From Clostridia bacterium (GTDB lineage: Bacteria > Bacillota > Clostridia > UBA1381), in contig JAFZMQ010000032.1 of assembly GCA_017551095.1 (NCBI GenBank), positions 1 through 64,000 on the forward strand: 64,000 bases of DNA, given 5' to 3'. The position numbers and the translations under genes are program-made. The notes under the pieces are model-generated. The model was not told the origin of the DNA, searched no databases, and was given only the letters and a program-made list of their open reading frames with translations. Below, piece by piece: positions 1 through 64,000 of this stretch (positions are counted from its first letter, which is position 1; each line of letters opens with the position of its first letter).

Positions 1-885
1 GGCGGTACATCAAAAACCGCTTTTGCCGTTTGTGAGCATCTTGGTGCAAAGGAAACAGTCTTTGTTTCACGCACAAAAAAGGACGGCTCGGTCACTTTTG
101 ATGAAGCAAAAAGTAAACATCTTGATGCACAGATTATAATAAATACTACACCATCAGGAATGTTTCCGGATACAGATGGTTTGCCTATTCAAATCAGCGG
201 TTTTGATGCTCTGGGCGGTATTATTGACGCCGTTTATAATCCTTTAAGGACAAATTTAGTGCTTGATGCACAGGAAAAAGGGATTTTAGCGGAGGGCGGA
301 CTCTATATGCTATCGGCTCAGGCGGTTTTTGCCTCTTCCCTGTTTTTAGGCAGAAAGCCCGATGAAAGTCTGATTGATTCGGCATATAATGCGGTCAAAA
401 ACGAAAAAGAGAATATCGTTTTAATCGGTATGCCGTCGGCAGGTAAAACAACAATAGGAAAATTGCTTGGCGATACTTTAAATAAAGAGTTTTTTGACAG
501 CGATATTGAAATTACAAAAGAAATTAAAATGTCCATACCCGAATTTTTTAAAAAATACGGTGAGGCGAAATTCCGAGAAATTGAAAAGGAAGTAATATCA
601 AACCTTTCCCAAAAAAGCGGTGTAGTAATTGCAACAGGCGGAGGAGCAGTCCTTAATCCGCAAAATGTCCGCTCTTTAAAGCAAAACGGCAGAATTATCT
701 TTTTAAACAGACCTTTTGAGCTTCTTACGCCAACTCAGGACAGACCGCTATCAACGGGGCGTGACGCTTTAAAGAAGCTATTTGATGACAGATTTTCTAT
801 TTACAAAAACTCTTGTGATATTGAAATACTTGCGGATAAATCGCCCAGGCTAATTTTAGAGGAAATCAAAAAGGAGCTGATTTAA
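1..885 (+). CDS. aroE-aroK: Shikimate dehydrogenase-shikimate kinase fusion (5' end outside window)
   Basis: The reading frame is open from base 1, so the N-terminal, substrate-binding half of AroE lies upstream. Visible are about 130 residues of the NADP-binding AroE half (GGTSKT turn, then NTTPSGM and the GGLYMLSAQA helix), then without a stop a complete shikimate kinase. The kinase has the P-loop GMPSAGKTT, the shikimate-binding DSDIEI and FREIE segments, GGGAV, and the lid arginine in RPLSTGRD. The protein would carry out steps 4 and 5 of the shikimate pathway in the cytoplasm (3-dehydroshikimate to shikimate to shikimate 3-phosphate). The ATG at base 160 lies inside the AroE domain and is not a true start. 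It heads the aromatic operon, and its stop abuts the start of aroQ. Confidence 0.93.
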   Translation, partial: GGTSKTAFAVCEHLGAKETVFVSRTKKDGSVTFDEAKSKHLDAQIIINTTPSGMFPDTDGLPIQISGFDALGGIIDAVYNPLRTNLVLDAQEKGILAEGGLYMLSAQAVFASSLFLGRKPDESLIDSAYNAVKNEKENIVLIGMPSAGKTTIGKLLGDTLNKEFFDSDIEITKEIKMSIPEFFKKYGEAKFREIEKEVISNLSQKSGVVIATGGGAVLNPQNVRSLKQNGRIIFLNRPFELLTPTQDRPLSTGRDALKKLFDDRFSIYKNSCDIEILADKSPRLILEEIKKELI

Positions 886-1329
886 TTGAAAATACTCGTT
901 TTAAACGGACCTAACATAAATATGCTCGGTATTCGTGAGCCTGAAATTTACGGCAGAGAAACCTACGAAGACCTGAAAAATCTTGTAAAAGGCTATGCCG
1001 ATAAAAAAGGCGTTGAAGTCGAGTTTTTTCAGTCCAATCATGAAGGTGATTTGGTAGATGCGGTGCAGAGGGCATATTTTGAAAAGTTTGACGGGATTAT
1101 ATTTAATCCTGCCGCATACACGCATACAAGTATTGCTATCGCCGACGCGGTTAAAGGCACAGGTATTCCTACCGTAGAGGTACACATAAGCGACATCAAA
1201 AAGCGTGAAGATTTCAGACAAGTAAGCTTTATAAGAGATTGTGTTATTTCAAGCGTTGTAGGAAAAGGGCTTGATGGATATAATATTGCGATTGATTTGA
1301 TTTTAAAGCACAGAAAGGACAAAAAATGA
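886..1329 (+). CDS. aroQ: Type II 3-dehydroquinate dehydratase
   Basis: 147 residues, the normal size for the small type II enzyme that dehydrates 3-dehydroquinate to 3-dehydroshikimate (shikimate step 3). The N-terminal NGPNINMLGIREPEIYG carries the family's conserved Asn and catalytic loop Tyr. FFQSNHEGDLVD, NPAAYTHTSIA and EVHISDI are the remaining family blocks, including the catalytic His. Translation starts at TTG 886, directly after the aroK stop, with AAGGAG at 871-876 as ribosome binding site. The stop overlaps the aroA start as ATGA (1326-1329), which implies translational coupling. Confidence 0.95.
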   Translation: MKILVLNGPNINMLGIREPEIYGRETYEDLKNLVKGYADKKGVEVEFFQSNHEGDLVDAVQRAYFEKFDGIIFNPAAYTHTSIAIADAVKGTGIPTVEVHISDIKKREDFRQVSFIRDCVISSVVGKGLDGYNIAIDLILKHRKDKK

Positions 1330-2528
1330 GGGTTAATTTTGAGCCGTCACATTTAAAAGGCAATTTTTCCGCTCCTCCTTCAAAAAGCTTTGCACACAGG
1401 AGCATTATTTGTGCTGCTTTATCAAACGGAGAAAGCCATATTTACAATCTTTCAAAAAGCGAGGATATTTCCGCAACCCTGGACTGTGTTTCAGCTCTTG
1501 ATGTTTCGGTAAAAGAAAAATCGGAATTTACCGAGATTTTGGGAAGCGGTGCAAAAAAAATCAGTTCCGCACTCTTTCCCTGCCGCGAAAGCGGAAGCAC
1601 TCTAAGGTTTTTCTTCCCTATTGCCCTTAATCTATGCGAAAAATCCGTTTTTACGGGAGCTTCGCGACTTTTAGAGCGAGGAATTGGGATTTACGAAGAT
1701 ATTTTTAAAAATATTAGAATCACAAAAAATGATAATTCTATTGAGGCAATCGGAAATCTTACATCCGGCGAATACACCGTCCCCGGAAATGTGAGCAGTC
1801 AGTATATAACAGGACTTTTGCTCAGCCTTCCGATTCTTGACGGCGACAGCAAAATAACCGTAATTCCGCCTTTTGAAAGTAGACCTTATGTTGATATTAC
1901 TATTTCTGTTATGCAAAAATTCGGTGTAAAAATCGAAAAGTGCGGTGAAAATTGCTATTTTATAAAAGGAAACCAAAAGTATATTGCAACAGATTTGGCG
2001 ATTGAGGGAGATTGGTCAAATTCCGCGGCATTTTTCGCATTAAATGCCTTAGGCTCGGATATTGTGATTTCCGGTCTTAATCCCGAAAGTCTGCAAGGTG
2101 ACAGAGTTATAACCGACTTTATAAATGAGCTTGAAAGGGAAACTCCTGAAATTGACATTTCCGATTCACCTGACTTAGCACCTGTGCTTTTCGCACTTGC
2201 GGGAGCGAAAAACGGTGCTGAATTTACAGGTACGGCAAGGCTTAAAATCAAGGAAAGCGACAGAGCCCAAGCCATGCAGGAGGAACTTTTAAAATTCGGC
2301 ATAAAAACCGAGATTTTTGATAATAGCGTTAAGGTTTTTAAAGGTGAACTAAAAAAACCGTCTGTTCCGATATTCTCGCATAATGACCATAGGATTGTTA
2401 TGGCGACATCAATCCTTTTGACTGTTACAGGAGGTTGCATCTCAGATGCAGAAGCGGTTTCCAAGAGCTTTCCTGACTTCTTTGATATGCTGAAAGCCTT
2501 AGGTGCGGAGGTTAGCTATGAAACTTGA
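1326..2528 (+). CDS. aroA: 3-phosphoshikimate 1-carboxyvinyltransferase (EPSP synthase)
   Basis: 400 residues, slightly short for the family (about 420-430). It joins phosphoenolpyruvate to shikimate 3-phosphate to give EPSP, shikimate step 6. Family signatures seen are PPSKSFAHR near the N terminus, RESGSTLRF (phosphate-binding), SSQYITGLLLSLP, SDSPDLAPVLFALA, KIKESDR and the C-terminal HNDHRIVMA. The start codon lies inside the aroQ stop (ATGA) and the end overlaps tyrA. Chorismate synthase (aroC) is not in the window and may lie upstream. Confidence 0.95.
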   Translation: MRVNFEPSHLKGNFSAPPSKSFAHRSIICAALSNGESHIYNLSKSEDISATLDCVSALDVSVKEKSEFTEILGSGAKKISSALFPCRESGSTLRFFFPIALNLCEKSVFTGASRLLERGIGIYEDIFKNIRITKNDNSIEAIGNLTSGEYTVPGNVSSQYITGLLLSLPILDGDSKITVIPPFESRPYVDITISVMQKFGVKIEKCGENCYFIKGNQKYIATDLAIEGDWSNSAAFFALNALGSDIVISGLNPESLQGDRVITDFINELERETPEIDISDSPDLAPVLFALAGAKNGAEFTGTARLKIKESDRAQAMQEELLKFGIKTEIFDNSVKVFKGELKKPSVPIFSHNDHRIVMATSILLTVTGGCISDAEAVSKSFPDFFDMLKALGAEVSYET

Positions 2529-3384
2529 TAAAAATACAAAAATTCTTATAATAGGCTTAGGTCTTATCGGCGGAAGTTATGCCAAATCGCTAAGTAGCAA
2601 GGGGTATTTTGTGGGCGGTTTGGATACTGACAGAAAAGCCGTTGACTATGCCTTAAAAAATAATATAATTAAGCAGGGGGATACTATCCCGTCAGCTGAT
2701 TTTATAGGCTTATTTGACCTCATAATATTTGCCGTTTATCCGCATACTATTTTGGATTGGATAGAAAAGAATCAGCAATTTATAAAGCCAAACACGCTTA
2801 TATCTGATGTTACGGGAATAAAGAGCTGCTTTATTTATGACTTGCAAAAAATTTTGCGTCAAGACCTCGAATTTGTGGGTGCTCACCCCATGGCAGGACG
2901 CGAGTCAAGCGGAATTGAAAACGCGGACGCAGGAATATTTGTCGGTGCTAATTATATAGTAACGCCTACCGAAAAAAATACAGAAGACGCCATATCTGTT
3001 TGTAAAGAGCTTGGGGAAATTCTGGGCTTTTCAAGCATCTCGGTTTTGTCGCCGGAAAAGCACGACGAGATGATAGGATTTTTATCGCAGCTCACGCACA
3101 CGATTGCAGTGTCCCTCATGACCTGTCGTGATATGGAGGGAATGGCGGAGTACAGCGGCGATTCCTTCCGTGACTTAACGCGTATTGCTAAAATCAATGA
3201 TGAGATGTGGAGCGAACTGTTTTTACTGAACAAGGACAAGCTGCTCTCACAGATGGATTTGTTTAAAAACTCTTTTGATAAGCTCTACAATCATATAAAA
3301 AACGGTGAGTGTGAAAAAATAAGAGAAATTATGCGATTATCTACAAAAGAACGGGAACTTTTCGACAAGGTAAAAGGAGAATAA
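2518..3384 (+). CDS. tyrA: Prephenate dehydrogenase
   Basis: 288 residues from ATG 2518. I chose this start because GGAGG at 2507-2511 sits 6 bases ahead of it; an upstream in-frame GTG at 2503 lacks a suitable site. The N-terminal Rossmann fold shows GLGLIGGSYAKSL, and the catalytic region shows VGAHPMAGRESSG and LTHTIAVSL. The enzyme oxidatively decarboxylates prephenate to 4-hydroxyphenylpyruvate on the tyrosine branch. No C-terminal ACT domain is present, so feedback by tyrosine through ACT is not expected. It overlaps aroA by 11 bases. Confidence 0.93.
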   Translation: MKLDKNTKILIIGLGLIGGSYAKSLSSKGYFVGGLDTDRKAVDYALKNNIIKQGDTIPSADFIGLFDLIIFAVYPHTILDWIEKNQQFIKPNTLISDVTGIKSCFIYDLQKILRQDLEFVGAHPMAGRESSGIENADAGIFVGANYIVTPTEKNTEDAISVCKELGEILGFSSISVLSPEKHDEMIGFLSQLTHTIAVSLMTCRDMEGMAEYSGDSFRDLTRIAKINDEMWSELFLLNKDKLLSQMDLFKNSFDKLYNHIKNGECEKIREIMRLSTKERELFDKVKGE

Positions 3385-3388
3385 TGCT

Positions 3389-4417
3389 ATGAATATGGAA
3401 TTTAAACGAGAAATGCCGACCGCGGCTGTAATTAAAGAGATGTACCCTTTATCCCCGGCTATGACCGAGAAAAAGCAGCAGAATGACGCGGAAATCCTGA
3501 AAATTTTTACAGGCGAGACAAAGAAACTCCTGCTCGTAATCGGTCCGTGCTCCGCAGACCGTGAGGATGCCGTTTTGGAATATATCGGTAGGCTTAAACT
3601 TTTACAGGACAAGGTTAAGGACAAAATTGTGATGGTCCCGAGAATTTACACAAACAAGCCACGCACAACGGGTGACGGCTACAAGGGTATGCTGCATCAG
3701 CCAAATCCCAACGAATCTCCCGATATGTTAAAAGGGCTGATTTCAATTAGAAAACTCCACATAGATGCATTGGAGCAAACGGGATTTTCCTGTGCAGATG
3801 AGATGCTTTACCCTGAAAATCACCGCTATCTTTCAGACTGCCTTTCCTATGTTGCAGTCGGTGCAAGGTCAACCGAAAATCAACAGCACCGATTGACCGC
3901 GAGTGGACTTGACATACCTGTTGGAATGAAAAATCCGACAGGGGGCGACCTTTCGGTTATGATGAATTCCATTACCGCCGCACAGCATCCGCACACTTTT
4001 GTATATTCCGGCTGGGAGGTTCAAAGTAAGGGTAACCCCCTTGCACATGCCATTTTACGAGGCTATTCAAATAAACATGGCCGCTCCGTTTCCAACTATC
4101 ACTATGAGGATTTACAGCTTTTATGGGAAATGTATCAAGAAAGCGGACTTAAAAATCCTTCGGTTATAATAGACACTAACCACGCAAATTCAGGCAAACG
4201 CTTTGAGGAGCAGCCGCGTATTGCAAAGGAAATTCTACACAGTGCAAGACTGTCTGAAAATATTGGAAAAATGTTAAAAGGGCTTATGATTGAGTCATAT
4301 TTAGTTGACGGAAACCAAAAGCCTAACGGCACTGTTTACGGTCAGTCGATAACCGACCCATGTCTTGGCTGGGAGAAGACCGAAAAAATGGTTTTGGAAA
4401 TCGCCGATTTATTATAA
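3389..4417 (+). CDS. aroF: 3-deoxy-7-phosphoheptulonate synthase (DAHP synthase, AroFGH type)
   Basis: 342 residues, the size of the class I-alpha DAHP synthases of the E. coli AroF/G/H kind. It condenses phosphoenolpyruvate with erythrose 4-phosphate, the entry step of the shikimate pathway. Visible motifs are LVIGPCSADREDA (metal-binding Cys), PRIYTNKPRTT, GARSTENQQHR, GMKNPTGGD and the metal ligands in DTNHANSGK and MIESYLVDGNQ. AAAAGGAGA at 3372-3380 serves the ATG at 3389; a second ATG follows at 3395. It is the last gene of the aromatic operon and is followed by a strong hairpin terminator. Whether it is sensitive to Tyr, Phe or Trp cannot be read from the sequence by eye. Confidence 0.94.
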   Translation: MNMEFKREMPTAAVIKEMYPLSPAMTEKKQQNDAEILKIFTGETKKLLLVIGPCSADREDAVLEYIGRLKLLQDKVKDKIVMVPRIYTNKPRTTGDGYKGMLHQPNPNESPDMLKGLISIRKLHIDALEQTGFSCADEMLYPENHRYLSDCLSYVAVGARSTENQQHRLTASGLDIPVGMKNPTGGDLSVMMNSITAAQHPHTFVYSGWEVQSKGNPLAHAILRGYSNKHGRSVSNYHYEDLQLLWEMYQESGLKNPSVIIDTNHANSGKRFEEQPRIAKEILHSARLSENIGKMLKGLMIESYLVDGNQKPNGTVYGQSITDPCLGWEKTEKMVLEIADLL

Positions 4418-4429
4418 ATTCTTGCACCA

Positions 4430-4470
4430 AAATACCGCTGACATGATTGTCAGCGGTATTTTTATTTTGT
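4430..4470. terminator. Bidirectional intrinsic terminator between aroF and clpC
   Basis: A perfect 14-bp inverted repeat, AAATACCGCTGACA (4430-4443) and its complement (4448-4461), with a TGAT loop. T-rich runs flank both sides, so it can end both the aromatic operon (+) and the clpC operon (-), which converge here. Confidence 0.9.
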
Positions 4471-4476
4471 CAGACC

Positions 4477-6906
4477 TTATTTTGCCACAAATGCTCCGTC
4501 TTCCGCGTCAACGGTTATGTTTTTGCCAACGCTTCCGTCGATAATTTTTTCGGAGAGCATATCCTCGATTTTGCTCTGAATTGCCCGTCTTAGAGGCCTT
4601 GCACCGTAAACGGCATCAAAGCCCTCTTTTGCAATTTCCGCAACTGCGTTTTCGGTAAATTCTGCCGTAATCCCGTTTGATGCAAGTCTTTCTTTAAGAC
4701 CTGAAAGCATAATTTCCGCGATTTTCTTTATATCGTCCTCTGTCAATCGGTCGAAAACAACTATTTCATCAATACGGTTTAAAAATTCAGGTTTAAAGGC
4801 TTCCTTTACCTTTTGCATAACCTTTTCCTCAATTCTCTCATGCTCGTCTTTTTGAGATGATGTATCCTCTGTGCCAAAGCCCATTTTTGAGGTTGTGTTT
4901 AGAATATCCTTTGCACCGAGGTTTGAGGTCATTATGATTACAGTATTTCTGAAATCCACCCGTCTTCCCTGTGCGTCGGTCAGAATTCCGTCGTCTAAGA
5001 TTTGGAGCATTATATTGAATACATCAGGGTGTGCCTTTTCGATTTCGTCAAAAAGGATTACCGAATATGGTTGTTTTCTTATCTTTTCGGTAAGCTGTCC
5101 GCCCTCGTCATATCCAACATATCCGGGAGGTGAGCCGACGAACTTGGAAACCGAGTGTTTTTCCATATACTCGGACATATCAACCCTTATCATTGCGTCT
5201 TCCGAACCGAACATAGCCTCGGCAAGTGCCTTTGAAAGCTCGGTTTTTCCGACACCCGTAGGTCCTAAGAAAAGGAATGAGCCGGTCGGGCGTTTCGGGT
5301 CTTTAAGTCCTGCTCTGCCACGCCGTATTGCACGGCTTACGGCACTTACCGCCTTTTCCTGTCCGATTACACGCTTATGCAAAACATCCTCTAAATGCTT
5401 TAATTTCTCGCTTTCCTCCTCGGCGATTTTGGCAACGGGTATTCCTGTCCATTTTGCGATTATCTCCGCTATGTCCTCCTCACCGATTTTGAGCTCTGCG
5501 GAATTATGGTTATCCTTCCACTCGCTTTTTCCCTGCTTTAACTGCTCCTCTACTTCTTTTTCACGGTCACGAAGCTCTGCCGCCTTTTCAAAGTTCTGGG
5601 AGATTATTGCCTCTTCCTTTTCCTTTTTTATTTCTTCCGCCTGTTTTTCAAGGGTTTTTACATTATCCGGTGCAGTCAGTGCGGAAAGCTTTTTCTTACT
5701 TGCCGCCTCGTCAATCAGGTCAATTGCCTTATCGGGCAAGAATCTGTCGGTTATATACCGCTCCGAAAGCTCTGCCGCCGCCTTTATTGCACTATCCTCT
5801 ATTTTTACGCCGTGATGTGCCTCATATTTATCTCTTAACCCTTTTAAAATTTCAATCGTCTGCTCGGTTGTAGGCTCTCCTACCATAACAGGCTGAAAAC
5901 GCCGTTCCAAAGCTGCATCTTTTTCGATATATTTGCGGTATTCATTTATCGTTGTCGCACCGATAAGCTGCACCTCGCCTCTGGCAAGTGACGGTTTTAA
6001 TATATTTGACGCATCTATTGCACCCTCTGCCGAACCTGCTCCGACTATGGTATGAAGTTCGTCTATAAAGAGTATTACATTTCCTGCCAAACGCACTTCT
6101 TCAACAGCTTTTTTTAGTCTGTCCTCAAACTCGCCACGGTATTTTGCACCCGCTACCATTGAGGAAAGGTCCATTGTCACAAGCCGTTTATTTTTAAGCA
6201 GCTCAGGCACATCTCCGTCTGCAATTTTTTGTGCCAAACCCTCTACAACCGCCGTTTTGCCGACACCCGGCTCACCAATAAGACAAGGATTATTCTTTGT
6301 TCTTCGGGAAAGTATCTGTATGACACGGGAAATTTCCTCATCTCTGCCTATTACGGGGTCAAATTTATTCTCCTGTGCCTGTTTTGTTAAATCTCTTCCG
6401 AATTGGTCAAGAGTCGGCGTTTTTCCACCTGTTTTGCCTTTTTGAGATGCAGTTTTTGCCTCTCCGTAACCCTGCTCGGTAGAGGAAATAATATCATTAT
6501 AGATATTGTTAAAATCAACACCCGCAGATGCTAAAACATTTGCTCCGACTCCGTCGCCGTCCTTTATAATGCCTATTAAAATATGTTCTGTTCCTATATA
6601 GTTATGTCCCATATTTCTGGCTTCCATCGCAGCAATTTCAAGGATACGCTTACTTCTCGGCGTTAGTGCTAATTCGGTATTTTTGCTAAGAGGCATATTT
6701 CTGCCCATAACCTCTTCAATACGCTTTATTAAAACTTCTTTTTTAGCACCCGCATTTTCGAGTATTTTTGCACCGACTCCGCTGCCCTCTGTCAGTATTC
6801 CGAGCAAAAGATGTTCGCTCCCGATATATGCATGACCTAACTCACATGCAATATCATGTGCATTTTGTATTGCGATTCGTGCTTTTTCTGTAAAATTTGA
6901 AAACAT
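4477..6906 (-). CDS. clpC: ClpC-type AAA+ unfoldase (Hsp100)
   Basis: About 809 residues from ATG 6906; the GTG at 6915 is in frame but less well placed relative to AGGGTGAG. Two Clp N repeats fill roughly residues 1-140. The first AAA+ module follows (Walker A GEPGVGKT, Walker B LFIDELHT), then a UVR-type coiled segment near 420-455 ([15 protein letters not shown]), then the second AAA+ module ([22 protein letters not shown]). An MGFG tripeptide in the second module matches the ClpP-docking loop. The protein unfolds substrates for ClpP, including arginine-phosphorylated proteins. It is last in the ctsR-mcsA-mcsB-clpC operon, 25 bases after mcsB, so it should fall under CtsR control. Confidence 0.96.
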
Positions 6907-6931
6907 AACTCTCACCCTGCCTTTCAGTTAT

Positions 6932-7933
6932 TTATATATTTTCTCTTAAAAACTCCGCTCTTTTTTTGTCCCGTTCCTCAGGCGTCAAGCTGTCATCCGC
7001 CATAATAAGTGCAGGTTCACTTTCTACCATAAGCTCCGTTTTGGATTTTTTACCTTTAATATCTATTATACCCATATTTTCCCCTAAAATTACATCTGAC
7101 AAAAGTGCTTTTGCCTCTTTCGAGGAAATGCTTCGTGCAAATTTCAAGGTTCCGTAGGAACGCCACAGTTTATCGCAAACAGAATCATTATTTTTAATTG
7201 CTTTTTCTGATTCTCTTTCATGTTTTTCTATCTGCGTTGAAATATTTATGAGTTTTTCGATTATTTCTTCTTCCGAAATGCCCAATGTTATCTGGTTTGA
7301 AATCTGGTAGAGGTTTCCGTATGCCTTTGAGCCTTCGCCGTAAAGTCCTCTTACCGTCAGTCCCAAAGCTGATGCCTGGGAGATTATTTTATTTATGTTT
7401 CCCGTTAAAGTGAGTGCGGGAAGATGCATCATAACCGACGCGCGTATTCCGGTGCCCGTATTAGTAGGACAGGCGGTTAAATAGCCGAATTTTTCGGAAA
7501 ATGCGTATGTGAGATTTTCTTCGAGAACATCGTCAATTTTATTCGCAAGTTCCCATGCCTTTTTGAGCTGACTTCCGCCTAAAATCACTTGCAGACGGAT
7601 ATGGTCCTCCTCCATAAGCATTATGCTCATATTTTCGTCTTTGCTCAAAAATACAAACCCTTCATCATCCTCTGCCATTTCCCTGCTTATTAAGTGCTTT
7701 TCGGCAAGAGATTGCCTTTTTATCGGCGTCAAGTCCTGCATTTTTATGAGCGAAAACTCCTTTGATAGCGTTGAATTGGAGTTTAATACCGCAGTTTTTA
7801 CCTTTTCCAAAACCTCATCTTTTTGTGCTTTTGAAATGGTTTGCGGGAACGGGTATTTTGCCAGATTTCGTGCCAAGCGTATTCTCGTACTTACGATAAT
7901 ATCGCTGTCCTTTGCCTCTTTATACCAAATCAT
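6932..7933 (-). CDS. mcsB: Protein arginine kinase McsB
   Basis: 333 residues of the ATP:guanido phosphotransferase fold. Seen are the nucleotide-binding STRIRLARN, the catalytic-acid segment MEEDHIRLQ, and TACPTNTGTGIRAS with the conserved cysteine. In Bacillus, McsB phosphorylates arginines of CtsR and of damaged proteins, marking them for ClpCP. GGAGGG precedes ATG 7933. It lies two bases after mcsA and just before clpC, the standard operon order. It depends on McsA for activation in the characterised systems. Confidence 0.95.
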   Translation of the reverse strand: MIWYKEAKDSDIIVSTRIRLARNLAKYPFPQTISKAQKDEVLEKVKTAVLNSNSTLSKEFSLIKMQDLTPIKRQSLAEKHLISREMAEDDEGFVFLSKDENMSIMLMEEDHIRLQVILGGSQLKKAWELANKIDDVLEENLTYAFSEKFGYLTACPTNTGTGIRASVMMHLPALTLTGNINKIISQASALGLTVRGLYGEGSKAYGNLYQISNQITLGISEEEIIEKLINISTQIEKHERESEKAIKNNDSVCDKLWRSYGTLKFARSISSKEAKALLSDVILGENMGIIDIKGKKSKTELMVESEPALIMADDSLTPEERDKKRAEFLRENI

Positions 7934-7935
7934 AA

Positions 7936-8283
7936 TTATCCCTCCATTTCCTTTATTTCCTTATGCAGTTTTGCCGCAAGTTCATAGTTTTCCTCTTTTA
8001 CGGCAGTTGTCAGTTTATCCTTTAATTCTTTTAGCTTACGCTTTTTCTGTATTCCCTCAGACGCCGTTGACGGAATTTTGCCCATATGTTCGCTTGATGC
8101 CTGAACCTGCCTTAAAGTCCTTGCAATTGGCTCTTCAAAAGCCTTATAACACTCACTGCACCCGAACTTTCCTGTTTTCTGGAAGTCGGAATATGTTCTG
8201 CCGCAGTTAGGGCATCTCGTTTCCTCACGGTAAACAGGAAAAACATCAAAACTGTCAAAAAAATCTGAAAATAAATCGTACAT
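7936..8283 (-). CDS. mcsA: Short McsA-like activator of protein arginine kinase
   Basis: 115 residues, against about 185 in Bacillus subtilis. It keeps one zinc-finger unit (CPNC at about residue 24 and CSEC about 13 residues later) and the C-terminal UVR motif (ENYELAAKLHKEIKE). The usual N-terminal CxxC pair is absent; the protein begins instead with an acidic, aromatic stretch (MYDLFSDFFDSFDVFPVY). Start ATG 8283 has AAAGGA 9 bases upstream, so the short form is not a start-site error. Its place between ctsR and mcsB identifies it. Inferred role: McsB adaptor and activator, and redox or heat sensor. Confidence 0.88.
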   Translation of the reverse strand: MYDLFSDFFDSFDVFPVYREETRCPNCGRTYSDFQKTGKFGCSECYKAFEEPIARTLRQVQASSEHMGKIPSTASEGIQKKRKLKELKDKLTTAVKEENYELAAKLHKEIKEMEG

Positions 8284-8298
8284 AATATCGCATCCTTT

Positions 8299-8721
8299 CT
8301 ACAAAACGCTAATCGTATTTTTTAAAATCCTCGCTCTTAACTCATCTGCTTTTGGTACATTCTCTAAGCTTTCTTCATTTACCGCCGCCAAAATCACACG
8401 GGCTAAATGCGGTGAGATTTTGTGTATATCTAAAAGCTGATTTATAAGTTTTTCTGCCCTTTTAAAATCACACTCTTTTCCGATTTCTTCATCTAATCCA
8501 CTAAATCCCGCTCTTGTAATCCTTATATATCCGCCGCCGCCACGCCGTGACTCAACCAAATATCCGTTTTTTTCATTAAATCTGGTTGATATTACATAGT
8601 TTATCTGCGACGGCACACAGCCGAATATATTTGCAAGTTCATTTCTGCCAAACTCCGCAAAATCGTTATCGTCACGGAGCAGTTCCGAAATGAACGCTTC
8701 AATCCTATCGCTCAAACCCAT
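8299..8721 (-). CDS. ctsR: Transcriptional repressor CtsR
   Basis: 140 residues. A winged helix-turn-helix N-terminal half (FAEFGRNELANIFGCVPSQINYV) leads to the signature wing RGGGGYIRI. The C-terminal half resembles the dimer and McsB-contact region. CtsR represses class III heat-shock genes by binding a direct heptad repeat, and such a site lies directly upstream of this gene. GAAGGTG precedes ATG 8721. It is the first gene of the four-gene Clp stress operon and so autoregulated. Confidence 0.96.
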   Translation of the reverse strand: MGLSDRIEAFISELLRDDNDFAEFGRNELANIFGCVPSQINYVISTRFNEKNGYLVESRRGGGGYIRITRAGFSGLDEEIGKECDFKRAEKLINQLLDIHKISPHLARVILAAVNEESLENVPKADELRARILKNTISVL

Positions 8722-8733
8722 TTTAACACCTTC

Positions 8734-8756
8734 TTTGACTTTGACTTTCTTTGACC
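8734..8756 (-). promoter_or_regulatory. CtsR operator with an extra half-site
   Basis: On the minus strand 8756-8740 reads GGTCAAA-GAA-AGTCAAA, an exact match to the CtsR direct-repeat consensus (RGTCAAANNNRGTCAAA). A third GTCAAA half-site directly abuts it (8739-8734). The site lies between the -10 box and the ctsR start, where bound repressor would block transcription. Confidence 0.92.
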
Positions 8757-8765
8757 TTTGATTAC

Positions 8766-8793
8766 ATTATAGCATATTTTTCCCTTTTGTCAA
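8766..8793 (-). promoter_or_regulatory. Vegetative promoter of the ctsR operon
   Basis: Minus strand: TTGACA (8793-8788), 16-base spacer, TATAAT (8771-8766). Both hexamers are perfect sigma-A consensus, a strong promoter consistent with repression by CtsR at the adjoining operator. Confidence 0.88.
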
Positions 8794-8836
8794 TGAAAAA
8801 ATTTGGTATATTTTATGAACTTTTTGTGAACAACTG

Positions 8837-8865
8837 TTGAAGTTTTACGGTGTTTAATATATAAT
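8837..8865 (+). promoter_or_regulatory. Promoter of the RumA-like gene operon
   Basis: TTGAAG (8837-8842), 17-base spacer, TATAAT (8860-8865). The implied start of transcription is about 15 bases before the proposed start codon at 8887, so the leader is very short. Confidence 0.75.
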
Positions 8866-8886
8866 GTAGAAAAACTGATTTAAGGA

Positions 8887-10236
8887 ATGATTCTTATTAT
8901 ACCTGTTAAGAAAAATGATATAATAACAGTTACAGTTTCGGCGGTTTCATCAGACGGAAGCGGTATCGCAAAATTTTCAGGATATACCATTTTCATTCCC
9001 CAAACTCTTCCGGAAGATGTTGCCGAGGTGCTTGTGGTAAAGGTAAAATCAAGCTACGGATACGGAAAGCTTTTAAAAATAATCTCTCCTTCTCCCTACC
9101 GAATCGGCTCTCCCTGTCCGCATTTTGAAAAATGCGGAGGTTGTCAGCTTATGATGGCGGATTATGATTATCAGCTGGAAATTAAAAAAGGATTTGTTAA
9201 AGACGCTCTTTCGCGTCTTGGCGGAATTAACGCAAATGTTGATATTATCGGTAGTGATACGCCTTTCAGATACCGGAACAAAATGGTTTTTCCTTTCGGA
9301 AAAGACGGTGTTTGGGGCTTTTACCGTGAGCGTAGTCATGATATTATACCGCTTTCCGACTGCCTTTTAGGTGATGAACTCAGCAAAGACATTTTAAATG
9401 CCGTAGCAAAATATATGAAGGATTTTGGCATTTTGGCATATGATGAGGAAGCTCATAGCGGTGTTATACGCCGTGTTTTTATAAGGAATACAGACACGGA
9501 ATTTTTGGTCGTTATATCGGCAAATTCCGATTCTCTTCCGCATTCCGACGAGCTTATAAAGGCTTTGCGTTTGGTTTCGGACAAGATTTCGGGAATAGTT
9601 TTAAATGTAAATAAAAAGCGGACAAATTTAGTGCTTGGTGATAAAAGCATCGTACTTTGGGGCAAGAATTACTTGTCTGCCACTCTTTTAGGGCTTAAAT
9701 ACGAAATCTCACCCGAAAGTTTTTTTCAGGTGAATTCCAAACAGACAGAAAAGCTATATTCCTTAGCACTCGATTTTGCTGATATACAGAACACCGACAC
9801 AGTTTTGGACATATACTGCGGAATCGGCACAATTACGCTTTCAGCCGCAAAGACAGCGAAAAAGGTTATCGGTATTGAAATTGTTGAAAAGGCAATAGAA
9901 AACGCCAAAGAAAATGCAAAAAGAAACGGGATTTTTAATGCGGATTTTTACTGCGGAGAGGCGGAAACTCTTGTTCCAAAACTCATAAATGACGGCATTT
10001 CGCCCGATATTGTGATTTTGGACCCGCCAAGAAAAGGAAGCGACGAAGCGACGCTTTCCGCAATAGCCGAGGCTATGCCAAAACGCATTGTTTATGTTTC
10101 CTGCAACCCTGCAACTCTTGCAAGAGATGCAAAATTTTTACATGGCTTCGGGTACGAAATCAAAAAAGCAACGGCAGTCGATATGTTCCCGCACACCGCA
10201 CATATCGAGTGTGCCGCACTGTTTTCAAGGGTGTAA
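8887..10236 (+). CDS. RumA/TrmA-family RNA (uracil-5-)-methyltransferase
   Basis: About 449 residues. An N-terminal TRAM domain (VSSDGSGIAKFSGYTIFIP) is followed by the iron-sulfur cysteines CPHFEKCGGC, an SAM-binding region (VLDIYCGIGTITL), DPPRKGSD, and the catalytic-cysteine motif VSCNPATLARD. The family makes 5-methyluridine in 23S rRNA (RlmD/RlmCD) or tRNA; which site is not decidable here. The start is odd: AAGGA ends at 8886, directly against ATG 8887, which is too close for normal use. No other ATG, GTG or TTG occurs in the first codons, so initiation may be at a downstream ATT (8896) or may not need that site. Confidence 0.92.
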   Translation: MILIIPVKKNDIITVTVSAVSSDGSGIAKFSGYTIFIPQTLPEDVAEVLVVKVKSSYGYGKLLKIISPSPYRIGSPCPHFEKCGGCQLMMADYDYQLEIKKGFVKDALSRLGGINANVDIIGSDTPFRYRNKMVFPFGKDGVWGFYRERSHDIIPLSDCLLGDELSKDILNAVAKYMKDFGILAYDEEAHSGVIRRVFIRNTDTEFLVVISANSDSLPHSDELIKALRLVSDKISGIVLNVNKKRTNLVLGDKSIVLWGKNYLSATLLGLKYEISPESFFQVNSKQTEKLYSLALDFADIQNTDTVLDIYCGIGTITLSAAKTAKKVIGIEIVEKAIENAKENAKRNGIFNADFYCGEAETLVPKLINDGISPDIVILDPPRKGSDEATLSAIAEAMPKRIVYVSCNPATLARDAKFLHGFGYEIKKATAVDMFPHTAHIECAALFSRV

Positions 10237-10237
10237 T

Positions 10238-10735
10238 ATGGCAAATACTATTACTATCGCACGAATTATTTGCAGTATTGCTCTTTTCTTCTTTCCTGCA
10301 TTTTCTCCGGCATTTTATATATTTTATATTCTTGCCGGAGTCAGCGATATGATAGACGGAGCAGTTGCGAGAAAAACCAAAAAGGTTGGTAAACTCGGGG
10401 CGAAGCTGGATACATTTGCCGACTTTGTTTTGATATCCGTATGCATGATAAAAATTATTCCTGTTATGCATTTGCCAACATGGCTTATAGTCTGGGTGAT
10501 AGTAATTGCAATAATTAAAGCGGTTAATCTCATTTCCGGATATGTGCTGCTAAGAGAATTTGTTGCAGTTCATACTGTAATGAATAAGGTAACAGGTACA
10601 CTTCTGTTCCTACTCCCTCTTACGTTGACTATAATTGATTTGAAATATAGCGGAGCGGTCATCTGCGCTGTTGCAACATTTTCAGCAATCCAAGAGGGAC
10701 ACGCTATCAGGACAAGATCAGAGGTAATTAAATAA
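10238..10735 (+). CDS. CDP-alcohol phosphatidyltransferase family membrane protein
   Basis: 165 residues from ATG 10238, one base after the methyltransferase stop; the in-frame upstream extension is non-coding shadow of that gene. The family signature DGx2ARx8Gx3Dx3D is complete (DGAVARKTKKVGKLG ending AKLDTFAD). Four or five hydrophobic segments indicate an integral membrane enzyme. Such enzymes move a phosphatidyl group from CDP-diacylglycerol to an alcohol (glycerol phosphate, inositol, serine and others). The acceptor cannot be told from the sequence; a phosphatidylglycerophosphate synthase-like role is possible. The stop codon overlaps the next start. Confidence 0.85.
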   Translation: MANTITIARIICSIALFFFPAFSPAFYIFYILAGVSDMIDGAVARKTKKVGKLGAKLDTFADFVLISVCMIKIIPVMHLPTWLIVWVIVIAIIKAVNLISGYVLLREFVAVHTVMNKVTGTLLFLLPLTLTIIDLKYSGAVICAVATFSAIQEGHAIRTRSEVIK

Positions 10736-11330
10736 TGGATTTTGTTTTATATATTCACGGCAAAGGCGGAAACGCAAACGAGGCTGAGCATTACAAACCG
10801 CTATTTCCCGATTTTGATGTTTCAGGGCTTGATTATAAGTCGTATTTGCCTTGGGAAACAAGCAAGGAAATCAATGATGTGGTAATTACGCTTAAATCAA
10901 AATATAACAAAATCATTTTAATCGCAAATAGCATCGGCGCTTTCTTTGCTATGAACGCAAAAATCGAAAAATACATAGAAAAAGCATATTTTATTTCGCC
11001 AATATTAGATATGGAAAAGCTGATTTTGGATATGATGTCTGCATCAGGGATTACCGAAACGGAATTAAAGGAAAAAGGCGTAATAAAAACAAGTTTCGGC
11101 GAGGACTTGTCATGGGAATACCTCATCTATGTTCGGGAAAATCCGATAGTTTGGGGTGCGTCTACCGATATTTTATACGGGGGCAACGATAATTTGACCT
11201 CAATTGATACCGTTAATGCGTTTATACAAACTCATAACGCAACTCTTACCGTTTAGACGGTGGTGAGCATTGGTTCCATAAAAAAGAGCAGATGGAATTT
11301 TTAGATAATTGGATAAAAAATAAGAGGTGA
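10735..11330 (+). pseudogene. Alpha/beta hydrolase broken by a frameshift near 11253
   Basis: The frame from ATG 10735 gives 173 residues with a hydrolase core: the N-terminal VLYIHGKGGN, a nucleophile-elbow-like ANSIGAF, and PILDMEKL. It stops at TAG 11254-11256. Reading on in the -1 frame gives 24 further residues (LDGGEHWFHKKEQ and on) ending at TGA 11328-11330. These supply the GGEHWFH segment that holds the catalytic histidine in this kind of small hydrolase. Adding one base near 11253 restores a 198-residue protein. The true state may be a recent mutation or an assembly error; the sequence at the junction (CCGTTTAG) is not a classical slippery heptamer. Confidence 0.8.
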
Positions 11331-11334
11331 GAAT

Positions 11335-12387
11335 ATGACAAAGGTAGAGGCAAAACGTAATTCTTCAATAGAGCTTTTAAGAATAATCGCCATGATAGGC
11401 GTAATTATAATTCACTATGTCACAGGCGGTGGCGGAGCTCTAAACTATGTTGCCGATAATTCTTTAAATAAATATTATTTAATTTTCAGCAAGTCTTTTT
11501 CTATATGTGCCGTAAATCTTTTTATAATGATTTCCGCATATTTTTTGTCTTGCACACAAAAAAGAAAACTGTCAAAAGTGTCAGAGTTGATATTTCAGGT
11601 AATAGTTTTCAGAGCTTTATTTTACGGAATCAACATAAAATTAGGTGCAACATTTTCTTTTTCGGATATGATTTCTTCAATTCTTCCCGCAAACTATTTT
11701 GTAATTTTATACGCTGTACTTTATATTATTTCGCCTTATATAAACATCCTAATTCAAAGCATAAGCAAGGAACAATTAAAAAAACTTGTAATTACACTTT
11801 TTATCGTATTTTCAATTTATAATTCTTTTATTGATTTTTTTGGTTCTCCTACGGGATTAAGCACTGTCGGAATCGGGGGAAGCCAAGCAGGATACACCAT
11901 TGTAAATTTTGTTTTAGTGTATACAATAGGTGCATATATACGCATAAGTGAATTGGAAATCAGCCGAAAGCAGAGTTTATCAGGAATTATCATCTGTGTT
12001 TTTATTATATTCTTACAAGCTCTTTTTGAAAATGCATTTTTAGGCGGCGATCCTACCGCATGGAATTATAACCACCCGGCAGTAGTGATAATGCCCGTTT
12101 TTGTGATTTTGCTTTTTAATAGTTTTAGTTTTGAGAGCAAGGCAATAAACGAATTAGCAAAAGCAACCTTTACCTGTTTTCTGTTTCACGGATTTTTTAT
12201 GTCACGGATAATGGTAGAAAAATTTGTTAACGGAAACATCTTTATCTTGATTATGCATCAGCTGGGCTCTGCTATTGCCTTATACCTTGCGTCATATTTT
12301 GTTTACAAACTATATGCGTTTATCACAAAACCGCTGTTTAAGTGGATTTCACCGAAAATTGATAGGCTTGGAAAGTACATATATTAA
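11335..12387 (+). CDS. Acyltransferase 3 family membrane protein
   Basis: 350 residues with about ten hydrophobic segments. It begins with the typical acyltransferase-3 N terminus (NSSIELLRIIAMIGVIIIHY), including the conserved Arg and the His on the first helix. Such proteins acetylate or acylate exported carbohydrates and cell-surface polymers. The substrate is unknown. AGGTGAG lies a few bases before ATG 11335. It follows the broken hydrolase in the same operon; nothing nearby points to a specific polysaccharide locus. Confidence 0.82.
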   Translation: MTKVEAKRNSSIELLRIIAMIGVIIIHYVTGGGGALNYVADNSLNKYYLIFSKSFSICAVNLFIMISAYFLSCTQKRKLSKVSELIFQVIVFRALFYGINIKLGATFSFSDMISSILPANYFVILYAVLYIISPYINILIQSISKEQLKKLVITLFIVFSIYNSFIDFFGSPTGLSTVGIGGSQAGYTIVNFVLVYTIGAYIRISELEISRKQSLSGIIICVFIIFLQALFENAFLGGDPTAWNYNHPAVVIMPVFVILLFNSFSFESKAINELAKATFTCFLFHGFFMSRIMVEKFVNGNIFILIMHQLGSAIALYLASYFVYKLYAFITKPLFKWISPKIDRLGKYIY

Positions 12388-12397
12388 CGAGGTAGCT

Positions 12398-13018
12398 ATG
12401 AAAAAAATTTGTGCGATAATTTCCGGCGGAGAATTTGCACCGCTTGAAAATATAGAAAACGCAGACTTTGTAATAGTCTGCGACAAGGGATACGAATATG
12501 CAAAAATGAGCGGAATAACGCCTGACCTCATTGTCGGGGATTTCGACTCCTTTTCCGGCGAACTGCCAAAGGAAATAACGACAGTCACACTTCCCTGCGA
12601 AAAGGACGAGACCGACACTATGGCGGCAGTAAAATATGCGGTGGATAGCGGTTTTTCCGAAATCCAACTATTTTGTGCATTAGGAGGGCGTCTCGACCAC
12701 CTTTTAGGCAATCTGCAAACAGCGGCATATGCCGCAAAATCCGGAGTTTTTGTGAAAATAGCGGATAGAGAAAATGAGAGTTATGTTTTTTCAAATTCGA
12801 AAATATCAATTCCGAAAAAGGACGGTTTTTCTCTTTCGCTTATATCTTTAACCGACAAATGCGAAAATGTCAGCATTTTGGGCGGAAAATATACGCTTGA
12901 CAATGCAGTTTTAACAAATGCCTCGACGCTTGGAATTAGTAACGAATGGGTTAATGACATAACCGTTTCGGTAGGAGATGGCGTTTTAGCTGTTGTTATA
13001 TCAAAAATGGGAGAGTGA
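12398..13018 (+). CDS. Thiamine pyrophosphokinase
   Basis: 206 residues from ATG 12398 (GAGGT just upstream); the longer in-frame extension overlaps the preceding gene and is not real. Features are ISGGEF at the N terminus, the catalytic acidic stretch CDKGYEYAK with DLIVGDFDS, then DETDTMAAVKYA and GGRLDHLLGNLQ, the thiamine-binding block. It transfers pyrophosphate from ATP to thiamine, making thiamine diphosphate in the cytoplasm. It is followed at once by the biotin transporter gene, so the two form a small vitamin unit inside this operon. Confidence 0.93.
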   Translation: MKKICAIISGGEFAPLENIENADFVIVCDKGYEYAKMSGITPDLIVGDFDSFSGELPKEITTVTLPCEKDETDTMAAVKYAVDSGFSEIQLFCALGGRLDHLLGNLQTAAYAAKSGVFVKIADRENESYVFSNSKISIPKKDGFSLSLISLTDKCENVSILGGKYTLDNAVLTNASTLGISNEWVNDITVSVGDGVLAVVISKMGE

Positions 13019-13021
13019 AAA

Positions 13022-13537
13022 ATGAAGGCAAAATCAATCACATACATACCTATTATGAGCGTTATAATTGCAGTTTGTGCATGGCTTACCGTACCGTCTG
13101 CCGTTCCATTTACAATGCAGACTTTCGGCATATTTTTTGCACTTTTATTTTTGGGCGGAAAAAAAGGCACTTTTTCAATCCTTTTATACCTGCTTTTAGG
13201 CGGTTTGGGGCTGCCCGTTTTTTCAGGTTTTTCAGGCGGTTTAGGTCAGCTTTTCGGTCCTACGGGCGGTTATCTTTTAGGGTTTTTATTAACGGGATTT
13301 ATCTATACGATTTTTGAAAGGTTTTTGGGAAAATCACTTAAAATATCAATAATTTCGCTCGTTTTAGGTCTTTTTCTCTGCTATATTTTCGGCACGGTTT
13401 GGTTTTTTATCTACAAGGGAAATATGAGCTTTATCTCCGCCGTTCTAATTTGCGTTGTTCCGTTTATTATACCGGACTTATTAAAACTTGCCCTTGCAGT
13501 GATTGCGGTCAAAAGAATAAAAAAAGCGTCTGTTTGA
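13022..13537 (+). CDS. bioY: BioY biotin transporter (ECF S component)
   Basis: 171 residues, almost entirely hydrophobic, with about six membrane helices. The BioY signatures VPFTMQTFGIFFALLFLGGKKG and FGPTGGYLLGF are present. BioY binds biotin and works with the shared ECF energising module, which is not in this window. It starts 3 bases after the thiamine pyrophosphokinase stop. The stop codon lies inside the terminator hairpin. I see no BirA-type operator directly upstream, as expected for an internal operon gene. Confidence 0.93.
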   Translation: MKAKSITYIPIMSVIIAVCAWLTVPSAVPFTMQTFGIFFALLFLGGKKGTFSILLYLLLGGLGLPVFSGFSGGLGQLFGPTGGYLLGFLLTGFIYTIFERFLGKSLKISIISLVLGLFLCYIFGTVWFFIYKGNMSFISAVLICVVPFIIPDLLKLALAVIAVKRIKKASV

Positions 13538-13549
13538 CGCTTTTTTTAT
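13520..13549. terminator. Bidirectional terminator between bioY and dinB
   Basis: AAAAAAGCGTC (13520-13530) pairs with GACGCTTTTTT (13536-13546) around a TGTTT loop. The hairpin overlaps the bioY stop and touches the dinB stop. T and A runs on both sides let it act on both converging genes. Confidence 0.85.
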
Positions 13550-14754
13550 TCTATTCCCAAGTCATTATTTATGATATTTGCCTTTTTAATGCTTCCTTTT
13601 CCGTAAGTTTTACGGATTTTATCAATTGCAAGTTCCAAGCTTTCCTCTTTCTTTTCCTCGGCGTCCTCAAACAAGCTCATTTGTCCGCCTATGCTGCTGC
13701 TTACAAAGCCGCTACCCGTGACCGTTAACATTCTTATCGGCTTTTTCATACTCCAATTTGATGTTATAAGCGTTTCTGCTACCTCTGAAATTTCTTTTGC
13801 CAGATAGGTTGGCTTATCCAAATGCTTTTGCCTTGAAATCGTTTTAAGCTCCGTATCTTTGATATGCACCGTTACGACGGTACATTTTACGCCTTTTTCA
13901 CGCATTTTCGCCGCAACATACTCGCACAAAACCAAAAGTCCCTTCCTAATATCTTCAATCCCCAAAAGATTTCGTGAAAAGGTCAAGCCTTTTCCTATCG
14001 ACTTTGCTTCCCTCTCATAGTCAATGCTCATAACAGGCGATTTATCCTCGCCCCGTGCGTATTCCAAAAGGAGAAGCCCCGTTTTTCCAAGCAGTTTTTC
14101 TATAAATGCGTCATCTGCATTCGCCAAATCTCCGATTGTTCGGATATTCGCATTATAAAGCCTTTTTGTCGCACTTTTCCCGATAAAAATCATATCGGAA
14201 ACAGGCAAAGGATAAATTATTTTTTTATAGTTTTCCCTCGAAATCACGGTGGTGGCATCAGGTTTTTTATAATCACTGCCCATTTTCGCAAAGATTTTAT
14301 TAAAGGAAACGCCCACAGACACAGTGATTCCAAGCTCTTTTTTAACCCGTTCTCTTATGGTATTTGCGATTTTTTCACCGTTTCCGAAAAGCTTAGTGCT
14401 TCCCGTTACATCAAGCCAACTTTCATCAATGCTGAATTTTTCAACAAGGTCGGTGAAGTCATAGTATATTTTATTTATTTTCTCGGAATATTCCTCATAA
14501 AGCGTATATCTCGGCGGTACAAGCACCAAATCAGGACATTTTTTCAGCGACTCCCATATAGGCTCTGCTGTCTTTACGCCGTACCTTTTTGCAATTTCAT
14601 TTTTTGCAAGGATTATCCCCCTCCTCTTTTCCGGGTCCCCCGCAACCGCGAGTGGAACATCCCACAAAAGAGGATTTTGGGCACACTCAACCGACGCAAA
14701 AAAATTGTTGCAGTCACTATGCAAAATTATTCTGTCTTTCACGCCAATTTCCAT
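13546..14754 (-). CDS. dinB: Y-family DNA polymerase IV
   Basis: About 402 residues from ATG 14754; a GTG four codons further in (VKDRIILHSD) and a GTG at 14769 are alternatives. The polymerase motifs are HSDCNNFFASVE, KNEIAKRYGVKTAEP, FSIDESWLDVTGS (catalytic acids) and GVSFNKIFAKMGSDYKKP. QMSLF near the C terminus fits a sliding-clamp binding peptide. The enzyme performs translesion synthesis. I see no LexA-type box upstream; instead the start region lies within the repeated structured element (copy A). It may be co-transcribed with the DUF1294 gene. Confidence 0.93.
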   Translation of the reverse strand: MEIGVKDRIILHSDCNNFFASVECAQNPLLWDVPLAVAGDPEKRRGIILAKNEIAKRYGVKTAEPIWESLKKCPDLVLVPPRYTLYEEYSEKINKIYYDFTDLVEKFSIDESWLDVTGSTKLFGNGEKIANTIRERVKKELGITVSVGVSFNKIFAKMGSDYKKPDATTVISRENYKKIIYPLPVSDMIFIGKSATKRLYNANIRTIGDLANADDAFIEKLLGKTGLLLLEYARGEDKSPVMSIDYEREAKSIGKGLTFSRNLLGIEDIRKGLLVLCEYVAAKMREKGVKCTVVTVHIKDTELKTISRQKHLDKPTYLAKEISEVAETLITSNWSMKKPIRMLTVTGSGFVSSSIGGQMSLFEDAEEKKEESLELAIDKIRKTYGKGSIKKANIINNDLGIE

Positions 14755-14909
14755 AGCCTTTCTGCCCACAAAAAGTAGTTTAAAAATTATACTCCGCCTT
14801 ATCTGTGGGCAGGATAAGGCGTATAATGGAAATCATGCACATCGCCGTTTTGCCAAAGGCGAAATATCGGCGGTGCATCTAATATGATTAACGTGATTTT
14901 CACGTTAAT
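14746..14909 (+). repeat. Structured intergenic repeat element, copy A
   Basis: A 164-bp stretch about 90 percent identical by hand alignment to 46936-47097. Read on the + strand it has four parts. First is AATTTCCAT (14746-14754), complementary to ATGGAAAT (14826-14833). Second is a hairpin CGCCTTATC/GATAAGGCG whose loop TGTGGGCAG is complementary to CTGCCCACA at 14762-14770. Third is a long hairpin closed by ATGCAC/GTGCAT with an inner TTTTGCC/GGCGAAA. Last is a hairpin ATTAACGTGA/TCACGTTAAT (14888-14909). It covers the end of the DUF1294 gene and the first codons of dinB. No transposase is present; I do not recognise it as a named RNA or MITE. Confidence 0.88.
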
Positions 14910-15157
14910 ACCTTTCCTAAAAGATAGATAACTCCAAGGTTTAAAAGCATCATCACAGGCACTCCTACCGTGAATTTTACATGTTTGGTTTTGTGTCTGA
15001 AAAACTGCATCCCTAAAAATGCACCGACTCCGCCCATAAAAAATGCCGCTAAAAGCAGAGTTTTTTCGCTTATACGCCATTTTTTATGTATTGCATTGTA
15101 TTTATCAATTCCGTACAGCAGGAAGACTATTATGTTCCATATAACCAAAATTTCCAT
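14900..15157 (-). CDS. DUF1294 family small membrane protein
   Basis: 85 residues from ATG 15157. Pattern: a first membrane helix (ILVIWNIIVFLLYGIDK), then KWRISEKTLLLAAFFMGGVGAFLGMQ and FRHKTKHVKF, then a last helix. This matches the DUF1294 family (DKxxA, GGxGA, HKT blocks), whose function is not known to me. The gene has its own consensus promoter. Its stop codon lies inside the last hairpin of repeat copy A, and dinB follows downstream. The ribosome binding site is weak. Confidence 0.82.
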   Translation of the reverse strand: MEILVIWNIIVFLLYGIDKYNAIHKKWRISEKTLLLAAFFMGGVGAFLGMQFFRHKTKHVKFTVGVPVMMLLNLGVIYLLGKVLT

Positions 15158-15185
15158 ACCCAAAACCGTCCTTTTATACTTAAAA

Positions 15186-15214
15186 ATTATAATAGGACTC
15201 CATTTTATTGTCAA
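15186..15214 (-). promoter_or_regulatory. Promoter of the DUF1294-dinB unit
   Basis: Minus strand TTGACA (15214-15209), 17-base spacer, TATAAT (15191-15186): both hexamers at full consensus, about 30 bases ahead of the DUF1294 start. Confidence 0.85.
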
Positions 15215-15250
15215 TAGTTATTAATTTTTTATTACAAGTGCGTACAAATA

Positions 15251-15279
15251 TTGCATATCTGAATATTATATGGTATAAT
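15251..15279 (+). promoter_or_regulatory. Promoter of the zinc-ribbon gene
   Basis: TTGCAT (15251-15256), 17-base spacer, TATAAT (15274-15279), with AAAGGAG and ATG 15311 following. Confidence 0.8.
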
Positions 15280-15310
15280 ATTCTAAAATATGTAAAGGAG
15301 TAGTGATTTT

Positions 15311-15754
15311 ATGAGTACTTTTTGGGACGATTTAAAAGGCAAGTTGTTTCAGGCTAAGGATGAAGCCGGAAAGATTGCAAAAATTGCTCTTGATAAAACT
15401 ACAAATGCAGTGGATATTACAAAGCTTAATTTTGCAAAAAGCGAGGCAGAATCCAAAGTTAATAAGCTCTATGCAAAAATAGGCGAGGTCATTTACCAGC
15501 AGTACAAAAATGGTGAGGAATTCGACGGTGCTATCGGTGAAGATTTGATTGAGATTGACCGTTTTAAAGAAGAAGCGGAAGATTTAAAGGCACAGATCGC
15601 TGCTCTTAAAAGTACCGCTCCATGCCCGGAGTGCGGTCAGCAAAATGACAAATCAAGCGAATACTGCTCAAAATGCGGAGCAAAGCTGACAGAAGATGTC
15701 GAGGATGAGGACGCAGAGGAAGATGTCACCGTTGATGTCACATCAGAAGAGTAA
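15311..15754 (+). CDS. Zinc-ribbon protein of unknown function
   Basis: 147 residues. An N-terminal part rich in charged and alanine residues is predicted helical or coiled coil (about 1-100). It is followed by a four-cysteine zinc ribbon (CPEC...YCSKCGAKL, about 104-126) and a very acidic tail (EDVEDEDAEEDVTVDV). No signal peptide or membrane segment. Proteins of this build are common in Clostridia next to housekeeping genes and lack an assigned function. It is a single-gene unit with its own promoter and terminator, on the strand opposite to its neighbours. Confidence 0.75.
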   Translation: MSTFWDDLKGKLFQAKDEAGKIAKIALDKTTNAVDITKLNFAKSEAESKVNKLYAKIGEVIYQQYKNGEEFDGAIGEDLIEIDRFKEEAEDLKAQIAALKSTAPCPECGQQNDKSSEYCSKCGAKLTEDVEDEDAEEDVTVDVTSEE

Positions 15755-15758
15755 GATT

Positions 15759-15790
15759 AAAAAATGCACTTCGTATGAAGTGCATTTTTT
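15759..15790. terminator. Bidirectional terminator between the zinc-ribbon gene and kdgK
   Basis: A 14-bp perfect stem AAAAAATGCACTTC (15759-15772) with its complement (15777-15790), loop GTAT, T and A runs on both sides. Confidence 0.9.
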
Positions 15791-15791
15791 G

Positions 15792-16823
15792 TTATCTCTG
15801 AACTCTGCCTGAGCCATCGCCACCTGCCAAGTTATCTACATCTGCTCTTGTTACCAAGTTGAAGTCGCCCGGGATTGTGTGCTTTAATGCAGATGCGGCA
15901 ACGCCGTATTCAAGTGCTGATTTAAAATCCTTACCGTCTAAGAATCCGCAGATTACACCACCTGCAAAGCTATCGCCGCCGCCGACTCTGTCAACAATCG
16001 GTGTGATTCTGTATTCTCTTGAATGATAGAATTCCTTAGTGTCTCTTGAATAGATACATGCCGACCAGCCATTATCGGATGCCGAATGGCTGACGCGAAG
16101 CGAGCTTATCACATATTCAAAATCGAATTTTGCTACCATTTGCTCAAAAATACTCTTGTATCCTGCAAGTTCCAATTCGCCGCTTGTTACATCAGTATTT
16201 CCCGGTTTAAAACCTAATACCTTTTCCGCGTCTTCTTCATTTCCTATACATACATCAACATACTGCATGAGGTTGGTCATAACCTTTTGTGCCTTTTCGC
16301 TTGACCAGAGTTTCTTTCTGAAATTTAAGTCACAGCTCACCTTTACACCGTGCTTTTTTGCGGCTTTTAATGCTGCTTCTGTAAGCTCTGCCGCTTTATC
16401 TGAAACAGCCGGTGTTATGCCTGTAAAATGGAACCAATCGCAATCCTCAAAAATCTTATCAAAATCAAAATCGGATATTTCCGCCTCGGAAATAGCGGAA
16501 TGTGCTCTATCGTATATTACGCTTGACGGACGCATTGCCGAGCCTGTTTCCAGGAAATAAATTCCGAGTCTTTCTCCGCCCTTTGCAATATTTTTTGTTT
16601 CAACGCCGTATTTACGAAGTGCGGCGATTGCTGCTGCACCTATCGGGTTATTCGGTACTTTTGTCACAAATTCTGCATCATGTCCGTAATTTGCAAGGGA
16701 AACTGCAACATTTGCCTCGCCGCCGCCATAGTTAATATCAAACTCATCAGCTTGTATAATTTTTTCGTTATTCGGGGTAGAAAGTCTTAACATTATTTCT
16801 CCCATAGTTACAACCTTAGCCAT
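15792..16823 (-). CDS. kdgK: 2-dehydro-3-deoxygluconokinase (PfkB family)
   Basis: 343 residues of the PfkB/ribokinase fold. The N-terminal MGEIMLRLSTP and YGGGEANVAVSLANYG are typical of KDG kinases. The C-terminal RVGGGDSFAGGVICGF carries the catalytic Asp and anion hole. It phosphorylates 2-keto-3-deoxygluconate to KDPG. It overlaps the KDPG aldolase gene eda by 8 bases, so the two successive enzymes are coupled. This is the common end route for hexuronate or pectin sugars, but no upstream uronate genes are in the window. Confidence 0.9.
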   Translation of the reverse strand: MAKVVTMGEIMLRLSTPNNEKIIQADEFDINYGGGEANVAVSLANYGHDAEFVTKVPNNPIGAAAIAALRKYGVETKNIAKGGERLGIYFLETGSAMRPSSVIYDRAHSAISEAEISDFDFDKIFEDCDWFHFTGITPAVSDKAAELTEAALKAAKKHGVKVSCDLNFRKKLWSSEKAQKVMTNLMQYVDVCIGNEEDAEKVLGFKPGNTDVTSGELELAGYKSIFEQMVAKFDFEYVISSLRVSHSASDNGWSACIYSRDTKEFYHSREYRITPIVDRVGGGDSFAGGVICGFLDGKDFKSALEYGVAASALKHTIPGDFNLVTRADVDNLAGGDGSGRVQR

Positions 16824-17373
16824 TTTGTTCCTCCTTTTCCAAAGCTTCTTTTACAAAGAAGCTGCCGCCTATTGCCGCTATTTTATCAAATGCTAAAAAT
16901 TCGTCTATATTGCTTCTGTCAACTCCGCCCGTCGGTATAAACTTAACCTGCGGGAAAGGTGCAGAAAGTGCTTTTAACGCTTTTAATCCGCCATAAACAT
17001 TAGCCGGGAAAAACTTAACTGTTGTAATTCCAAGCTCCAAAGCCTTCATAATCTCTGTCGGTGTTACGCAGCCGGGATAATACGGAATATCCTTTTCTTT
17101 ACATACCTTTGCAACACTTTCCGAAAGTCCCGGAGATACAATGAATTTTGCTCCTACTTCTATTGCGTCACGGCACTGCTCCTCATTTATAACAGTACCT
17201 GCGCCGATCAGCATATCGGTATACTTTTCCGCCGCAATTTTAATAGCGTCCTTTGCACACGCCGTACGGAAGGTTATTTCAGCACAGTTAATGCCGTTTT
17301 TCTTTAATGCAGGAAGTATTTTATCAACCTCCGCAAGTTCCTTGATTACCACTACCGGTACATACTTTTCCAT
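16816..17373 (-). CDS. eda: KDPG/KHG aldolase
   Basis: 185 residues from ATG 17373, chosen because GAGGG (17385-17381) is 7 bases ahead; the ATG at 17379 is too close to it. Motifs: the catalytic Glu in CAEITFRT, GAGTVINEEQ, PGCVTPTEI, and the Schiff-base lysine in VKFFPA. The enzyme cleaves KDPG to pyruvate and glyceraldehyde 3-phosphate. It is the first gene of the eda-kdgK pair and has its own promoter with a palindrome in the spacer. Confidence 0.92.
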   Translation of the reverse strand: MEKYVPVVVIKELAEVDKILPALKKNGINCAEITFRTACAKDAIKIAAEKYTDMLIGAGTVINEEQCRDAIEVGAKFIVSPGLSESVAKVCKEKDIPYYPGCVTPTEIMKALELGITTVKFFPANVYGGLKALKALSAPFPQVKFIPTGGVDRSNIDEFLAFDKIAAIGGSFFVKEALEKEEQNG

Positions 17374-17435
17374 TTTCATTCCCTCTTTTTTTTATGTATT
17401 ATATAGTTACAAAAAACCAAAAATCTACAAATATC

Positions 17436-17463
17436 ATTATATCACAATGTGAAAAATAAGCAA
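17436..17463 (-). promoter_or_regulatory. eda-kdgK promoter with an 11-bp palindrome in the spacer
   Basis: Minus strand TTGCTT (17463-17458), 16-base spacer, TATAAT (17441-17436). The spacer holds a perfect palindrome TCACAATGTGA (17442-17452), flanked by A and T, directly against the -10 box. This is a good place for a repressor. The cognate regulator is not in the window. Confidence 0.7.
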
Positions 17464-17477
17464 TAGCTATAAGAAAA

Positions 17478-17512
17478 AAAACGGGGAAATTTTGTAAAAA
17501 TTCCCCCGTTTA
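17478..17512 (-). terminator. Terminator of the glmS-glmM unit
   Basis: On the minus strand a hairpin (AAACGGGG-type stem with complementary CCCCGTTT, extended by A/T pairs) is followed by a run of eight T. It lies just after the glmM stop and before the eda promoter. Confidence 0.82.
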
Positions 17513-17516
17513 TATT

Positions 17517-18866
17517 TTATCCAAGCCTTGCCTCAATGATTGCAGCAAGATATTTTGCCTTCTGCTTTATGATGTCCATATTCTTGCCTTCAATCATAAC
17601 ACGCACACATGGCTCTGTACCTGATGCACGGACTAAAACTCTGCCGTTTCCGTCAAATTCTTTTTCAAGATTTTCAATTTCCTCTAAAATTACGCTATCC
17701 TTTTCATAATTATATTTCTTTTTATTAGAAACTCTTGCGTTTATTATGCACTGAGGCATTGTGTCATAGATTTTTGCAAGTTCGGAAAGCTTTTTGCCTG
17801 ATAATTTCAGGATTTTTAAGAGGTTAAGTGCCGATACAAGACCGTCACCTGTCGTATTGTAATTTAAGAATATAATATGTCCCGAAGCCTCGCCGCCCAG
17901 ATTATATCCGCTTTTTAGCATCTCTTCAAGAACATATCTGTCCCCTACTGCCGTTCTTACTGTCTTTATTCCAAGCTCTTCCGCTTTTAATACAAGCCCC
18001 AGATTTGACATAACGGTAATTACAAGTGTGTCTTTTATCAAAAGCCCCTGCTCTTTTAAAAATTTTGCACAGATGAGCATAACCTTATCGCCGTCTAAAA
18101 CCTCTCCGTTTTCATCCGTGACCATAAGTCTGTCGGCATCACCGTCAAATGCTAAACCTACATCAACACCCACATTTTTAACATAATTTGATAAGTCCTT
18201 AATGTGCGTTGAGCCACAATTTAAGTTAATATTTGTGCCATTCGGGTGATTATGTATAACAAACGGCTCCGCTCCGAGAGAAGCAAGTACCTTTGGTGCA
18301 GTTTTTGAACTTGCACCGTTAGCACAGTCAACCGCGATACGCATACCGTTTAGGTCACAGTCTATGACGCTTTTAGCAAATTCACAGTAATCTGCAATTG
18401 CTGTTTCGCATCTTTTAACAGTTCCCACCGCATCTCCTGTCGGAAGGTCAATTTCCTCGGCATTATCAAGGATTATTGCTTCAATTCTGTTTTCTATTTC
18501 GTCATTTAATTTATAACCGTTTGAATTGAAAATCTTAATTCCGTTATACTCCGCCGAGTTATGCGATGCAGAAATCATAATTCCTGCCTCCGCCTCATAT
18601 TTGCGTGTCAAAAACGCAACCGCAGGAGTCGGAATAACGCCAAGCGTTACGACCTCTGCTCCAACCGAGCAAAGTCCTGCTGCCAAAGCAGATTCCAACA
18701 TATCGCAGGATATACGCGTATCTTTTCCTATCAGAATTTTCGGTTTTCTATGTGATTCTTCCGTTAAAACAAACGCTGCCGCACGACCTATTTTAAACGC
18801 CAATTCGCAGGTTAATTCCTGATTTGCGACACCTCTTGCACCGTCTGTGCCAAAAAGTCTTCCCAT
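17517..18866 (-). CDS. glmM: Phosphoglucosamine mutase
   Basis: 449 residues, typical size. The N-terminal MGRLFGTDGARGVAN, the catalytic phosphoserine loop GIMISASHNSAEYNGIK, the metal site DGDADRLM, the sugar-binding GEASGHI and the phosphate-binding RASGTEPCVRVMIEG are all present. It converts glucosamine 6-phosphate to glucosamine 1-phosphate on the way to UDP-GlcNAc. It follows glmS by 17 bases, so the two steps are made from one transcript. Confidence 0.96.
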   Translation of the reverse strand: MGRLFGTDGARGVANQELTCELAFKIGRAAAFVLTEESHRKPKILIGKDTRISCDMLESALAAGLCSVGAEVVTLGVIPTPAVAFLTRKYEAEAGIMISASHNSAEYNGIKIFNSNGYKLNDEIENRIEAIILDNAEEIDLPTGDAVGTVKRCETAIADYCEFAKSVIDCDLNGMRIAVDCANGASSKTAPKVLASLGAEPFVIHNHPNGTNINLNCGSTHIKDLSNYVKNVGVDVGLAFDGDADRLMVTDENGEVLDGDKVMLICAKFLKEQGLLIKDTLVITVMSNLGLVLKAEELGIKTVRTAVGDRYVLEEMLKSGYNLGGEASGHIIFLNYNTTGDGLVSALNLLKILKLSGKKLSELAKIYDTMPQCIINARVSNKKKYNYEKDSVILEEIENLEKEFDGNGRVLVRASGTEPCVRVMIEGKNMDIIKQKAKYLAAIIEARLG

Positions 18867-18883
18867 TCTAACTTCCCCCTAAA

Positions 18884-20692
18884 CTATTCAACTGTAACCG
18901 ATTTTGCAAGGTTTCTCGGTTTATCTACATCAAAACCTTTTTCCGTGCAAACATAATACGCCAACATTTGAAGCGGTATTATTGCAGGTAAAGGCGCCAA
19001 AAGCGGATCAATCTGCGGAAGTTCAACAATATCTCCGTATGCCGCAGTGTCCGACATACATGATGTGAAGCCTATGGTTTTAGCACCTCTTGCCAAAACT
19101 TCCTTTACGTTACTGCTTAATTTATTGCTGATATCCGGATTTGTGCATATTGAAATAACAACCGTTCCGTCATCAATAAGAGCAATAGGTCCGTGCTTTA
19201 ATTCGCCACTTGCATATGCGTCAGAGTGAATATAAGATATTTCCTTTAATTTCAGCGACGCCTCCATAGCCACAATATAGTCAAGCCCACGGCCTAAGAA
19301 ATATATGTCATGTTCATCTGCAAGACTTTTAGCTATCTCTCTGATTTCAGGTGCTTTTTCCAATATCTTTTCTGCTACCTCGTCCATTTTTAAGAGCTGA
19401 TTTTTTAAATCGCTCAACACATGATTCGGAACTGTCTTTCTCTTTTCGGCAAAGTATATTGCAAAAAGATAAAACGCAACAAGCTGAGTGGTATATGCTT
19501 TTGTTGACGCAACGGCAATTTCCGGTCCTGCATATGTATAGAACACATAGTCCGCTTCTCTTGCAACAGATGAGCCCACAACATTTGTTATTGCATAAAC
19601 TTTATTCCCAAGTTTTTTTGCCATTCTAAGCACCGCAAGTGTATCGGCGGTTTCGCCCGATTGACTTACTACTAAAACGGCTGTATCCTTATTTATAAGC
19701 GGCTCTCCGTAACGGAACTCCGATGCCAAGCATACTTCGCAAGGTATCTTTGCCAGAGTTTCAATCGCTTTTTTGCCTACAAGTCCCGCATGGTACGCCG
19801 TTCCACAAGCAACAATAAAAATTTTCTTTATGTCATCAGAAAACTCTATATTATCCAAAACAATATTCAAATCCTTGTCGATTCTGCCTCGTAAAGTATT
19901 CCTTATAGCCTGAGGCTGCTCATGGATTTCCTTTAACATAAAGTGGTCATAACCCTCTTTTTGCGACGCCTGAGCAGAAAACTGCACTCTGTAAATCTCT
20001 TTGCTTATCGGATTTTCATCAATATCGCATATAGCAACGCTATCCTTTTTGAGAGTAACAAATTCGCCGTCGTTTAAGAGATAAACATCACGAGTTTCCG
20101 ACAAAATCGCGGGTATATCAGACGCGATAAAGTTACCGTCGTCGGTGAGTCCTACAATCAGCGGACTATCCTTTCGTACCGCAATTATTCTGTCAGGCTC
20201 TGCTGCTGCAATAACGCCTATCGCATAGCTTCCGTCCAGCTTTTTTGCGGCTTTTCTGACAGCGGTCAAAAGGTCGCCTTCATAATAGTAATCTATTAAG
20301 TTAGGTATAACCTCCGTATCGGTTTCCGATACAAAATTATAGCCCTTTTCTATCAGGAATTTTTTAAGTGCCTCATGATTTTCAATGATTCCGTTATGTA
20401 CTACCGCGATAGTTCCATCCTGATTAGTATGGGGATGTGAATTTTTAGCAGACGGTACTCCGTGAGTTGCCCATCTGGTATGACCTATACCGATATTTCC
20501 ATGTAGTGGCCTACTTTCAAGAATCTCACGAAGTCCGGAAAGTCTCCCCTTTTCCTTTCTTATTGATATCCCGTTATCGTCTAAAACGGCAATACCTGCC
20601 GAATCATAGCCTCGATATTCAAGGCTTTCCAACCCCGAAAGCAGTAATTCGACACAGTCTCTTGTTCCTATGTAACCTACTATTCCACACAT
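18884..20692 (-). CDS. glmS: Glutamine:fructose-6-phosphate aminotransferase
   Basis: 602 residues. N-terminal glutaminase domain with nucleophile Cys2 (MCGIVGYIG), GHTRWATHG and a SETDTE region, followed by two SIS domains (SQSGETADTLA, ASTKAYTTQ) and the C-terminal KPRNLAKSVTVE typical of the family. It makes glucosamine 6-phosphate from fructose 6-phosphate and glutamine. The leader carries a glmS ribozyme, so the message is expected to be cut and destroyed when glucosamine 6-phosphate is plentiful. Confidence 0.97.
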   Translation of the reverse strand: MCGIVGYIGTRDCVELLLSGLESLEYRGYDSAGIAVLDDNGISIRKEKGRLSGLREILESRPLHGNIGIGHTRWATHGVPSAKNSHPHTNQDGTIAVVHNGIIENHEALKKFLIEKGYNFVSETDTEVIPNLIDYYYEGDLLTAVRKAAKKLDGSYAIGVIAAAEPDRIIAVRKDSPLIVGLTDDGNFIASDIPAILSETRDVYLLNDGEFVTLKKDSVAICDIDENPISKEIYRVQFSAQASQKEGYDHFMLKEIHEQPQAIRNTLRGRIDKDLNIVLDNIEFSDDIKKIFIVACGTAYHAGLVGKKAIETLAKIPCEVCLASEFRYGEPLINKDTAVLVVSQSGETADTLAVLRMAKKLGNKVYAITNVVGSSVAREADYVFYTYAGPEIAVASTKAYTTQLVAFYLFAIYFAEKRKTVPNHVLSDLKNQLLKMDEVAEKILEKAPEIREIAKSLADEHDIYFLGRGLDYIVAMEASLKLKEISYIHSDAYASGELKHGPIALIDDGTVVISICTNPDISNKLSSNVKEVLARGAKTIGFTSCMSDTAAYGDIVELPQIDPLLAPLPAIIPLQMLAYYVCTEKGFDVDKPRNLAKSVTVE

Positions 20693-20725
20693 AAATTATA
20701 CTCCTTAATATTTCAGTATAATATC

Positions 20726-20854
20726 GCATAAGCTTTTGTTTTCAGATTACTCCGATATTTGTGCTTATGCTTACGACATATCTGCCGCAGGGCATCCGCC
20801 GAAAATTCGATGCTCCCTGTCCTCGTCAGCCTATGTCGCAGTAGGCTCCGGCGC
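20726..20854 (-). ncRNA. glmS ribozyme (glucosamine-6-phosphate-activated, self-cleaving)
   Basis: Read on the minus strand, the conserved core is all there in order: AGCGCC at the cleavage site (cut expected between A20855 and G20854), TGACGAGG, a GGGAGCATCGA segment, TTCGGCGGATGCCC, and the CGTAAG of P3. P4 is closed by GCATAAGC (20774-20767 region) with GCTTATGC (20733-20726). It sits between a consensus promoter and glmS. The family is well characterised: glucosamine 6-phosphate acts as cofactor for cleavage. Confidence 0.96.
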
Positions 20855-20913
20855 TTCTTTTTCTATTATCGGTTCGACTTACCAAAATTTTTGCGACACA
20901 CCAATACAAGTGT

Positions 20914-20942
20914 ATTATATACTATATTAGTTTTTTTGTCAA
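20914..20942 (-). promoter_or_regulatory. Promoter of the glmS ribozyme-glmS-glmM transcript
   Basis: Minus strand TTGACA (20942-20937), 17-base spacer, TATAAT (20919-20914). Full consensus at both hexamers. The transcript would begin about 50 bases ahead of the ribozyme cleavage site. Confidence 0.88.
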
Positions 20943-21059
20943 TATCTCTTGTATCAATGCCTTTTTTCTTATTTTTTACCAAATGATAGGCTCAATTTTC
21001 AGGTTTCACATACAATTTGCATAAAAATAAAATTTTTTGCATATTTTTTCACTAAACTA

Positions 21060-21088
21060 TTGACTTTACCATATTTTTATGGTATAAT
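21060..21088 (+). promoter_or_regulatory. Promoter of the arginine operon
   Basis: TTGACT (21060-21065), 17-base spacer, TATAAT (21083-21088), 44 bases before argG. It is the only clear promoter ahead of the nine-gene block 21132-34025. Confidence 0.86.
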
Positions 21089-21089
21089 T

Positions 21090-21107
21090 TATGCATAATT
21101 ATTCATT
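21090..21107 (+). promoter_or_regulatory. Candidate ARG box (ArgR/AhrC operator)
   Basis: TATGCATAATTATTCATT resembles the ArgR consensus TNTGAATWWWWATTCANW with one clear departure in the left arm (GCAT for GAAT). It lies immediately after the -10 box, over the likely transcription start, where bound ArgR would repress. The argR gene is not in the window. Confidence 0.6.
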
Positions 21108-21131
21108 TTTATACGAAAGGGATGCATATTT

Positions 21132-22352
21132 ATGAAAAAAGAGAATATTAAAAAGGTAGTTTTGGCTTATTCGGGAGGTCTTGACACCTCTATAATTATA
21201 CCGTGGCTAAAAGAAAACTACAATAATTGCGAGGTTATTGCCGTTTCGGGAAATGTCGGTCAGGCAGACGAGCTTGACGGTCTGGAAGAAAAGGCGATAA
21301 AAACAGGTGCGTCAAAGCTTTATGTGCTTGATTTGACCGAGGAATATGTAAATGACTACATAATTCCGACAATGAAAGCAGGGGCTATATATGAGGACTA
21401 TCTTTTGGGAACTTCACACGCCCGTCCTTGTATCGCAAAAGGTCTTGTTGATATTGCCATAAAGGAAAAGGCAGATGCAATCTGCCACGGCTGCACGGGA
21501 AAGGGCAACGACCAGGTGCGTTTTGAACTTGCGATAAAGCATTTTGCACCCGATATGCCGATTATTGCACCTTGGCGTGAGTGGGATATTAAGTCCCGTG
21601 ATGAAGAAATTGATTATGCGGAAGCCCATAATATTCCGCTAAAAATCAACCGCGAAACGAACTACTCAAAAGATAAGAATTTGTGGCATCTGTCACACGA
21701 GGGACTTGACCTTGAAGATACCGGAAATGAGCCGATGTATGAAAAGAAAGGCTTTTTGGAAATGGGCGTATCCCCCATCGACGCTCCGGATAGCCCAACA
21801 TATGTTACAATAGATTTTGAAAAGGGAATTCCTACCGCTCTTGACGGCAAAAAAATGAGTGCAAAAAATATCATATTGGCTCTTAACGAGCTTGGCGGCA
21901 AAAACGGTATAGGAATAATTGATATTGTCGAAAACCGTCTTGTAGGCATGAAATGCAGGGGCGTTTATGAAACTCCGGGCGGCACTGTTCTTTACAAGGC
22001 TCATGAGACTTTGGAGAGCATTTGCCTTGACAAGCTCACCATGCACGAAAAGCAAAAGCTTTCCATAACATTTGCAGAGCTTGTATATAACGGTCAGTGG
22101 TTTACTCCTCTTCGTGAGGCACTTTCCGCATTTGTTGACAAAACTCAGGAAAAGGTTACGGGAAAAGTTAAGTTAAAGCTTTATAAAGGAAACATCATAA
22201 AAGCAGGTGTTTGGAGCGATTACTCGCTTTACAGTGAGAATATCGCAACCTTTGGCGAAAGTGATTATGACCAAAAGGATTCTGCGGGATTTATCAATCT
22301 TTACGGACTTCCCATCACCGTTCAGGCTATGGTTGACAAGAAAAACAAATAA
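21132..22352 (+). CDS. argG: Argininosuccinate synthase
   Basis: 406 residues. The ATP-pyrophosphatase loop [16 protein letters not shown], the [13 protein letters not shown] block and the SPIDAPDSP segment identify it. It joins citrulline and aspartate with ATP use. GAAAGGG precedes ATG 21132. It is the first gene of the operon, directly behind the promoter and candidate ARG box. Confidence 0.97.
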
Positions 22353-22372
22353 ATTCTTTTGGAGGGATTTTT

Positions 22373-23743
22373 GTGGCAAAAATGTGGGCAGGTCGCACAG
22401 ACGGCGTAACCAGCAAAATTGCAGATGATTTCAATTCGTCGATTTCCTTTGACTCACGGATGTTCCGTCAGGATATAAAAGGCAGTATGGCACACGCATC
22501 AATGCTCGGTGCCTGTGGCATTATTGAAAAGACTGAGGCGGAAAAGATTATTGATACGCTCGGCGATATTTTAGCAGACATTGAAAGCGGAAAGCTTGAA
22601 ATCTCAAAAGATGCCGAAGATATACATATGTTTATCGAGGAAGTTTTAACCGAGCGGATTGGCGATATTGGCAAAAAACTTCACACGGCAAGGAGCAGAA
22701 ATGACCAGGTTGCTTTGGATTTCCGTCTTTATCTGAATGACGAAACTGAAATTATTGTCAATAAATTAAAGGATTTGATTTCTGAAATAGCCGATAAGGC
22801 AGAGGAGTATAAAACGGCGGTAATGCCGGGATATACGCATCTGCAAAGAGCTCAGCCCATTACATTTTCACATCATCTTTTAGCGTACGCTATGATGTTT
22901 CTCCGTGATATAGATAGGCTTACAGACTGTAAAAAGCGTATATGCGTTTCCCCTATCGGCAGCTGTGCCTTAGCAGGTACTACCTACCCTACCGACAGGC
23001 AATTTGAGGCTGAAAAGCTCGGTCTTGACAGTATTTGCCAAAACTCGATAGACGGTGTTTCCGACAGGGATTTTGCCGTTGAGTTTTTAAGCTCCCTGGC
23101 ACAGATTATGATGCACTTATCACGATTTTCAGAAGAAATCGTGCTTTGGTCAAGCTGGGAATTCAAGTTTGTCGAGCTATCCGACGCTTTTACGACAGGT
23201 TCATCAATTATGCCTCAAAAGAAAAATCCCGATATGGCGGAGCTTGTCCGTGGAAAAACGGGAAGAGTTTACGGTGATTTGATTGCACTTTTGACAACTT
23301 TAAAAGGACTTCCTCTTGCATATAACAAGGATATGCAGGAAGATAAAGAAAGCGTTTTCGACGCTTTGGACACTGTAAAGGCCTCGCTTGATGTATTTTG
23401 CGGTATGATTTCCGAAATGAAAGCAAATACGGAGAATATGGCAAACGCCGCAAAAACAGGATTTATAAATGCAACCGATTTGGCGGACTACATTGTAGGC
23501 AAAGGTCTTCCTTTCCGCAGTGCATACAAAATTTCAGGGGAAATTGTGGCATTTTGCATCAAAAACGGGTTTGTTTTGGAAACTCTTCCCCTTGAAAAAT
23601 ACAAGGAATACGGCGACTTTTTCGAGGAAAGCGTGTATTTCGCATTAGACCTCAAAAATTGCGTAAAAAGGCGTATAAGCGAGGGCGGAACAGGCTTTGA
23701 ATCGGTTGAAAAGCAAATAGATTGGGTAAGGAAAAGAATATGA
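22373..23743 (+). CDS. argH: Argininosuccinate lyase
   Basis: 456 residues, starting at GTG 22373 with GGAGGG 6-7 bases ahead. Family signatures are MWAGRTDG, HTARSRNDQVALD, PGYTHLQRAQP and the superfamily loop GSSIMPQKKNPD with the catalytic Ser. It splits argininosuccinate into arginine and fumarate, the last step of arginine synthesis. Its stop overlaps the argC start as ATGA. Confidence 0.97.
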   Translation: MAKMWAGRTDGVTSKIADDFNSSISFDSRMFRQDIKGSMAHASMLGACGIIEKTEAEKIIDTLGDILADIESGKLEISKDAEDIHMFIEEVLTERIGDIGKKLHTARSRNDQVALDFRLYLNDETEIIVNKLKDLISEIADKAEEYKTAVMPGYTHLQRAQPITFSHHLLAYAMMFLRDIDRLTDCKKRICVSPIGSCALAGTTYPTDRQFEAEKLGLDSICQNSIDGVSDRDFAVEFLSSLAQIMMHLSRFSEEIVLWSSWEFKFVELSDAFTTGSSIMPQKKNPDMAELVRGKTGRVYGDLIALLTTLKGLPLAYNKDMQEDKESVFDALDTVKASLDVFCGMISEMKANTENMANAAKTGFINATDLADYIVGKGLPFRSAYKISGEIVAFCIKNGFVLETLPLEKYKEYGDFFEESVYFALDLKNCVKRRISEGGTGFESVEKQIDWVRKRI

Positions 23744-24669
23744 AAAAAGTTTTTTTAGACGGAAGTGCAGGTACAACAGGTCTTAGAATTGCCGACAGAT
23801 TAAAAGAACGCAAGGACATTGAGCTTGTAATTTTAAGTGATGATTTGCGTAAGGATTTATCGGCAAGGAAAGACGCTATAAATAGCTCGGATTTTGTCTT
23901 TTTGTGTCTTCCTGATGATGCCGCAAGAGAGGCAGTTACACTTGTTGAAAACAAGGACACCGTAATTATTGACACTTCAACGGCTCACAGAACAAATGAA
24001 GCGTTTACATACGGATTTCCTGAGCTTTGCGGTCAGCGTGAAAAGATTGCGGCATCTAAAAGAATCGCAAACCCCGGATGTCATGCAAGTGGCTTTATTG
24101 CACTTGTTGCACCGCTTACCGACTGCGGTATCATAAAAAAAGACGCACTTTTATCCTGTTTTTCAATTACAGGCTATTCGGGCGGCGGCAAAAAAATGAT
24201 TGCAGAGTATGATGTGACGGAAAATGTACTTTTTAAGTCTCCCCGTCAGTACGGTCTTTCGCAAAACCATAAGCATCTTCCTGAAATGGCAAAATTTGCA
24301 GGTCTTGATAATCCGCCCGTATTTTCACCCATTGTCGCACCTTTTTATTCGGGCATGGAGTTAACTATCCCTGTATTCCCGAGGAATTTGGGCGTGACAA
24401 AAAGCGATTTGGAAACAGTTTATTCTGATTTTTATAAAACAGGACTTATATATTTTAGCAAAACCCCCGACGAAAACGGATTTTTGTCGGCAGCGGCACT
24501 TTCAGAGCGTGACGATATGGAAATTTCCGTTTTAGGAAATGACGAGCGTTCAATTCTCACCGCAAGATTTGATAATCTTGGCAAGGGCGCATCCGGCTCG
24601 GCAATCCAGAATTTGAATATTGTTATGGGCATTGATGAGAGCACGGGGCTTAACATTAAAAGGAGATAA
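23740..24669 (+). CDS. argC: N-acetyl-gamma-glutamyl-phosphate reductase, short type
   Basis: 309 residues from ATG 23740, which overlaps the argH stop. It is the shorter ArgC form: it begins FLDGSAGTTGLRIADRL and has the catalytic cysteine in NPGCHASGFIALVAPL. Conserved ITGYSGGGKKMI and the C-terminal GKGASGSAIQN follow. It reduces N-acetylglutamyl phosphate to the semialdehyde with NADPH. The order argC-J-B-D-F behind argG-H groups all enzymes after N-acetylglutamate. Confidence 0.93.
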   Translation: MKKVFLDGSAGTTGLRIADRLKERKDIELVILSDDLRKDLSARKDAINSSDFVFLCLPDDAAREAVTLVENKDTVIIDTSTAHRTNEAFTYGFPELCGQREKIAASKRIANPGCHASGFIALVAPLTDCGIIKKDALLSCFSITGYSGGGKKMIAEYDVTENVLFKSPRQYGLSQNHKHLPEMAKFAGLDNPPVFSPIVAPFYSGMELTIPVFPRNLGVTKSDLETVYSDFYKTGLIYFSKTPDENGFLSAAALSERDDMEISVLGNDERSILTARFDNLGKGASGSAIQNLNIVMGIDESTGLNIKRR

Positions 24670-24671
24670 TT

Positions 24672-25886
24672 ATGAAATTTACAGACGGCGGTGTTTGTGC
24701 CGCAAAAGGTTTTTCTGCCGCAGGACTGCACTGCGGAATACGGAAAAATAAATCAAAAAAAGATTTGGCACTCATTTTGAGTGCCGTTCCTGCTAATTCG
24801 GCGGCAGTTTACACGCAAAATCTTGTAAAGGGTGCACCTATTGCAGTTACAAAAAAACATCTTGAAAACGGCATAGCAAGAGCGGTTATATGCAACAGCG
24901 GAAACGCAAACACCTGTAATGCCGACGGCATAGAAATTGCCGAAAAGATGTGCCGCATTTTATCGGAAAATTCCGATATTGCGGAAAATGATGTTATTGT
25001 TGCATCAACAGGCGTAATCGGTCAGCCTCTTGACATAAATCCTATTAAAAACGCAATTCCCGACTTGGTTAAATCGCTTTCGGAAAACGGAAGTCTTGAC
25101 GCTTGTAATGCGATTATGACAACCGACACAAAGGAAAAGCAGGTTGCAGTAGAATTTACCATTGGCGGAAAAGTCTGCCACATAGGCGGAATTGCCAAGG
25201 GCAGCGGCATGATTCATCCAAATATGGCAACAATGCTCGTTTTTATAACAAGTGATGTTTCTATTTCTTCCGAAATGCTCAAAAAGGCTCTGTTGGGAGA
25301 TGTTAACAATACCTTCAATATGCTCAGCATCGACGGCGATACCTCGACAAATGATATGGCGGTAATTCTTGCAAACGGTCTTGCCGGAAATCCGCAAATT
25401 ACCGAAGACGGCGAAGATTTTGAAATATTTATGAAAGCCTTAAACAGTGTGACAGTCGCACTGTGCCGGATGATAGCAGGTGACGGCGAGGGTGCAACCA
25501 AGCTTTTGGAGTGTGTTGTGACGGGTGCAAAAACCGAGGTTGATGCGAAAAAAGTTGCAAAAAGCGTTGTCTGCTCAAGCCTTCTAAAAGCCGCAATGTT
25601 CGGTAGCGACGCAAATTGGGGGCGTGTACTCTGTGCGATTGGTTACAGCGGTGCAAATGTTAATATAAACAAAATTGATGTTGCATTTAAAAGCGAAAAG
25701 GGTGAAATTCCTGTATGTAAAGCAGGTAGCGGAATAGAGTTTTCCGAAGAAAAAGCAAAAGAGATTTTGCTATGCGACGAAATAGAAATTTTGGTAGATT
25801 TAAATGACGGAAATGAAAACGCAACCGCATGGGGCTGCGATTTGACATATGACTATGTAAAAATTAACGGTGATTACCGGACTTAG
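24672..25886 (+). CDS. argJ: Glutamate N-acetyltransferase (ornithine acetyltransferase)
   Basis: 404 residues. The self-cleavage site is visible in MIHPNMATMLVFI, where the chain breaks before the nucleophile Thr to give alpha and beta chains. NSGNANTCNADG, KGSGMIHP and GSDANWGRVLCAIGYSG are family blocks, and it ends with the typical C-terminal YVKINGDYRT. It recycles the acetyl group from N-acetylornithine to glutamate. I see no separate argA or argE, in keeping with the cyclic pathway. Confidence 0.96.
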   Translation: MKFTDGGVCAAKGFSAAGLHCGIRKNKSKKDLALILSAVPANSAAVYTQNLVKGAPIAVTKKHLENGIARAVICNSGNANTCNADGIEIAEKMCRILSENSDIAENDVIVASTGVIGQPLDINPIKNAIPDLVKSLSENGSLDACNAIMTTDTKEKQVAVEFTIGGKVCHIGGIAKGSGMIHPNMATMLVFITSDVSISSEMLKKALLGDVNNTFNMLSIDGDTSTNDMAVILANGLAGNPQITEDGEDFEIFMKALNSVTVALCRMIAGDGEGATKLLECVVTGAKTEVDAKKVAKSVVCSSLLKAAMFGSDANWGRVLCAIGYSGANVNINKIDVAFKSEKGEIPVCKAGSGIEFSEEKAKEILLCDEIEILVDLNDGNENATAWGCDLTYDYVKINGDYRT

Positions 25887-25895
25887 GAGGAAACT

Positions 25896-26759
25896 ATGCT
25901 ATTTTCAAATTCCGAAAGGGCGGAGGTTCTTACTCAGGCTCTTCCCTACATCAAAAAGTATAACGGCAAAATTGTCGTAATAAAATACGGCGGTAATGCT
26001 ATGGTAAATGAGCAGCTAAAACAACAGGTTATGGAAGATATTGTCCTTTTATGGCTTATCGGCGTAAAAGTCGTTTTAGTCCACGGCGGTGGTCCTGAAA
26101 TAAGTGAGCTTATGACAAAGCTCGACAAAAAGCCTGAATTCATAGACGGTTTGCGTGTTACCGACAAGGAAACGGTTGACATTGTCCAGATGGTTCTTGC
26201 CGGAAAAGTCAATAAAACGCTTGTAAATCTGCTTGAAATGAAGGGTGGAAAAGCAATCGGTCTTTCAGGCATGGACGGACGGCTTATTGAAGCGGAAGTA
26301 AAGGATGAACGCCTCGGTTTTGTCGGCAAAGTCACAAAAATTCACATAAAGCCCGTTTTGGACCTATTAGAAAAGGGGTATATCCCCGTAATATCGACAA
26401 TTGGCTGTGACAAAAAGGGAAATACCTACAACATTAACGGCGACACGGCGGCTGCCTATATCGCAGGTTCATTAAATGCCGAAAGACTTATTATGATGAC
26501 CGATATTTCCGGAATTTTGCGTGACAAGGACGACGATTCCTCTCTAATCCCCGAAGTTACAGTAACAGAAGCAAGAGCATTATATAATGAAGGCGTAATC
26601 TCAGGAGGCATGATTCCTAAGGTTGATTGCTGTATTGAAGCGATAGAGCAAGGTGTTAAAAATGTTGTTATAATGGACGGGCGTGTTCCCCACTCAATAC
26701 TTATGGAGCTTTTGACAAATGAGGGTGCAGGAACTTGGATAAGAGGCGACAGGAAATGA
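25896..26759 (+). CDS. argB: Acetylglutamate kinase
   Basis: 287 residues. KYGGNAM (ATP site), HGGGPEIS, GLSGMDG, and the C-terminal SGGMIPKVD with GAGTW are present. The N-terminal helix (SERAEVLTQALPYIKKYNG) is of the kind found in arginine-feedback-sensitive hexameric kinases, so arginine inhibition is plausible. It phosphorylates N-acetylglutamate. GGAGG precedes ATG 25896; the stop overlaps the argD start. Confidence 0.96.
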   Translation: MLFSNSERAEVLTQALPYIKKYNGKIVVIKYGGNAMVNEQLKQQVMEDIVLLWLIGVKVVLVHGGGPEISELMTKLDKKPEFIDGLRVTDKETVDIVQMVLAGKVNKTLVNLLEMKGGKAIGLSGMDGRLIEAEVKDERLGFVGKVTKIHIKPVLDLLEKGYIPVISTIGCDKKGNTYNINGDTAAAYIAGSLNAERLIMMTDISGILRDKDDDSSLIPEVTVTEARALYNEGVISGGMIPKVDCCIEAIEQGVKNVVIMDGRVPHSILMELLTNEGAGTWIRGDRK

Positions 26760-27925
26760 ATTTAAAGGAACTTGACAAAAACTACATAGCAAATACATAT
26801 AGCCGTTTTCCGATTGAGGCAGAGTCGGGGCACGGCTCTATCCTTATTGATAAAAACGGAAAAGAATACATAGATTTAGGCAGCGGAATCGGCGTAAATG
26901 CATTCGGTTACAGTGACAAAAGCTGGTGCGACGCCGCAGTAAGTCAGCTTTTAAAACTGCAACACACTTCTAACCTATACTATACCGAACCTGCCGTAAA
27001 ACTTGCAAAGCTCCTTTGCGAAAATACGGGCATGAAAAAGGTGTTTTTTTCAAATTCGGGTGCGGAGGCAAATGAATGTGCAATAAAAGCGGCAAGAAAG
27101 TATGCTATGGAGAAAAAGGGTGATGATTATTACACGGTAATCACCTTAAAAAACAGTTTCCATGGCAGAACGCTTACAACCCTTGCGGCAACAGGACAGG
27201 ACAAATTCCATGAGCTTTTTAACCCATTGACACCCGGGTTTATAAGCGTCACCGCAGAGGATATAGAAGAGCTTAAAAATGCCGTAAAAACACAAAAACC
27301 TGCTGCCGTTATGGTTGAGTGCGTACAGGGCGAGGGCGGTGTTATTCCGCTTTCAAAAAAATACTTACAAGAAGTACGCAAAATAACAGAGGAAAATGAT
27401 GTACTTTTAATTATTGACGAGGTCCAGACGGGTAACGGCAGAACGGGAAAGCTTTACGCATATATGAATTACGGCATAATTCCCGACATAGTTTCGACGG
27501 CAAAAGGTTTGGGCGGAGGTCTGCCTATTGGTGCAACGCTTTTAGGTGAGAAGGCAGAAAATATTTTTGCTTTTGGCGACCACGGTTCAACTTTTGGTGC
27601 AAACCCCGTTTGTTGCAGTGCGGCTATCAGTGTTTTGGAGCGTATTACAGACGATTTTTTGACGGAAGTCACGAAAAAGAGTGAGTTCCTTTTTGACTTT
27701 TTCTCAAAATGCAAGGGTATAAAATCGGTGAGCGGAATGGGACTTATGATAGGTCTTGAAACGCTGCGTCCTGCAAAAGAAGTGATTTTTGAAGCTATGG
27801 AAAGCGGTGTGCTTTTGCTTTCAGCAAAGGACAAAGTACGGCTTCTGCCACCTCTTAACATTGACTTTGGACTTTTAGAAAAAGCCGCAAACATAATCGC
27901 AAAAATCTGCGAAAAGGAGAATTAA
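26756..27925 (+). CDS. argD: Acetylornithine aminotransferase
   Basis: 389 residues from ATG 26756, which shares bases with the argB stop; longer in-frame starts lie inside argB. It is a class III PLP aminotransferase: [39 protein letters not shown], and the PLP lysine in [13 protein letters not shown]. It converts N-acetylglutamate semialdehyde to N-acetylornithine. One base separates its stop from argF. Confidence 0.95.
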
Positions 27926-27926
27926 A

Positions 27927-28910
27927 ATGAATCTTAAAGGAAAAAGCTTTTTAAAGCTTTTGGATTTTTCAAAAGAGGAAATAGAGTATTTATTGGACCT
28001 ATCCGCTTCTTTAAAGGAAAAGAAAAAAGCCGGTATTTCACACAGGCTTTGCGAGGGCAAAAATATCGCTCTCATTTTTGAAAAAACAAGCACAAGAACC
28101 CGCTGTGCCTTTGAAGTTGCGGCATCCGACCTTGGTATTCACCCCGTTTACCTGTCCCCCGATGCGTCGCAGATTGGCAAAAAGGAATCAATAGCCGATA
28201 CTGCCCGTGTTTTAGGGCGTATGTTTGACGGCATTGAATATAGAGGTTTCGGGCAGGAAATTGTGGAGGAACTTGCGGAAAAATCAGGTGTTCCGGTATG
28301 GAACGGACTTACAAACGAGTTTCATCCCACGCAAATTCTTGCCGATTTTCTGACCATTAAAGAGCATTTTGGCAGACTTTCAGGAATAAAGCTTGTTTAT
28401 ATGGGCGATGCAAGGTACAATATGGGAAATTCACTTATGGTCGGTTGTGCAAAAATGGGTATGCACTTTGTTGCCTGTTCCCCAAAAAAGTACTTCCCAA
28501 ATGAAAACCTGATTGCAGAATGCAAAAAAATTGCAGAAAATAGCGGTGCAATTTTAGAATTTATCGAAAATCCGGAAGATGCAGTTAAAAATGCTGATGT
28601 TATATACACTGACGTTTGGGTATCTATGGGTGAGCCTCAAAGCGTATGGCAAGAGAGAATTAACGACCTGCTTCCCTACCGCGTAACTTCGGACTTAATG
28701 AAAGTAGCAGGAGAAAACTGCAAATTTATGCACTGTCTGCCGTCCTTTCATGATTTAGAAACCGCAACGGGACAGGAAATCTACAAAAAGTTCGGCTTAG
28801 ACTGTATGGAAGTTACAAATGAGGTTTTCGAAAGCGAAAACTCAATAGTTTTTGACGAGGCTGAAAACCGTATGCACACTATTAAAGCCGTAATTGCGGC
28901 CACATTATAA
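27927..28910 (+). CDS. argF: Ornithine carbamoyltransferase
   Basis: 327 residues. Carbamoyl-phosphate loop [15 protein letters not shown], the [12 protein letters not shown] segment, [12 protein letters not shown], and the ornithine-binding HCLPSFHD support the call. HCLPSFHD varies from the usual HCLPAFHD. It forms citrulline. The next two genes make its substrate carbamoyl phosphate, so the operon is self-contained from glutamate to arginine apart from N-acetylglutamate supply. Confidence 0.96.
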
Positions 28911-28927
28911 GCTATTTGGGAGATATT

Positions 28928-29998
28928 ATGAAAAAAGCGTATTTGATATTAAAAAACGGCAAAATATTTGAGGGAATTTCTTTCGGTGCTGACAATAAAG
29001 CAATCGGTGAGCTTGTTTTTACGACCTCAATGGTAGGCTATCTTGAAACTCTTACCGACCCGAGTTATAAAGGGCAGATTGTTATACAAACTTTCCCCTT
29101 AATCGGAAATTACGGTGTAATTCCCGAAGATTTTGAGGGTAAACCTGCACTGTCGGGCTATATTGTGCGTGAATACTGCGAAAATCCGTCAAATTTCCGT
29201 AGCGAATATGAGCTCCAAAAATTCTTAAAGGATAACGGTATTCCTGCCATTTACGGCATTGATACCCGTGAGCTTACACGAATTTTGCGTGAAGAGGGCG
29301 TGACAACTGCCGCAATTTACCATGAGCTTCCGAAAGACTTTTCTGAGCTTGAGAACTTTACTATAACAAACGCCGTTTCGGCTGTTAGCTGTGATAAACC
29401 CATAAAATATGCAGCAAACGGCGAAAAAAAGTTTTCCGTTTGCCTTATTGACTACGGTGCGAAATGCAATATCATAAGAAGCCTCACAAAAAGGGGTTGT
29501 GATGTAACAGTACTTCCCAACTCAACAAGTGCGGAAGAAATACTTGCCACAAAGCCCGACGGGATTATGCTTTCAAACGGACCGGGAAACCCCGAAGATA
29601 ACAAATACGAGATTGAGCAAATCAAAAAGCTTATAGGCAAAATTCCTGTTTTCGGGATATGCTTAGGTCATCAGCTGACCGCTTTGGCTATGGGCGGAAA
29701 AACCGTTAAATTAAAATACGGTCACCGCGGAGCAAACCAGCCTGTTAAGGATTTAATTAGCGGAAGAACATACATAACAACGCAGAATCACGGTTACGCC
29801 GTTGTATCGGAAAGCATTTCGGACAAGGCTGTTTTGAGCTATGTAAATGCAAATGACGGCAGCTGCGAGGGACTTTTATACCCCGACAAAAACTGTTTTA
29901 CCGTGCAGTTCCACCCCGAAGCTTGTGCAGGTCCAAAGGACACCGATTTTCTGTTTGATAAGTTTATAAATATGATGGGAGGACAAAAAAATGCCTAA
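28928..29998 (+). CDS. carA: Carbamoyl-phosphate synthase small subunit
   Basis: 356 residues from ATG 28928 (GGGAGA upstream; the TTG at 28916 overlaps that site and is unlikely). The N-terminal CPSase domain begins KAYLILKNGKIFEG. The C-terminal glutaminase has the nucleophile Cys in PVFGICLGHQL and the His-Glu pair in FHPEACAGP. It supplies ammonia to CarB. The stop overlaps the carB start by 8 bases. Confidence 0.95.
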   Translation: MKKAYLILKNGKIFEGISFGADNKAIGELVFTTSMVGYLETLTDPSYKGQIVIQTFPLIGNYGVIPEDFEGKPALSGYIVREYCENPSNFRSEYELQKFLKDNGIPAIYGIDTRELTRILREEGVTTAAIYHELPKDFSELENFTITNAVSAVSCDKPIKYAANGEKKFSVCLIDYGAKCNIIRSLTKRGCDVTVLPNSTSAEEILATKPDGIMLSNGPGNPEDNKYEIEQIKKLIGKIPVFGICLGHQLTALAMGGKTVKLKYGHRGANQPVKDLISGRTYITTQNHGYAVVSESISDKAVLSYVNANDGSCEGLLYPDKNCFTVQFHPEACAGPKDTDFLFDKFINMMGGQKNA

Positions 29999-32900
29999 GA
30001 ATAATTCAATTAAAAAAGTCCTCGTAATCGGCTCCGGTCCTATTGTTATCGGTCAAGCGGCAGAATTTGACTATGCCGGAGCTCAGGCCTGTCGTGTTTT
30101 AAAGGAAGAGGGCATAAATGTAGTTTTAGTGAACTCCAACCCTGCCACCATAATGACAGACAAGCACTTAGCGGATGAAATTTATTTAGAGCCGCTAACG
30201 GCGGAAACCGTACGCCGAATTATTGAAAAGGAACGCCCCGACGGACTTTTGGCAGGTCTTGGCGGTCAGACCGGACTTACGATAGCTATGCAGCTATGCC
30301 GTGACAAAACCTTGGAAAAGTACGGCGTTAAGCTATTAGGCTCGGACATTTCTGCAATTGAAAAGGCAGAGGACAGAGAAAAATTTGCCGACTTGATGCG
30401 TGAAATCGGTCAGCCGATTGTGCCCTCGGATATTGCGGAAACTGTTAGTTCTGCACTTTTAGTTGCAGAAAAAATCGGCTATCCCGTAATTGTCCGCCCT
30501 GCATACACCTTAGGCGGTGCAGGAGGCGGTATTGCGAACAATCCTTCCGAATTAGAAGAAATTGCAGGAAACGGGCTTGATTTATCGCCCATACATCAGG
30601 TGCTTATAGAACGCTGCATTTCAGGCTGGAAAGAAATCGAATTTGAAACCATGCGTGATTCTCTCGGTAATGTGATTGCGGTATGTTCTATGGAAAATTT
30701 TGACCCTGTGGGTATCCACACTGGCGATTCGATAGTTGTTGCCCCCACCCTGACGCTTTCGGACAAAGAATTTCAGATGCTCAGAAGTGCATCACTTGAT
30801 ATAATTTCCGCCGTCGGCATTGTCGGCGGTTGCAACTGTCAGTTTGCACTTAATCCCGATAGCTTTGAATATGCCGTGATTGAGGTAAATCCCCGCGTTT
30901 CCCGTTCATCAGCTCTTGCATCAAAGGCAACGGGCTACCCTATCGCAAAGATTACTACCAAAATTGCCTTAGGCTACACTCTTGACGAAATCAAGAATGA
31001 CATAACAGGCAAAACCTGTGCCTGTTTTGAGCCTACTCTCGACTATGTCGTTGTAAAATTCCCAAAATGGCCATTTGACAAGTTTGCAAATTCGAGCAGA
31101 ATTTTAGGTACGCAGATGAAAGCGACAGGCGAAGTTATGGCTATCTCCCAAAACTTCGAATCGGCTTTGATGAAAGCCGTAAGAGGTGCTGAAATTTCGC
31201 AGGAAACTTTAAATGCTGCTCCTATTTCGGACAAACCTATTTTGGAAAGACTCAAAATTCAGGATGACAGGCGAATTTTTACCGTTTTTGAGGCAATAAA
31301 AGACGGAATTTCGGTTGATGAAATACACTCTATCACAAAAATTGACCGTTGGTTTTTATATAAGCTCAAAAATCTTGCCGATTTTGAGAAAAACTTAATT
31401 TCTGACGAACTTACCGAAGACAGTTATTTAAAAGCGAAGAATTTAGGATATACAGACAAGGGGATTTCCGAAATAACAGGCACAAAAGTCCCCTATAAAA
31501 GCGAGTTCTCCTATAAAATGGTTGATACCTGCGGTGCAGAATTTGCCGCTGAAACGCCGTATTTTTACTCGGTTGCAAAGGGCGAATGTGAGGCGCGGAG
31601 CTTTAAGCGGAGCGGAAAGGATGTTATAATTGTTTTAGGCTCAGGACCTATACGCATCGGTCAGGGCATTGAGTTCGATTACAGTTCCGTTCACTGCGTA
31701 TGGACGCTTAGAAAGCTCGGCTATGATGTTGTTATCATTAACAACAATCCCGAAACCGTTTCCACCGATTATGACACGGCGAACAGGCTCTACTTTGAGC
31801 CTTTGACACCCGAAGATGTTATGAATGTCATTAAAGTTGAAAATCCGATTGGCGTTGTTGTCGCTTTTGGAGGACAAACTGCAATAAAGCTCACTCAATT
31901 TTTGAGTGAAAACGGTATAAAAATATTGGGGACTTCTGCTGAAAGTATTGATATTGCCGAGGATAGAAGCAGATTTGACGCACTTTTGGAAAGCTTTAAC
32001 ATAAGGCGTCCGAAAGGTCTTGGCGTAAAAACAACAGAGGAAGCACTTAAAGCCGCAGAATCGCTCGGCTACCCTGTGCTTTTGCGTCCGTCATATGTTA
32101 TAGGCGGTCAGAATATGACAATTGCAAGGACAAAGGAAAGCGTCATATCATATATGTCCAAAATTCTTGCGGGAGGTATTGACAACCCTGTTTTAATTGA
32201 CAAATATATGTCGGGAACTGAGCTTGAAGTTGATGTCATATCCGACGGGAAAGATGTTTTAATCCCCGGAATTATGGAGCATATCGAGCGTGCGGGAGTT
32301 CATAGCGGTGACTCGATTGCCGTCTACCCTCCATATAACTTGAATGACAAGTTTTTGGAAAAGATTTGTTCTGTATCGGAAAAACTTGCCTTGGCTCTCG
32401 GCACTCGCGGACTCGTAAATATTCAGTATCTCATCTACGAAAATGAGCTTTATGTAATCGAGGTAAATCCCCGTGCATCACGCACCGTGCCATACATAAG
32501 CAAGGTCACAAATGTGCCTATGGTGGATTTGGCGTCGGAAGTTATGCTCGGAAAATCGTTAAAGGATTTGGGGTACGGCAGCGGACTCTATCCGTCACCG
32601 CCATATTATGCGGTAAAAGTGCCTGTTTTCTCCTTTGAGAAACTGAGTGACGCAAATTCTATTTTAGGTCCTGAAATGAAGTCAACAGGTGAGGTTTTAG
32701 GAATCGGAAAAAGCACCGCCGAAGCACTTTTTAAAGGACTTACATCGGCAGGGTTATCTGTACCCTCGCCCTATGACAAAAAATCGTCAGGCGTTTTAAT
32801 TAGCGTTGAGGAAAATGATTATCAGGAAGTAATTTCCCTTGCGAAAAGATTTTTTGATTTAGGCATAGAAATTTACGCTACAAAAGGAACGGCTGCCGCA

Positions 32901-34025
32901 ATAGAAAAGCTTTCCGTTCCTGTTCATACGGTTGCGAACGCAACCGAAAGCGGCGAGCTTTTAGAACTTATGCATAGCGGAAAGATAAGCTATATCATCT
33001 ACACGGGTGCGGTTTTGGACGAAACTGTCGGTGATTACACACTACTTCATCAAAAGGCTATGCTTTTAAAAATTCCTTGCCTTACCTCTCTTGACACCGC
33101 AAACGCACTTGCCGGTATAATCGAGAGCCGTTTTAATACACTAAATACCGAGCTTGTCGATATTAACAACATGCGTAAATTCAAGCAGAAAATTCATTTT
33201 TCCAAAATGCATTCCTGCGGTAACGATTATATTTTTGTAGAAAATTTTGACGGCAAAATAACCTGTCCCGAATCGCTTTGCGTGAGCCTTTGTGCCGCTC
33301 ATTACGGCATAGGCGGTGACGGTATCGTTTTAATTGAAAATTCCGATAGCTGCGACGCAAAAATGCGTTCCTTCAACAAAGACGGAAGTGAGGGAAAAAT
33401 GGCAGGAAACAACATACGCTGTCTGTCAAAATACCTATATGACAAGGGATATGTTAAAAAGGAGAATATGTCAATTGAAACCGTAAGCGGAGTACATAAT
33501 TTAAAGCTATACATAAGGGACGGCAAAGTTTCCTCCGTCTCGGTTGATATGGGACGCAGCAGTTTTAATGCAAAAGATGTGCCTGTCAAAACAGAGGAAA
33601 AAAAAGTAATCAATATGCCCGTAACGATAGACAAAAATAGTTACAATATAACCGCTCTTTCGGTGGGAAATCCGCATTGTGTTGTATTCTGTGATGAAAT
33701 TGACAGCTTAAATCTTGCGGAAATAGGTCCGAAATTTGAGTATTCAAGCCTTTTCCCCGAGAGGATAAACACGGAATTTGTACGGGTTATAAATAAGAAT
33801 CTTCTGCGTATGCGTGTTTGGGAGCGTGGAAACGGCGAAACTTTGGCATGTGGAACGGGTGCATGTGCGGCGGTTGCCGCAGCATGTAAAATCGGGCTTT
33901 GCGACACAGGCACAGACATTACCGTAAAACTCGCAGGAGGCGACCTTACGGTAAATTACACCGAAGAAAGTATAACCCTTACCGGAAATACTGCTTTGGT
34001 TTTTGAAGGCGAATTTGAATATTAA
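29991..34025 (+). CDS. carB-dapF: Carbamoyl-phosphate synthase large subunit fused to diaminopimelate epimerase
   Basis: 1344 residues, about 280 more than a normal CarB. Residues 1-1060 are a full CarB: two ATP-grasp halves (IGSGPIVIGQAAEFDYAG and LGSGPIRIGQGIEFDYS) and an MGS-type allosteric domain ending in ANALAGIIESR and ELVDINN. From residue 1061 (ATG 33171) a full-length DapF follows in frame with no stop and no ribosome binding site: KMHSCGNDYI, HYGIGGDG, NKDGSEGKMAGNNIRC, SVGNPHCVVF, ERGNGETLACGTGACAA. DapF interconverts LL- and meso-diaminopimelate for wall and lysine synthesis. The first catalytic Cys of DapF (CGNG motif) is Ala here; the second (ACGTG) is kept. Confidence 0.93.
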   Translation: MPKNNSIKKVLVIGSGPIVIGQAAEFDYAGAQACRVLKEEGINVVLVNSNPATIMTDKHLADEIYLEPLTAETVRRIIEKERPDGLLAGLGGQTGLTIAMQLCRDKTLEKYGVKLLGSDISAIEKAEDREKFADLMREIGQPIVPSDIAETVSSALLVAEKIGYPVIVRPAYTLGGAGGGIANNPSELEEIAGNGLDLSPIHQVLIERCISGWKEIEFETMRDSLGNVIAVCSMENFDPVGIHTGDSIVVAPTLTLSDKEFQMLRSASLDIISAVGIVGGCNCQFALNPDSFEYAVIEVNPRVSRSSALASKATGYPIAKITTKIALGYTLDEIKNDITGKTCACFEPTLDYVVVKFPKWPFDKFANSSRILGTQMKATGEVMAISQNFESALMKAVRGAEISQETLNAAPISDKPILERLKIQDDRRIFTVFEAIKDGISVDEIHSITKIDRWFLYKLKNLADFEKNLISDELTEDSYLKAKNLGYTDKGISEITGTKVPYKSEFSYKMVDTCGAEFAAETPYFYSVAKGECEARSFKRSGKDVIIVLGSGPIRIGQGIEFDYSSVHCVWTLRKLGYDVVIINNNPETVSTDYDTANRLYFEPLTPEDVMNVIKVENPIGVVVAFGGQTAIKLTQFLSENGIKILGTSAESIDIAEDRSRFDALLESFNIRRPKGLGVKTTEEALKAAESLGYPVLLRPSYVIGGQNMTIARTKESVISYMSKILAGGIDNPVLIDKYMSGTELEVDVISDGKDVLIPGIMEHIERAGVHSGDSIAVYPPYNLNDKFLEKICSVSEKLALALGTRGLVNIQYLIYENELYVIEVNPRASRTVPYISKVTNVPMVDLASEVMLGKSLKDLGYGSGLYPSPPYYAVKVPVFSFEKLSDANSILGPEMKSTGEVLGIGKSTAEALFKGLTSAGLSVPSPYDKKSSGVLISVEENDYQEVISLAKRFFDLGIEIYATKGTAAAIEKLSVPVHTVANATESGELLELMHSGKISYIIYTGAVLDETVGDYTLLHQKAMLLKIPCLTSLDTANALAGIIESRFNTLNTELVDINNMRKFKQKIHFSKMHSCGNDYIFVENFDGKITCPESLCVSLCAAHYGIGGDGIVLIENSDSCDAKMRSFNKDGSEGKMAGNNIRCLSKYLYDKGYVKKENMSIETVSGVHNLKLYIRDGKVSSVSVDMGRSSFNAKDVPVKTEEKKVINMPVTIDKNSYNITALSVGNPHCVVFCDEIDSLNLAEIGPKFEYSSLFPERINTEFVRVINKNLLRMRVWERGNGETLACGTGACAAVAAACKIGLCDTGTDITVKLAGGDLTVNYTEESITLTGNTALVFEGEFEY

Positions 34026-34054
34026 AAAAATAACGGCTTTGCCGTTATTTTTTT
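34024..34054. terminator. Bidirectional terminator between carB-dapF and glyA
   Basis: A 14-bp perfect stem AAAAAAATAACGGC (34024-34037) with its complement (34041-34054), loop TTT. It overlaps both converging stop codons. Confidence 0.9.
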
Positions 34055-35294
34055 AATAAATCGGGTATTTTTCGCAAAGTGCAATTACTTCTTTCGTTAT
34101 ACGCTCTTTTGAGTTCTCAAAATCGAAGATTACGTCATATATCCAATTTGCAATCATTCTCATTTCTGCCTCTTTAAACCCTCTTGTCGTAACAGCAGGT
34201 GTCCCCACTCTAAGACCGCTGGTCACAAACGGGCTTTCCGGGTCATTAGGTATTGTATTTTTATTTGCCGTAATATGCACCTCATCAAGACGGTTTTGGA
34301 GTTCCTTGCCCGTTATCCCCGTACCTATGAGGTTTAAAAGCATAAGATGGTTGTCCGTGCCACCCGATACAAGCTTTATGCCCTTTTCTTTAAGTGCATT
34401 AGCAAGTTCTGCGGCATTTTTTACAATCTGTTTTTGATATTCTGCAAATTCAGGAGAAAGTGCCTCGCCAAACGCTACCGCTTTTGCTGCAATTATGTGC
34501 ATTAAAGGTCCTCCCTGCGTTCCCGGGAAAATCGCCTTATCAATGTCCTTTGCATACTTTTCTTTACAGAGAATAAGACCGCCTCTTGGACCTCTTAAAG
34601 TTTTGTGCGTTGTAGTAGTAACAACATCGGCAATCGGCACAGGATTTGGATGCAATCCCGTTGCAACAAGACCTGCAATATGGGCTATATCTACCATCAT
34701 ATATGCACCGACTTCGTCACAAATAGCCCTGATTTTATCAAATTCGATTACTCTCGGATATGCACTTGCACCTGACAGAATCAGCTTAGGCTTACATTCT
34801 AACGCGATTTCACGCATTTTGTCGTAGTCTATTCTGCCCGTTTCCTCATCTACACCGTAAGGCACGATATTAAAATACTTGCCGGAAATATTAACAGGTG
34901 AGCCGTGCGAAAGATGTCCTCCGTGTGCTAAATTCATTCCCATAACGGTATCGCCCGGTTTTAATAGTGCAAAGAAGACGGCAAGATTCGCACTTGCACC
35001 GCTATGCGGCTGAACATTTGCGTGTTCCGCCCCAAAAATCTTTTTTGCTCTTTCCCTTGCTATATCCTCAACAACATCAACATACTGACAACCGCCGTAA
35101 TATCTGTGTGCAGGATAGCCTTCCGCATATTTATTGGTCAGAACTGTTCCTGCTGCCAATAATACCGCTTTTGAAACAATATTTTCAGACGCTATTAGCT
35201 CGATATTGTGTTGCTGACGCAATAGCTCGTCATTACACGCTGAATAGACCTCACTATCATATTCTTGAAGTTCCTCAAAAAAATTTTTATACAT
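34053..35294 (-). CDS. glyA: Serine hydroxymethyltransferase
   Basis: 413 residues from ATG 35294; AAGGAG and GGAAGG lie just upstream, and the longer in-frame start at 35363 overlaps the protease gene. Blocks seen: [37 protein letters not shown], and the PLP lysine in [16 protein letters not shown]. It interconverts serine and glycine with tetrahydrofolate, feeding one-carbon metabolism. It is the last gene of a long minus-strand run. Confidence 0.97.
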
Positions 35295-35316
35295 CCTTCC
35301 ACTTCTCCTTTGTTTT

Positions 35317-36735
35317 TTATTGTAAATCCGATTTTTTGCCGCCAAAATACTCATACGCCGCAAAAAATTGGTTATCTACTATTTCGTCAAGTTCGGAAAA
35401 CTCTTTTTCTAATTCCTTCTGAGTTGATATATCCAAAACGCCATACGGGAAAAGTCCGCTTTCTTCCTGGAATTCGGATACCGCAACAGAAAGTGCGTAA
35501 TCAAAATAGTCGTCCGCTTCACCCTGATAATATCCTAAAATACGCAGCCTTTCCTTTGCGGCTTTTGTATTTTGCGAATTTACGCCGACAGACGGCTTTT
35601 GGGTATAGTCAAATTTTGTATAGTTTGATAAATCTATTTTTTTAGTGGTATTTTCAACGGCTTTGTCAGGTGTTATGCCGTTGCCGTTTATATCCTTTCC
35701 GTTTCTTGTGAAATATTTTCCTGTTGTGATTTTGAATGCACAGCCGTCCCATATTTCGTACATCTGCTGAATTACGCCTTTTCCGTATGTTTTTTTACCT
35801 ATGAGAACGCCGACTTCGCTATCCTGAATTGCACTCGATAAGACTTCCGCAGCAGACGCGGTATTTTCATTAACTAAAACTGCAAGTTTATATTTCGGAT
35901 TCGTAAGTTTTGAATAAAAGGTTTCATTTTCCCATTCACTGCGATAAACCGTGCTTACAATTACGCCCTCCGGCACAAATAAAGAGGCAGTATTCACCGC
36001 AGAATCCAGGTATCCGCCTGAATTATCTCTTAAATCAAGAATGATATTCTTTATCCCCTCTGCATCAAATTTTTCCAACGCATCGTAAACTTCATCATCT
36101 GTATCTTGTGCAAAATTAGAGATTGTAATATAGCCTATATTACCCTTTAAAATAGCATATGCTACTGTTTCACCATTTACCGCACATCTTTTCATCGTAT
36201 AGGTGATTTCTCTATCTTCACGCAAAAATGTTACGCTAACCTCTGTGTCAAGCTCACCGACTACCATATTTTGCACTTTATCAACGCTTTCGCCTACGGC
36301 ATTTACGCCGTCTACCGCAATAATTCTGTCACCAACCATAACACCGGCGGATGCCGCCGCTCCGCCGTCAATAACTTTCATTACGGTGATATAATCGTCA
36401 ATCGGCTGAATTATAACGCCTATTCCGTAAAAGACATGATTCATGCTTTTATTAAACTGCTGATATTCTTCTGCCGTATAAAACTCGCTATATTCGTCAA
36501 GAGCCGCAAATCCTGATTTAATAAGCTCCTTTGCAAGTTCAGGATTACTGTCAAGCAGATTTTTAACCGCATCGACCATAAGTTCATCCGATGTTACAGA
36601 ATCATCAATATATAAATTTGCCGCGTAATTTAATATTTGTTCTATCTGTTGGTAATCTGAATTTCCGTCAGCAAAAACGGGCTGCGATAACAAAAAGACC
36701 GTTACAATAATTGCTGAAAAAAAGCGTTTTATCAT
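35317..36735 (-). CDS. S41 family C-terminal processing peptidase with peptidoglycan-binding domain
   Basis: 472 residues. A signal peptide ([22 protein letters not shown]) sends it outside the membrane. A PDZ domain lies around residues 95-175 ([25 protein letters not shown]). The S41 protease core follows, with [14 protein letters not shown], the catalytic Ser in [12 protein letters not shown] and the Lys in [11 protein letters not shown]. Near the C terminus a PG_binding_1 repeat ([16 protein letters not shown]) is present. CtpA/CtpB-like enzymes trim or degrade exported proteins. Its start overlaps the DUF1934 stop (ATGA). Confidence 0.9.
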
Positions 36736-37166
36736 ATCTTTTGCTCCTTTTTTATTTCTAAAAGTATCTCATTTTCAATTTCATCGTCTGACACATATAG
36801 TATATAATTGATTTTTAAACTTCCGCCTACATCTGAGAGTTTATTATCAATTAGCGTCGTTTTTATCTGCATATCTATTTTGCCGTACGGCGTTTGGTAA
36901 ACCGCATCGGTAATTTTGCCCTCATCATATGTCAAAACACTTTTGAAATTCCCCATACGACGCATACAAACGCTGTTTTTTTTGACCTTTAAAAAAACTC
37001 TTGCACATTCGGTGCCGTTTTCCTGCGGCTCCTGATATGTGATACAAATCTCGCCGTCATTTTTGTAAATTTCGCAGTCTGCTTTAAGCTCTGTTCTGTC
37101 TTTTTCTGCATTTGATGTCTGCAAATTTACAATATGTATTGTAGCATATCCCTTAATACTTTTCAA
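36732..37166 (-). CDS. DUF1934 family beta-barrel protein
   Basis: About 144 residues. I place the start at TTG 37166 (SIKGYATIHI follows); GGAGA lies about 10 bases upstream, and longer starts lie inside murI. Alternating hydrophobic strands (CEIYKNDGEICITYQE, SVCMRRMGNF, GGSLKINYILYVSD) fit the small calycin-like barrel of DUF1934 (YwiB-like) proteins. The molecular role is unknown. It overlaps murI by 14 bases and ctpA by 4, so it is tightly coupled to wall genes. Confidence 0.78.
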   Translation of the reverse strand: MKSIKGYATIHIVNLQTSNAEKDRTELKADCEIYKNDGEICITYQEPQENGTECARVFLKVKKNSVCMRRMGNFKSVLTYDEGKITDAVYQTPYGKIDMQIKTTLIDNKLSDVGGSLKINYILYVSDDEIENEILLEIKKEQKI

Positions 37167-37962
37167 TGTCAATTTTCTCCACTTTGTTTGTAATCGTTCT
37201 TTCCAAAAACATTCCGCCCAGGCTTTCAAAACCTTCTATATCATCACTTACATAGTATTTATATTGGTCTATATTTGGAGTTTCTGCCAAAATATCTTTC
37301 TCCTCCAAGGTCCTTTTCAAAAGCTTTGCAACCTCTGCACCTGCATCTATTAAGGTTACGGCATCTCCCATAAATCTTGCGATTGTATTTTTTAAAAGCG
37401 GATAGTGCGTACAGCCTAAGATAAGCGTATCAACACCGCTTTCCTTGATTTCCGTCAGATACTCCTCTACCACAAGCTCCGCTACCATTGTATCAAAATG
37501 ACCATTTTCCACAAGCGGTACAAAAAGAGGACATGCCTTCCTAAAAGCCTTGATTTCGGGATTTTTTGATGCTATATATTTTTCATAAGCACCGCTTTTT
37601 ATCGTGCCTTTTGTTCCGATTACGCCTATTTTATTATTTTTTGTAGCTTCTATTGCCGCAGCCGCAGCCGCTTCAACAACCCCTATCATCGGAATAGGCA
37701 CTATTTTATTGAGTACAGGAAGTGCTACCGAGCTTACAGTTCCACAGGCAACAACTATTAGCTTTACATCCTTTTCAAGCAGAAAATTCATATCGCTTTT
37801 GGAATATTTTATAATTGTTTCCCGTGACCTTGAACCGTACGGCACTCTGCCCGTATCACCGAAATATACTATGCTTTCGTTTGGAAGCTCTTCCATAATC
37901 TGCTTTACGGCTGTGAGTCCGCCAAGCCCCGAATCAAAAACGCCTATACTTCTATTATCCAT
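37153..37962 (-). CDS. murI: Glutamate racemase
   Basis: 269 residues. GVFDSGLGGLTAV at the N terminus, the first catalytic Cys in VVACGTVSS and the second in LILGCTHYPLL are present. It makes D-glutamate for peptidoglycan. Its ATG shares one base with the ddl stop (TAATG), so D-Ala-D-Ala ligase and D-Glu supply are translationally coupled. Confidence 0.96.
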   Translation of the reverse strand: MDNRSIGVFDSGLGGLTAVKQIMEELPNESIVYFGDTGRVPYGSRSRETIIKYSKSDMNFLLEKDVKLIVVACGTVSSVALPVLNKIVPIPMIGVVEAAAAAAIEATKNNKIGVIGTKGTIKSGAYEKYIASKNPEIKAFRKACPLFVPLVENGHFDTMVAELVVEEYLTEIKESGVDTLILGCTHYPLLKNTIARFMGDAVTLIDAGAEVAKLLKRTLEEKDILAETPNIDQYKYYVSDDIEGFESLGGMFLERTITNKVEKIDIEKY

Positions 37963-39029
37963 TATTTCACCCTTTTTTCGCCAAGATTTATAAGCTCATC
38001 CAAAAGGTCTTTATAGGATATTCCCGTAGCATTCCAAAGCTTAGGATACATACTTATGTTAGTAAATCCCGGCATCGTATTTATTTCATTTAAGACAACC
38101 TGATTGTCCTTATACTTTACAAAAAAGTCCACTCTCGAAAGTCCCTGACCGTCTAACGCACGAAACGCTTTTACGGCATATTCACGGATTTTATCGCTTA
38201 CTTCGTTTGGAAGGTCGGCAGGAATTTGAAGCTTTGTTGAATTATCGTTATATTTTGCGTCAAAATCGTAGAATTCCACAGTTGGCAAAATCTCGCCTAC
38301 AACCGTTGCCCTGGGGTTTTCATTACCCAAAACGGCACATTCTACCTCATGACCGTCAACAAATTCTTCAACCAGAATTTTTCTGTCGAATTTTGCTGCC
38401 TCGGTAAGAGACGATATAAGTTCTTCCCTATTATGTGCCTTGCCTACTCCGACTGACGAGCCTGTTCGGCACGGCTTTACAAAGCATGGATAGCCTAATT
38501 TTTGTTCAATTTCTTCTATGTAACTGTCAAGCGGATTTTCCGTTCGTACCAAAACCCAATCCGCCTGAGGTATTCCTGCGTCTTTAAAAGCTATTTTTGA
38601 AAACGCCTTATCCATTCCCCCGGCAGAACCTAAAATGCCCATTCCGACATATTTAATTCCGGCAAGAGTCAAAAGTCCCTGAATTGTTCCGTCTTCACCA
38701 AATTCACCATGAAGCACGGGGAATACAACATCGGGATGGATTTTGGTAATTTTATCGCCGTCTAAAATCAAAATTGCCTTATCACCGCTATCGGGAGAAA
38801 TTACGGCGGGTTTATTAGAACTTTCCTGTTCCCATTTTCCGCCTATGATTTTATCGTAAGGTCCTGTATACAGATACCATTTTCCGTCCTTGGTTATACC
38901 AATGGTTATTACCTCATACTTTTCCTTATCTAAATTTTCGATTACTGATGTAGCAGATTTTAATGAGATTTCGTGTTCAGGAGATTGCCCTCCGAATATC
39001 ACGCAAATCTTTTTCTTATCATTTGCCAA
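37962..39029 (-). CDS. ddl: D-alanine--D-alanine ligase
   Basis: About 355 residues. VIFGGQSPEHEISLKSA, HGEFGEDGTIQGLL, PCRTGSSVGVGKA and NEINTMPGFTNISMYPKL identify the ATP-grasp ligase. TTG 39029 (AGGTGG 5 bases ahead) is the best-placed start; GTG 39038 is the alternative. It makes the D-Ala-D-Ala dipeptide of peptidoglycan. It overlaps the pseudouridine synthase gene upstream. The active-site omega-loop residue that separates D-Ala from D-Lac ligases was not examined in detail. Confidence 0.93.
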   Translation of the reverse strand: MANDKKKICVIFGGQSPEHEISLKSATSVIENLDKEKYEVITIGITKDGKWYLYTGPYDKIIGGKWEQESSNKPAVISPDSGDKAILILDGDKITKIHPDVVFPVLHGEFGEDGTIQGLLTLAGIKYVGMGILGSAGGMDKAFSKIAFKDAGIPQADWVLVRTENPLDSYIEEIEQKLGYPCFVKPCRTGSSVGVGKAHNREELISSLTEAAKFDRKILVEEFVDGHEVECAVLGNENPRATVVGEILPTVEFYDFDAKYNDNSTKLQIPADLPNEVSDKIREYAVKAFRALDGQGLSRVDFFVKYKDNQVVLNEINTMPGFTNISMYPKLWNATGISYKDLLDELINLGEKRVK

Positions 39030-39942
39030 CTGTACCACCTCTTCTTAAATATTCTAAAATTTCCTCAAAGTATTTGGGAATTTCGGCTGAAAATTCCATA
39101 TATTCACCCGTTTTCGGATGATTAAACCCTATCGTCTTGGCAAAAAGGAGTTGCCCCGACGTTTTTACCTTTTCTTTTCTTGTAGAATATGTTTTGTCGC
39201 CTACTATACTATGCCCGATAGACGCCATATGCACCCTTATCTGATGCGTTCTCCCCGTTTCCAGCACACATTCAATAAGTGCTGAATCACGAAAGTTCTC
39301 TATTGGCTTGTAATGCGTTACCGCATCCCTTCCGCCCGATACTACCGCCATTTTTTTTCTGTCCTTTGGGTGTCCGCCGATAGGCTTTGCAACCGTTCCG
39401 CCCTCATAAATATTGCCGTTTACAATTGCCAAATAACGCCTGTTTGCCTTTTTTTCTTTTAATTGACGGGACAATTCCAAATGTGCATCATTCGTTTTTG
39501 CAACAACTAAAAGTCCTGCCGTGTCCTTGTCTATTCTATGCACGATCCCCGGGCGTATTACTCCGTTTATTGCAGACAGATTATCACCAAAATGGTATAA
39601 AAGTGCATTTACAAGCGTTCCGCTTTCATTACCGTTTGCAGGGTGAACAACCATTCCCTGCGGTTTATTTATGACCGCCAGAAAGTCGTCTTCATACACA
39701 ATATCAAGCGGTATATTTTCGGGAGTTAAGTCAAGATTTTTAGGCTCCGGCATCAAAATTTCGATAATCTCGCCCGTCTTAGGACGGTAATTTTTAGTTA
39801 CAGTTTTCCCCGATACCGCAACACAGTTTTCCTCCAAAAGCTTTGACGCAAAGCTCCGTGAAATGTCCAAAAGTTCCTCGCTTATATACTTATCTATTCG
39901 GGAATTTTCAGGATTTACAGTCTCAATTACTATCTTCTCCAT
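39019..39942 (-). CDS. RluD-type rRNA pseudouridine synthase
   Basis: 307 residues from ATG 39942 (AAGGACGG upstream; longer starts lie inside lspA). An S4 domain at about 15-60 (SRIDKYISEELLDISRSFASKLL) precedes the catalytic domain with the Asp motif GIVHRIDKDTAGLLVVAKT and the C-terminal TGRTHQIRVHM. It isomerises uridines in large-subunit rRNA. The pairing lspA-rluD is common in Bacillota. Confidence 0.94.
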   Translation of the reverse strand: MEKIVIETVNPENSRIDKYISEELLDISRSFASKLLEENCVAVSGKTVTKNYRPKTGEIIEILMPEPKNLDLTPENIPLDIVYEDDFLAVINKPQGMVVHPANGNESGTLVNALLYHFGDNLSAINGVIRPGIVHRIDKDTAGLLVVAKTNDAHLELSRQLKEKKANRRYLAIVNGNIYEGGTVAKPIGGHPKDRKKMAVVSGGRDAVTHYKPIENFRDSALIECVLETGRTHQIRVHMASIGHSIVGDKTYSTRKEKVKTSGQLLFAKTIGFNHPKTGEYMEFSAEIPKYFEEILEYLRRGGTVGK

Positions 39943-40408
39943 TTTTGTTTCCGTCCTTATCAAAAAACAAGAGATAAATCATCAAAAAAACCGTACCGAA
40001 AGTGATTGAAATATCCGCTATATTGAAAACGGGGAATTTTATGAATGTGGTCTCTATAAAATCTACCACAAATCCCCTTGCTATCCTGTCAATCGCATTA
40101 CCTACCGCACCTGCTAAAAGGAGTGAAAGCGACAATTTTAAAAGCTCACTTTTTGGCTTTTTGATATACCAATACACCGTAACCGCTATGCAAAAAAGTA
40201 TAGAAACAATGCCTAAAACTACCGTTTTATCCGAAAAAATACTAAATGCCGCACCCGTGTTTTTAACATATATAAAGCTCAAAATATGCGGTATAACAAC
40301 AATGCTGTCGGTGCTTGAAAGATTATCCGCAACAAGCCATTTTACAACCTGGTCAAGTATAATTATTAAAAGTATTAAAAACATCCATTTTCTGTTCTTA
40401 AAACGCAT
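39923..40408 (-). CDS. lspA: Lipoprotein signal peptidase
   Basis: 161 residues with four hydrophobic helices. Family motifs: DQVVKWLV, NTGAAFSI, GNAIDRIARGFVVDFIE (one catalytic Asp) and FNIADISI (the other). It cleaves prolipoprotein signal peptides after lipidation, in the membrane. It starts after the ileS terminator, so it probably has its own promoter; TAGAAT around 40447 could be a -10 box, but I see no clear -35. Confidence 0.95.
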   Translation of the reverse strand: MRFKNRKWMFLILLIIILDQVVKWLVADNLSSTDSIVVIPHILSFIYVKNTGAAFSIFSDKTVVLGIVSILFCIAVTVYWYIKKPKSELLKLSLSLLLAGAVGNAIDRIARGFVVDFIETTFIKFPVFNIADISITFGTVFLMIYLLFFDKDGNKNGEDSN

Positions 40409-40465
40409 TATTTTAAAACGGTCCCTTCTTTTTCCAATTGTTTTTATTCTATCATAAATTTTAAA

Positions 40466-40500
40466 AAAAGAAAAGGCTTTTAAGCCTTTTCTTTTAAAAA
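40466..40500 (-). terminator. Terminator after ileS
   Basis: AAAAGAAAAGGCTT (40466-40479) pairs with AAGCCTTTTCTTTT (40482-40495). On the minus strand it ends in a run of seven T, giving a clear intrinsic terminator between ileS and lspA. Confidence 0.85.
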
Positions 40501-40508
40501 ATTTTCTT

Positions 40509-43298
40509 TTATTTTGTAAGTTTTTTTACACAATCTGCACAAATGCCCGGGAATCCTTCGATTGTGCCGACAGTTTCAGACCTTACCCAACATCTTCCGC
40601 ATTTTTCATGCTCACTTGCTTTTACAAAAACCTTTACGGTGTCGCCTGAAAATGCGTCCTTTGCGTTCTCGTCTTTATCTACAAACGCTTTTGAGGTAAT
40701 GAATATTTCCGCCAAATCGTCTTCGTTTGCCTTTAAGAAATCATACATATCGGATTTAGCATATACGGTGACCTCCGCATCAAGCGATTTTCCGATTATT
40801 TTATCATTTCTTGCAGGTTCTAATGCACGGTTAACATCATCACGCACTGCAATAAGCTTATCCCATTTTTGTGAAAGTTCGGCATTGTCATACTCATCCT
40901 TTGCTTTTGGCATACGGTTCAGCATAACACTTTCCTTATCATCACCCGAAAAATGCGGCATAAATGCCCAGATTTCCTCTGCCGTAAATGCCAGAACGGG
41001 TGCTAAAAGCTTAACCAAAGAGTCAAGTATAATATACATGGCACTCTGTGCGGAACGCCTTTCCATTGAATCAGGTTTTTCGGTATAGAGTCTTGATTTT
41101 AATATATCAAGATAGATATTACTCATATCTACTATACAGAAATTGAGTATTCCCGAATAGAATGTATGGAACTCATAATTTTCATAGGATTCTATTGAAC
41201 GCTTAACAACATCATTGAGTTTCATAAGTGCCCATTTATCTATTTCGAGCATCTTGTCATATGAAATCATATCGGCATTCGGGTCAAAATCGTTTATATT
41301 TGAGAGAATATATCTTGCGGTATTTCTAATCTTTCTATATCCCTCGGACAGCTGTTTTAATGAGTCCTGACTCATTCGCATATCGGTCTTATAATCTGCC
41401 GAAACAACCCAAAGTCTTAAAACATCTGCACCGTATTGGTTTACAATCTCCTCAGGCATAATTACATTACCCTTGGATTTGGACATCTTTCTGCCTTCGC
41501 CGTCCTGAATCATACCGTGCGTAATAACCGTTTTATAAGGTGCTTTTCCCGTTACGGCAATACTTGTTAAAAGCGAGGACTGGAACCAGCCACGGTATTG
41601 GTCATTTCCTTCAAGATATATATCCGCCGGCCATGTAAGGTCTTCCCTTGCCTCGCAAACTGCCTGATGCGACGAGCCCGAATCAAACCATACATCCATT
41701 ATGTCCTTTTCCTTTGTAAATTCTCCGCAACCGCATTCGCATTTTAAGCCCTCCGGCACAATCTCATTTGCGTCAAGCTCCCACCATTTATCAGGACCTT
41801 GCTCACGGAAAAGTTTTGCAACTGCTTTTATCGTTTCATCATTTACAATTTCCTTGCCGCAGTCCTTGCAGTAGAATATCGGAATGGGTACGCCCCATGT
41901 TCTCTGTCTTGAAATACACCAATCATTTCTGTCCAAAACCATTGATTTAATTCTTTCCTCGCCCCACTGCGGAAGCCAATTTACGCCTTCTATTGCTTTT
42001 ACCGCGTCATTTTTAAGTGCATCAACACTTGCAAACCACTGGTCTGCCGCACGGAAGATTATAGGGCTGTCGCAACGCCAACAATGCGGATACTGATGCA
42101 GGATTTCCTGCGATGCTAAAAGCATACCGTCATTTTTCAGTCTTTCAAATATTTTTGCGTTTGACTCTTCATAATAAAGTCCCGCAAATTCACCTGCATC
42201 CGCCGTCTGATAGCCCTTACTGTCAACGGGTACAATGATTTCAAGCTGGGGATATTTTGTGCATACCATATAGTCCTCTGCACCAAATCCTGGGGCTGTA
42301 TGAACACAGCCTGTACCTGCATCAAGCGTTACATGGTCGCCGACAATTACCAGCGATTCACGGTCAATAAAGGGATGCTGACAGGTGATAAGCTCTAACT
42401 CGCTACCCATAAACTTTTTGACAATCTCATAGTTTGCATCAAGTCCCGTTGCCGACACAACCGTGTCAATAAGCTCGGTTGCAAGAACATATATTTCGCC
42501 ATTTGGGAATTTTACCAAAGAATACTCAAAATCAGGGTTCAGGCATATTGCAAGGTTTCCGGGGAGTGTCCAGATTGTAGTTGTCCAAATCACAAAATAG
42601 ACCTTTTCAAGCCCTGCAAAAAGTCCTTTATCGTCTTTTACGGCAAATTTTACATAAACCGAGGTTGTTTTGTCCTCGGCATATTCTATTTCTGCCTCCG
42701 CCAAAGCAGTTTCGCAATGCGGACACCAATAAACAGGCTTTAATCCCTTATAAATAAGCCCGTTTGTTGCCATTTTGCCGAAAACTTCTATTTGCTTTGC
42801 GACAAAATCATTGCTTAAAGTAAGATACGGATTATCCCAATCGCCTATAACACCAAGCCGTTTAAACTGTACCTTTTGCTTTTCAACATGCGATTTTGCA
42901 AACTCGCGACATGCTTCACGGAACTTAACAGGTCCTGCGGCGTGGCGGTTTATGCCAAGCTTTTTAATCGCCTGTTGTTCTATGGGAAGTCCGTGTGTGT
43001 CCCAACCCGGAACATACGGCGAATAATAGCCTTGAAGGTTCTTATATCTTACAATTATATCTTTAAGAATTTTATTTAAGGCATGTCCCATATGGATATC
43101 ACCGTTTGCATACGGCGGTCCGTCATGCAAAATAAAGGGCTTACCGTCCTTATTCTTCTCTTTCAGCTTATTATATAAATCAATATCCTCCCAATATTTT
43201 AAAGTTTCAGGCTCACGCTGCGGCAGTGATGCACGCATAGGAAAGTCTGTTTTGGGGAGATTTACGGACTTTGTATAGTCCTTACAGTTATCGCACAT
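40509..43298 (-). CDS. ileS: Isoleucyl-tRNA synthetase
   Basis: 929 residues from ATG 43298, with AAGGA 8 bases ahead; ATG 43304 is too close to that site. The class I signatures are PYANGDIHMGHALNK (HIGH-type) and GRKMSKSKGNV. The editing domain lies between them, and a C-terminal zinc finger (CGRCWVRSETVG, CADC) closes the protein, as in the Bacillus-type eubacterial enzyme. There is no T-box leader in the 56 bases before it; it is read together with divIVA. Confidence 0.96.
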   Translation of the reverse strand: MCDNCKDYTKSVNLPKTDFPMRASLPQREPETLKYWEDIDLYNKLKEKNKDGKPFILHDGPPYANGDIHMGHALNKILKDIIVRYKNLQGYYSPYVPGWDTHGLPIEQQAIKKLGINRHAAGPVKFREACREFAKSHVEKQKVQFKRLGVIGDWDNPYLTLSNDFVAKQIEVFGKMATNGLIYKGLKPVYWCPHCETALAEAEIEYAEDKTTSVYVKFAVKDDKGLFAGLEKVYFVIWTTTIWTLPGNLAICLNPDFEYSLVKFPNGEIYVLATELIDTVVSATGLDANYEIVKKFMGSELELITCQHPFIDRESLVIVGDHVTLDAGTGCVHTAPGFGAEDYMVCTKYPQLEIIVPVDSKGYQTADAGEFAGLYYEESNAKIFERLKNDGMLLASQEILHQYPHCWRCDSPIIFRAADQWFASVDALKNDAVKAIEGVNWLPQWGEERIKSMVLDRNDWCISRQRTWGVPIPIFYCKDCGKEIVNDETIKAVAKLFREQGPDKWWELDANEIVPEGLKCECGCGEFTKEKDIMDVWFDSGSSHQAVCEAREDLTWPADIYLEGNDQYRGWFQSSLLTSIAVTGKAPYKTVITHGMIQDGEGRKMSKSKGNVIMPEEIVNQYGADVLRLWVVSADYKTDMRMSQDSLKQLSEGYRKIRNTARYILSNINDFDPNADMISYDKMLEIDKWALMKLNDVVKRSIESYENYEFHTFYSGILNFCIVDMSNIYLDILKSRLYTEKPDSMERRSAQSAMYIILDSLVKLLAPVLAFTAEEIWAFMPHFSGDDKESVMLNRMPKAKDEYDNAELSQKWDKLIAVRDDVNRALEPARNDKIIGKSLDAEVTVYAKSDMYDFLKANEDDLAEIFITSKAFVDKDENAKDAFSGDTVKVFVKASEHEKCGRCWVRSETVGTIEGFPGICADCVKKLTK

Positions 43299-43354
43299 AA
43301 CCATTTTCCTTTCTGCAACTAAATCAGGGACAACCAACGGCCGTCCCTTCTATT

Positions 43355-43795
43355 TTACTCCATTTTTTCCAACATTTCAAGTATTGCGGAGCAAATTCCT
43401 TTAATTCTTGTTTTATATCCTGAAACTTCGGCAACCATACCGGAAAGCTCATTCTTTTTACTTTGAATATCGAGGTCAAGCTGACGGTACATCTCATCCG
43501 ACTTTGACTGTGCCTCATTTACTAAAACATTTGCTTTCTCTGCGGCACTCTTTTTAATATCCTCTGCCGCCGTCTGTGCAAGGAGAATGGATTCTTTCAA
43601 TGTTTCCTCCATATTCTTGTACTGTTCAAGCGAGGCGTTAAGGCGTTTTACCTCATCTCTGAGCTCTGCATTATCCTTATAGAGCTTTTCATAATCCTTG
43701 CCCACAAGGTCTAAAAAATCATCAACCTCATCAGCGTTATAGCCTCTTAACTTTACCTCAAAATCCTGTCTTTGAATATCAATCGGTGTTAACAT
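43355..43795 (-). CDS. divIVA: DivIVA domain protein
   Basis: 146 residues. The N-terminal membrane-curvature domain (MLTPIDIQRQDFEVKLRGYNADEVDDFLD) is followed by a long coiled coil (about 40-110). DivIVA marks poles and septa and recruits partners there. It follows ylmH and sepF in the standard cluster. In some Clostridia this gene acts in polar growth or sporulation rather than Min placement. Confidence 0.95.
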   Translation of the reverse strand: MLTPIDIQRQDFEVKLRGYNADEVDDFLDLVGKDYEKLYKDNAELRDEVKRLNASLEQYKNMEETLKESILLAQTAAEDIKKSAAEKANVLVNEAQSKSDEMYRQLDLDIQSKKNELSGMVAEVSGYKTRIKGICSAILEMLEKME

Positions 43796-43807
43796 AGTCT
43801 CACTCTC

Positions 43808-44539
43808 CTAAATATATTTCTTGTATGATATATGAATTTTATCACTTCTTGTTTTATTTCCGATTTCACAGATTTCAGCTCTGCCAAAGCCTCTTACAGA
43901 AAGCAAATCGCCCTCTTTTACCACAAAATCGGTTTTTTCCGTTTCAAAATGGTTTACCGAAACTCTGCCCGACATAATTATGTCCTTAGCATCATTTCTG
44001 CTTTTGTTTAAAATGCCTGAAATCACGGCATCAAGCCGCATTGACGCAACGATTACCGATATTATTTCAAACTTTTTTTGCGGAAGCACGGCTGTTTTAA
44101 TGTCCGCAAATTCCGCAAAAACTCCGCAACTGCCGACTTTTTTAATATTTTCTGCTACAAACTCCGAAATATCGGAGGACAGAAAAACACACGCAAAGTC
44201 CTGCTCCGCTAAAATATCCCCGACTTTATCCCGTTCTATGCCCAATGATAAAATAGTACCGAGATACTGTCTGTGCGAAAGATTTATTTCATATTTTGGT
44301 GTAAACTTTATTAAATCAATCGGATAGGCGGAAAAATCCGTTTCCTGCCAATCGGGGAAAACACCCAGAATTTGCCGCTCCGCTCCCTCGTATCCGCCAA
44401 AGAGCATTCCGGAAATTCCGTTACTTTTCAAAAGCTCCTGCTCCCGTCCGTCTAAAAAGCCCGAAAATCTTGCGGTACGGTATTTATCGCACAGTCTTTC
44501 CACATCACGCATTTTATTTAAAAAAATATCGTCACGCAT
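43808..44539 (-). CDS. YlmH-type S4 domain RNA-binding protein
   Basis: 243 residues. The N-terminal two thirds match the YlmH fold (GFLDGREQELLK, FGGYEGAERQILGVFPDW), and a C-terminal S4 domain is present (LDAVISGILNKSRNDAKDIIMSGRVSVN). In Bacillus subtilis YlmH lies beside sepF and divIVA and has been linked to ribosome rescue. GGAGTAACT precedes ATG 44539. Confidence 0.9.
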   Translation of the reverse strand: MRDDIFLNKMRDVERLCDKYRTARFSGFLDGREQELLKSNGISGMLFGGYEGAERQILGVFPDWQETDFSAYPIDLIKFTPKYEINLSHRQYLGTILSLGIERDKVGDILAEQDFACVFLSSDISEFVAENIKKVGSCGVFAEFADIKTAVLPQKKFEIISVIVASMRLDAVISGILNKSRNDAKDIIMSGRVSVNHFETEKTDFVVKEGDLLSVRGFGRAEICEIGNKTRSDKIHISYKKYI

Positions 44540-44557
44540 AGTTACTCCAAAACGGCA

Positions 44558-44584
44558 AAATAAGGCGGAAAAGTTCCGCCTTAT
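44558..44584 (-). terminator. Hairpin between sepF and ylmH, possible partial terminator
   Basis: AATAAGGCGGAA (44558-44569) pairs perfectly with TTCCGCCTTATT (44573-44584) around AAG. On the minus strand it is followed by TTTGCC then TTTT, an imperfect U tract. It probably attenuates rather than ends transcription, or protects the sepF message. Confidence 0.6.
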
Positions 44585-44592
44585 TGTAAATA

Positions 44593-45030
44593 TTATTTAA
44601 ACATACTCCAATCAAGGCCGGCACCGGCTTTTCCTTTTAAGTAATCTCCGGAAATGTCAAAGGATGCGGGGGTTGCAATAAATATTCCGCTTGAAACCTT
44701 CTGAACATCACCGTTTACTCCGTAAACCGTACCTGCAATAAAATCAACCGTTCTTTTTGCCTCGTCTGTGTCTAAGCCCGTAACATCCAAAATTACAGGA
44801 TGTCTTTGTTTAAGCTGGTCAGCAGCATCAACTGCATTACTGAAACATTTTGGTTTTACAACAACAATTGTCGGCTGATTATTAGCCTTTTCGATGGACA
44901 AAACCTTATTCTTTTTAGAAAAGAAAGAAGGCTTTTCCTCTTGTTCCATTTCTTCCTCTACATAATCGTTTTCTTCATAATCAATATCGCCGAAGCCTAC
45001 AAAATCCTTTACTGCATCAACAAAGCTCAT
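44593..45030 (-). CDS. sepF: Cell division protein SepF
   Basis: 145 residues from ATG 45030 (GGAGG 8 bases upstream; the preceding TTG is in frame but worse placed). A short N-terminal amphipathic helix (MSFVDAVKDFVGFG) can bind membrane. An acidic linker and the SepF core follow (VVKPKCFSNAVDAADQLKQR, VILDVTGLDTDEAKRTVDFIAGTVYGVNGDVQKVSSGIFIATP). SepF polymerises and tethers FtsZ to the membrane. Confidence 0.96.
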   Translation of the reverse strand: MSFVDAVKDFVGFGDIDYEENDYVEEEMEQEEKPSFFSKKNKVLSIEKANNQPTIVVVKPKCFSNAVDAADQLKQRHPVILDVTGLDTDEAKRTVDFIAGTVYGVNGDVQKVSSGIFIATPASFDISGDYLKGKAGAGLDWSMFK

Positions 45031-45055
45031 CAAAATATCCTCCTAATATTATGTT

Positions 45056-45757
45056 TTAAGAATAATCTCTTTCTCCGAAGATGGCAGTTCCGACACGAAC
45101 CATGTTCGAGCCTTCCTCTATCGCCATCTCAAAATCTCCGCTCATTCCCATAGAAAGAAATTCCATATCTATATTATCATATTTTGACTTTGAAATGTCA
45201 ATAAATTTATTATATATGTTATGAAAATGTAATCTGTTTGACACGCCTATGTCAATTTTCGGCAGAATAGTCATTAAACCGCATACTTTGACGCGTTTTA
45301 GCTCTTTTGCGTGTTCTAACATTTCATCGAGTCCTTCAAAATCCGTGCCGAATTTCGTTTCCTCACCCGAAACATTTACCTCTATCAAAATTTTAATTTC
45401 GGGTACGCCGTGCTTTTCCGCCTGACGCTCGATTTCGTCCATAAGCTTTATTGAATCCACCGAATGAATCATATAAACCTTATCAATTATATACTTCACT
45501 TTATTGGTCTGCAAATGTCCTATAAGGTGCCATCTTACGCCCTTTTTGACTTTATCGTATTTTTCCAGAATTTCCTGAACTTTATTTTCGCCTATATCGG
45601 TAACGCCAAGGTCGATAGCCTCATTTATCATTTCGACAGGGTGCGTTTTTGTTACGGCAACAAGCGTCACGCAATCCGCACTTCTTCCGCTTTTTTGTGC
45701 AGAAATCTCTATTCTTTTTTTAACTTCTGAAAGATTTTTTGCTATATCCGTCATCAT
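45056..45757 (-). CDS. YggS-family PLP homeostasis protein
   Basis: 233 residues of the alanine-racemase-like barrel. The PLP lysine is in VAVTKTHP; GENKVQEI, WHLIGHLQTNK, SVDSIKLMDEIE and SMGMSGDFEMAIEEG are family blocks. The family is not an enzyme in the usual sense but controls vitamin B6 and amino acid balance. Two ATG codons in tandem (45757, 45754) follow GGAGAAAA. The first overlaps the upstream stop. Confidence 0.94.
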   Translation of the reverse strand: MMTDIAKNLSEVKKRIEISAQKSGRSADCVTLVAVTKTHPVEMINEAIDLGVTDIGENKVQEILEKYDKVKKGVRWHLIGHLQTNKVKYIIDKVYMIHSVDSIKLMDEIERQAEKHGVPEIKILIEVNVSGEETKFGTDFEGLDEMLEHAKELKRVKVCGLMTILPKIDIGVSNRLHFHNIYNKFIDISKSKYDNIDMEFLSMGMSGDFEMAIEEGSNMVRVGTAIFGERDYS

Positions 45758-46932
45758 TTTTCTCCTATGATTATGCTGTCTGTTTCCTTTAATATTCCCT
45801 TTGTATCATCAAATTCCTTTGATATTATTACAGTCTGGTCGGCAATATCGGTATAAAGGATTTTGCACTTTCTCAAAAATGTACCCGATTCTGTACGCAC
45901 CATTACCTCTTTTACGCCATCTTTATTACGGATTGCAGACATGGGAATGCGATACCCCTCATAGCTTTCCAGGACAAGCTCAATTCCCGTAAATCTAAGG
46001 GACAAAACTCCCTCTTTATAAAGTTCGCATTTTATTACAACCACATTTTTTTCCGCACCCGATTCCTCGGCAGATATATAGCTCACAACGCCGTTTGCCT
46101 CAATCCCGGGAAGCTCGGTAAATCGGATTTTTACTTTCTGACCTGTATGTATTTTTGAGGCACTGTCCGATTTTATCGCCGTCATAACATACCATGTCTG
46201 ATTGTTTATAACCTTACAAATCGGTTCGCCTTCGCTTACCGTTGTCTGCGGTTTTGCGTCGGGTATTTTTATTGCATCATATTCCGCAAGATGATAGCCC
46301 AGTATCTCTTTTGGATTTAAAGTTTCCTCTAAACCATCAATATTTTTTGAAAAGACGCCCGACATCTGCGAATAAACATCATTTTTGCCGCTCTGCAAAC
46401 TCGATTCAAGCGACTGCTTTTTGGCTTCGAGATTTTCTATGTTATCTGTTCTTATGTCCTTGACATCGCCTGTTACTATACTGTTTATCTGTGCTTTATA
46501 GCTTTCCATATCGAACAAATCATTCTTATTCGCAGATTTTATGATGTTATTTTTTATTATATCTATATTTTCCTGACTGTTTGAGCCGAAAGAATAAGAG
46601 GAATTTGAAGAATTTTGAAGCTCTGCAATCTTTTGGTTTATGGTATTAAGTTCGGCTAATGTTTGCTCTGAAACATCTCCTGTATATACCGTTGAAAGAA
46701 TACTGTTCTTTTTTACCTTTGTTCCCTCTTGAAGATAGTGATACACTTTCCCGCTTACAGTCGCATTATATACCTGTTCGGTTTTTACAATGTATCCTGT
46801 TGTGACTATCTTGTTTTCATAAACCTCACTAACCGCAGGTTGTGACTTTATAGGTCTTCCAAGATAGCGTACGCCGTAAAATGTAAAGAATACCGCGATA
46901 CAAACAAGGATAATATATAAACTCTTTTTCAT
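45754..46932 (-). CDS. HlyD-like membrane-anchored protein of the division cluster
   Basis: About 392 residues from ATG 46932; ATG 46944 inside repeat copy B is an alternative. One N-terminal membrane helix (KKSLYIILVCIAVFFTFYGVRYL) leads to an extracytoplasmic part. Barrel-sandwich-like strands (TGYIVKTEQVYNATVSGKVYHYLQEG), a helical hairpin (about 120-200) and a second half-barrel (ICKVINNQTWYVMTAIKS, HTGQKVKIRFTELPG) follow. This is the layout of periplasmic-adaptor or HlyD proteins. No partner exporter is nearby; the position before yggS-sepF suggests a wall or division role, which is inference. Confidence 0.82.
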   Translation of the reverse strand: MKKSLYIILVCIAVFFTFYGVRYLGRPIKSQPAVSEVYENKIVTTGYIVKTEQVYNATVSGKVYHYLQEGTKVKKNSILSTVYTGDVSEQTLAELNTINQKIAELQNSSNSSYSFGSNSQENIDIIKNNIIKSANKNDLFDMESYKAQINSIVTGDVKDIRTDNIENLEAKKQSLESSLQSGKNDVYSQMSGVFSKNIDGLEETLNPKEILGYHLAEYDAIKIPDAKPQTTVSEGEPICKVINNQTWYVMTAIKSDSASKIHTGQKVKIRFTELPGIEANGVVSYISAEESGAEKNVVVIKCELYKEGVLSLRFTGIELVLESYEGYRIPMSAIRNKDGVKEVMVRTESGTFLRKCKILYTDIADQTVIISKEFDDTKGILKETDSIIIGEK

Positions 46933-46935
46933 AAT

Positions 46936-47097
46936 AATTTCCATAGACTTTCTGCCCACAAAAAGTAATTTAAAATTATATCTTGCCTTATCTGTGGGCT
47001 GATAAGGCGTATAATGGAAATTATGCACATCGCCGTTTTGCCAAAGGCAAAATATCGGCGGTGCATCTAATTAGTTAACGTGATTCTTCACGTTAAC
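46936..47097 (+). repeat. Structured intergenic repeat element, copy B
   Basis: 162 bp matching copy A at 14746-14909 with about 17 differences. The same parts are present. AATTTCCAT (46936-46944) is complementary to ATGGAAATT (47013-47021). A hairpin GCCTTATC/GATAAGGC has a TGTGGGC loop that matches TGCCCACA upstream. A hairpin ATGCAC/GTGCAT has an inner TTTTGCC/GGCAAAA. A last hairpin GTTAACGTGA/TCACGTTAAC closes it. It lies between engB and the HlyD-like gene, and its edge carries that gene's upstream ATG. A short reading frame runs from inside it into the HlyD-like gene. Confidence 0.88.
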
Positions 47098-47103
47098 TCC
47101 TTT

Positions 47104-47688
47104 TTAAAGCATTGACTCAATCAATTCCCATACCGCCGTCTTGCCGTCGTCATTTTTTGTAGAAAACGGGATCAGGAGGTCATTTTGTGAAAGCTCCAAT
47201 TCCTTTTCAAGCATTTTCATATTCTCTTTAAACTCTTTTTTATTCAGCTTGTCCGTCTTTGTTGCAATAATCACCGCTCCGCCCGTTTGCATTGACCGTA
47301 TCCACTCTAACATCATTTTATCGTCAGATGTCGGGGCGTGGCGTGAATCCACAAGCAGAATTACCTTTTTAAGCTGTTGTCTGCCATGCAGATAATCTTC
47401 TATCATACTGCCCCATTTTTCGATTTCTTCACGGGAACGCTTAGCATAGCCGTACCCCGGCAAATCTACCAAAAAAATTGTGTCATCAATATTATAAAAA
47501 TTGATTGTTACCGTCTTTCCCGGTGTCGCACTCACTCTTGCCAGGGATTTTCGGGAAAGCAGTTTATTTACAAGAGATGATTTTCCGACATTAGATCTCC
47601 CCGCAAAAGCAAATTCTGGAAGTATTTCCCTTGGATATTGTTCCTTTTTTACCGCAGAAACGGCAATTTCAGCATTATGTAAATTCAT
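47104..47688 (-). CDS. engB: Ribosome biogenesis GTPase YsxC/EngB
   Basis: 194 residues from ATG 47688 (GGAGG 5 bases ahead; a longer in-frame start has no site). G1 GRSNVGKSSL, G3 DLPGYGYAK and G4 TKTDKLNK are clear, with the family's SATPGKTVTINFY switch region. It helps assemble the 50S subunit. It has its own promoter and opens the minus-strand run through the division genes. Confidence 0.95.
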   Translation of the reverse strand: MNLHNAEIAVSAVKKEQYPREILPEFAFAGRSNVGKSSLVNKLLSRKSLARVSATPGKTVTINFYNIDDTIFLVDLPGYGYAKRSREEIEKWGSMIEDYLHGRQQLKKVILLVDSRHAPTSDDKMMLEWIRSMQTGGAVIIATKTDKLNKKEFKENMKMLEKELELSQNDLLIPFSTKNDDGKTAVWELIESML

Positions 47689-47727
47689 TTTAACCTCCGA
47701 ATCCGGCATTTTTAATCATCAAATGAT

Positions 47728-47756
47728 ATTATATAACATTTTATCTTTTTTTTCAA
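47728..47756 (-). promoter_or_regulatory. Promoter of engB
   Basis: Minus strand TTGAAA (47756-47751), 17-base spacer, TATAAT (47733-47728), about 40 bases before the start codon. Confidence 0.82.
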
Positions 47757-47773
47757 CATTTTTTGCGATTTAT

Positions 47774-47803
47774 TGAAACAAAAAAAACGGCAAATGCCGT
47801 TTT
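47774..47803 (-). terminator. Terminator after the glucokinase gene
   Basis: Minus strand AAAACGGCA-TTTGCCGTTTT stem followed by a run of T (from the A run 47780-47787). It closes the dnaE/mtrB/pfkA/glucokinase run just before the engB promoter. Confidence 0.82.
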
Positions 47804-48752
47804 ATTTTGTTGCATTTCTTGCCGCTATCGCAGCACCGATTATACCTGCGTCACCGAAAAGCTGTGCAATTTCGATTTTGGCTTTTGGCATATACCTATT
47901 GTAATCATTTTTCTGCACAAATTCGTTTACAGGTTTTAAAAGATAGTCTCCCTCTTTTGATATGCTTCCGCCTATCACCAGCTTTTCAGGCTGAAATATG
48001 TTTACTAAGTTTGTTATACCCTCTGCTATGTATTCAAAATATTTTGATACAACTTCCACTCCATATTTATCGCCTTGCTTTGCTGCCAAAAATGCCGTAT
48101 GTCCGCTGACTTTTCCCTCTTTCTCGGCAATTTCGTGCATAAGACTGTCCTTATGTTTTTCCATAGCCTCTTTTGTCTGGCGAATAAGTGCCGTAACAGA
48201 CGCATATGCCTCCCAGCAGCCTTTTCTGCCACAGGTACACGGCTCACCGTCCATTTTTATAACGGTGTGTCCAAGCTCCGCTCCGACACCGTTAAAGCCT
48301 CTGAAAATTTCACCGTTTATGATAACTCCGCCACCGACACCCGTTCCAAGCGTAATAAATACAAAGCTCTTACTGCCTTTTGCGTTCATCTCATATTCGC
48401 CCAAAGCTGCTGCATTTGCATCATTTTCAACATACACGGGAATATCTATGTGCTTCTTAAACTCACCTGCCAAATCAACGTGACGCATACGCAGATTATT
48501 GGAATACTCACATACTCCATTTGCACTGTCAATAGAGCCGGGGCAACCTATTCCCGCCGCGGTTATATCATTTACAGAGATACCGACCTTGTCGGCAAGT
48601 TGCTTTACTACATCAGCCATATCTTTGACTATTTCGGAAAAATGGCGTCCGCTTCTTGTGGGAACTGATGCACTTTCTAACATTTTACCGTTTTCGTCAA
48701 CTATACCTACTGCGATATTTGTACCGCCCAAATCAATACCGGCATAATACAT
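47802..48752 (-). CDS. ROK family glucokinase
   Basis: 316 residues. N-terminal phosphate loop GIDLGGTNIAVGIVD, the catalytic region (YVENDANAAALGEYE), LGTGVGGGVI, and the ROK zinc motif CTCGRKGCWEAY are present. It phosphorylates glucose with ATP in the cytoplasm. Following pfkA by 17 bases, it forms an early glycolysis pair. ROK kinases for other hexoses look similar, so glucose is the likely but not proven substrate. Confidence 0.9.
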   Translation of the reverse strand: MYYAGIDLGGTNIAVGIVDENGKMLESASVPTRSGRHFSEIVKDMADVVKQLADKVGISVNDITAAGIGCPGSIDSANGVCEYSNNLRMRHVDLAGEFKKHIDIPVYVENDANAAALGEYEMNAKGSKSFVFITLGTGVGGGVIINGEIFRGFNGVGAELGHTVIKMDGEPCTCGRKGCWEAYASVTALIRQTKEAMEKHKDSLMHEIAEKEGKVSGHTAFLAAKQGDKYGVEVVSKYFEYIAEGITNLVNIFQPEKLVIGGSISKEGDYLLKPVNEFVQKNDYNRYMPKAKIEIAQLFGDAGIIGAAIAARNATK

Positions 48753-48769
48753 ACTAATTTCCTCCTATT

Positions 48770-49744
48770 TTATACCGACAGTTTTCTTATAAGTCCCATA
48801 AGCTCGGGTGAAAGCTCCTTCTTCATTGCCAAGCCTTCTTCTATATCCACATCTGTAACCTTGCCGTTTTGCATACAAACGATACGGTTCTGTTTGCCTT
48901 CAAGCAAAAGCTCAACACACTTAGAACCCATAAGACTTGCTACCACACGGTCATATGCCGTAGGTGAGCCGCCTCTTTGGATATGTCCCAAAATGGTAGC
49001 TCTTGACTCCATACCCGTTTCTTCTTCAATCCGCTTTGCCATCTTTTCTGCACCGCCGACACCCTCAGCAACTATTACTATGCAGTGTTTTTTGCCTCTT
49101 TTTATACCTTTTTTGATGACATTTATTACATCACGCTCAAAATCAAACTCAAATTCGGGTATCAAAACCAATTCTGCTCCACAGGCAATTCCTGCCTCCA
49201 CTGCGATATATCCTGCATGACGCCCCATGACCTCAACAACCGAGCATCTTTCATGGCTGGAAGATGTGTCACGGAGTTTATCAACAGCAGAAATAACGGT
49301 ATTTAAGCAGGTATTATAGCCTATTGTGTATTCACTGCAATCTATATCGTTATCGATTGTTCCCGGCATCGCGATTGTGGGAAGTCCTAACCTGCACAAA
49401 TCTCTCGCACCGCGGAATGAGCCGTCACCGCCTATTACTACAAGTCCGTCAAGCTCTGCCTTTTTTGCATTTTCAATAGCCTTTTTCATTCCTGCTTCTT
49501 CTTTAAATTCAAGACACCTTGCAGTTTGCAGAATAGTTCCGCCCTTTTGCAGAATTTCGCCGACGCTTCTTGCACTCATATGTTCTATATCGCCGTTAAT
49601 GAGACCGTTATAGCCCTTTTTAACGCCATAAACCTTAATGCCGTTATAAATTCCGCACCTTACAACCGCACGGATTGCAGCATTCATTCCCGGGGCATCG
49701 CCGCCGCTTGTTAAAACACCTATCTTTTTAATTTCCTTTTCCAT
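48770..49744 (-). CDS. pfkA: ATP-dependent 6-phosphofructokinase
   Basis: 324 residues from ATG 49744; the longer start at 49777 has no ribosome binding site. IGVLTSGGDAPGMNAAIRA, the GGDGSFRGARDL ATP site (Gly-Asp-Gly), the catalytic PGTIDNDID and VEVMGRHAGYIA are as in bacterial ATP-PFK. It commits fructose 6-phosphate to glycolysis. Its place beside dnaE is common in Clostridia. Confidence 0.96.
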   Translation of the reverse strand: MEKEIKKIGVLTSGGDAPGMNAAIRAVVRCGIYNGIKVYGVKKGYNGLINGDIEHMSARSVGEILQKGGTILQTARCLEFKEEAGMKKAIENAKKAELDGLVVIGGDGSFRGARDLCRLGLPTIAMPGTIDNDIDCSEYTIGYNTCLNTVISAVDKLRDTSSSHERCSVVEVMGRHAGYIAVEAGIACGAELVLIPEFEFDFERDVINVIKKGIKRGKKHCIVIVAEGVGGAEKMAKRIEEETGMESRATILGHIQRGGSPTAYDRVVASLMGSKCVELLLEGKQNRIVCMQNGKVTDVDIEEGLAMKKELSPELMGLIRKLSV

Positions 49745-49782
49745 ATCCTTATGTCCTTTCAAACAGAAATTATGCAAAAATG

Positions 49783-49959
49783 CTAAATTTCCATATCTAT
49801 TATAATCTTATGTGCAAGTGAAACTTCCCTCGACGGAACTAAAAGCGTAAAATACTCATCACTCTTTTTTACGAAAGAAATCACTTTTATATCTTTAAGT
49901 GCCTGACGGAGAGCCAAAATATCCTCTGCGTCTTTTGACATATAAACAACCGTCCACAT
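49783..49959 (-). CDS. Small DUF2007-like protein
   Basis: 58 residues from ATG 49959, one base after the mtrB stop. The sequence MWTVVYMSKDAEDILALRQ and the later YFTLLVPSREVSLAHKIIID resemble the small signal-transducing-like DUF2007 fold (beta-alpha-beta with a closing helix). It has no cysteine, so it is not the zinc protein anti-TRAP. Function is unknown. The tight link to mtrB suggests co-translation. Confidence 0.65.
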   Translation of the reverse strand: MWTVVYMSKDAEDILALRQALKDIKVISFVKKSDEYFTLLVPSREVSLAHKIIIDMEI

Positions 49960-49960
49960 A

Positions 49961-50197
49961 CTAACTATTCGCTCCCGACCTGATGCTTCCATGCTTCGTA
50001 AGAATTTCCGCATGTCCGTTTACCTTTATTGCGGAAGTTGTCTGCGTAAACTGTGCAATATACACCTCGCCGTTATCAAGCTTTTCCGTATGATGAAATT
50101 TAGTACTTTGACCTCTGGTAAGTCCCATAATATTAACACCGTCTTCAAGTGCTTTCACAACTATATAGTCGTTAAAAACATTATTCTCTTCTGACAT
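49961..50197 (-). CDS. mtrB: trp RNA-binding attenuation protein (TRAP)
   Basis: 78 residues from ATG 50197, with GAGGAG 8 bases upstream. Close match to Bacillus TRAP: VVKALEDGVNIMGLTRG, TKFHHTEKLDNGEV, IAQFTQTTSAIKV. The tryptophan-pocket residues known from Bacillus (Thr25, Gln47, Thr49, Ser53 there) are all conserved. Of the RNA-contacting Lys37, Lys56 and Arg58, the two lysines are kept but the Arg is Asn60 here. TRAP is an 11-subunit ring that binds (G/U)AG repeats when loaded with tryptophan. No trp operon is in the window. It has its own promoter. Confidence 0.9.
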   Translation of the reverse strand: MSEENNVFNDYIVVKALEDGVNIMGLTRGQSTKFHHTEKLDNGEVYIAQFTQTTSAIKVNGHAEILTKHGSIRSGANS

Positions 50198-50200
50198 ATT

Positions 50201-50213
50201 CTCAGCTCCTCTC
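50201..50213 (-). promoter_or_regulatory. GAG triplets over the mtrB ribosome binding site
   Basis: Minus strand reads GAG-AG-GAG-CT-GAG (50213-50201), three triplets with exact 2-base spacers, and the first two form the Shine-Dalgarno region of mtrB. A fourth GAG occurs at 50188-50186 in the coding sequence. TRAP binds such spaced triplets, so self-repression is possible; a full site has more triplets. Confidence 0.4.
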
Positions 50214-50227
50214 ATAATTCAGTCAGC

Positions 50228-50256
50228 ATTTTAACATTTTTTCAAATAAAATTCAA
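50228..50256 (-). promoter_or_regulatory. Promoter of mtrB
   Basis: Minus strand TTGAAT (50256-50251), 17-base spacer, TAAAAT (50233-50228), in the 74-base gap after dnaE. Confidence 0.72.
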
Positions 50257-50271
50257 CAGTTTTGTATTTTT

Positions 50272-53200
50272 TTAGCTCATTTTCACATTATTTTCGCCAA
50301 AAATGGCAGAAATATCGTCAATAACGCTGCTTTCTTCATCAATCCAGCAGTTTTGCGGTGCATACATTTTCTTTTTGGTATCACTTATGTAAAAGCAAAC
50401 GGGCGTATTTCCGCTATGTTCTTTAAGCACATTCACCGCCGTTTTCAAAACGGTTTCATCATATGTACCCATTCTTATAAATAGCGTTTTCTTTCCTGCT
50501 AAGACTTCCGCCTTCGGCGATTCCTCGGCTTTTGGAGCGGTTACATTATCTAAAAGCGTCACCTTTTCGCACAATAGTTTCGGCTCTTCGTCCTCGCGTA
50601 TGCTGACACGCCCCTCTACCATAACAGCTGTTCCTTCTGCCATTATTTTGGAGTATTGTTGCAGAATTTTCGGAAATACAATTACCTCAATCGTTCCGTA
50701 CAAATCTTCCAGCGTCAGAAACGCCATTTGAGTATTGTTTTTTGTTATCTTATTCTTTCTTGTCGATATTATACCGCACAGCTTTACCGTCTGATTGTCG
50801 CGGACTCCGCCTTCTATTTCCTTAACATTCCCAAATTCATCCTTTTCAACCGAGGATATAATTGTGTATGTTTTTACATTGGTCAGCTTTTTCGTGAGTT
50901 CCTCATACTGTTCCATAGGATGTCCCGAAAAATACATTCCTGCCGATTCTTTTTCAAGTGCCAAAAGCTCGTTTTTGGGATACTCCGCTATATCAGGAAG
51001 TGCCGTTTCAGTGCTTTTTGATACATTTTCGTCACCGAAAAGCGTCATCTGCCCGTCAATATTCGATTTTTTAGACTGAGCCTCGCTATCTAAAACACTT
51101 TCATAAACATTTAAAAGCTGCGACCGATACACGCCCAAAGAATCAAATGCTCCGCATTTTATGAGACCTTCTAACGCCCTTTTGTTCATTTCCTTATCGG
51201 TCATACGGCTGACAAAATCAGAAAAGCTTTTGAATTTACCGTTTTTGTTCCGTTCCTCAACAAGCCGTGTTATAAATCCCTTACCGACATTTTTTATTGC
51301 GGAAAGTCCGAATCTTATCGAATCGCCCTCAACGGTAAAACTGTCCTCACTCATATTTATATCGGGCGGAAGCTTATCTGTGCCTGACTTTTTGCAATTT
51401 ATAAAATACTCGTTGATTTTGTTCTGGTCCTCTATGCTCGAAATCAGCGACGCCATATACTCTGCATGATAAAATGTTTTAAGATACGCCGTTTGATATG
51501 TGATAAACGCATATGCTGCCGCATGGGATTTATTAAAGGCATAGTTGGCAAATTCGTAAATTTCATCAAATATTTCTATTGCCGTTTTTTCGGGTATGCC
51601 ACGCCTTATGCAGCCGTCAATAACCCAATTTCCGTTTTCGTCCTGTTTTCCGTAAATAAAGTTTTTGCGTTCTATCTCCATTTTATCCGCTTTTTTCTTG
51701 GAAATAACACGCCTTAGCATATCTGCACTGCCTAAGGAATATCCCGCAAGTGTGCGTACAATCTCCAAGACCTGCTCCTGATACACTATACAGCCGTATG
51801 TGACATTTAAGATATTCTCCAAAAGCTTATGCTTATATGTCACTTTATCAGGATGATTCTTATTGTATACATACTTTGGTATTGAGTCCATCGGTCCCGG
51901 TCGGTAAAGTGCGATTCCTGCAATAATATCTTCAAGGCAGGTCGGTTTTAATTCCTGCATAAAGGATTTCATTCCCGCACTTTCTATCTGGAAAATACCG
52001 TCGGTTTTCCCCGTTGAAATAAGGTCATAAACCTCTTTTTTCCCATAATCAAGGTTTGAAAAATCGAGTTTTTCGCCTCGTGTCTTTTCGATAAGCTTTA
52101 TAGTGTCGTTTATTACCGTCAGGTTTCGAAGCCCCAAAAAGTCCATTTTCAAAAGCCCCATACTCTCGACGGTATCTTTAACGAACTGCGTTGTTATGAC
52201 ATCATCATTCATTTGCAGAGGCATATAATTAACAATCGGCTCACTGCATATAACGACTCCTGCGGCGTGTGTTCCTGCGTGACGTGCCAAGCCTTCAAGT
52301 GCCTTTGCCGTGTCTATAAGCTCTTTGATTCTTGCGTCATTTTCGTAGTTTTCCCTGAGTTCCTGCGACACTTCAAGTGCCTTGTCAATCGTGATATTTA
52401 AGTCATTTGGAATAAGTTTTGCCACCCTGTCCGTTTCCGCATAGGAAATGTTTAATGCCCTGCCGACATCACGGATTGCAAGACGGGCTTTCATCGTTCC
52501 GAAAGTTATTATCTGGGCAACATTGTCTTTGCCGTATTTTTCCACAACATAATCAATAACCTTTTGTCTGCCCTCGGGTGCAAAATCCACGTCAATATCC
52601 GGCATGGACACTCGCTCGGGGTTTAAAAAACGCTCAAAAATCAAGCTGTATTTTATCGGGTCAACATCTGTTATACCGAGCGTATATGAAACCATACTAC
52701 CTGCGGCACTTCCACGCCCCGGTCCTACGCCTACGCCATTGTTTTTTGCATAGTTTATAAAATCCCAGACTATAAGAAAATAGTCCACAAAACCCATATT
52801 TTTAATGACTGAAAGCTCATAATCAAGGCGTTTTTTAAGCTCGTCTGTCACCGGATTATACCGCTTTTCTAAGCCGTTTTTGCAAAGTTCGTTTAAATAT
52901 TCCCACGCCGTTTTGCCGCTTGGGACGGCATAATGCGGAAGATGTCTTGTATTAAAATCAAATTTGGCATTACAACGCTTTGCAATTTCCGCCGTATTCT
53001 GTATTGCAGATGGAGCATACGAAAACAGCTCCGCCATCTGCTCTGGTGATTTTATGTAAAATTCGTCGGTTTCAAAACGCATACGGTCATCATCTTCAAC
53101 AGTTTTCTGCATCTGTATGCACATCAAAACATCCTGATATTTTGCATCCTCTTTTTTTGCATAGTGAATATCGTTTGTAGCAACAAGTCCTACTCCAAGC

Positions 53201-53787
53201 TCCTCGGAAAGTCTTATAAGCTGAGGATTTATCCGCTTTTGTTCCGGTATTGAATGGTCTTGCAGTTCTATAAAAAAGTTATCCTTGCCGAAAAGATTTA
53301 CATATTTTTCGCCTATTTTCTTGGCCGCATCATAATCGTCCGCCGCCAGTGCTTTTGGAATTTCTCCTGCAAGACAGGCCGAAAGTGCGATAAGCCCCTC
53401 GTGATGCTCGGACAAAAGCTCAAAATCAATTCTCGGTTTATAGTAAAAGCCCTCTGTAAAGCCTTTTGACACTATATATGAAAGGTTTTTGTATCCCGTT
53501 TCATTTTCGCACAGCAAAATAAGGTGCGAATATTTTGAGTCATATTCATACACCTTGTCAAAACGGCTCCTCGGTGCCATATAGACCTCGCAGCCGATTA
53601 TCGGTTTTATACCCTGTTCCTTTGCTTCACGGTAAAAATCGACAACGCCGTACATAACGCCGTGGTCGGTTATGGCACAGGAGGTCATTCCAAGCTCTTT
53701 AACCCGTGAAACTATTTTTTTTATACTTGCAGCACCGTCTAAAAGGCTATACTCACTATGCGTGTGCAAGTGTGCAAACTCGGTCAT
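50272..53787 (-). CDS. dnaE: DNA polymerase III alpha subunit (DnaE type)
   Basis: 1171 residues. N-terminal PHP domain (AHLHTHSEYSLLDGAASI), then the polymerase core with GRGSAAGS, the catalytic PDIDVDF and YQEQ. The helix-hairpin-helix region and a C-terminal OB fold (VKLCGIISTRKNKITKNN) follow. There is no exonuclease insert, so it is DnaE rather than PolC. In Bacillota with PolC it extends primers; PolC is outside this window. GGAGGTG precedes ATG 53787. Confidence 0.96.
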   Translation of the reverse strand: MTEFAHLHTHSEYSLLDGAASIKKIVSRVKELGMTSCAITDHGVMYGVVDFYREAKEQGIKPIIGCEVYMAPRSRFDKVYEYDSKYSHLILLCENETGYKNLSYIVSKGFTEGFYYKPRIDFELLSEHHEGLIALSACLAGEIPKALAADDYDAAKKIGEKYVNLFGKDNFFIELQDHSIPEQKRINPQLIRLSEELGVGLVATNDIHYAKKEDAKYQDVLMCIQMQKTVEDDDRMRFETDEFYIKSPEQMAELFSYAPSAIQNTAEIAKRCNAKFDFNTRHLPHYAVPSGKTAWEYLNELCKNGLEKRYNPVTDELKKRLDYELSVIKNMGFVDYFLIVWDFINYAKNNGVGVGPGRGSAAGSMVSYTLGITDVDPIKYSLIFERFLNPERVSMPDIDVDFAPEGRQKVIDYVVEKYGKDNVAQIITFGTMKARLAIRDVGRALNISYAETDRVAKLIPNDLNITIDKALEVSQELRENYENDARIKELIDTAKALEGLARHAGTHAAGVVICSEPIVNYMPLQMNDDVITTQFVKDTVESMGLLKMDFLGLRNLTVINDTIKLIEKTRGEKLDFSNLDYGKKEVYDLISTGKTDGIFQIESAGMKSFMQELKPTCLEDIIAGIALYRPGPMDSIPKYVYNKNHPDKVTYKHKLLENILNVTYGCIVYQEQVLEIVRTLAGYSLGSADMLRRVISKKKADKMEIERKNFIYGKQDENGNWVIDGCIRRGIPEKTAIEIFDEIYEFANYAFNKSHAAAYAFITYQTAYLKTFYHAEYMASLISSIEDQNKINEYFINCKKSGTDKLPPDINMSEDSFTVEGDSIRFGLSAIKNVGKGFITRLVEERNKNGKFKSFSDFVSRMTDKEMNKRALEGLIKCGAFDSLGVYRSQLLNVYESVLDSEAQSKKSNIDGQMTLFGDENVSKSTETALPDIAEYPKNELLALEKESAGMYFSGHPMEQYEELTKKLTNVKTYTIISSVEKDEFGNVKEIEGGVRDNQTVKLCGIISTRKNKITKNNTQMAFLTLEDLYGTIEVIVFPKILQQYSKIMAEGTAVMVEGRVSIREDEEPKLLCEKVTLLDNVTAPKAEESPKAEVLAGKKTLFIRMGTYDETVLKTAVNVLKEHSGNTPVCFYISDTKKKMYAPQNCWIDEESSVIDDISAIFGENNVKMS

Positions 53788-53798
53788 ATTACACCTCC

Positions 53799-54671
53799 TT
53801 ACAGTTTTTTTGCTATTTCCTCAATCCTTTTAAGTCTGTGATTTACTCCCGATTTTCCTATGGGTGGATTGGTCTTTTCCCCAAGCTCTTTTAAGCTGTC
53901 AAAGGGATTTTCAAGACGCAGTTTTGCTATTTCGGCAAGAGGCTTCGGAAGGTCTGAAAATCCGACTATCTTTTGAATTTTCCGTATTGCCGCCTCCTGC
54001 TGAGCTACCGTTTTTGCGATTTTATCAATATTGGCAACCTCACAGTTTGCCCGTCTGTTTGCATTATTTCTGAGATTCTTTTCTATTGTTGCATTATAAA
54101 ACTCCATCGCAGCGGTTACATCACCCATAATGCCCAAAACATCCGCAATCTGCTCATATTCCTTTATATAAACAATGAATCTGCCTTTTCTGTATGTGAT
54201 TTTTGACTTAATTCCGCAATTTTGCAAAATTCCCACAAGCTGATTTGCATAAACCTCATATCTTGCGTCAAACTCCAAATGGTAACGGGAATTCGGGTCG
54301 CTTACCGAGCCTCCGCCCAAAAATGCCCCCCTTATATATGCCGAGCGGCAACATTCATTCGGAATAAGTGTCTCGTAGCTTTCCCCGAAAAGCATAAGCC
54401 TGTCCGCCATTGTGCTTACAAAAAAGTCAAAATCGGGATAAAATCTGAAGCTTCCGTTTTTATTGATATAGTCAATTTTTATAGAAAATACACGCCTTAA
54501 CAGAATCTGCAATCTTTCCGCAACAGCCTCATTTTCGGTAACAATAAAGATTTCTCCGCCCTGATAATTGGTGCAGAGTTTGACTATCGCCGAAAGCTCC
54601 GCTATATCGCAAGAATCGCATTGATTCCGTGTTTTTGAAATGTTTTCCTTTATGTTTTGAGTAAAGGACAT
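53799..54671 (-). CDS. whiA: WhiA family DNA-binding protein
   Basis: 290 residues. An N-terminal region typical of WhiA and a LAGLIDADG-like core (CRSAYIRGAFLGGGSVSDP) come before the C-terminal helix-turn-helix segment (RLENPFDSLKELGEKTNPPIGKSGVNHRLKRI). In Bacillus it affects division and chromosome segregation. It starts two bases after the rapZ stop; yvcK, often found between the two, is not here. Confidence 0.95.
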   Translation of the reverse strand: MSFTQNIKENISKTRNQCDSCDIAELSAIVKLCTNYQGGEIFIVTENEAVAERLQILLRRVFSIKIDYINKNGSFRFYPDFDFFVSTMADRLMLFGESYETLIPNECCRSAYIRGAFLGGGSVSDPNSRYHLEFDARYEVYANQLVGILQNCGIKSKITYRKGRFIVYIKEYEQIADVLGIMGDVTAAMEFYNATIEKNLRNNANRRANCEVANIDKIAKTVAQQEAAIRKIQKIVGFSDLPKPLAEIAKLRLENPFDSLKELGEKTNPPIGKSGVNHRLKRIEEIAKKL

Positions 54672-54672
54672 A

Positions 54673-55524
54673 TTACTTACCCCTTAAAATATCTCTGTGA
54701 ATAAGGTTTTTATTGTACTCCGGAAGTTCTTCCGACAGGACATTTGCCATAGTCACGCTTCTGTGCTTTCCGCCTGTACATCCGATTGCAACGGTCAGGG
54801 AGGTCTTTCCTTCCTCTATGTATAGAGGAAGCAGGAATTTTATCATGCTTACCAGCTTGTCCATAAACTTTTTTGCCGTTTTTGTATTCATAACATAATC
54901 GCGGACTTCCCGGTCATTCCCCGTTTTGTTTTTCAGTTCATCTACATAAAACGGATTAACAAAGCACCGCACATCAAAAACAAGGTCCGCATCAAGCGGT
55001 ATGCCGTATTTAAAACCGAATGACATTATATTCACAGTAAAATCTTCGGTCTGGTCCTCCAAGTATATCTTTCGCAAGGCTTTTGAAAGCTGTGCTAATG
55101 TATAATTTGATGTGTCTATTACAACATCTGCTTCCTGATATATTTTAGAAAGCATTTCGCGTTCTTTTTTTATACTGTCCAAAAGTCCCATTCCGCTCGA
55201 AAGAGGGTGGTGACGGCGTGTTTCCTTATACCTTTTTACCAGGACCTCGTCACTTGCATCAACGAAAACCAGTTTATAATCATAACCGTTTTCTTTGAGG
55301 ATTTTCAGATTGTCCAAAAGGTCGCCAATCATATCACCAACACGGGAGTCGATTGCGAATGCCACATTTTCATATTTTCCGTTTATCGAAAAAAACATAG
55401 TTGCAAGTTGCGGTATTATAACAGGAGGAAGATTATCTATACAGAAAAACCCCGCATCCTCCAAAAATCGCATAACCTGAGTCTTTCCCGAACCGGAAAG
55501 ACCTGTAACAACTGTAAATTGCAT
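54673..55524 (-). CDS. rapZ: RapZ/YvcJ nucleotide-binding protein
   Basis: 283 residues. P-loop TGLSGSGKTQVMRFLEDAGF with the CIDNLPP motif, and the C-terminal CTGGKHRSVTMANVL with LIHRDI. E. coli RapZ senses glucosamine 6-phosphate and steers RNase E; the Gram-positive YvcJ role is less clear. It directly follows murB (start after the stop). Confidence 0.94.
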   Translation of the reverse strand: MQFTVVTGLSGSGKTQVMRFLEDAGFFCIDNLPPVIIPQLATMFFSINGKYENVAFAIDSRVGDMIGDLLDNLKILKENGYDYKLVFVDASDEVLVKRYKETRRHHPLSSGMGLLDSIKKEREMLSKIYQEADVVIDTSNYTLAQLSKALRKIYLEDQTEDFTVNIMSFGFKYGIPLDADLVFDVRCFVNPFYVDELKNKTGNDREVRDYVMNTKTAKKFMDKLVSMIKFLLPLYIEEGKTSLTVAIGCTGGKHRSVTMANVLSEELPEYNKNLIHRDILRGK

Positions 55525-56385
55525 TTAAAAATCCCCCACTATTTTAACTTCTGTTTTAAGCTCTACTCCAAATTTTTCCTCTACTGTTTTTTGTATATGT
55601 CTAATCAGCGAAAGCACATCCTGTGCAGTGGCATTTCCCGTGTTTACGATAAATCCCGAATGCTTTTCCGAAACCTTTGCACCGCCTATAAAACAGCCTT
55701 TCAGTCCTGCATCTTCTATGAGCTTTCCTGCAAAATAACCCTCCGGTCTTTTAAATGTGCTTCCTGCACTTGGCATAGAAAGCGGCTGTTTTTCTATTCT
55801 TCGATTTTTGAAATCTTCCATTTTTGCCTGGATTTCATGTGAATCGCCGTCTTTTAGTTCGATTTCGGCTTCCAGAATTATTGCATCCGTATCTGTAAAA
55901 ATGCTTTTTCTGTACCCGAACCCAAAATCCTTTTCGATTTTCTTTATTTCCCCGTTTTCAAGATAAGTTACGCTTTTTATTACGTCTTTCATCTCTCCGC
56001 CGTAAGCACCTGCATTCATATAAATAGCACCGCCAAGGCTTCCAGGTATACCACCTGCAAATTCAAGTCCCGAAAGGGATTTTTTTTGTGCCATTTTTGA
56101 AAGGGTGGAAAGGAGTATTCCGCTTTGAGCCTTAGCCGTATTCCCGCAAAATTCGCATTTTGAAAACTTATCGGAAATCTTTAAAACAAGTCCTCTTATA
56201 CCCTTATCGGATACCAGCAAATTACTGCCGTTGCCCATCACGAAAACGGGAATGTTTTTCGTTTTTGCATATTTTAGTGCCGATAAAATATCCTCGATGC
56301 TCTCCGCCTCGCAAAATTCATCACAAGGTCCGCCTATTTTAAAGGTGGTATGATTTTTCATCGGCTCGTTTTTAATGATATTCAT
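55525..56385 (-). CDS. murB: UDP-N-acetylenolpyruvoylglucosamine reductase
   Basis: 286 residues. FAD-binding N-terminal half (NHTTFKIGGPCD, VMGNGSNLLVSDKGIRG, LEFAGGIPGSLGGAIYMNAGAYGGEM) and the C-terminal PSAGSTFKRPEGYFAGKLIEDAGLKG with the catalytic Ser. It is the short type II form. It makes UDP-N-acetylmuramate. Its ATG shares a base with the hprK stop; GAGGAG lies ahead. Confidence 0.96.
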   Translation of the reverse strand: MNIIKNEPMKNHTTFKIGGPCDEFCEAESIEDILSALKYAKTKNIPVFVMGNGSNLLVSDKGIRGLVLKISDKFSKCEFCGNTAKAQSGILLSTLSKMAQKKSLSGLEFAGGIPGSLGGAIYMNAGAYGGEMKDVIKSVTYLENGEIKKIEKDFGFGYRKSIFTDTDAIILEAEIELKDGDSHEIQAKMEDFKNRRIEKQPLSMPSAGSTFKRPEGYFAGKLIEDAGLKGCFIGGAKVSEKHSGFIVNTGNATAQDVLSLIRHIQKTVEEKFGVELKTEVKIVGDF

Positions 56386-57326
56386 TATTGCTCCTCATTT
56401 TCCATTTCGCCTAAAAGCCTTTTATTAAGCTCAACCGCCGCATTATATCCCATACGCTTCTGGCGGTTGTTCATAGATGCAACCTCTATGATTATGGCAA
56501 GATTCCGGCCCGGTTTTACTGGTATTGTAAGACTCGGCACGGATATGCCCATAATATCGGTAAATTCCTCGTCCATACCCAGCCTGTCGTACTGTTTACC
56601 TTCAACCCAAGGCTCTAAATTTATTACAAGGTTTATGTTTTCCGTTGCCTTTACCGCTCCGATACCGAAGATTTCCTTTACATCAATAATTCCTATGCCT
56701 CGGAGTTCAACAAAATGACGTATAATGTCAGGTGATGAGCCTACAAGAGTCTTTGAGGAAACCTTTTTGATTTCAACCGCGTCATCTGCAACCAATCGAT
56801 GACCTCTTTTTACAAGTTCTATCGCAGTTTCGCTCTTTCCTACGCCGCTTTCGCCTAATATTAAAACGCCCTCGCCGTAAACTTCTACTAAAACGCCGTG
56901 TCTTGTATGTCTTGGTGCTATCTGAACATTTAAGTAGCTTATCAAAGCACTCATAAGGCTTGATGTGGACTCCTCCGTCCGCAAAACCGTCAGGTCATAT
57001 TTTTCCGCAAGTTCTATCATCTCGGGAAAAACCTGCATACCGCGTGTTACAATAAGTGCCGGGAATTTTTTTGCAAAAAGCTTATCAAAAACTTCATACC
57101 TTTTTTCCTTTGAAAACTGTTCAAGATAGGTTATTTCTACCTTTCCCATGACCTGAATCCGATGTGTGTCAAAATAGTCGAAATACCCCGCAATTTGTAG
57201 TGCCGGACGGTTTACATCTGACGTGTTTATATTTATTTTGTCAAAATCTCTTGATTTATGTACAATTTCAAAGGAAAATTCCTCTACCACCTTTGAAAGA
57301 GTTATGGAAAACCCCGTACCGCTCAT
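56385..57326 (-). CDS. hprK: HPr kinase/phosphorylase
   Basis: 313 residues from ATG 57326, with GGAGG 8 bases upstream; the ATG at 57341 lies before that site. The Walker A loop GESGVGKSETAIELVKRGHRLVADD and the signature LRGIGIIDVKEIFG are present. It phosphorylates or dephosphorylates Ser46 of HPr in response to glycolytic intermediates and so sets carbon catabolite repression. It opens the hprK-murB-rapZ-whiA-dnaE run. Confidence 0.96.
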   Translation of the reverse strand: MSGTGFSITLSKVVEEFSFEIVHKSRDFDKININTSDVNRPALQIAGYFDYFDTHRIQVMGKVEITYLEQFSKEKRYEVFDKLFAKKFPALIVTRGMQVFPEMIELAEKYDLTVLRTEESTSSLMSALISYLNVQIAPRHTRHGVLVEVYGEGVLILGESGVGKSETAIELVKRGHRLVADDAVEIKKVSSKTLVGSSPDIIRHFVELRGIGIIDVKEIFGIGAVKATENINLVINLEPWVEGKQYDRLGMDEEFTDIMGISVPSLTIPVKPGRNLAIIIEVASMNNRQKRMGYNAAVELNKRLLGEMENEEQ

Positions 57327-57367
57327 AAATTTATCCTCCATAAAAATATATACAAATATACAATTTT

Positions 57368-57396
57368 ATTATATACTAAACCGTATCTTTTTTCAA
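57368..57396 (-). promoter_or_regulatory. Promoter of hprK
   Basis: Minus strand TTGAAA (57396-57391), 17-base spacer, TATAAT (57373-57368), about 40 bases before the start codon. Confidence 0.82.
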
Positions 57397-57475
57397 TCTT
57401 TTTCACAAATAAAAATCACTTTTTTACCAAAATATCCCCCGTTTTAAATAAATTTAAAAATTTTTACAAAAATAC

Positions 57476-57504
57476 TTGCATTATTTGAAAATGTATGATA
57501 AAAT
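57476..57504 (+). promoter_or_regulatory. Promoter of rpmB
   Basis: TTGCAT (57476-57481), 17-base spacer, TAAAAT (57499-57504), with AGGAGGTG and ATG 57548 downstream. The 220-base gap between hprK and rpmB holds this and the divergent hprK promoter. Confidence 0.76.
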
Positions 57505-57547
57505 TGCTGTGTTTTGATACTCGAAATGTAATAGGAGGTGCTTACGC

Positions 57548-57736
57548 ATGGCAAAATGTGATATTTGCGGTAAGGGCGTTACTTTTGGAATTAAAGTCAG
57601 CCATTCGCACAGAAGGTCAAACAAGGCGTGGAAGCCTAATGTAAAAAAGGTTAGAGCTATTGTTAACGGAAATGCAAAATCTATAAATGTTTGTACCCGT
57701 TGCTTACGTTCAGGTAAGGTAACCCGTGCGGTTTGA
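57548..57736 (+). CDS. rpmB: 50S ribosomal protein L28
   Basis: 62 residues, normal size. MAKCDICGKGVTFG with VSHSHRRSNKAWKPN and CTRCLRSGKVTRAV. The two CxxC-like pairs make this the zinc-binding (C+) form of L28. It is a single-gene unit with its own promoter and terminator. Confidence 0.97.
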   Translation: MAKCDICGKGVTFGIKVSHSHRRSNKAWKPNVKKVRAIVNGNAKSINVCTRCLRSGKVTRAV

Positions 57737-57749
57737 TTTTTAAAATTTT

Positions 57750-57778
57750 GGAGAAGCAGTTGCTTCTCCGTTTTTTTT
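57750..57778 (+). terminator. Terminator after rpmB
   Basis: GGAGAAGCA (57750-57758) pairs with TGCTTCTCC (57761-57769), followed by G and a run of eight T. Confidence 0.9.
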
Positions 57779-57831
57779 GTGCAAAATCCCTATTTTTTTT
57801 TATTCTCTTTACTTTTTACCATTTTATGTGT

Positions 57832-57837
57832 TATAAT
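57832..57837 (+). promoter_or_regulatory. Likely -10 box of the murA operon
   Basis: TATAAT at 57832-57837 lies about 68 bases before the murA start. The -35 match (TTTACT or TTACTT near 57808-57814) is weak, so the promoter assignment is tentative. Confidence 0.5.
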
Positions 57838-57904
57838 AGTTTCGTTGGGTTGGATTTAATTGTCCTATCATATATAAATCAACTTCCAAGGAAGGTGAAT
57901 TTTT

Positions 57905-59176
57905 TTGGAAAAACTGCTGATTGAGGGCGGTCATTCACTTTCGGGTGAAATCACGGTGAGCGGTGCAAAAAATGCTGCCGTTGCCATTATCCCCGCCTGT
58001 CTTTTGATTAACGCAAAATGCAGATTGGAAAACTTACCGAATATTAAAGATGTAAAGCTTTTTCTTGATATACTACGCGATTTAGGTGCGGAAATTGAGA
58101 TTTTAGACGAAAATACAGCCGTTATCGACTGTACGCCTGTAAAATCGCATACGCCAAAGGCGGAACTCGCCCGAAGGATGCGTGGTTCGTCTTACCTTAT
58201 CGGTGCACTTTTGGGGCGGTTTCGGAAATGCGTTATTCCTATGCCGGGCGGCTGTGATTTCGGCACACGCCCGATTGACCAGCATATTAAGGCTTTTGAG
58301 GCTTTGGGTGCTGAATGTGTTCAGGCATACGGAAAAGTCAGTGCCGAGGCGGAATCTTTACGCGGAAGTCACATATATTTTGATGTGACCTCTGTCGGTG
58401 CAACTATAAATGCCATTTTGGGTGCTGTTACGGCAAAAGGCGTTTCGATACTTGAAAATGCCGCAAAAGAACCCCATATAGTTGACCTTGCAAACTTTTT
58501 AAACGCTATGGGGGCTAAAATACGCGGTGCGGGAACAGATACCATTAAGATAACAGGTGTTGATAAACTTCACGGCGGTACATATTCAATAATCCCCGAC
58601 CAGATTGAAGCAGGTACATTTATGATTGCCGCAGCGGCAACACGCGGTGATGTTATTATAAAAAATGTTATTCCGAGGCATTTGGAATCAATTACCGCAA
58701 AGCTTATTGAATCGGGTGTGAGCGTGGAGGAATTTGATGACAGCGTAAGAGTTTATGTTGAAAAAGGCAAAAAGCTCAAAAGAGTGAATTTTATTGCACT
58801 CCCCTATCCCGGATTCCCTACCGATATGCAGCCCCAGCTTGTTACATATCTTTCAACAGTGCACGGCACGAGCAACGCCAGAGAGGGCGTTTGGGACGAC
58901 CGTTTCCGATATGTAGGCGAACTCAAACGCATGGGTGCAGATATTACGGTTGAGGGTAAACTCGCAATTATAAATGGGGTTGATACCCTTATGGGTACAT
59001 CTGTACGAGCAACAGACCTAAGAGGCGGTGCTGCTATGATTATAGCAGGTCTTATGGCGGACGGTACTACCGAAATTTCCGATATATACCACATTGACCG
59101 GGGCTATGAGAATTTTGAGGCAAAATTCTGTGCTTTGGGTGCAAAAATAGAACGAATTGAAGTTTTGGAGAATTAA
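57905..59176 (+). CDS. murA: UDP-N-acetylglucosamine 1-carboxyvinyltransferase
   Basis: 423 residues, starting at TTG 57905 with GGAAGGTGA ahead. VSGAKNAAVAII holds the conserved Lys-Asn pair and PMPGGCDFGTRPIDQH the catalytic Cys that fosfomycin attacks. LRGGAAMIIAGL closes the family set. It starts muramic acid synthesis. Clostridia often have two murA genes; a second copy is not in the window. Confidence 0.96.
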   Translation: MEKLLIEGGHSLSGEITVSGAKNAAVAIIPACLLINAKCRLENLPNIKDVKLFLDILRDLGAEIEILDENTAVIDCTPVKSHTPKAELARRMRGSSYLIGALLGRFRKCVIPMPGGCDFGTRPIDQHIKAFEALGAECVQAYGKVSAEAESLRGSHIYFDVTSVGATINAILGAVTAKGVSILENAAKEPHIVDLANFLNAMGAKIRGAGTDTIKITGVDKLHGGTYSIIPDQIEAGTFMIAAAATRGDVIIKNVIPRHLESITAKLIESGVSVEEFDDSVRVYVEKGKKLKRVNFIALPYPGFPTDMQPQLVTYLSTVHGTSNAREGVWDDRFRYVGELKRMGADITVEGKLAIINGVDTLMGTSVRATDLRGGAAMIIAGLMADGTTEISDIYHIDRGYENFEAKFCALGAKIERIEVLEN

Positions 59177-59184
59177 CAATAACA

Positions 59185-59973
59185 ATGTTTTTATCACTTG
59201 TCAGCGGTTCAACGGGGAATTGCTCGGTAATTTCCGACGGAAAAACAGTATTATTATCCGACTGCGGATTGGGCGTCCGGCGTCTTGAAGAATTACTCGC
59301 ATCGGTCGGTATATCGCCCCTTTCCATATCCGCAATTCTCGTAACGCACGAACATTCCGACCATATTAAAGGGGCAGGCATCGTATCAAAAAAGTACGGT
59401 CTGCCCGTTTTTGCGACCGAGGAAACACATCTTGCTATGCAAAATTGTGGCATTTCAGAGGAAAACATAAAGTGCATCTCGTCCGATACCGATTTTGAAA
59501 TAGGAACAATAGGTGTTAAAGCTTTTTCTATACCTCACGATGCCGCAAACCCTGTCGGATATAGCTTTTTTTGCGGAAATAACAAGCTTACTGTCGCAAC
59601 CGATATGGGACATATTGATGACTATATCCTTGAAAACATTAAAGGCAGTATCGCAGTTATCTTAGAATCAAACCACGATATTGAAATGTTGAAAAACGGC
59701 AGATACCCGTATTTTTTGAAGCGTAGGATTTTGGGTGATTTCGGTCATCTTTCAAATACCGACGCCGCAAAAACCGCAGTTGAGCTTTTAAAAAGCGGAA
59801 CAAAGTACATAATGCTCGGTCATATTTCCGCCGACAACAATACGCCAAAGGCGGCACTTTTGGAAACTGCAAACTTAGCTCAGCAAAATGGCATAGTTGC
59901 AGGAAAAGATTTTACGCTTTCTGTTGCAAATCGCTATATTCCTACTAATTTTAAAGCCTCGTACAAGGAATAG
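59185..59973 (+). CDS. YycJ/WalJ-type metallo-beta-lactamase-fold hydrolase
   Basis: 262 residues. SLVSGSTGNCSVI at the N terminus is typical of YycJ; the metal motif THEHSDH, then TDMGHI, ESNHD and the C-terminal LGHISADNNTP follow. Related proteins act in DNA processing or repair coordination with division, but the substrate is unsettled. The order murA-yycJ-rlmH is usual for this lineage. The ribosome binding site is weak: GGAG is 18 bases from the ATG, so it may depend on coupling to murA. Confidence 0.9.
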   Translation: MFLSLVSGSTGNCSVISDGKTVLLSDCGLGVRRLEELLASVGISPLSISAILVTHEHSDHIKGAGIVSKKYGLPVFATEETHLAMQNCGISEENIKCISSDTDFEIGTIGVKAFSIPHDAANPVGYSFFCGNNKLTVATDMGHIDDYILENIKGSIAVILESNHDIEMLKNGRYPYFLKRRILGDFGHLSNTDAAKTAVELLKSGTKYIMLGHISADNNTPKAALLETANLAQQNGIVAGKDFTLSVANRYIPTNFKASYKE

Positions 59974-59986
59974 AAAGGTTATATAA

Positions 59987-60463
59987 ATGAAAATCACGAT
60001 AATTGCAGTCGGGAAAATCAAAGAACAGTTTTTTAATGATGCGGTATTGGAATACAAAAAGCGTATTTCACGCTTTTCCACAATAGAAATCATTGAAGTT
60101 AAAGACGAAAAGATACCGGAAAACGCATCTGAAAAGGAAAATTTTGCTATCCTTGAAAAAGAGGGCGATGCGATTTTGCAAAAAATCCCGAAAAATGCCT
60201 TTAAAATTGCTATGTGCATTGAGGGCACTTCCCTTTCCAGTACCGATTTTTCCGAAAAAATTGATAAAATAAAGGCTCAATATTCAAATATAGTCTTTAT
60301 CATAGGCGGCTCTTTGGGACTTTCCGAGAAGGTAAAATCCGCGTCGGATATGCGTTTAAGTTTTGGCAAGATAACGCTTCCACACCAGCTTATGCGAGTT
60401 GTACTTTTAGAGCAGATTTACCGTGCTTTTAAGATAAGTGCAAACGAAATTTATCATAAATAA
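59987..60463 (+). CDS. rlmH: 23S rRNA (pseudouridine1915-N3)-methyltransferase
   Basis: 158 residues, normal size. SPOUT knot features FIIGGSLGLSEKV and the C-terminal LPHQLMRVVLLEQIYRAFKI with NEIYHK. It methylates a pseudouridine in helix 69 of 23S rRNA. GAAAGG precedes ATG 59987. Confidence 0.96.
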   Translation: MKITIIAVGKIKEQFFNDAVLEYKKRISRFSTIEIIEVKDEKIPENASEKENFAILEKEGDAILQKIPKNAFKIAMCIEGTSLSSTDFSEKIDKIKAQYSNIVFIIGGSLGLSEKVKSASDMRLSFGKITLPHQLMRVVLLEQIYRAFKISANEIYHK

Positions 60464-60518
60464 ATGAATAATCTGTAAATTTATTTCAAAAACCCTTTTA
60501 TATTTTTATAAAATGTGC

Positions 60519-60524
60519 TAAAAT
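60519..60524 (+). promoter_or_regulatory. Extended -10 promoter of the ClpE-like gene
   Basis: TGCTAAAAT (60516-60524) is an extended -10 box; the region upstream is T-rich without a good -35. No GTCAAA repeat is present, so I see no CtsR operator here, unlike at the clpC operon. Confidence 0.55.
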
Positions 60525-60555
60525 GACTCTTAACTTTAATCGGAGGAATACATAA

Positions 60556-62847
60556 ATGAATCTATGTTCTCGTTGTCATAAAAACCCTGCCGTAATTTAT
60601 ATTACGAAAATGGAGGGCGACAAAACGACTAATGAAGGGCTTTGTCTTGCTTGTGCAAAGGAGCTGGGCATTGCTCCGATAAATGATATGATTGAAAAAA
60701 TGGGCATAACCGATGCCGACATCGAAAATCTCAACAGCGAGATGTCGGATTTTATGGAAAATCTCGGCGGAAATCCCGAACAGATGGAAAGTTTTATGTC
60801 ACCGGAAAATTCTGTCGAGGGTGGCGCTAATACCTTTCCGCTTAATTTTCTCTCTAATTTTATGCCTAAAAAGGATGGCACACCAAATGCCGATAAAAAT
60901 ACTCAAAACCCAAAGAAAAACCATTTTGGCAGAAAAAAGAGTATGTTAGATGCCTACGGCACTAATCTTACCGAACAAGCAAAACTCGGCAAGGTTGACC
61001 GTGTTATAAACCGCAATAACGAGATTGACCGCGTCATTCAGATTTTAAACAGGCGTTCTAAAAATAATCCCGTAATTTTAGGTGAACCGGGTGTTGGAAA
61101 AACTGCAATCGCAGAAGGTCTTGCCTGTCGCATTGTTGAGGAAAAAGTCCCGCCGAAGCTTTTGGGATACCAACTTTATCTTGTTGATTTTACCGCTTTG
61201 GTTGCAGGAACGCAATTTCGCGGTCAGTTCGAGGCAAGGCTTAAAAATCTTTTGATCGAAGCGTCAGAAGCCGGTAATGTAATACTCGTAATTGACGAGA
61301 TACATAACATCGTAGCCGCAGGAGATGCGGAGGGTGCTATGAGTGCGGCAAACATTTTAAAACCCGCCCTTGCCCGTGGTGAAATCCAGATTATAGGTGC
61401 TACAACTCTTAATGAGTACCGGAAGCATATCGAAAAAGATACGGCTTTGGAACGGCGTTTTCAGCCCGTTTTGATTGACGAGCCAAGTATAGCGGAGTCA
61501 ATCGAAATCCTGCGTGGAATAAAAGATTATTACGAGGATTACCACAAGGTGACAATCCCTGACAATATTTTGGAGTCCGCCTGCCGTATGAGTGAGCGGT
61601 ACATAACCGACAGATTTTTGCCTGACAAGGCGATTGATGTCATTGACGAGGCGTCCTCTGCGGTAAATCTCAAAAATATTCCGCTTTATGAGGCGACAAA
61701 AATCAAAAACAGGCTTTCCGAAATAGATGAGCTTTCAAAAAATGCGGAAAATAACGAGGATTTTGAGCAAATAGCCATTTTAAAACAGGAAAAGCTGGAA
61801 CTTTTAGACGAACTACCAAAAAAAGAGGCAGAGGCGAAAAATGCCGTAGTCACCCTGGAAGATGTGGCACAGGTTATTGAAAACTGGACAAAAATCCCCG
61901 TTCACAAGCTGACCGAGGGCGAAACAACAAAGCTTCTATGCTTAGAGGACAGAATTCACAAAAGAGTTATAGGGCAAGACGCCGCCGTTAGTGCGGTTTG
62001 CCGTGCCATAAGGCGTGGCAGAGCGGATATTACATTTAAACGCCGTCCAGTATCCTTCATTTTTGCAGGTCCGACAGGCGTCGGAAAAACAGAGCTTGTT
62101 AAAACTATTGCCGAGGTTATGTTTGATAACGAAGAAGCCCAGATAAGATTTGATATGTCGGAATTTATGGAAAAACACTCCGTTTCCAAGCTCATAGGCT
62201 CTCCTCCCGGATATGTGGGATATGACGAGGCAGGACAGCTTACAGAAAAGGTCAGAAGAAAGCCGTACTCGGTAATTCTTCTTGATGAAATCGAAAAGGC
62301 TCACCCGGAAATTTTCAATCTCTTTTTGCAGATTTTGGATGACGGCAGAGTTTCGGACAGTCACGGCAAAATCGTCAACTTTGAAAACACGATTATTATT
62401 ATGACAACCAATGCAGGTTCGGAGTTTGATTCTGCATCAATAGGCTTTAATTCGGACAACGCAGTAACGCTTAAAAATAATGTGGAAAAGAGCTTAAAAG
62501 AGCGTTTCAGACCCGAGTTTTTGAACAGGATTGATGAAATTGTGACATTCTCACCGCTTACAAAAGACGAGCTTAAACGCATTATTGAGCTTATGCTCAA
62601 AGACATTACCGAAAGAATGGCTCAAAAGGGTGCAAAAATTGAGATTACGGAAGATGCCAAATCGCTTATCCTTGAAAAAGGGTTTGATATAAAATACGGT
62701 GCAAGACCGTTAAAACGTGCAATCCAGACCTTGATTGAAGACAAACTTGCAGATTTTTCACTCCGCAATTCAATCTCCGAGGGTATGCACATCATCGCCG
62801 ACAGAAAATGTGACGAAATAGAAATAACAGCCTTGAAAATGGCATAA
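60556..62847 (+). CDS. clpE: ClpE-like AAA+ unfoldase with N-terminal zinc finger
   Basis: 763 residues. An N-terminal four-cysteine finger ([15 protein letters not shown], then CLACAKELG; residues 4-37) resembles that of ClpE and the one usually found at the start of McsA. A linker (to about 130) leads to the first AAA+ module ([21 protein letters not shown]), a UVR-like coil ([19 protein letters not shown], about 415-440) and the second module ([21 protein letters not shown]). An IGF tripeptide can dock ClpP. There is no Clp N repeat pair. It likely unfolds aggregated proteins under stress. GGAGG precedes ATG 60556. Confidence 0.9.
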
Positions 62848-62881
62848 AAAAATACAAGCTTTTTAAAAGCTTGTATTTTTT
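62847..62881. terminator. Bidirectional terminator after the ClpE-like gene
   Basis: A long palindrome centred at 62864/62865 (AAATACAAGCTTTT and its complement), with A and T runs outside. It serves both the + strand clpE-like gene and the converging small - strand gene. Confidence 0.9.
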
Positions 62882-62884
62882 GTT

Positions 62885-63118
62885 TTAAAAGTCGTGTCTA
62901 CCGCCTATGCCGATATTATATTTTTCAAAAACGTAAACAATCTCCTCTACCGCATCAAAATCCGACTTTTCGTCATCATTTATTATCTCTTTAATCTCTG
63001 ACAATACCTTTATTGCGGTTGTGTCTGCAATTTTGTCAGCATCAATTTCCATATAAGATAGTTTTTCGCCTATTGCGTCGAAAATTGCATTTTGCAAAAG
63101 TTCAAGTTTAATATTCAT
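62885..63118 (-). CDS. Unknown 77-residue protein
   Basis: 77 residues from ATG 63118 with a strong GGAGGG 8 bases upstream. The protein is acidic and mostly helical (LELLQNAIFDAIGEKLSYM, ADTTAIKVLSEIKEIIND, FDAVEEIVYVFEKYNIG) and ends GGRHDF. No signal peptide, membrane span or cysteine. I do not recognise the family. It lies directly behind a hairpin terminator and a structured leader with its own promoter, so its expression is probably controlled by that RNA or is low. Confidence 0.7.
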   Translation of the reverse strand: MNIKLELLQNAIFDAIGEKLSYMEIDADKIADTTAIKVLSEIKEIINDDEKSDFDAVEEIVYVFEKYNIGIGGRHDF

Positions 63119-63132
63119 AAAATTCCCTCCAA

Positions 63133-63160
63133 TAAAAAAGTGCATAGCCGAGCTATGCAC
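63133..63160 (-). terminator. Terminator ahead of the 77-residue gene
   Basis: Minus strand GTGCATAGC-TCG-GCTATGCAC (63160-63140) followed by TTTTTTATT. It is 3 bases from the GGAGGG of the downstream gene, the usual layout of an attenuator. Confidence 0.85.
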
Positions 63161-63286
63161 AAAAAACACAAAGCTCTTTTTTGTCGCCAAACAAAATTTT
63201 CAACGTCCATAAAAGGTCGAAATAGAGCCTGTGTTTTTATTAAAACACAAACCTTTTATAGACATCTATTAAAATTTTGTTTGGCA
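63133..63286 (-). ncRNA. Candidate structured RNA or leader ending in an intrinsic terminator
   Basis: Starting on the minus strand about 7 bases after a promoter, the RNA folds by nested inverted repeats. P1 is 15 bp perfect (GCCAAACAAAATTTT, 63285-63271, with 63200-63186). P2 is 13 bp including one G-U pair (63263-63251 with 63217-63205). P3 is TGTGTTTT/AAAACACA (63249-63242 with 63238-63231 region). After a spacer comes a terminator GTGCATAGC/GCTATGCAC (63160-63140) with a T run. It matches no riboswitch or 6S RNA motif that I can recognise. Confidence 0.65.
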
Positions 63287-63292
63287 ATTTTT

Positions 63293-63321
63293 ATAATAGC
63301 ATATTTTTGCGTATTTTTCAA
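63293..63321 (-). promoter_or_regulatory. Promoter of the structured RNA
   Basis: Minus strand TTGAAA (63321-63316), 17-base spacer, TATTAT (63298-63293). The expected transcription start falls at the first base of the 15-bp inverted repeat. Confidence 0.7.
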
Positions 63322-63331
63322 GGCATTTTGC

Positions 63332-63370
63332 AAAAAAATCGGAATAAGCGATAGATTTCGCTTATTCCGA
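63332..63370 (-). terminator. Terminator after hppA
   Basis: Minus strand TCGGAATAAGCG (63370-63359) pairs with CGCTTATTCCGA (63350-63339), followed by a run of seven T. Confidence 0.88.
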
Positions 63371-63397
63371 AATTATAAAGTTAAATATCCTAATATC

Positions 63398-64000
63398 TTA
63401 AAACAGTCCCATACCGCCGAACATTACGACAAGTGATGCAAACACAATAGATACCATAGACAGTAATTTTATTAGTATATTAACAGACGGACCTGCCGTG
63501 TCTTTAAACGGGTCTCCTACTGTATCGCCGACAACGGCCGCCTTATGATTTTCGCTGCCCTTTCCGCCAAAATTACCGCCCTCAATATACTTTTTGGCAT
63601 TATCCCATGCACCGCCTGAATTTGCCATCATAATTGCCAGACAGAAACCGGAAATCAAGGCTCCTGCCAACATTCCTACAACACCGTTACATCCAAGTAT
63701 GATTCCGACAAGGATAGGTGCTACAATGCCGAGTGCGGCAGGTAAAATCATTTCCTTTAAGGATGATTTTGCACATATATCTACGCATTTTTCATAATCA
63801 GCCTCTGCTTTTCCCTCCATAAGACCTTGTATTTCCTTAAACTGCCGTCTTACTTCAATAACAATTTTTTGTGCCGCACGACCAACCGCTTTCATGGTCA
63901 TAGCACTAAACAGGAACGGAAGCATAGCACCTATTAAAAGCCCTATAAGGACAGCCGGATTTGTGATTTCAAGCTGCAATTTATCAGGTGCAAGAGTTTG
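63398..64000 (-). CDS. hppA: Membrane-bound ion-translocating pyrophosphatase, C-terminal part
   Basis: The frame stays open to the window edge, leaving about 200 residues of the C terminus. Conserved segments [19 protein letters not shown] and [24 protein letters not shown] belong to the pyrophosphate-binding region of M-PPases; several membrane helices surround them. The enzyme couples pyrophosphate hydrolysis to H+ or Na+ export. The residues that decide ion type and potassium dependence lie outside the window. A terminator follows. Confidence 0.93.

Follow-up and report, generated by a model that had tools for sequence, protein, structure and literature searches.

A dispersed RNA element without a transposase that may provide clostridial genes with a bistable ribosome-binding site

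The window analyzed here, a 64-kb stretch of genomic DNA from a member of the Clostridia, contains two copies of an element of ~163 bp. Copy 1 lies between a DUF1294 gene (14900-15214) and the dinB gene for DNA polymerase IV (13546-14742), and copy 2 between an EngB-type GTPase gene (47104-47709) and a hlyD-family gene (45754-46932); all four genes are read from the minus strand. A preliminary description had noted two closely similar stretches in the same orientation between minus-strand genes, and pairwise alignment bears this out, since positions 14746-14909 and 46936-47097 are 91% identical from end to end while their flanks are unrelated. That description was correct but lacked the sense strand, the exact placement relative to the Shine-Dalgarno (SD) sequence and start codon, and the pronounced RNA structure. 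On the minus strand, the conserved 27-mer at the "left" end of the element reads TTTGTGGGCAGAAAGGCTATGGAAATT; in every copy of the same genome, three variable bases and then the start codon of a gene come after it. The element is therefore a leader running in gene direction, and the minus strand is its functional (sense) strand in the window. Its parts are as follows:

14746-14909, minus strand: element copy 1, from the P1 3' strand to hairpin I
14911-14918, minus strand: presumed native SD AGGAAAGG, directly 5' of copy 1, within the end of the DUF1294 gene
14887-14909, minus strand: hairpin I of copy 1, ATTAACGTGA aaa TCACGTTAAT
14836-14877, minus strand: hairpin II of copy 1, TGCACCGCCG...CGGCGATGTGCA, whose 3' arm has a 2-nt bulge (AU)
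14826-14834, minus strand: P1 5' strand of copy 1
14805-14820, minus strand: anti-SD strand of copy 1, GCCTTATCCTGCCCAC, doubling as 5' arm and loop of the P2/P3 hairpin
14796-14820, minus strand: P3 hairpin of copy 1, GCCTTATC..GATAAGGC, with a loop able to form a pseudoknot with GUGGGCA
14756-14769, minus strand: conserved core of copy 1, GTGGGCAGAAAGGC, including the element SD AGAAAGG at 14757-14763
14746-14754, minus strand: P1 3' strand of copy 1, ATGGAAATT
46936-47097, minus strand: element copy 2
47097-47105, minus strand: presumed native SD AAAAAGGAG, between the stop of the EngB-type GTPase gene and copy 2
47075-47096, minus strand: hairpin I of copy 2
47024-47065, minus strand: hairpin II of copy 2
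46985-47008, minus strand: P3 hairpin of copy 2, whose 5' arm and loop (46994-47008) are the anti-SD strand
46946-46959, minus strand: core of copy 2 with the SD, GTGGGCAGAAAGTC
46936-46944, minus strand: P1 3' strand of copy 2

Start codons lie 3 nt past the P1 3' strand in both copies: GTG at 14740-14742, probably the native start of dinB, and ATG at 46930-46932 for the hlyD-family gene. Where gene pairs overlap, the upstream reading frame now ends within hairpin I; at copy 1, the stop codon of the DUF1294 reading frame is the TGA of this hairpin (14900-14902). R1, a covariance model of the 3' half, recovered the two window copies at E values of about 1e-21 and no further convincing copy within the 64-kb window. 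In the genome from which the window derives (1.37 Mb in 41 contigs, about 81% complete), BLAST returned seven matches of 88-92% identity, one of them reduced to half, and the covariance model returned ten (E up to 0.01). These counts agree with the earlier expectation of many copies per genome and dispose of the possibility that only two exist.

The placement of the element relative to genes is narrow. Among 170 distinct copies, which were retrieved by the exact core and are consequently biased to conserved copies from genomes that are mostly metagenome-assembled (MAGs), the start codon lies 19-29 nt past GGGCAGAAAGG in 165 and exactly 25 nt past it in 98. Of the sense matches in the regions fetched from HAN068, an Oscillospiraceae MAG (G061), 60 of 61 are followed by a start codon where one is expected, compared to 9.8% of random positions. 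In the modal case the element SD AGAAAGG, which fits the 3' end of the 16S rRNA of Firmicutes, stands 14 nt before the native start codon, a distance of ~11 when counted in the usual SD register. A second SD-like motif occurs in the 16 nt 5' of hairpin I in 57 of 92 copies (62%; control windows, 7.7%), with a peak 6-10 nt upstream, at the place expected of a native SD. No copies were seen inside coding sequence. The 165 downstream genes fall into 141 families, so that they do not form an ordinary regulon; by eye they include those for DNA polymerase IV, TrpRS, DnaK, PGK, Clp ATPases and PurC, and they belong to no common pathway.

Orthologous sites that lack the element show what it separates. 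At an S4-domain (yaaA-type) gene, the genome of the window has AACCACAAATTAGGAG, the element and then TTTATG; this copy is without hairpin I, and its flanks are clear. The same junction is empty in G001, reading AACCACAAATTAGGAG-TATTTT-ATG (AACCACAAATTAGGAGTATTTTATG), and similarly empty in G002 (AACTACAAATTAGGAGAAATCTATG). Empty sites of the same genus thus read AGGAG-6 nt-ATG, compared to AGGAG-element-TTT-ATG in the genome of the window, and the joined spacing between native SD and ATG is near that of a normal SD. Among the same-genus and same-family TrpRS orthologues with readable starts, only that of the window's genome carries the element, and the mnmE site is occupied in G093 and empty in G241. 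All these empty sites come from other species and do not represent strain-level insertion polymorphism. Some copies without hairpins I and II begin at the P2 TTAACG, immediately preceded by an SD, and look as if a deletion had joined the TTAACG repeat in hairpin I to that in P2. The short ATT found at both ends belongs to the element itself, and no consistent target duplication was found in over 90 copies.

Folding calculations gave z values of -6.8 and -6.5 for the two strands, indicating strong RNA structure. The element is composed of hairpins I and II, helix P1 (AAUNNCCAU paired with AUGGNNAUU) adjoining the start codon, the P2/P3 hairpin with a possible pseudoknot, and the anti-SD strand. 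P1, P2, P3 and the pseudoknot between loop and core are formed in 91% of cells, with two-sided changes in 43 cells compared to 17 in shuffles and 1-12 when the pairing is slid; hairpins I and II are paired in 94%, with 44 two-sided changes compared to 11.5. As tallied by cells and not on a tree, most of the helices covary. Mismatches on the sense strand comprise 66 G-U and 46 A-C pairs, a weak asymmetry that leaves room for hairpins formed in DNA. At three HAN068 loci (L038, L193, L202), another 5' module, CCCCGGA..CCTTGTTGTTTCACAATCACGTTA, replaces hairpin I just upstream of hairpin II.

The 5' arm and loop of P3, GCCUUAUCUGCCCAC, are almost the reverse complement of GUGGGCAGAAAGGC, and an alternative structure that sequesters the SD, as in a riboswitch, is present at the sequence level. 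The GCCUU/AAGGC anti-SD helix is intact in 98.6% of cells; since both of its strands are nearly invariant, this pairing cannot covary. Column 18, which P2/P3 leaves unpaired, holds only C or U in 28 of 28 sequences, as a requirement for pairing with the SD would predict, and the minimum-energy fold has most of the SD paired in nearly all of these 28 sequences. Because the anti-SD helix and P2/P3 use the same strand, they are mutually exclusive. In what we call fold (a), P1 would form together with a long duplex between GCCUU(AU)CUGCCCAC and GUGGGCAGAAAGGC that makes the SD inaccessible; in fold (b), the P2/P3 hairpin would hold the anti-SD strand, possibly with the loop-GUGGGCA pseudoknot, and leave the SD free. 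Fold (a) was on average ~17 kcal/mol more stable than fold (b), a value calculated with the pseudoknot left out and with an imperfect P2/P3 alignment register in some rows. Fold (b) would therefore need kinetic trapping, the pseudoknot or a factor.

Element matches were found in 32 of 61 related genomes, and the 19-base core occurs in at least 119 stretches of species genomes; the titles among the matches listed for this core are Clostridia, Oscillospiraceae, Ruminococcus, Eubacterium and unclassified MAGs as well as the isolate Ructibacterium gallinarum (DSM 107454). Individual genomes carry anything from 0 to several dozen copies. HAN068 gave 101 R1 matches, some of them antisense shadows, of which 61 sense copies were checked. 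Distribution in the class Clostridia is patchy (at least 26 of 245 sampled genomes at E up to 1e-5), and in a phylum-wide sample of 348 genomes (E up to 1e-6) the genome of the window was the only match; both counts are minimum values because stricter filters were used. The nearest neighbour of a copy resides in the same genome in 88% of cases compared to 18% with shuffled labels, and copies are 78% identical within and 58% between genomes, figures to which HAN068 contributes most. At least 7 sites are common to two closely related species of a single genus; copies can therefore persist. A few target genes (spoVAD-like, nuoE-like, remA-like) are common to several genomes. In the MAG SIG610 (L101), three tandem copies with cores near 1510, 1678 and 1844 (minus strand), 166-168 bp apart, precede one gene; here the element is inserted into or duplicated onto itself. 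A copy consisting of the 3' half only (L048, ~700-950, plus strand) precedes a putative symporter gene in HAN068 and follows what by eye appears to be a glycine riboswitch and terminator. A full-length copy on an IMG/VR contig (L256, 6880-7100, minus strand) lies in a siphovirus-type tail operon, where the upstream gene ends at the TAA of hairpin I; no relatives of this locus that could provide empty phage sites were found. A phage or plasmid vehicle was rejected, with one genuine viral contig only and no match in phage and plasmid collections.

The preliminary description had proposed a MITE, a REP-like element or a repeated RNA. Our data agree with a repeated RNA and also with a dispersed element that has no transposase gene. 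They do not support a strict MITE, as terminal inverted repeats are absent (the 5' end, ATTAACGTGA, is unrelated to AATTTCCATAGC, the reverse complement of the 3' end), or a REP-like element, as the Y1 transposase does not track the element. Y1 gave no match in the element-bearing genomes G012, G054, G063, G093 and G125, and the Y1 genes retrieved from G061 and G000 have no element core next to them. The reverse transcriptase family RVT_1 was not detected in G000 (81% complete), G004, G012, G061 and G063, the genome with the most copies included; in these five, the host reverse transcriptase expected for a group II intron derivative is missing. Neither enzyme tracks the element, neither was retained as the mover, and a survey of the Y1 and RT families revealed no element-flanked transposase. 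The search of Rfam that had been suggested yielded no Rfam 15 family, either at the gathering threshold or up to E = 5, and no similarity to known introns. Riboswitches of known type were seen elsewhere: a glmS ribozyme/riboswitch in the window (20717-20866, minus strand, 93.9 bits) upstream of a glmS-type gene (18884-20692), and a lysine riboswitch (L008, 8-190, minus strand) at a neighbouring locus of genome G060.

Several further roles were considered and set aside. A leader peptide starting at a GTG in hairpin I, present in 59 of 93 copies, is not conserved, because the length of its reading frame ranges from 5 to over 100 codons. Fusion of an element ATG to the gene has a spacing mode of 12 nt, but 10, 11, 13 and 14 nt also occur, so that the frame is not required. 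Hairpin I is no CRP/FNR-type operator, given its variable loop length. A host-templated end of hairpin I was likewise dismissed: its lower-stem bases covary, yet the consensus ATT/AAT dominates, so that compensatory change suffices.

IS200/IS605-derived and REP elements have subterminal hairpins, as does the element, and make no target duplication; the element differs from them in that it is not associated with Y1 and that its site is functional and not a fixed tetranucleotide. In translational riboswitch expression platforms, alternative helices hide or free the SD. The element shares such helices, but its genes are unrelated, it has no known aptamer, and it is dispersed with high identity within genomes. 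ERIC/RU-1 and Correia/NEMIS are small non-autonomous repeats that are co-transcribed with genes and are described as MITE-like, having inverted repeats and TA motifs (PMC2229807); like them, the element is about 100-170 bp long, dispersed, transposase-free and RNA-structured and may affect the neighbouring mRNA, but it lacks terminal inverted repeats, occupies the gap between SD and start codon and has its own SD. The TAACTGA direct repeats of marine Beggiatoaceae, heptamers in tandem that hardly resemble an SD and lack a long covarying structure (PMC4679880), are similarly abundant immediately before start codons of genes without a functional pattern; the element, in contrast, possesses both an SD and a long covarying structure. 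Neither the core sequence nor the SD-element-start arrangement was found in the open-access literature.

We favor, with moderate confidence, the view that this is a mobile, transposase-less non-coding RNA element of Clostridia that replaces ribosome-binding sites with a bistable one. It would insert between a gene's native SD and its start codon, part the two, and supply its own SD AGAAAGG, thereby making translation of the downstream gene subject to a bistable switch whose state probably depends on co-transcriptional folding or on some factor. We infer such a switch since P2/P3 and the anti-SD helix exclude each other and the SD is paired in the minimum-energy fold; fold (a) would then be the OFF and fold (b) the ON state. 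Position, empty sites, conservation of structure and within-genome similarity are documented by sequence comparison, and the element presumably moves as a unit. Against this reading, a fixed OFF state before housekeeping genes (dnaK, pgk) would be costly. It is possible, if somewhat doubtful, that the element represents a new class of mobile elements directed at translation initiation regions in general. Such elements would act perhaps on mRNA, by way of the initiating ribosome, and the bistable ribosome-binding site they bring would maintain or condition expression of the gene that is entered.

A ligand- or protein-sensing riboswitch-like leader with a large regulon, spread by recombination as something useful and not selfish, would account for the conserved core, the covarying helices, the SD/anti-SD switch and the few targets common to genomes. 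We nevertheless consider it rather unlikely: the functionally coherent downstream genes of a riboswitch regulon are missing, and both the variation in copy number and the similarity of copies within a genome speak against it. Quite improbable in our judgement is a small repeat mobilized by a transposase, with a structure serving DNA transposition and with insertions away from ribosome-binding sites lost. The lack of terminal inverted repeats, the absence of Y1 from several element-bearing genomes, and an SD and spacing whose conservation serves translation and not transposition all count against such a repeat, as does the single HAN068 sense match outside a start-codon context, though neutral sites exist; it would fit the strong terminal hairpin I, the missing coding capacity, the dispersed copies and the weak strand asymmetry of mismatches. 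That native SD and ATG flank the element at a near-normal joined spacing could also point to an insert that removes itself by splicing or is bypassed by the ribosome. This is a very remote prospect for an element that retains an SD of its own with almost constant spacing to the start codon, is not seen in coding sequence and resembles no known intron in Rfam.

For genome annotation, start codons may be called too far upstream where the ATG of the element (ATG GAA ATT NNN ATG) is in frame with the gene. Our findings raise the questions of what recognizes the gap between SD and start codon and which signal flips the fold. In gut Clostridia, the element may be a spreading translation switch of a kind not described before; if it moves as proposed here, dozens of genes in one bacterium would stand behind one switch, and mobile elements can rewire translation gene by gene while the genes themselves are left intact.
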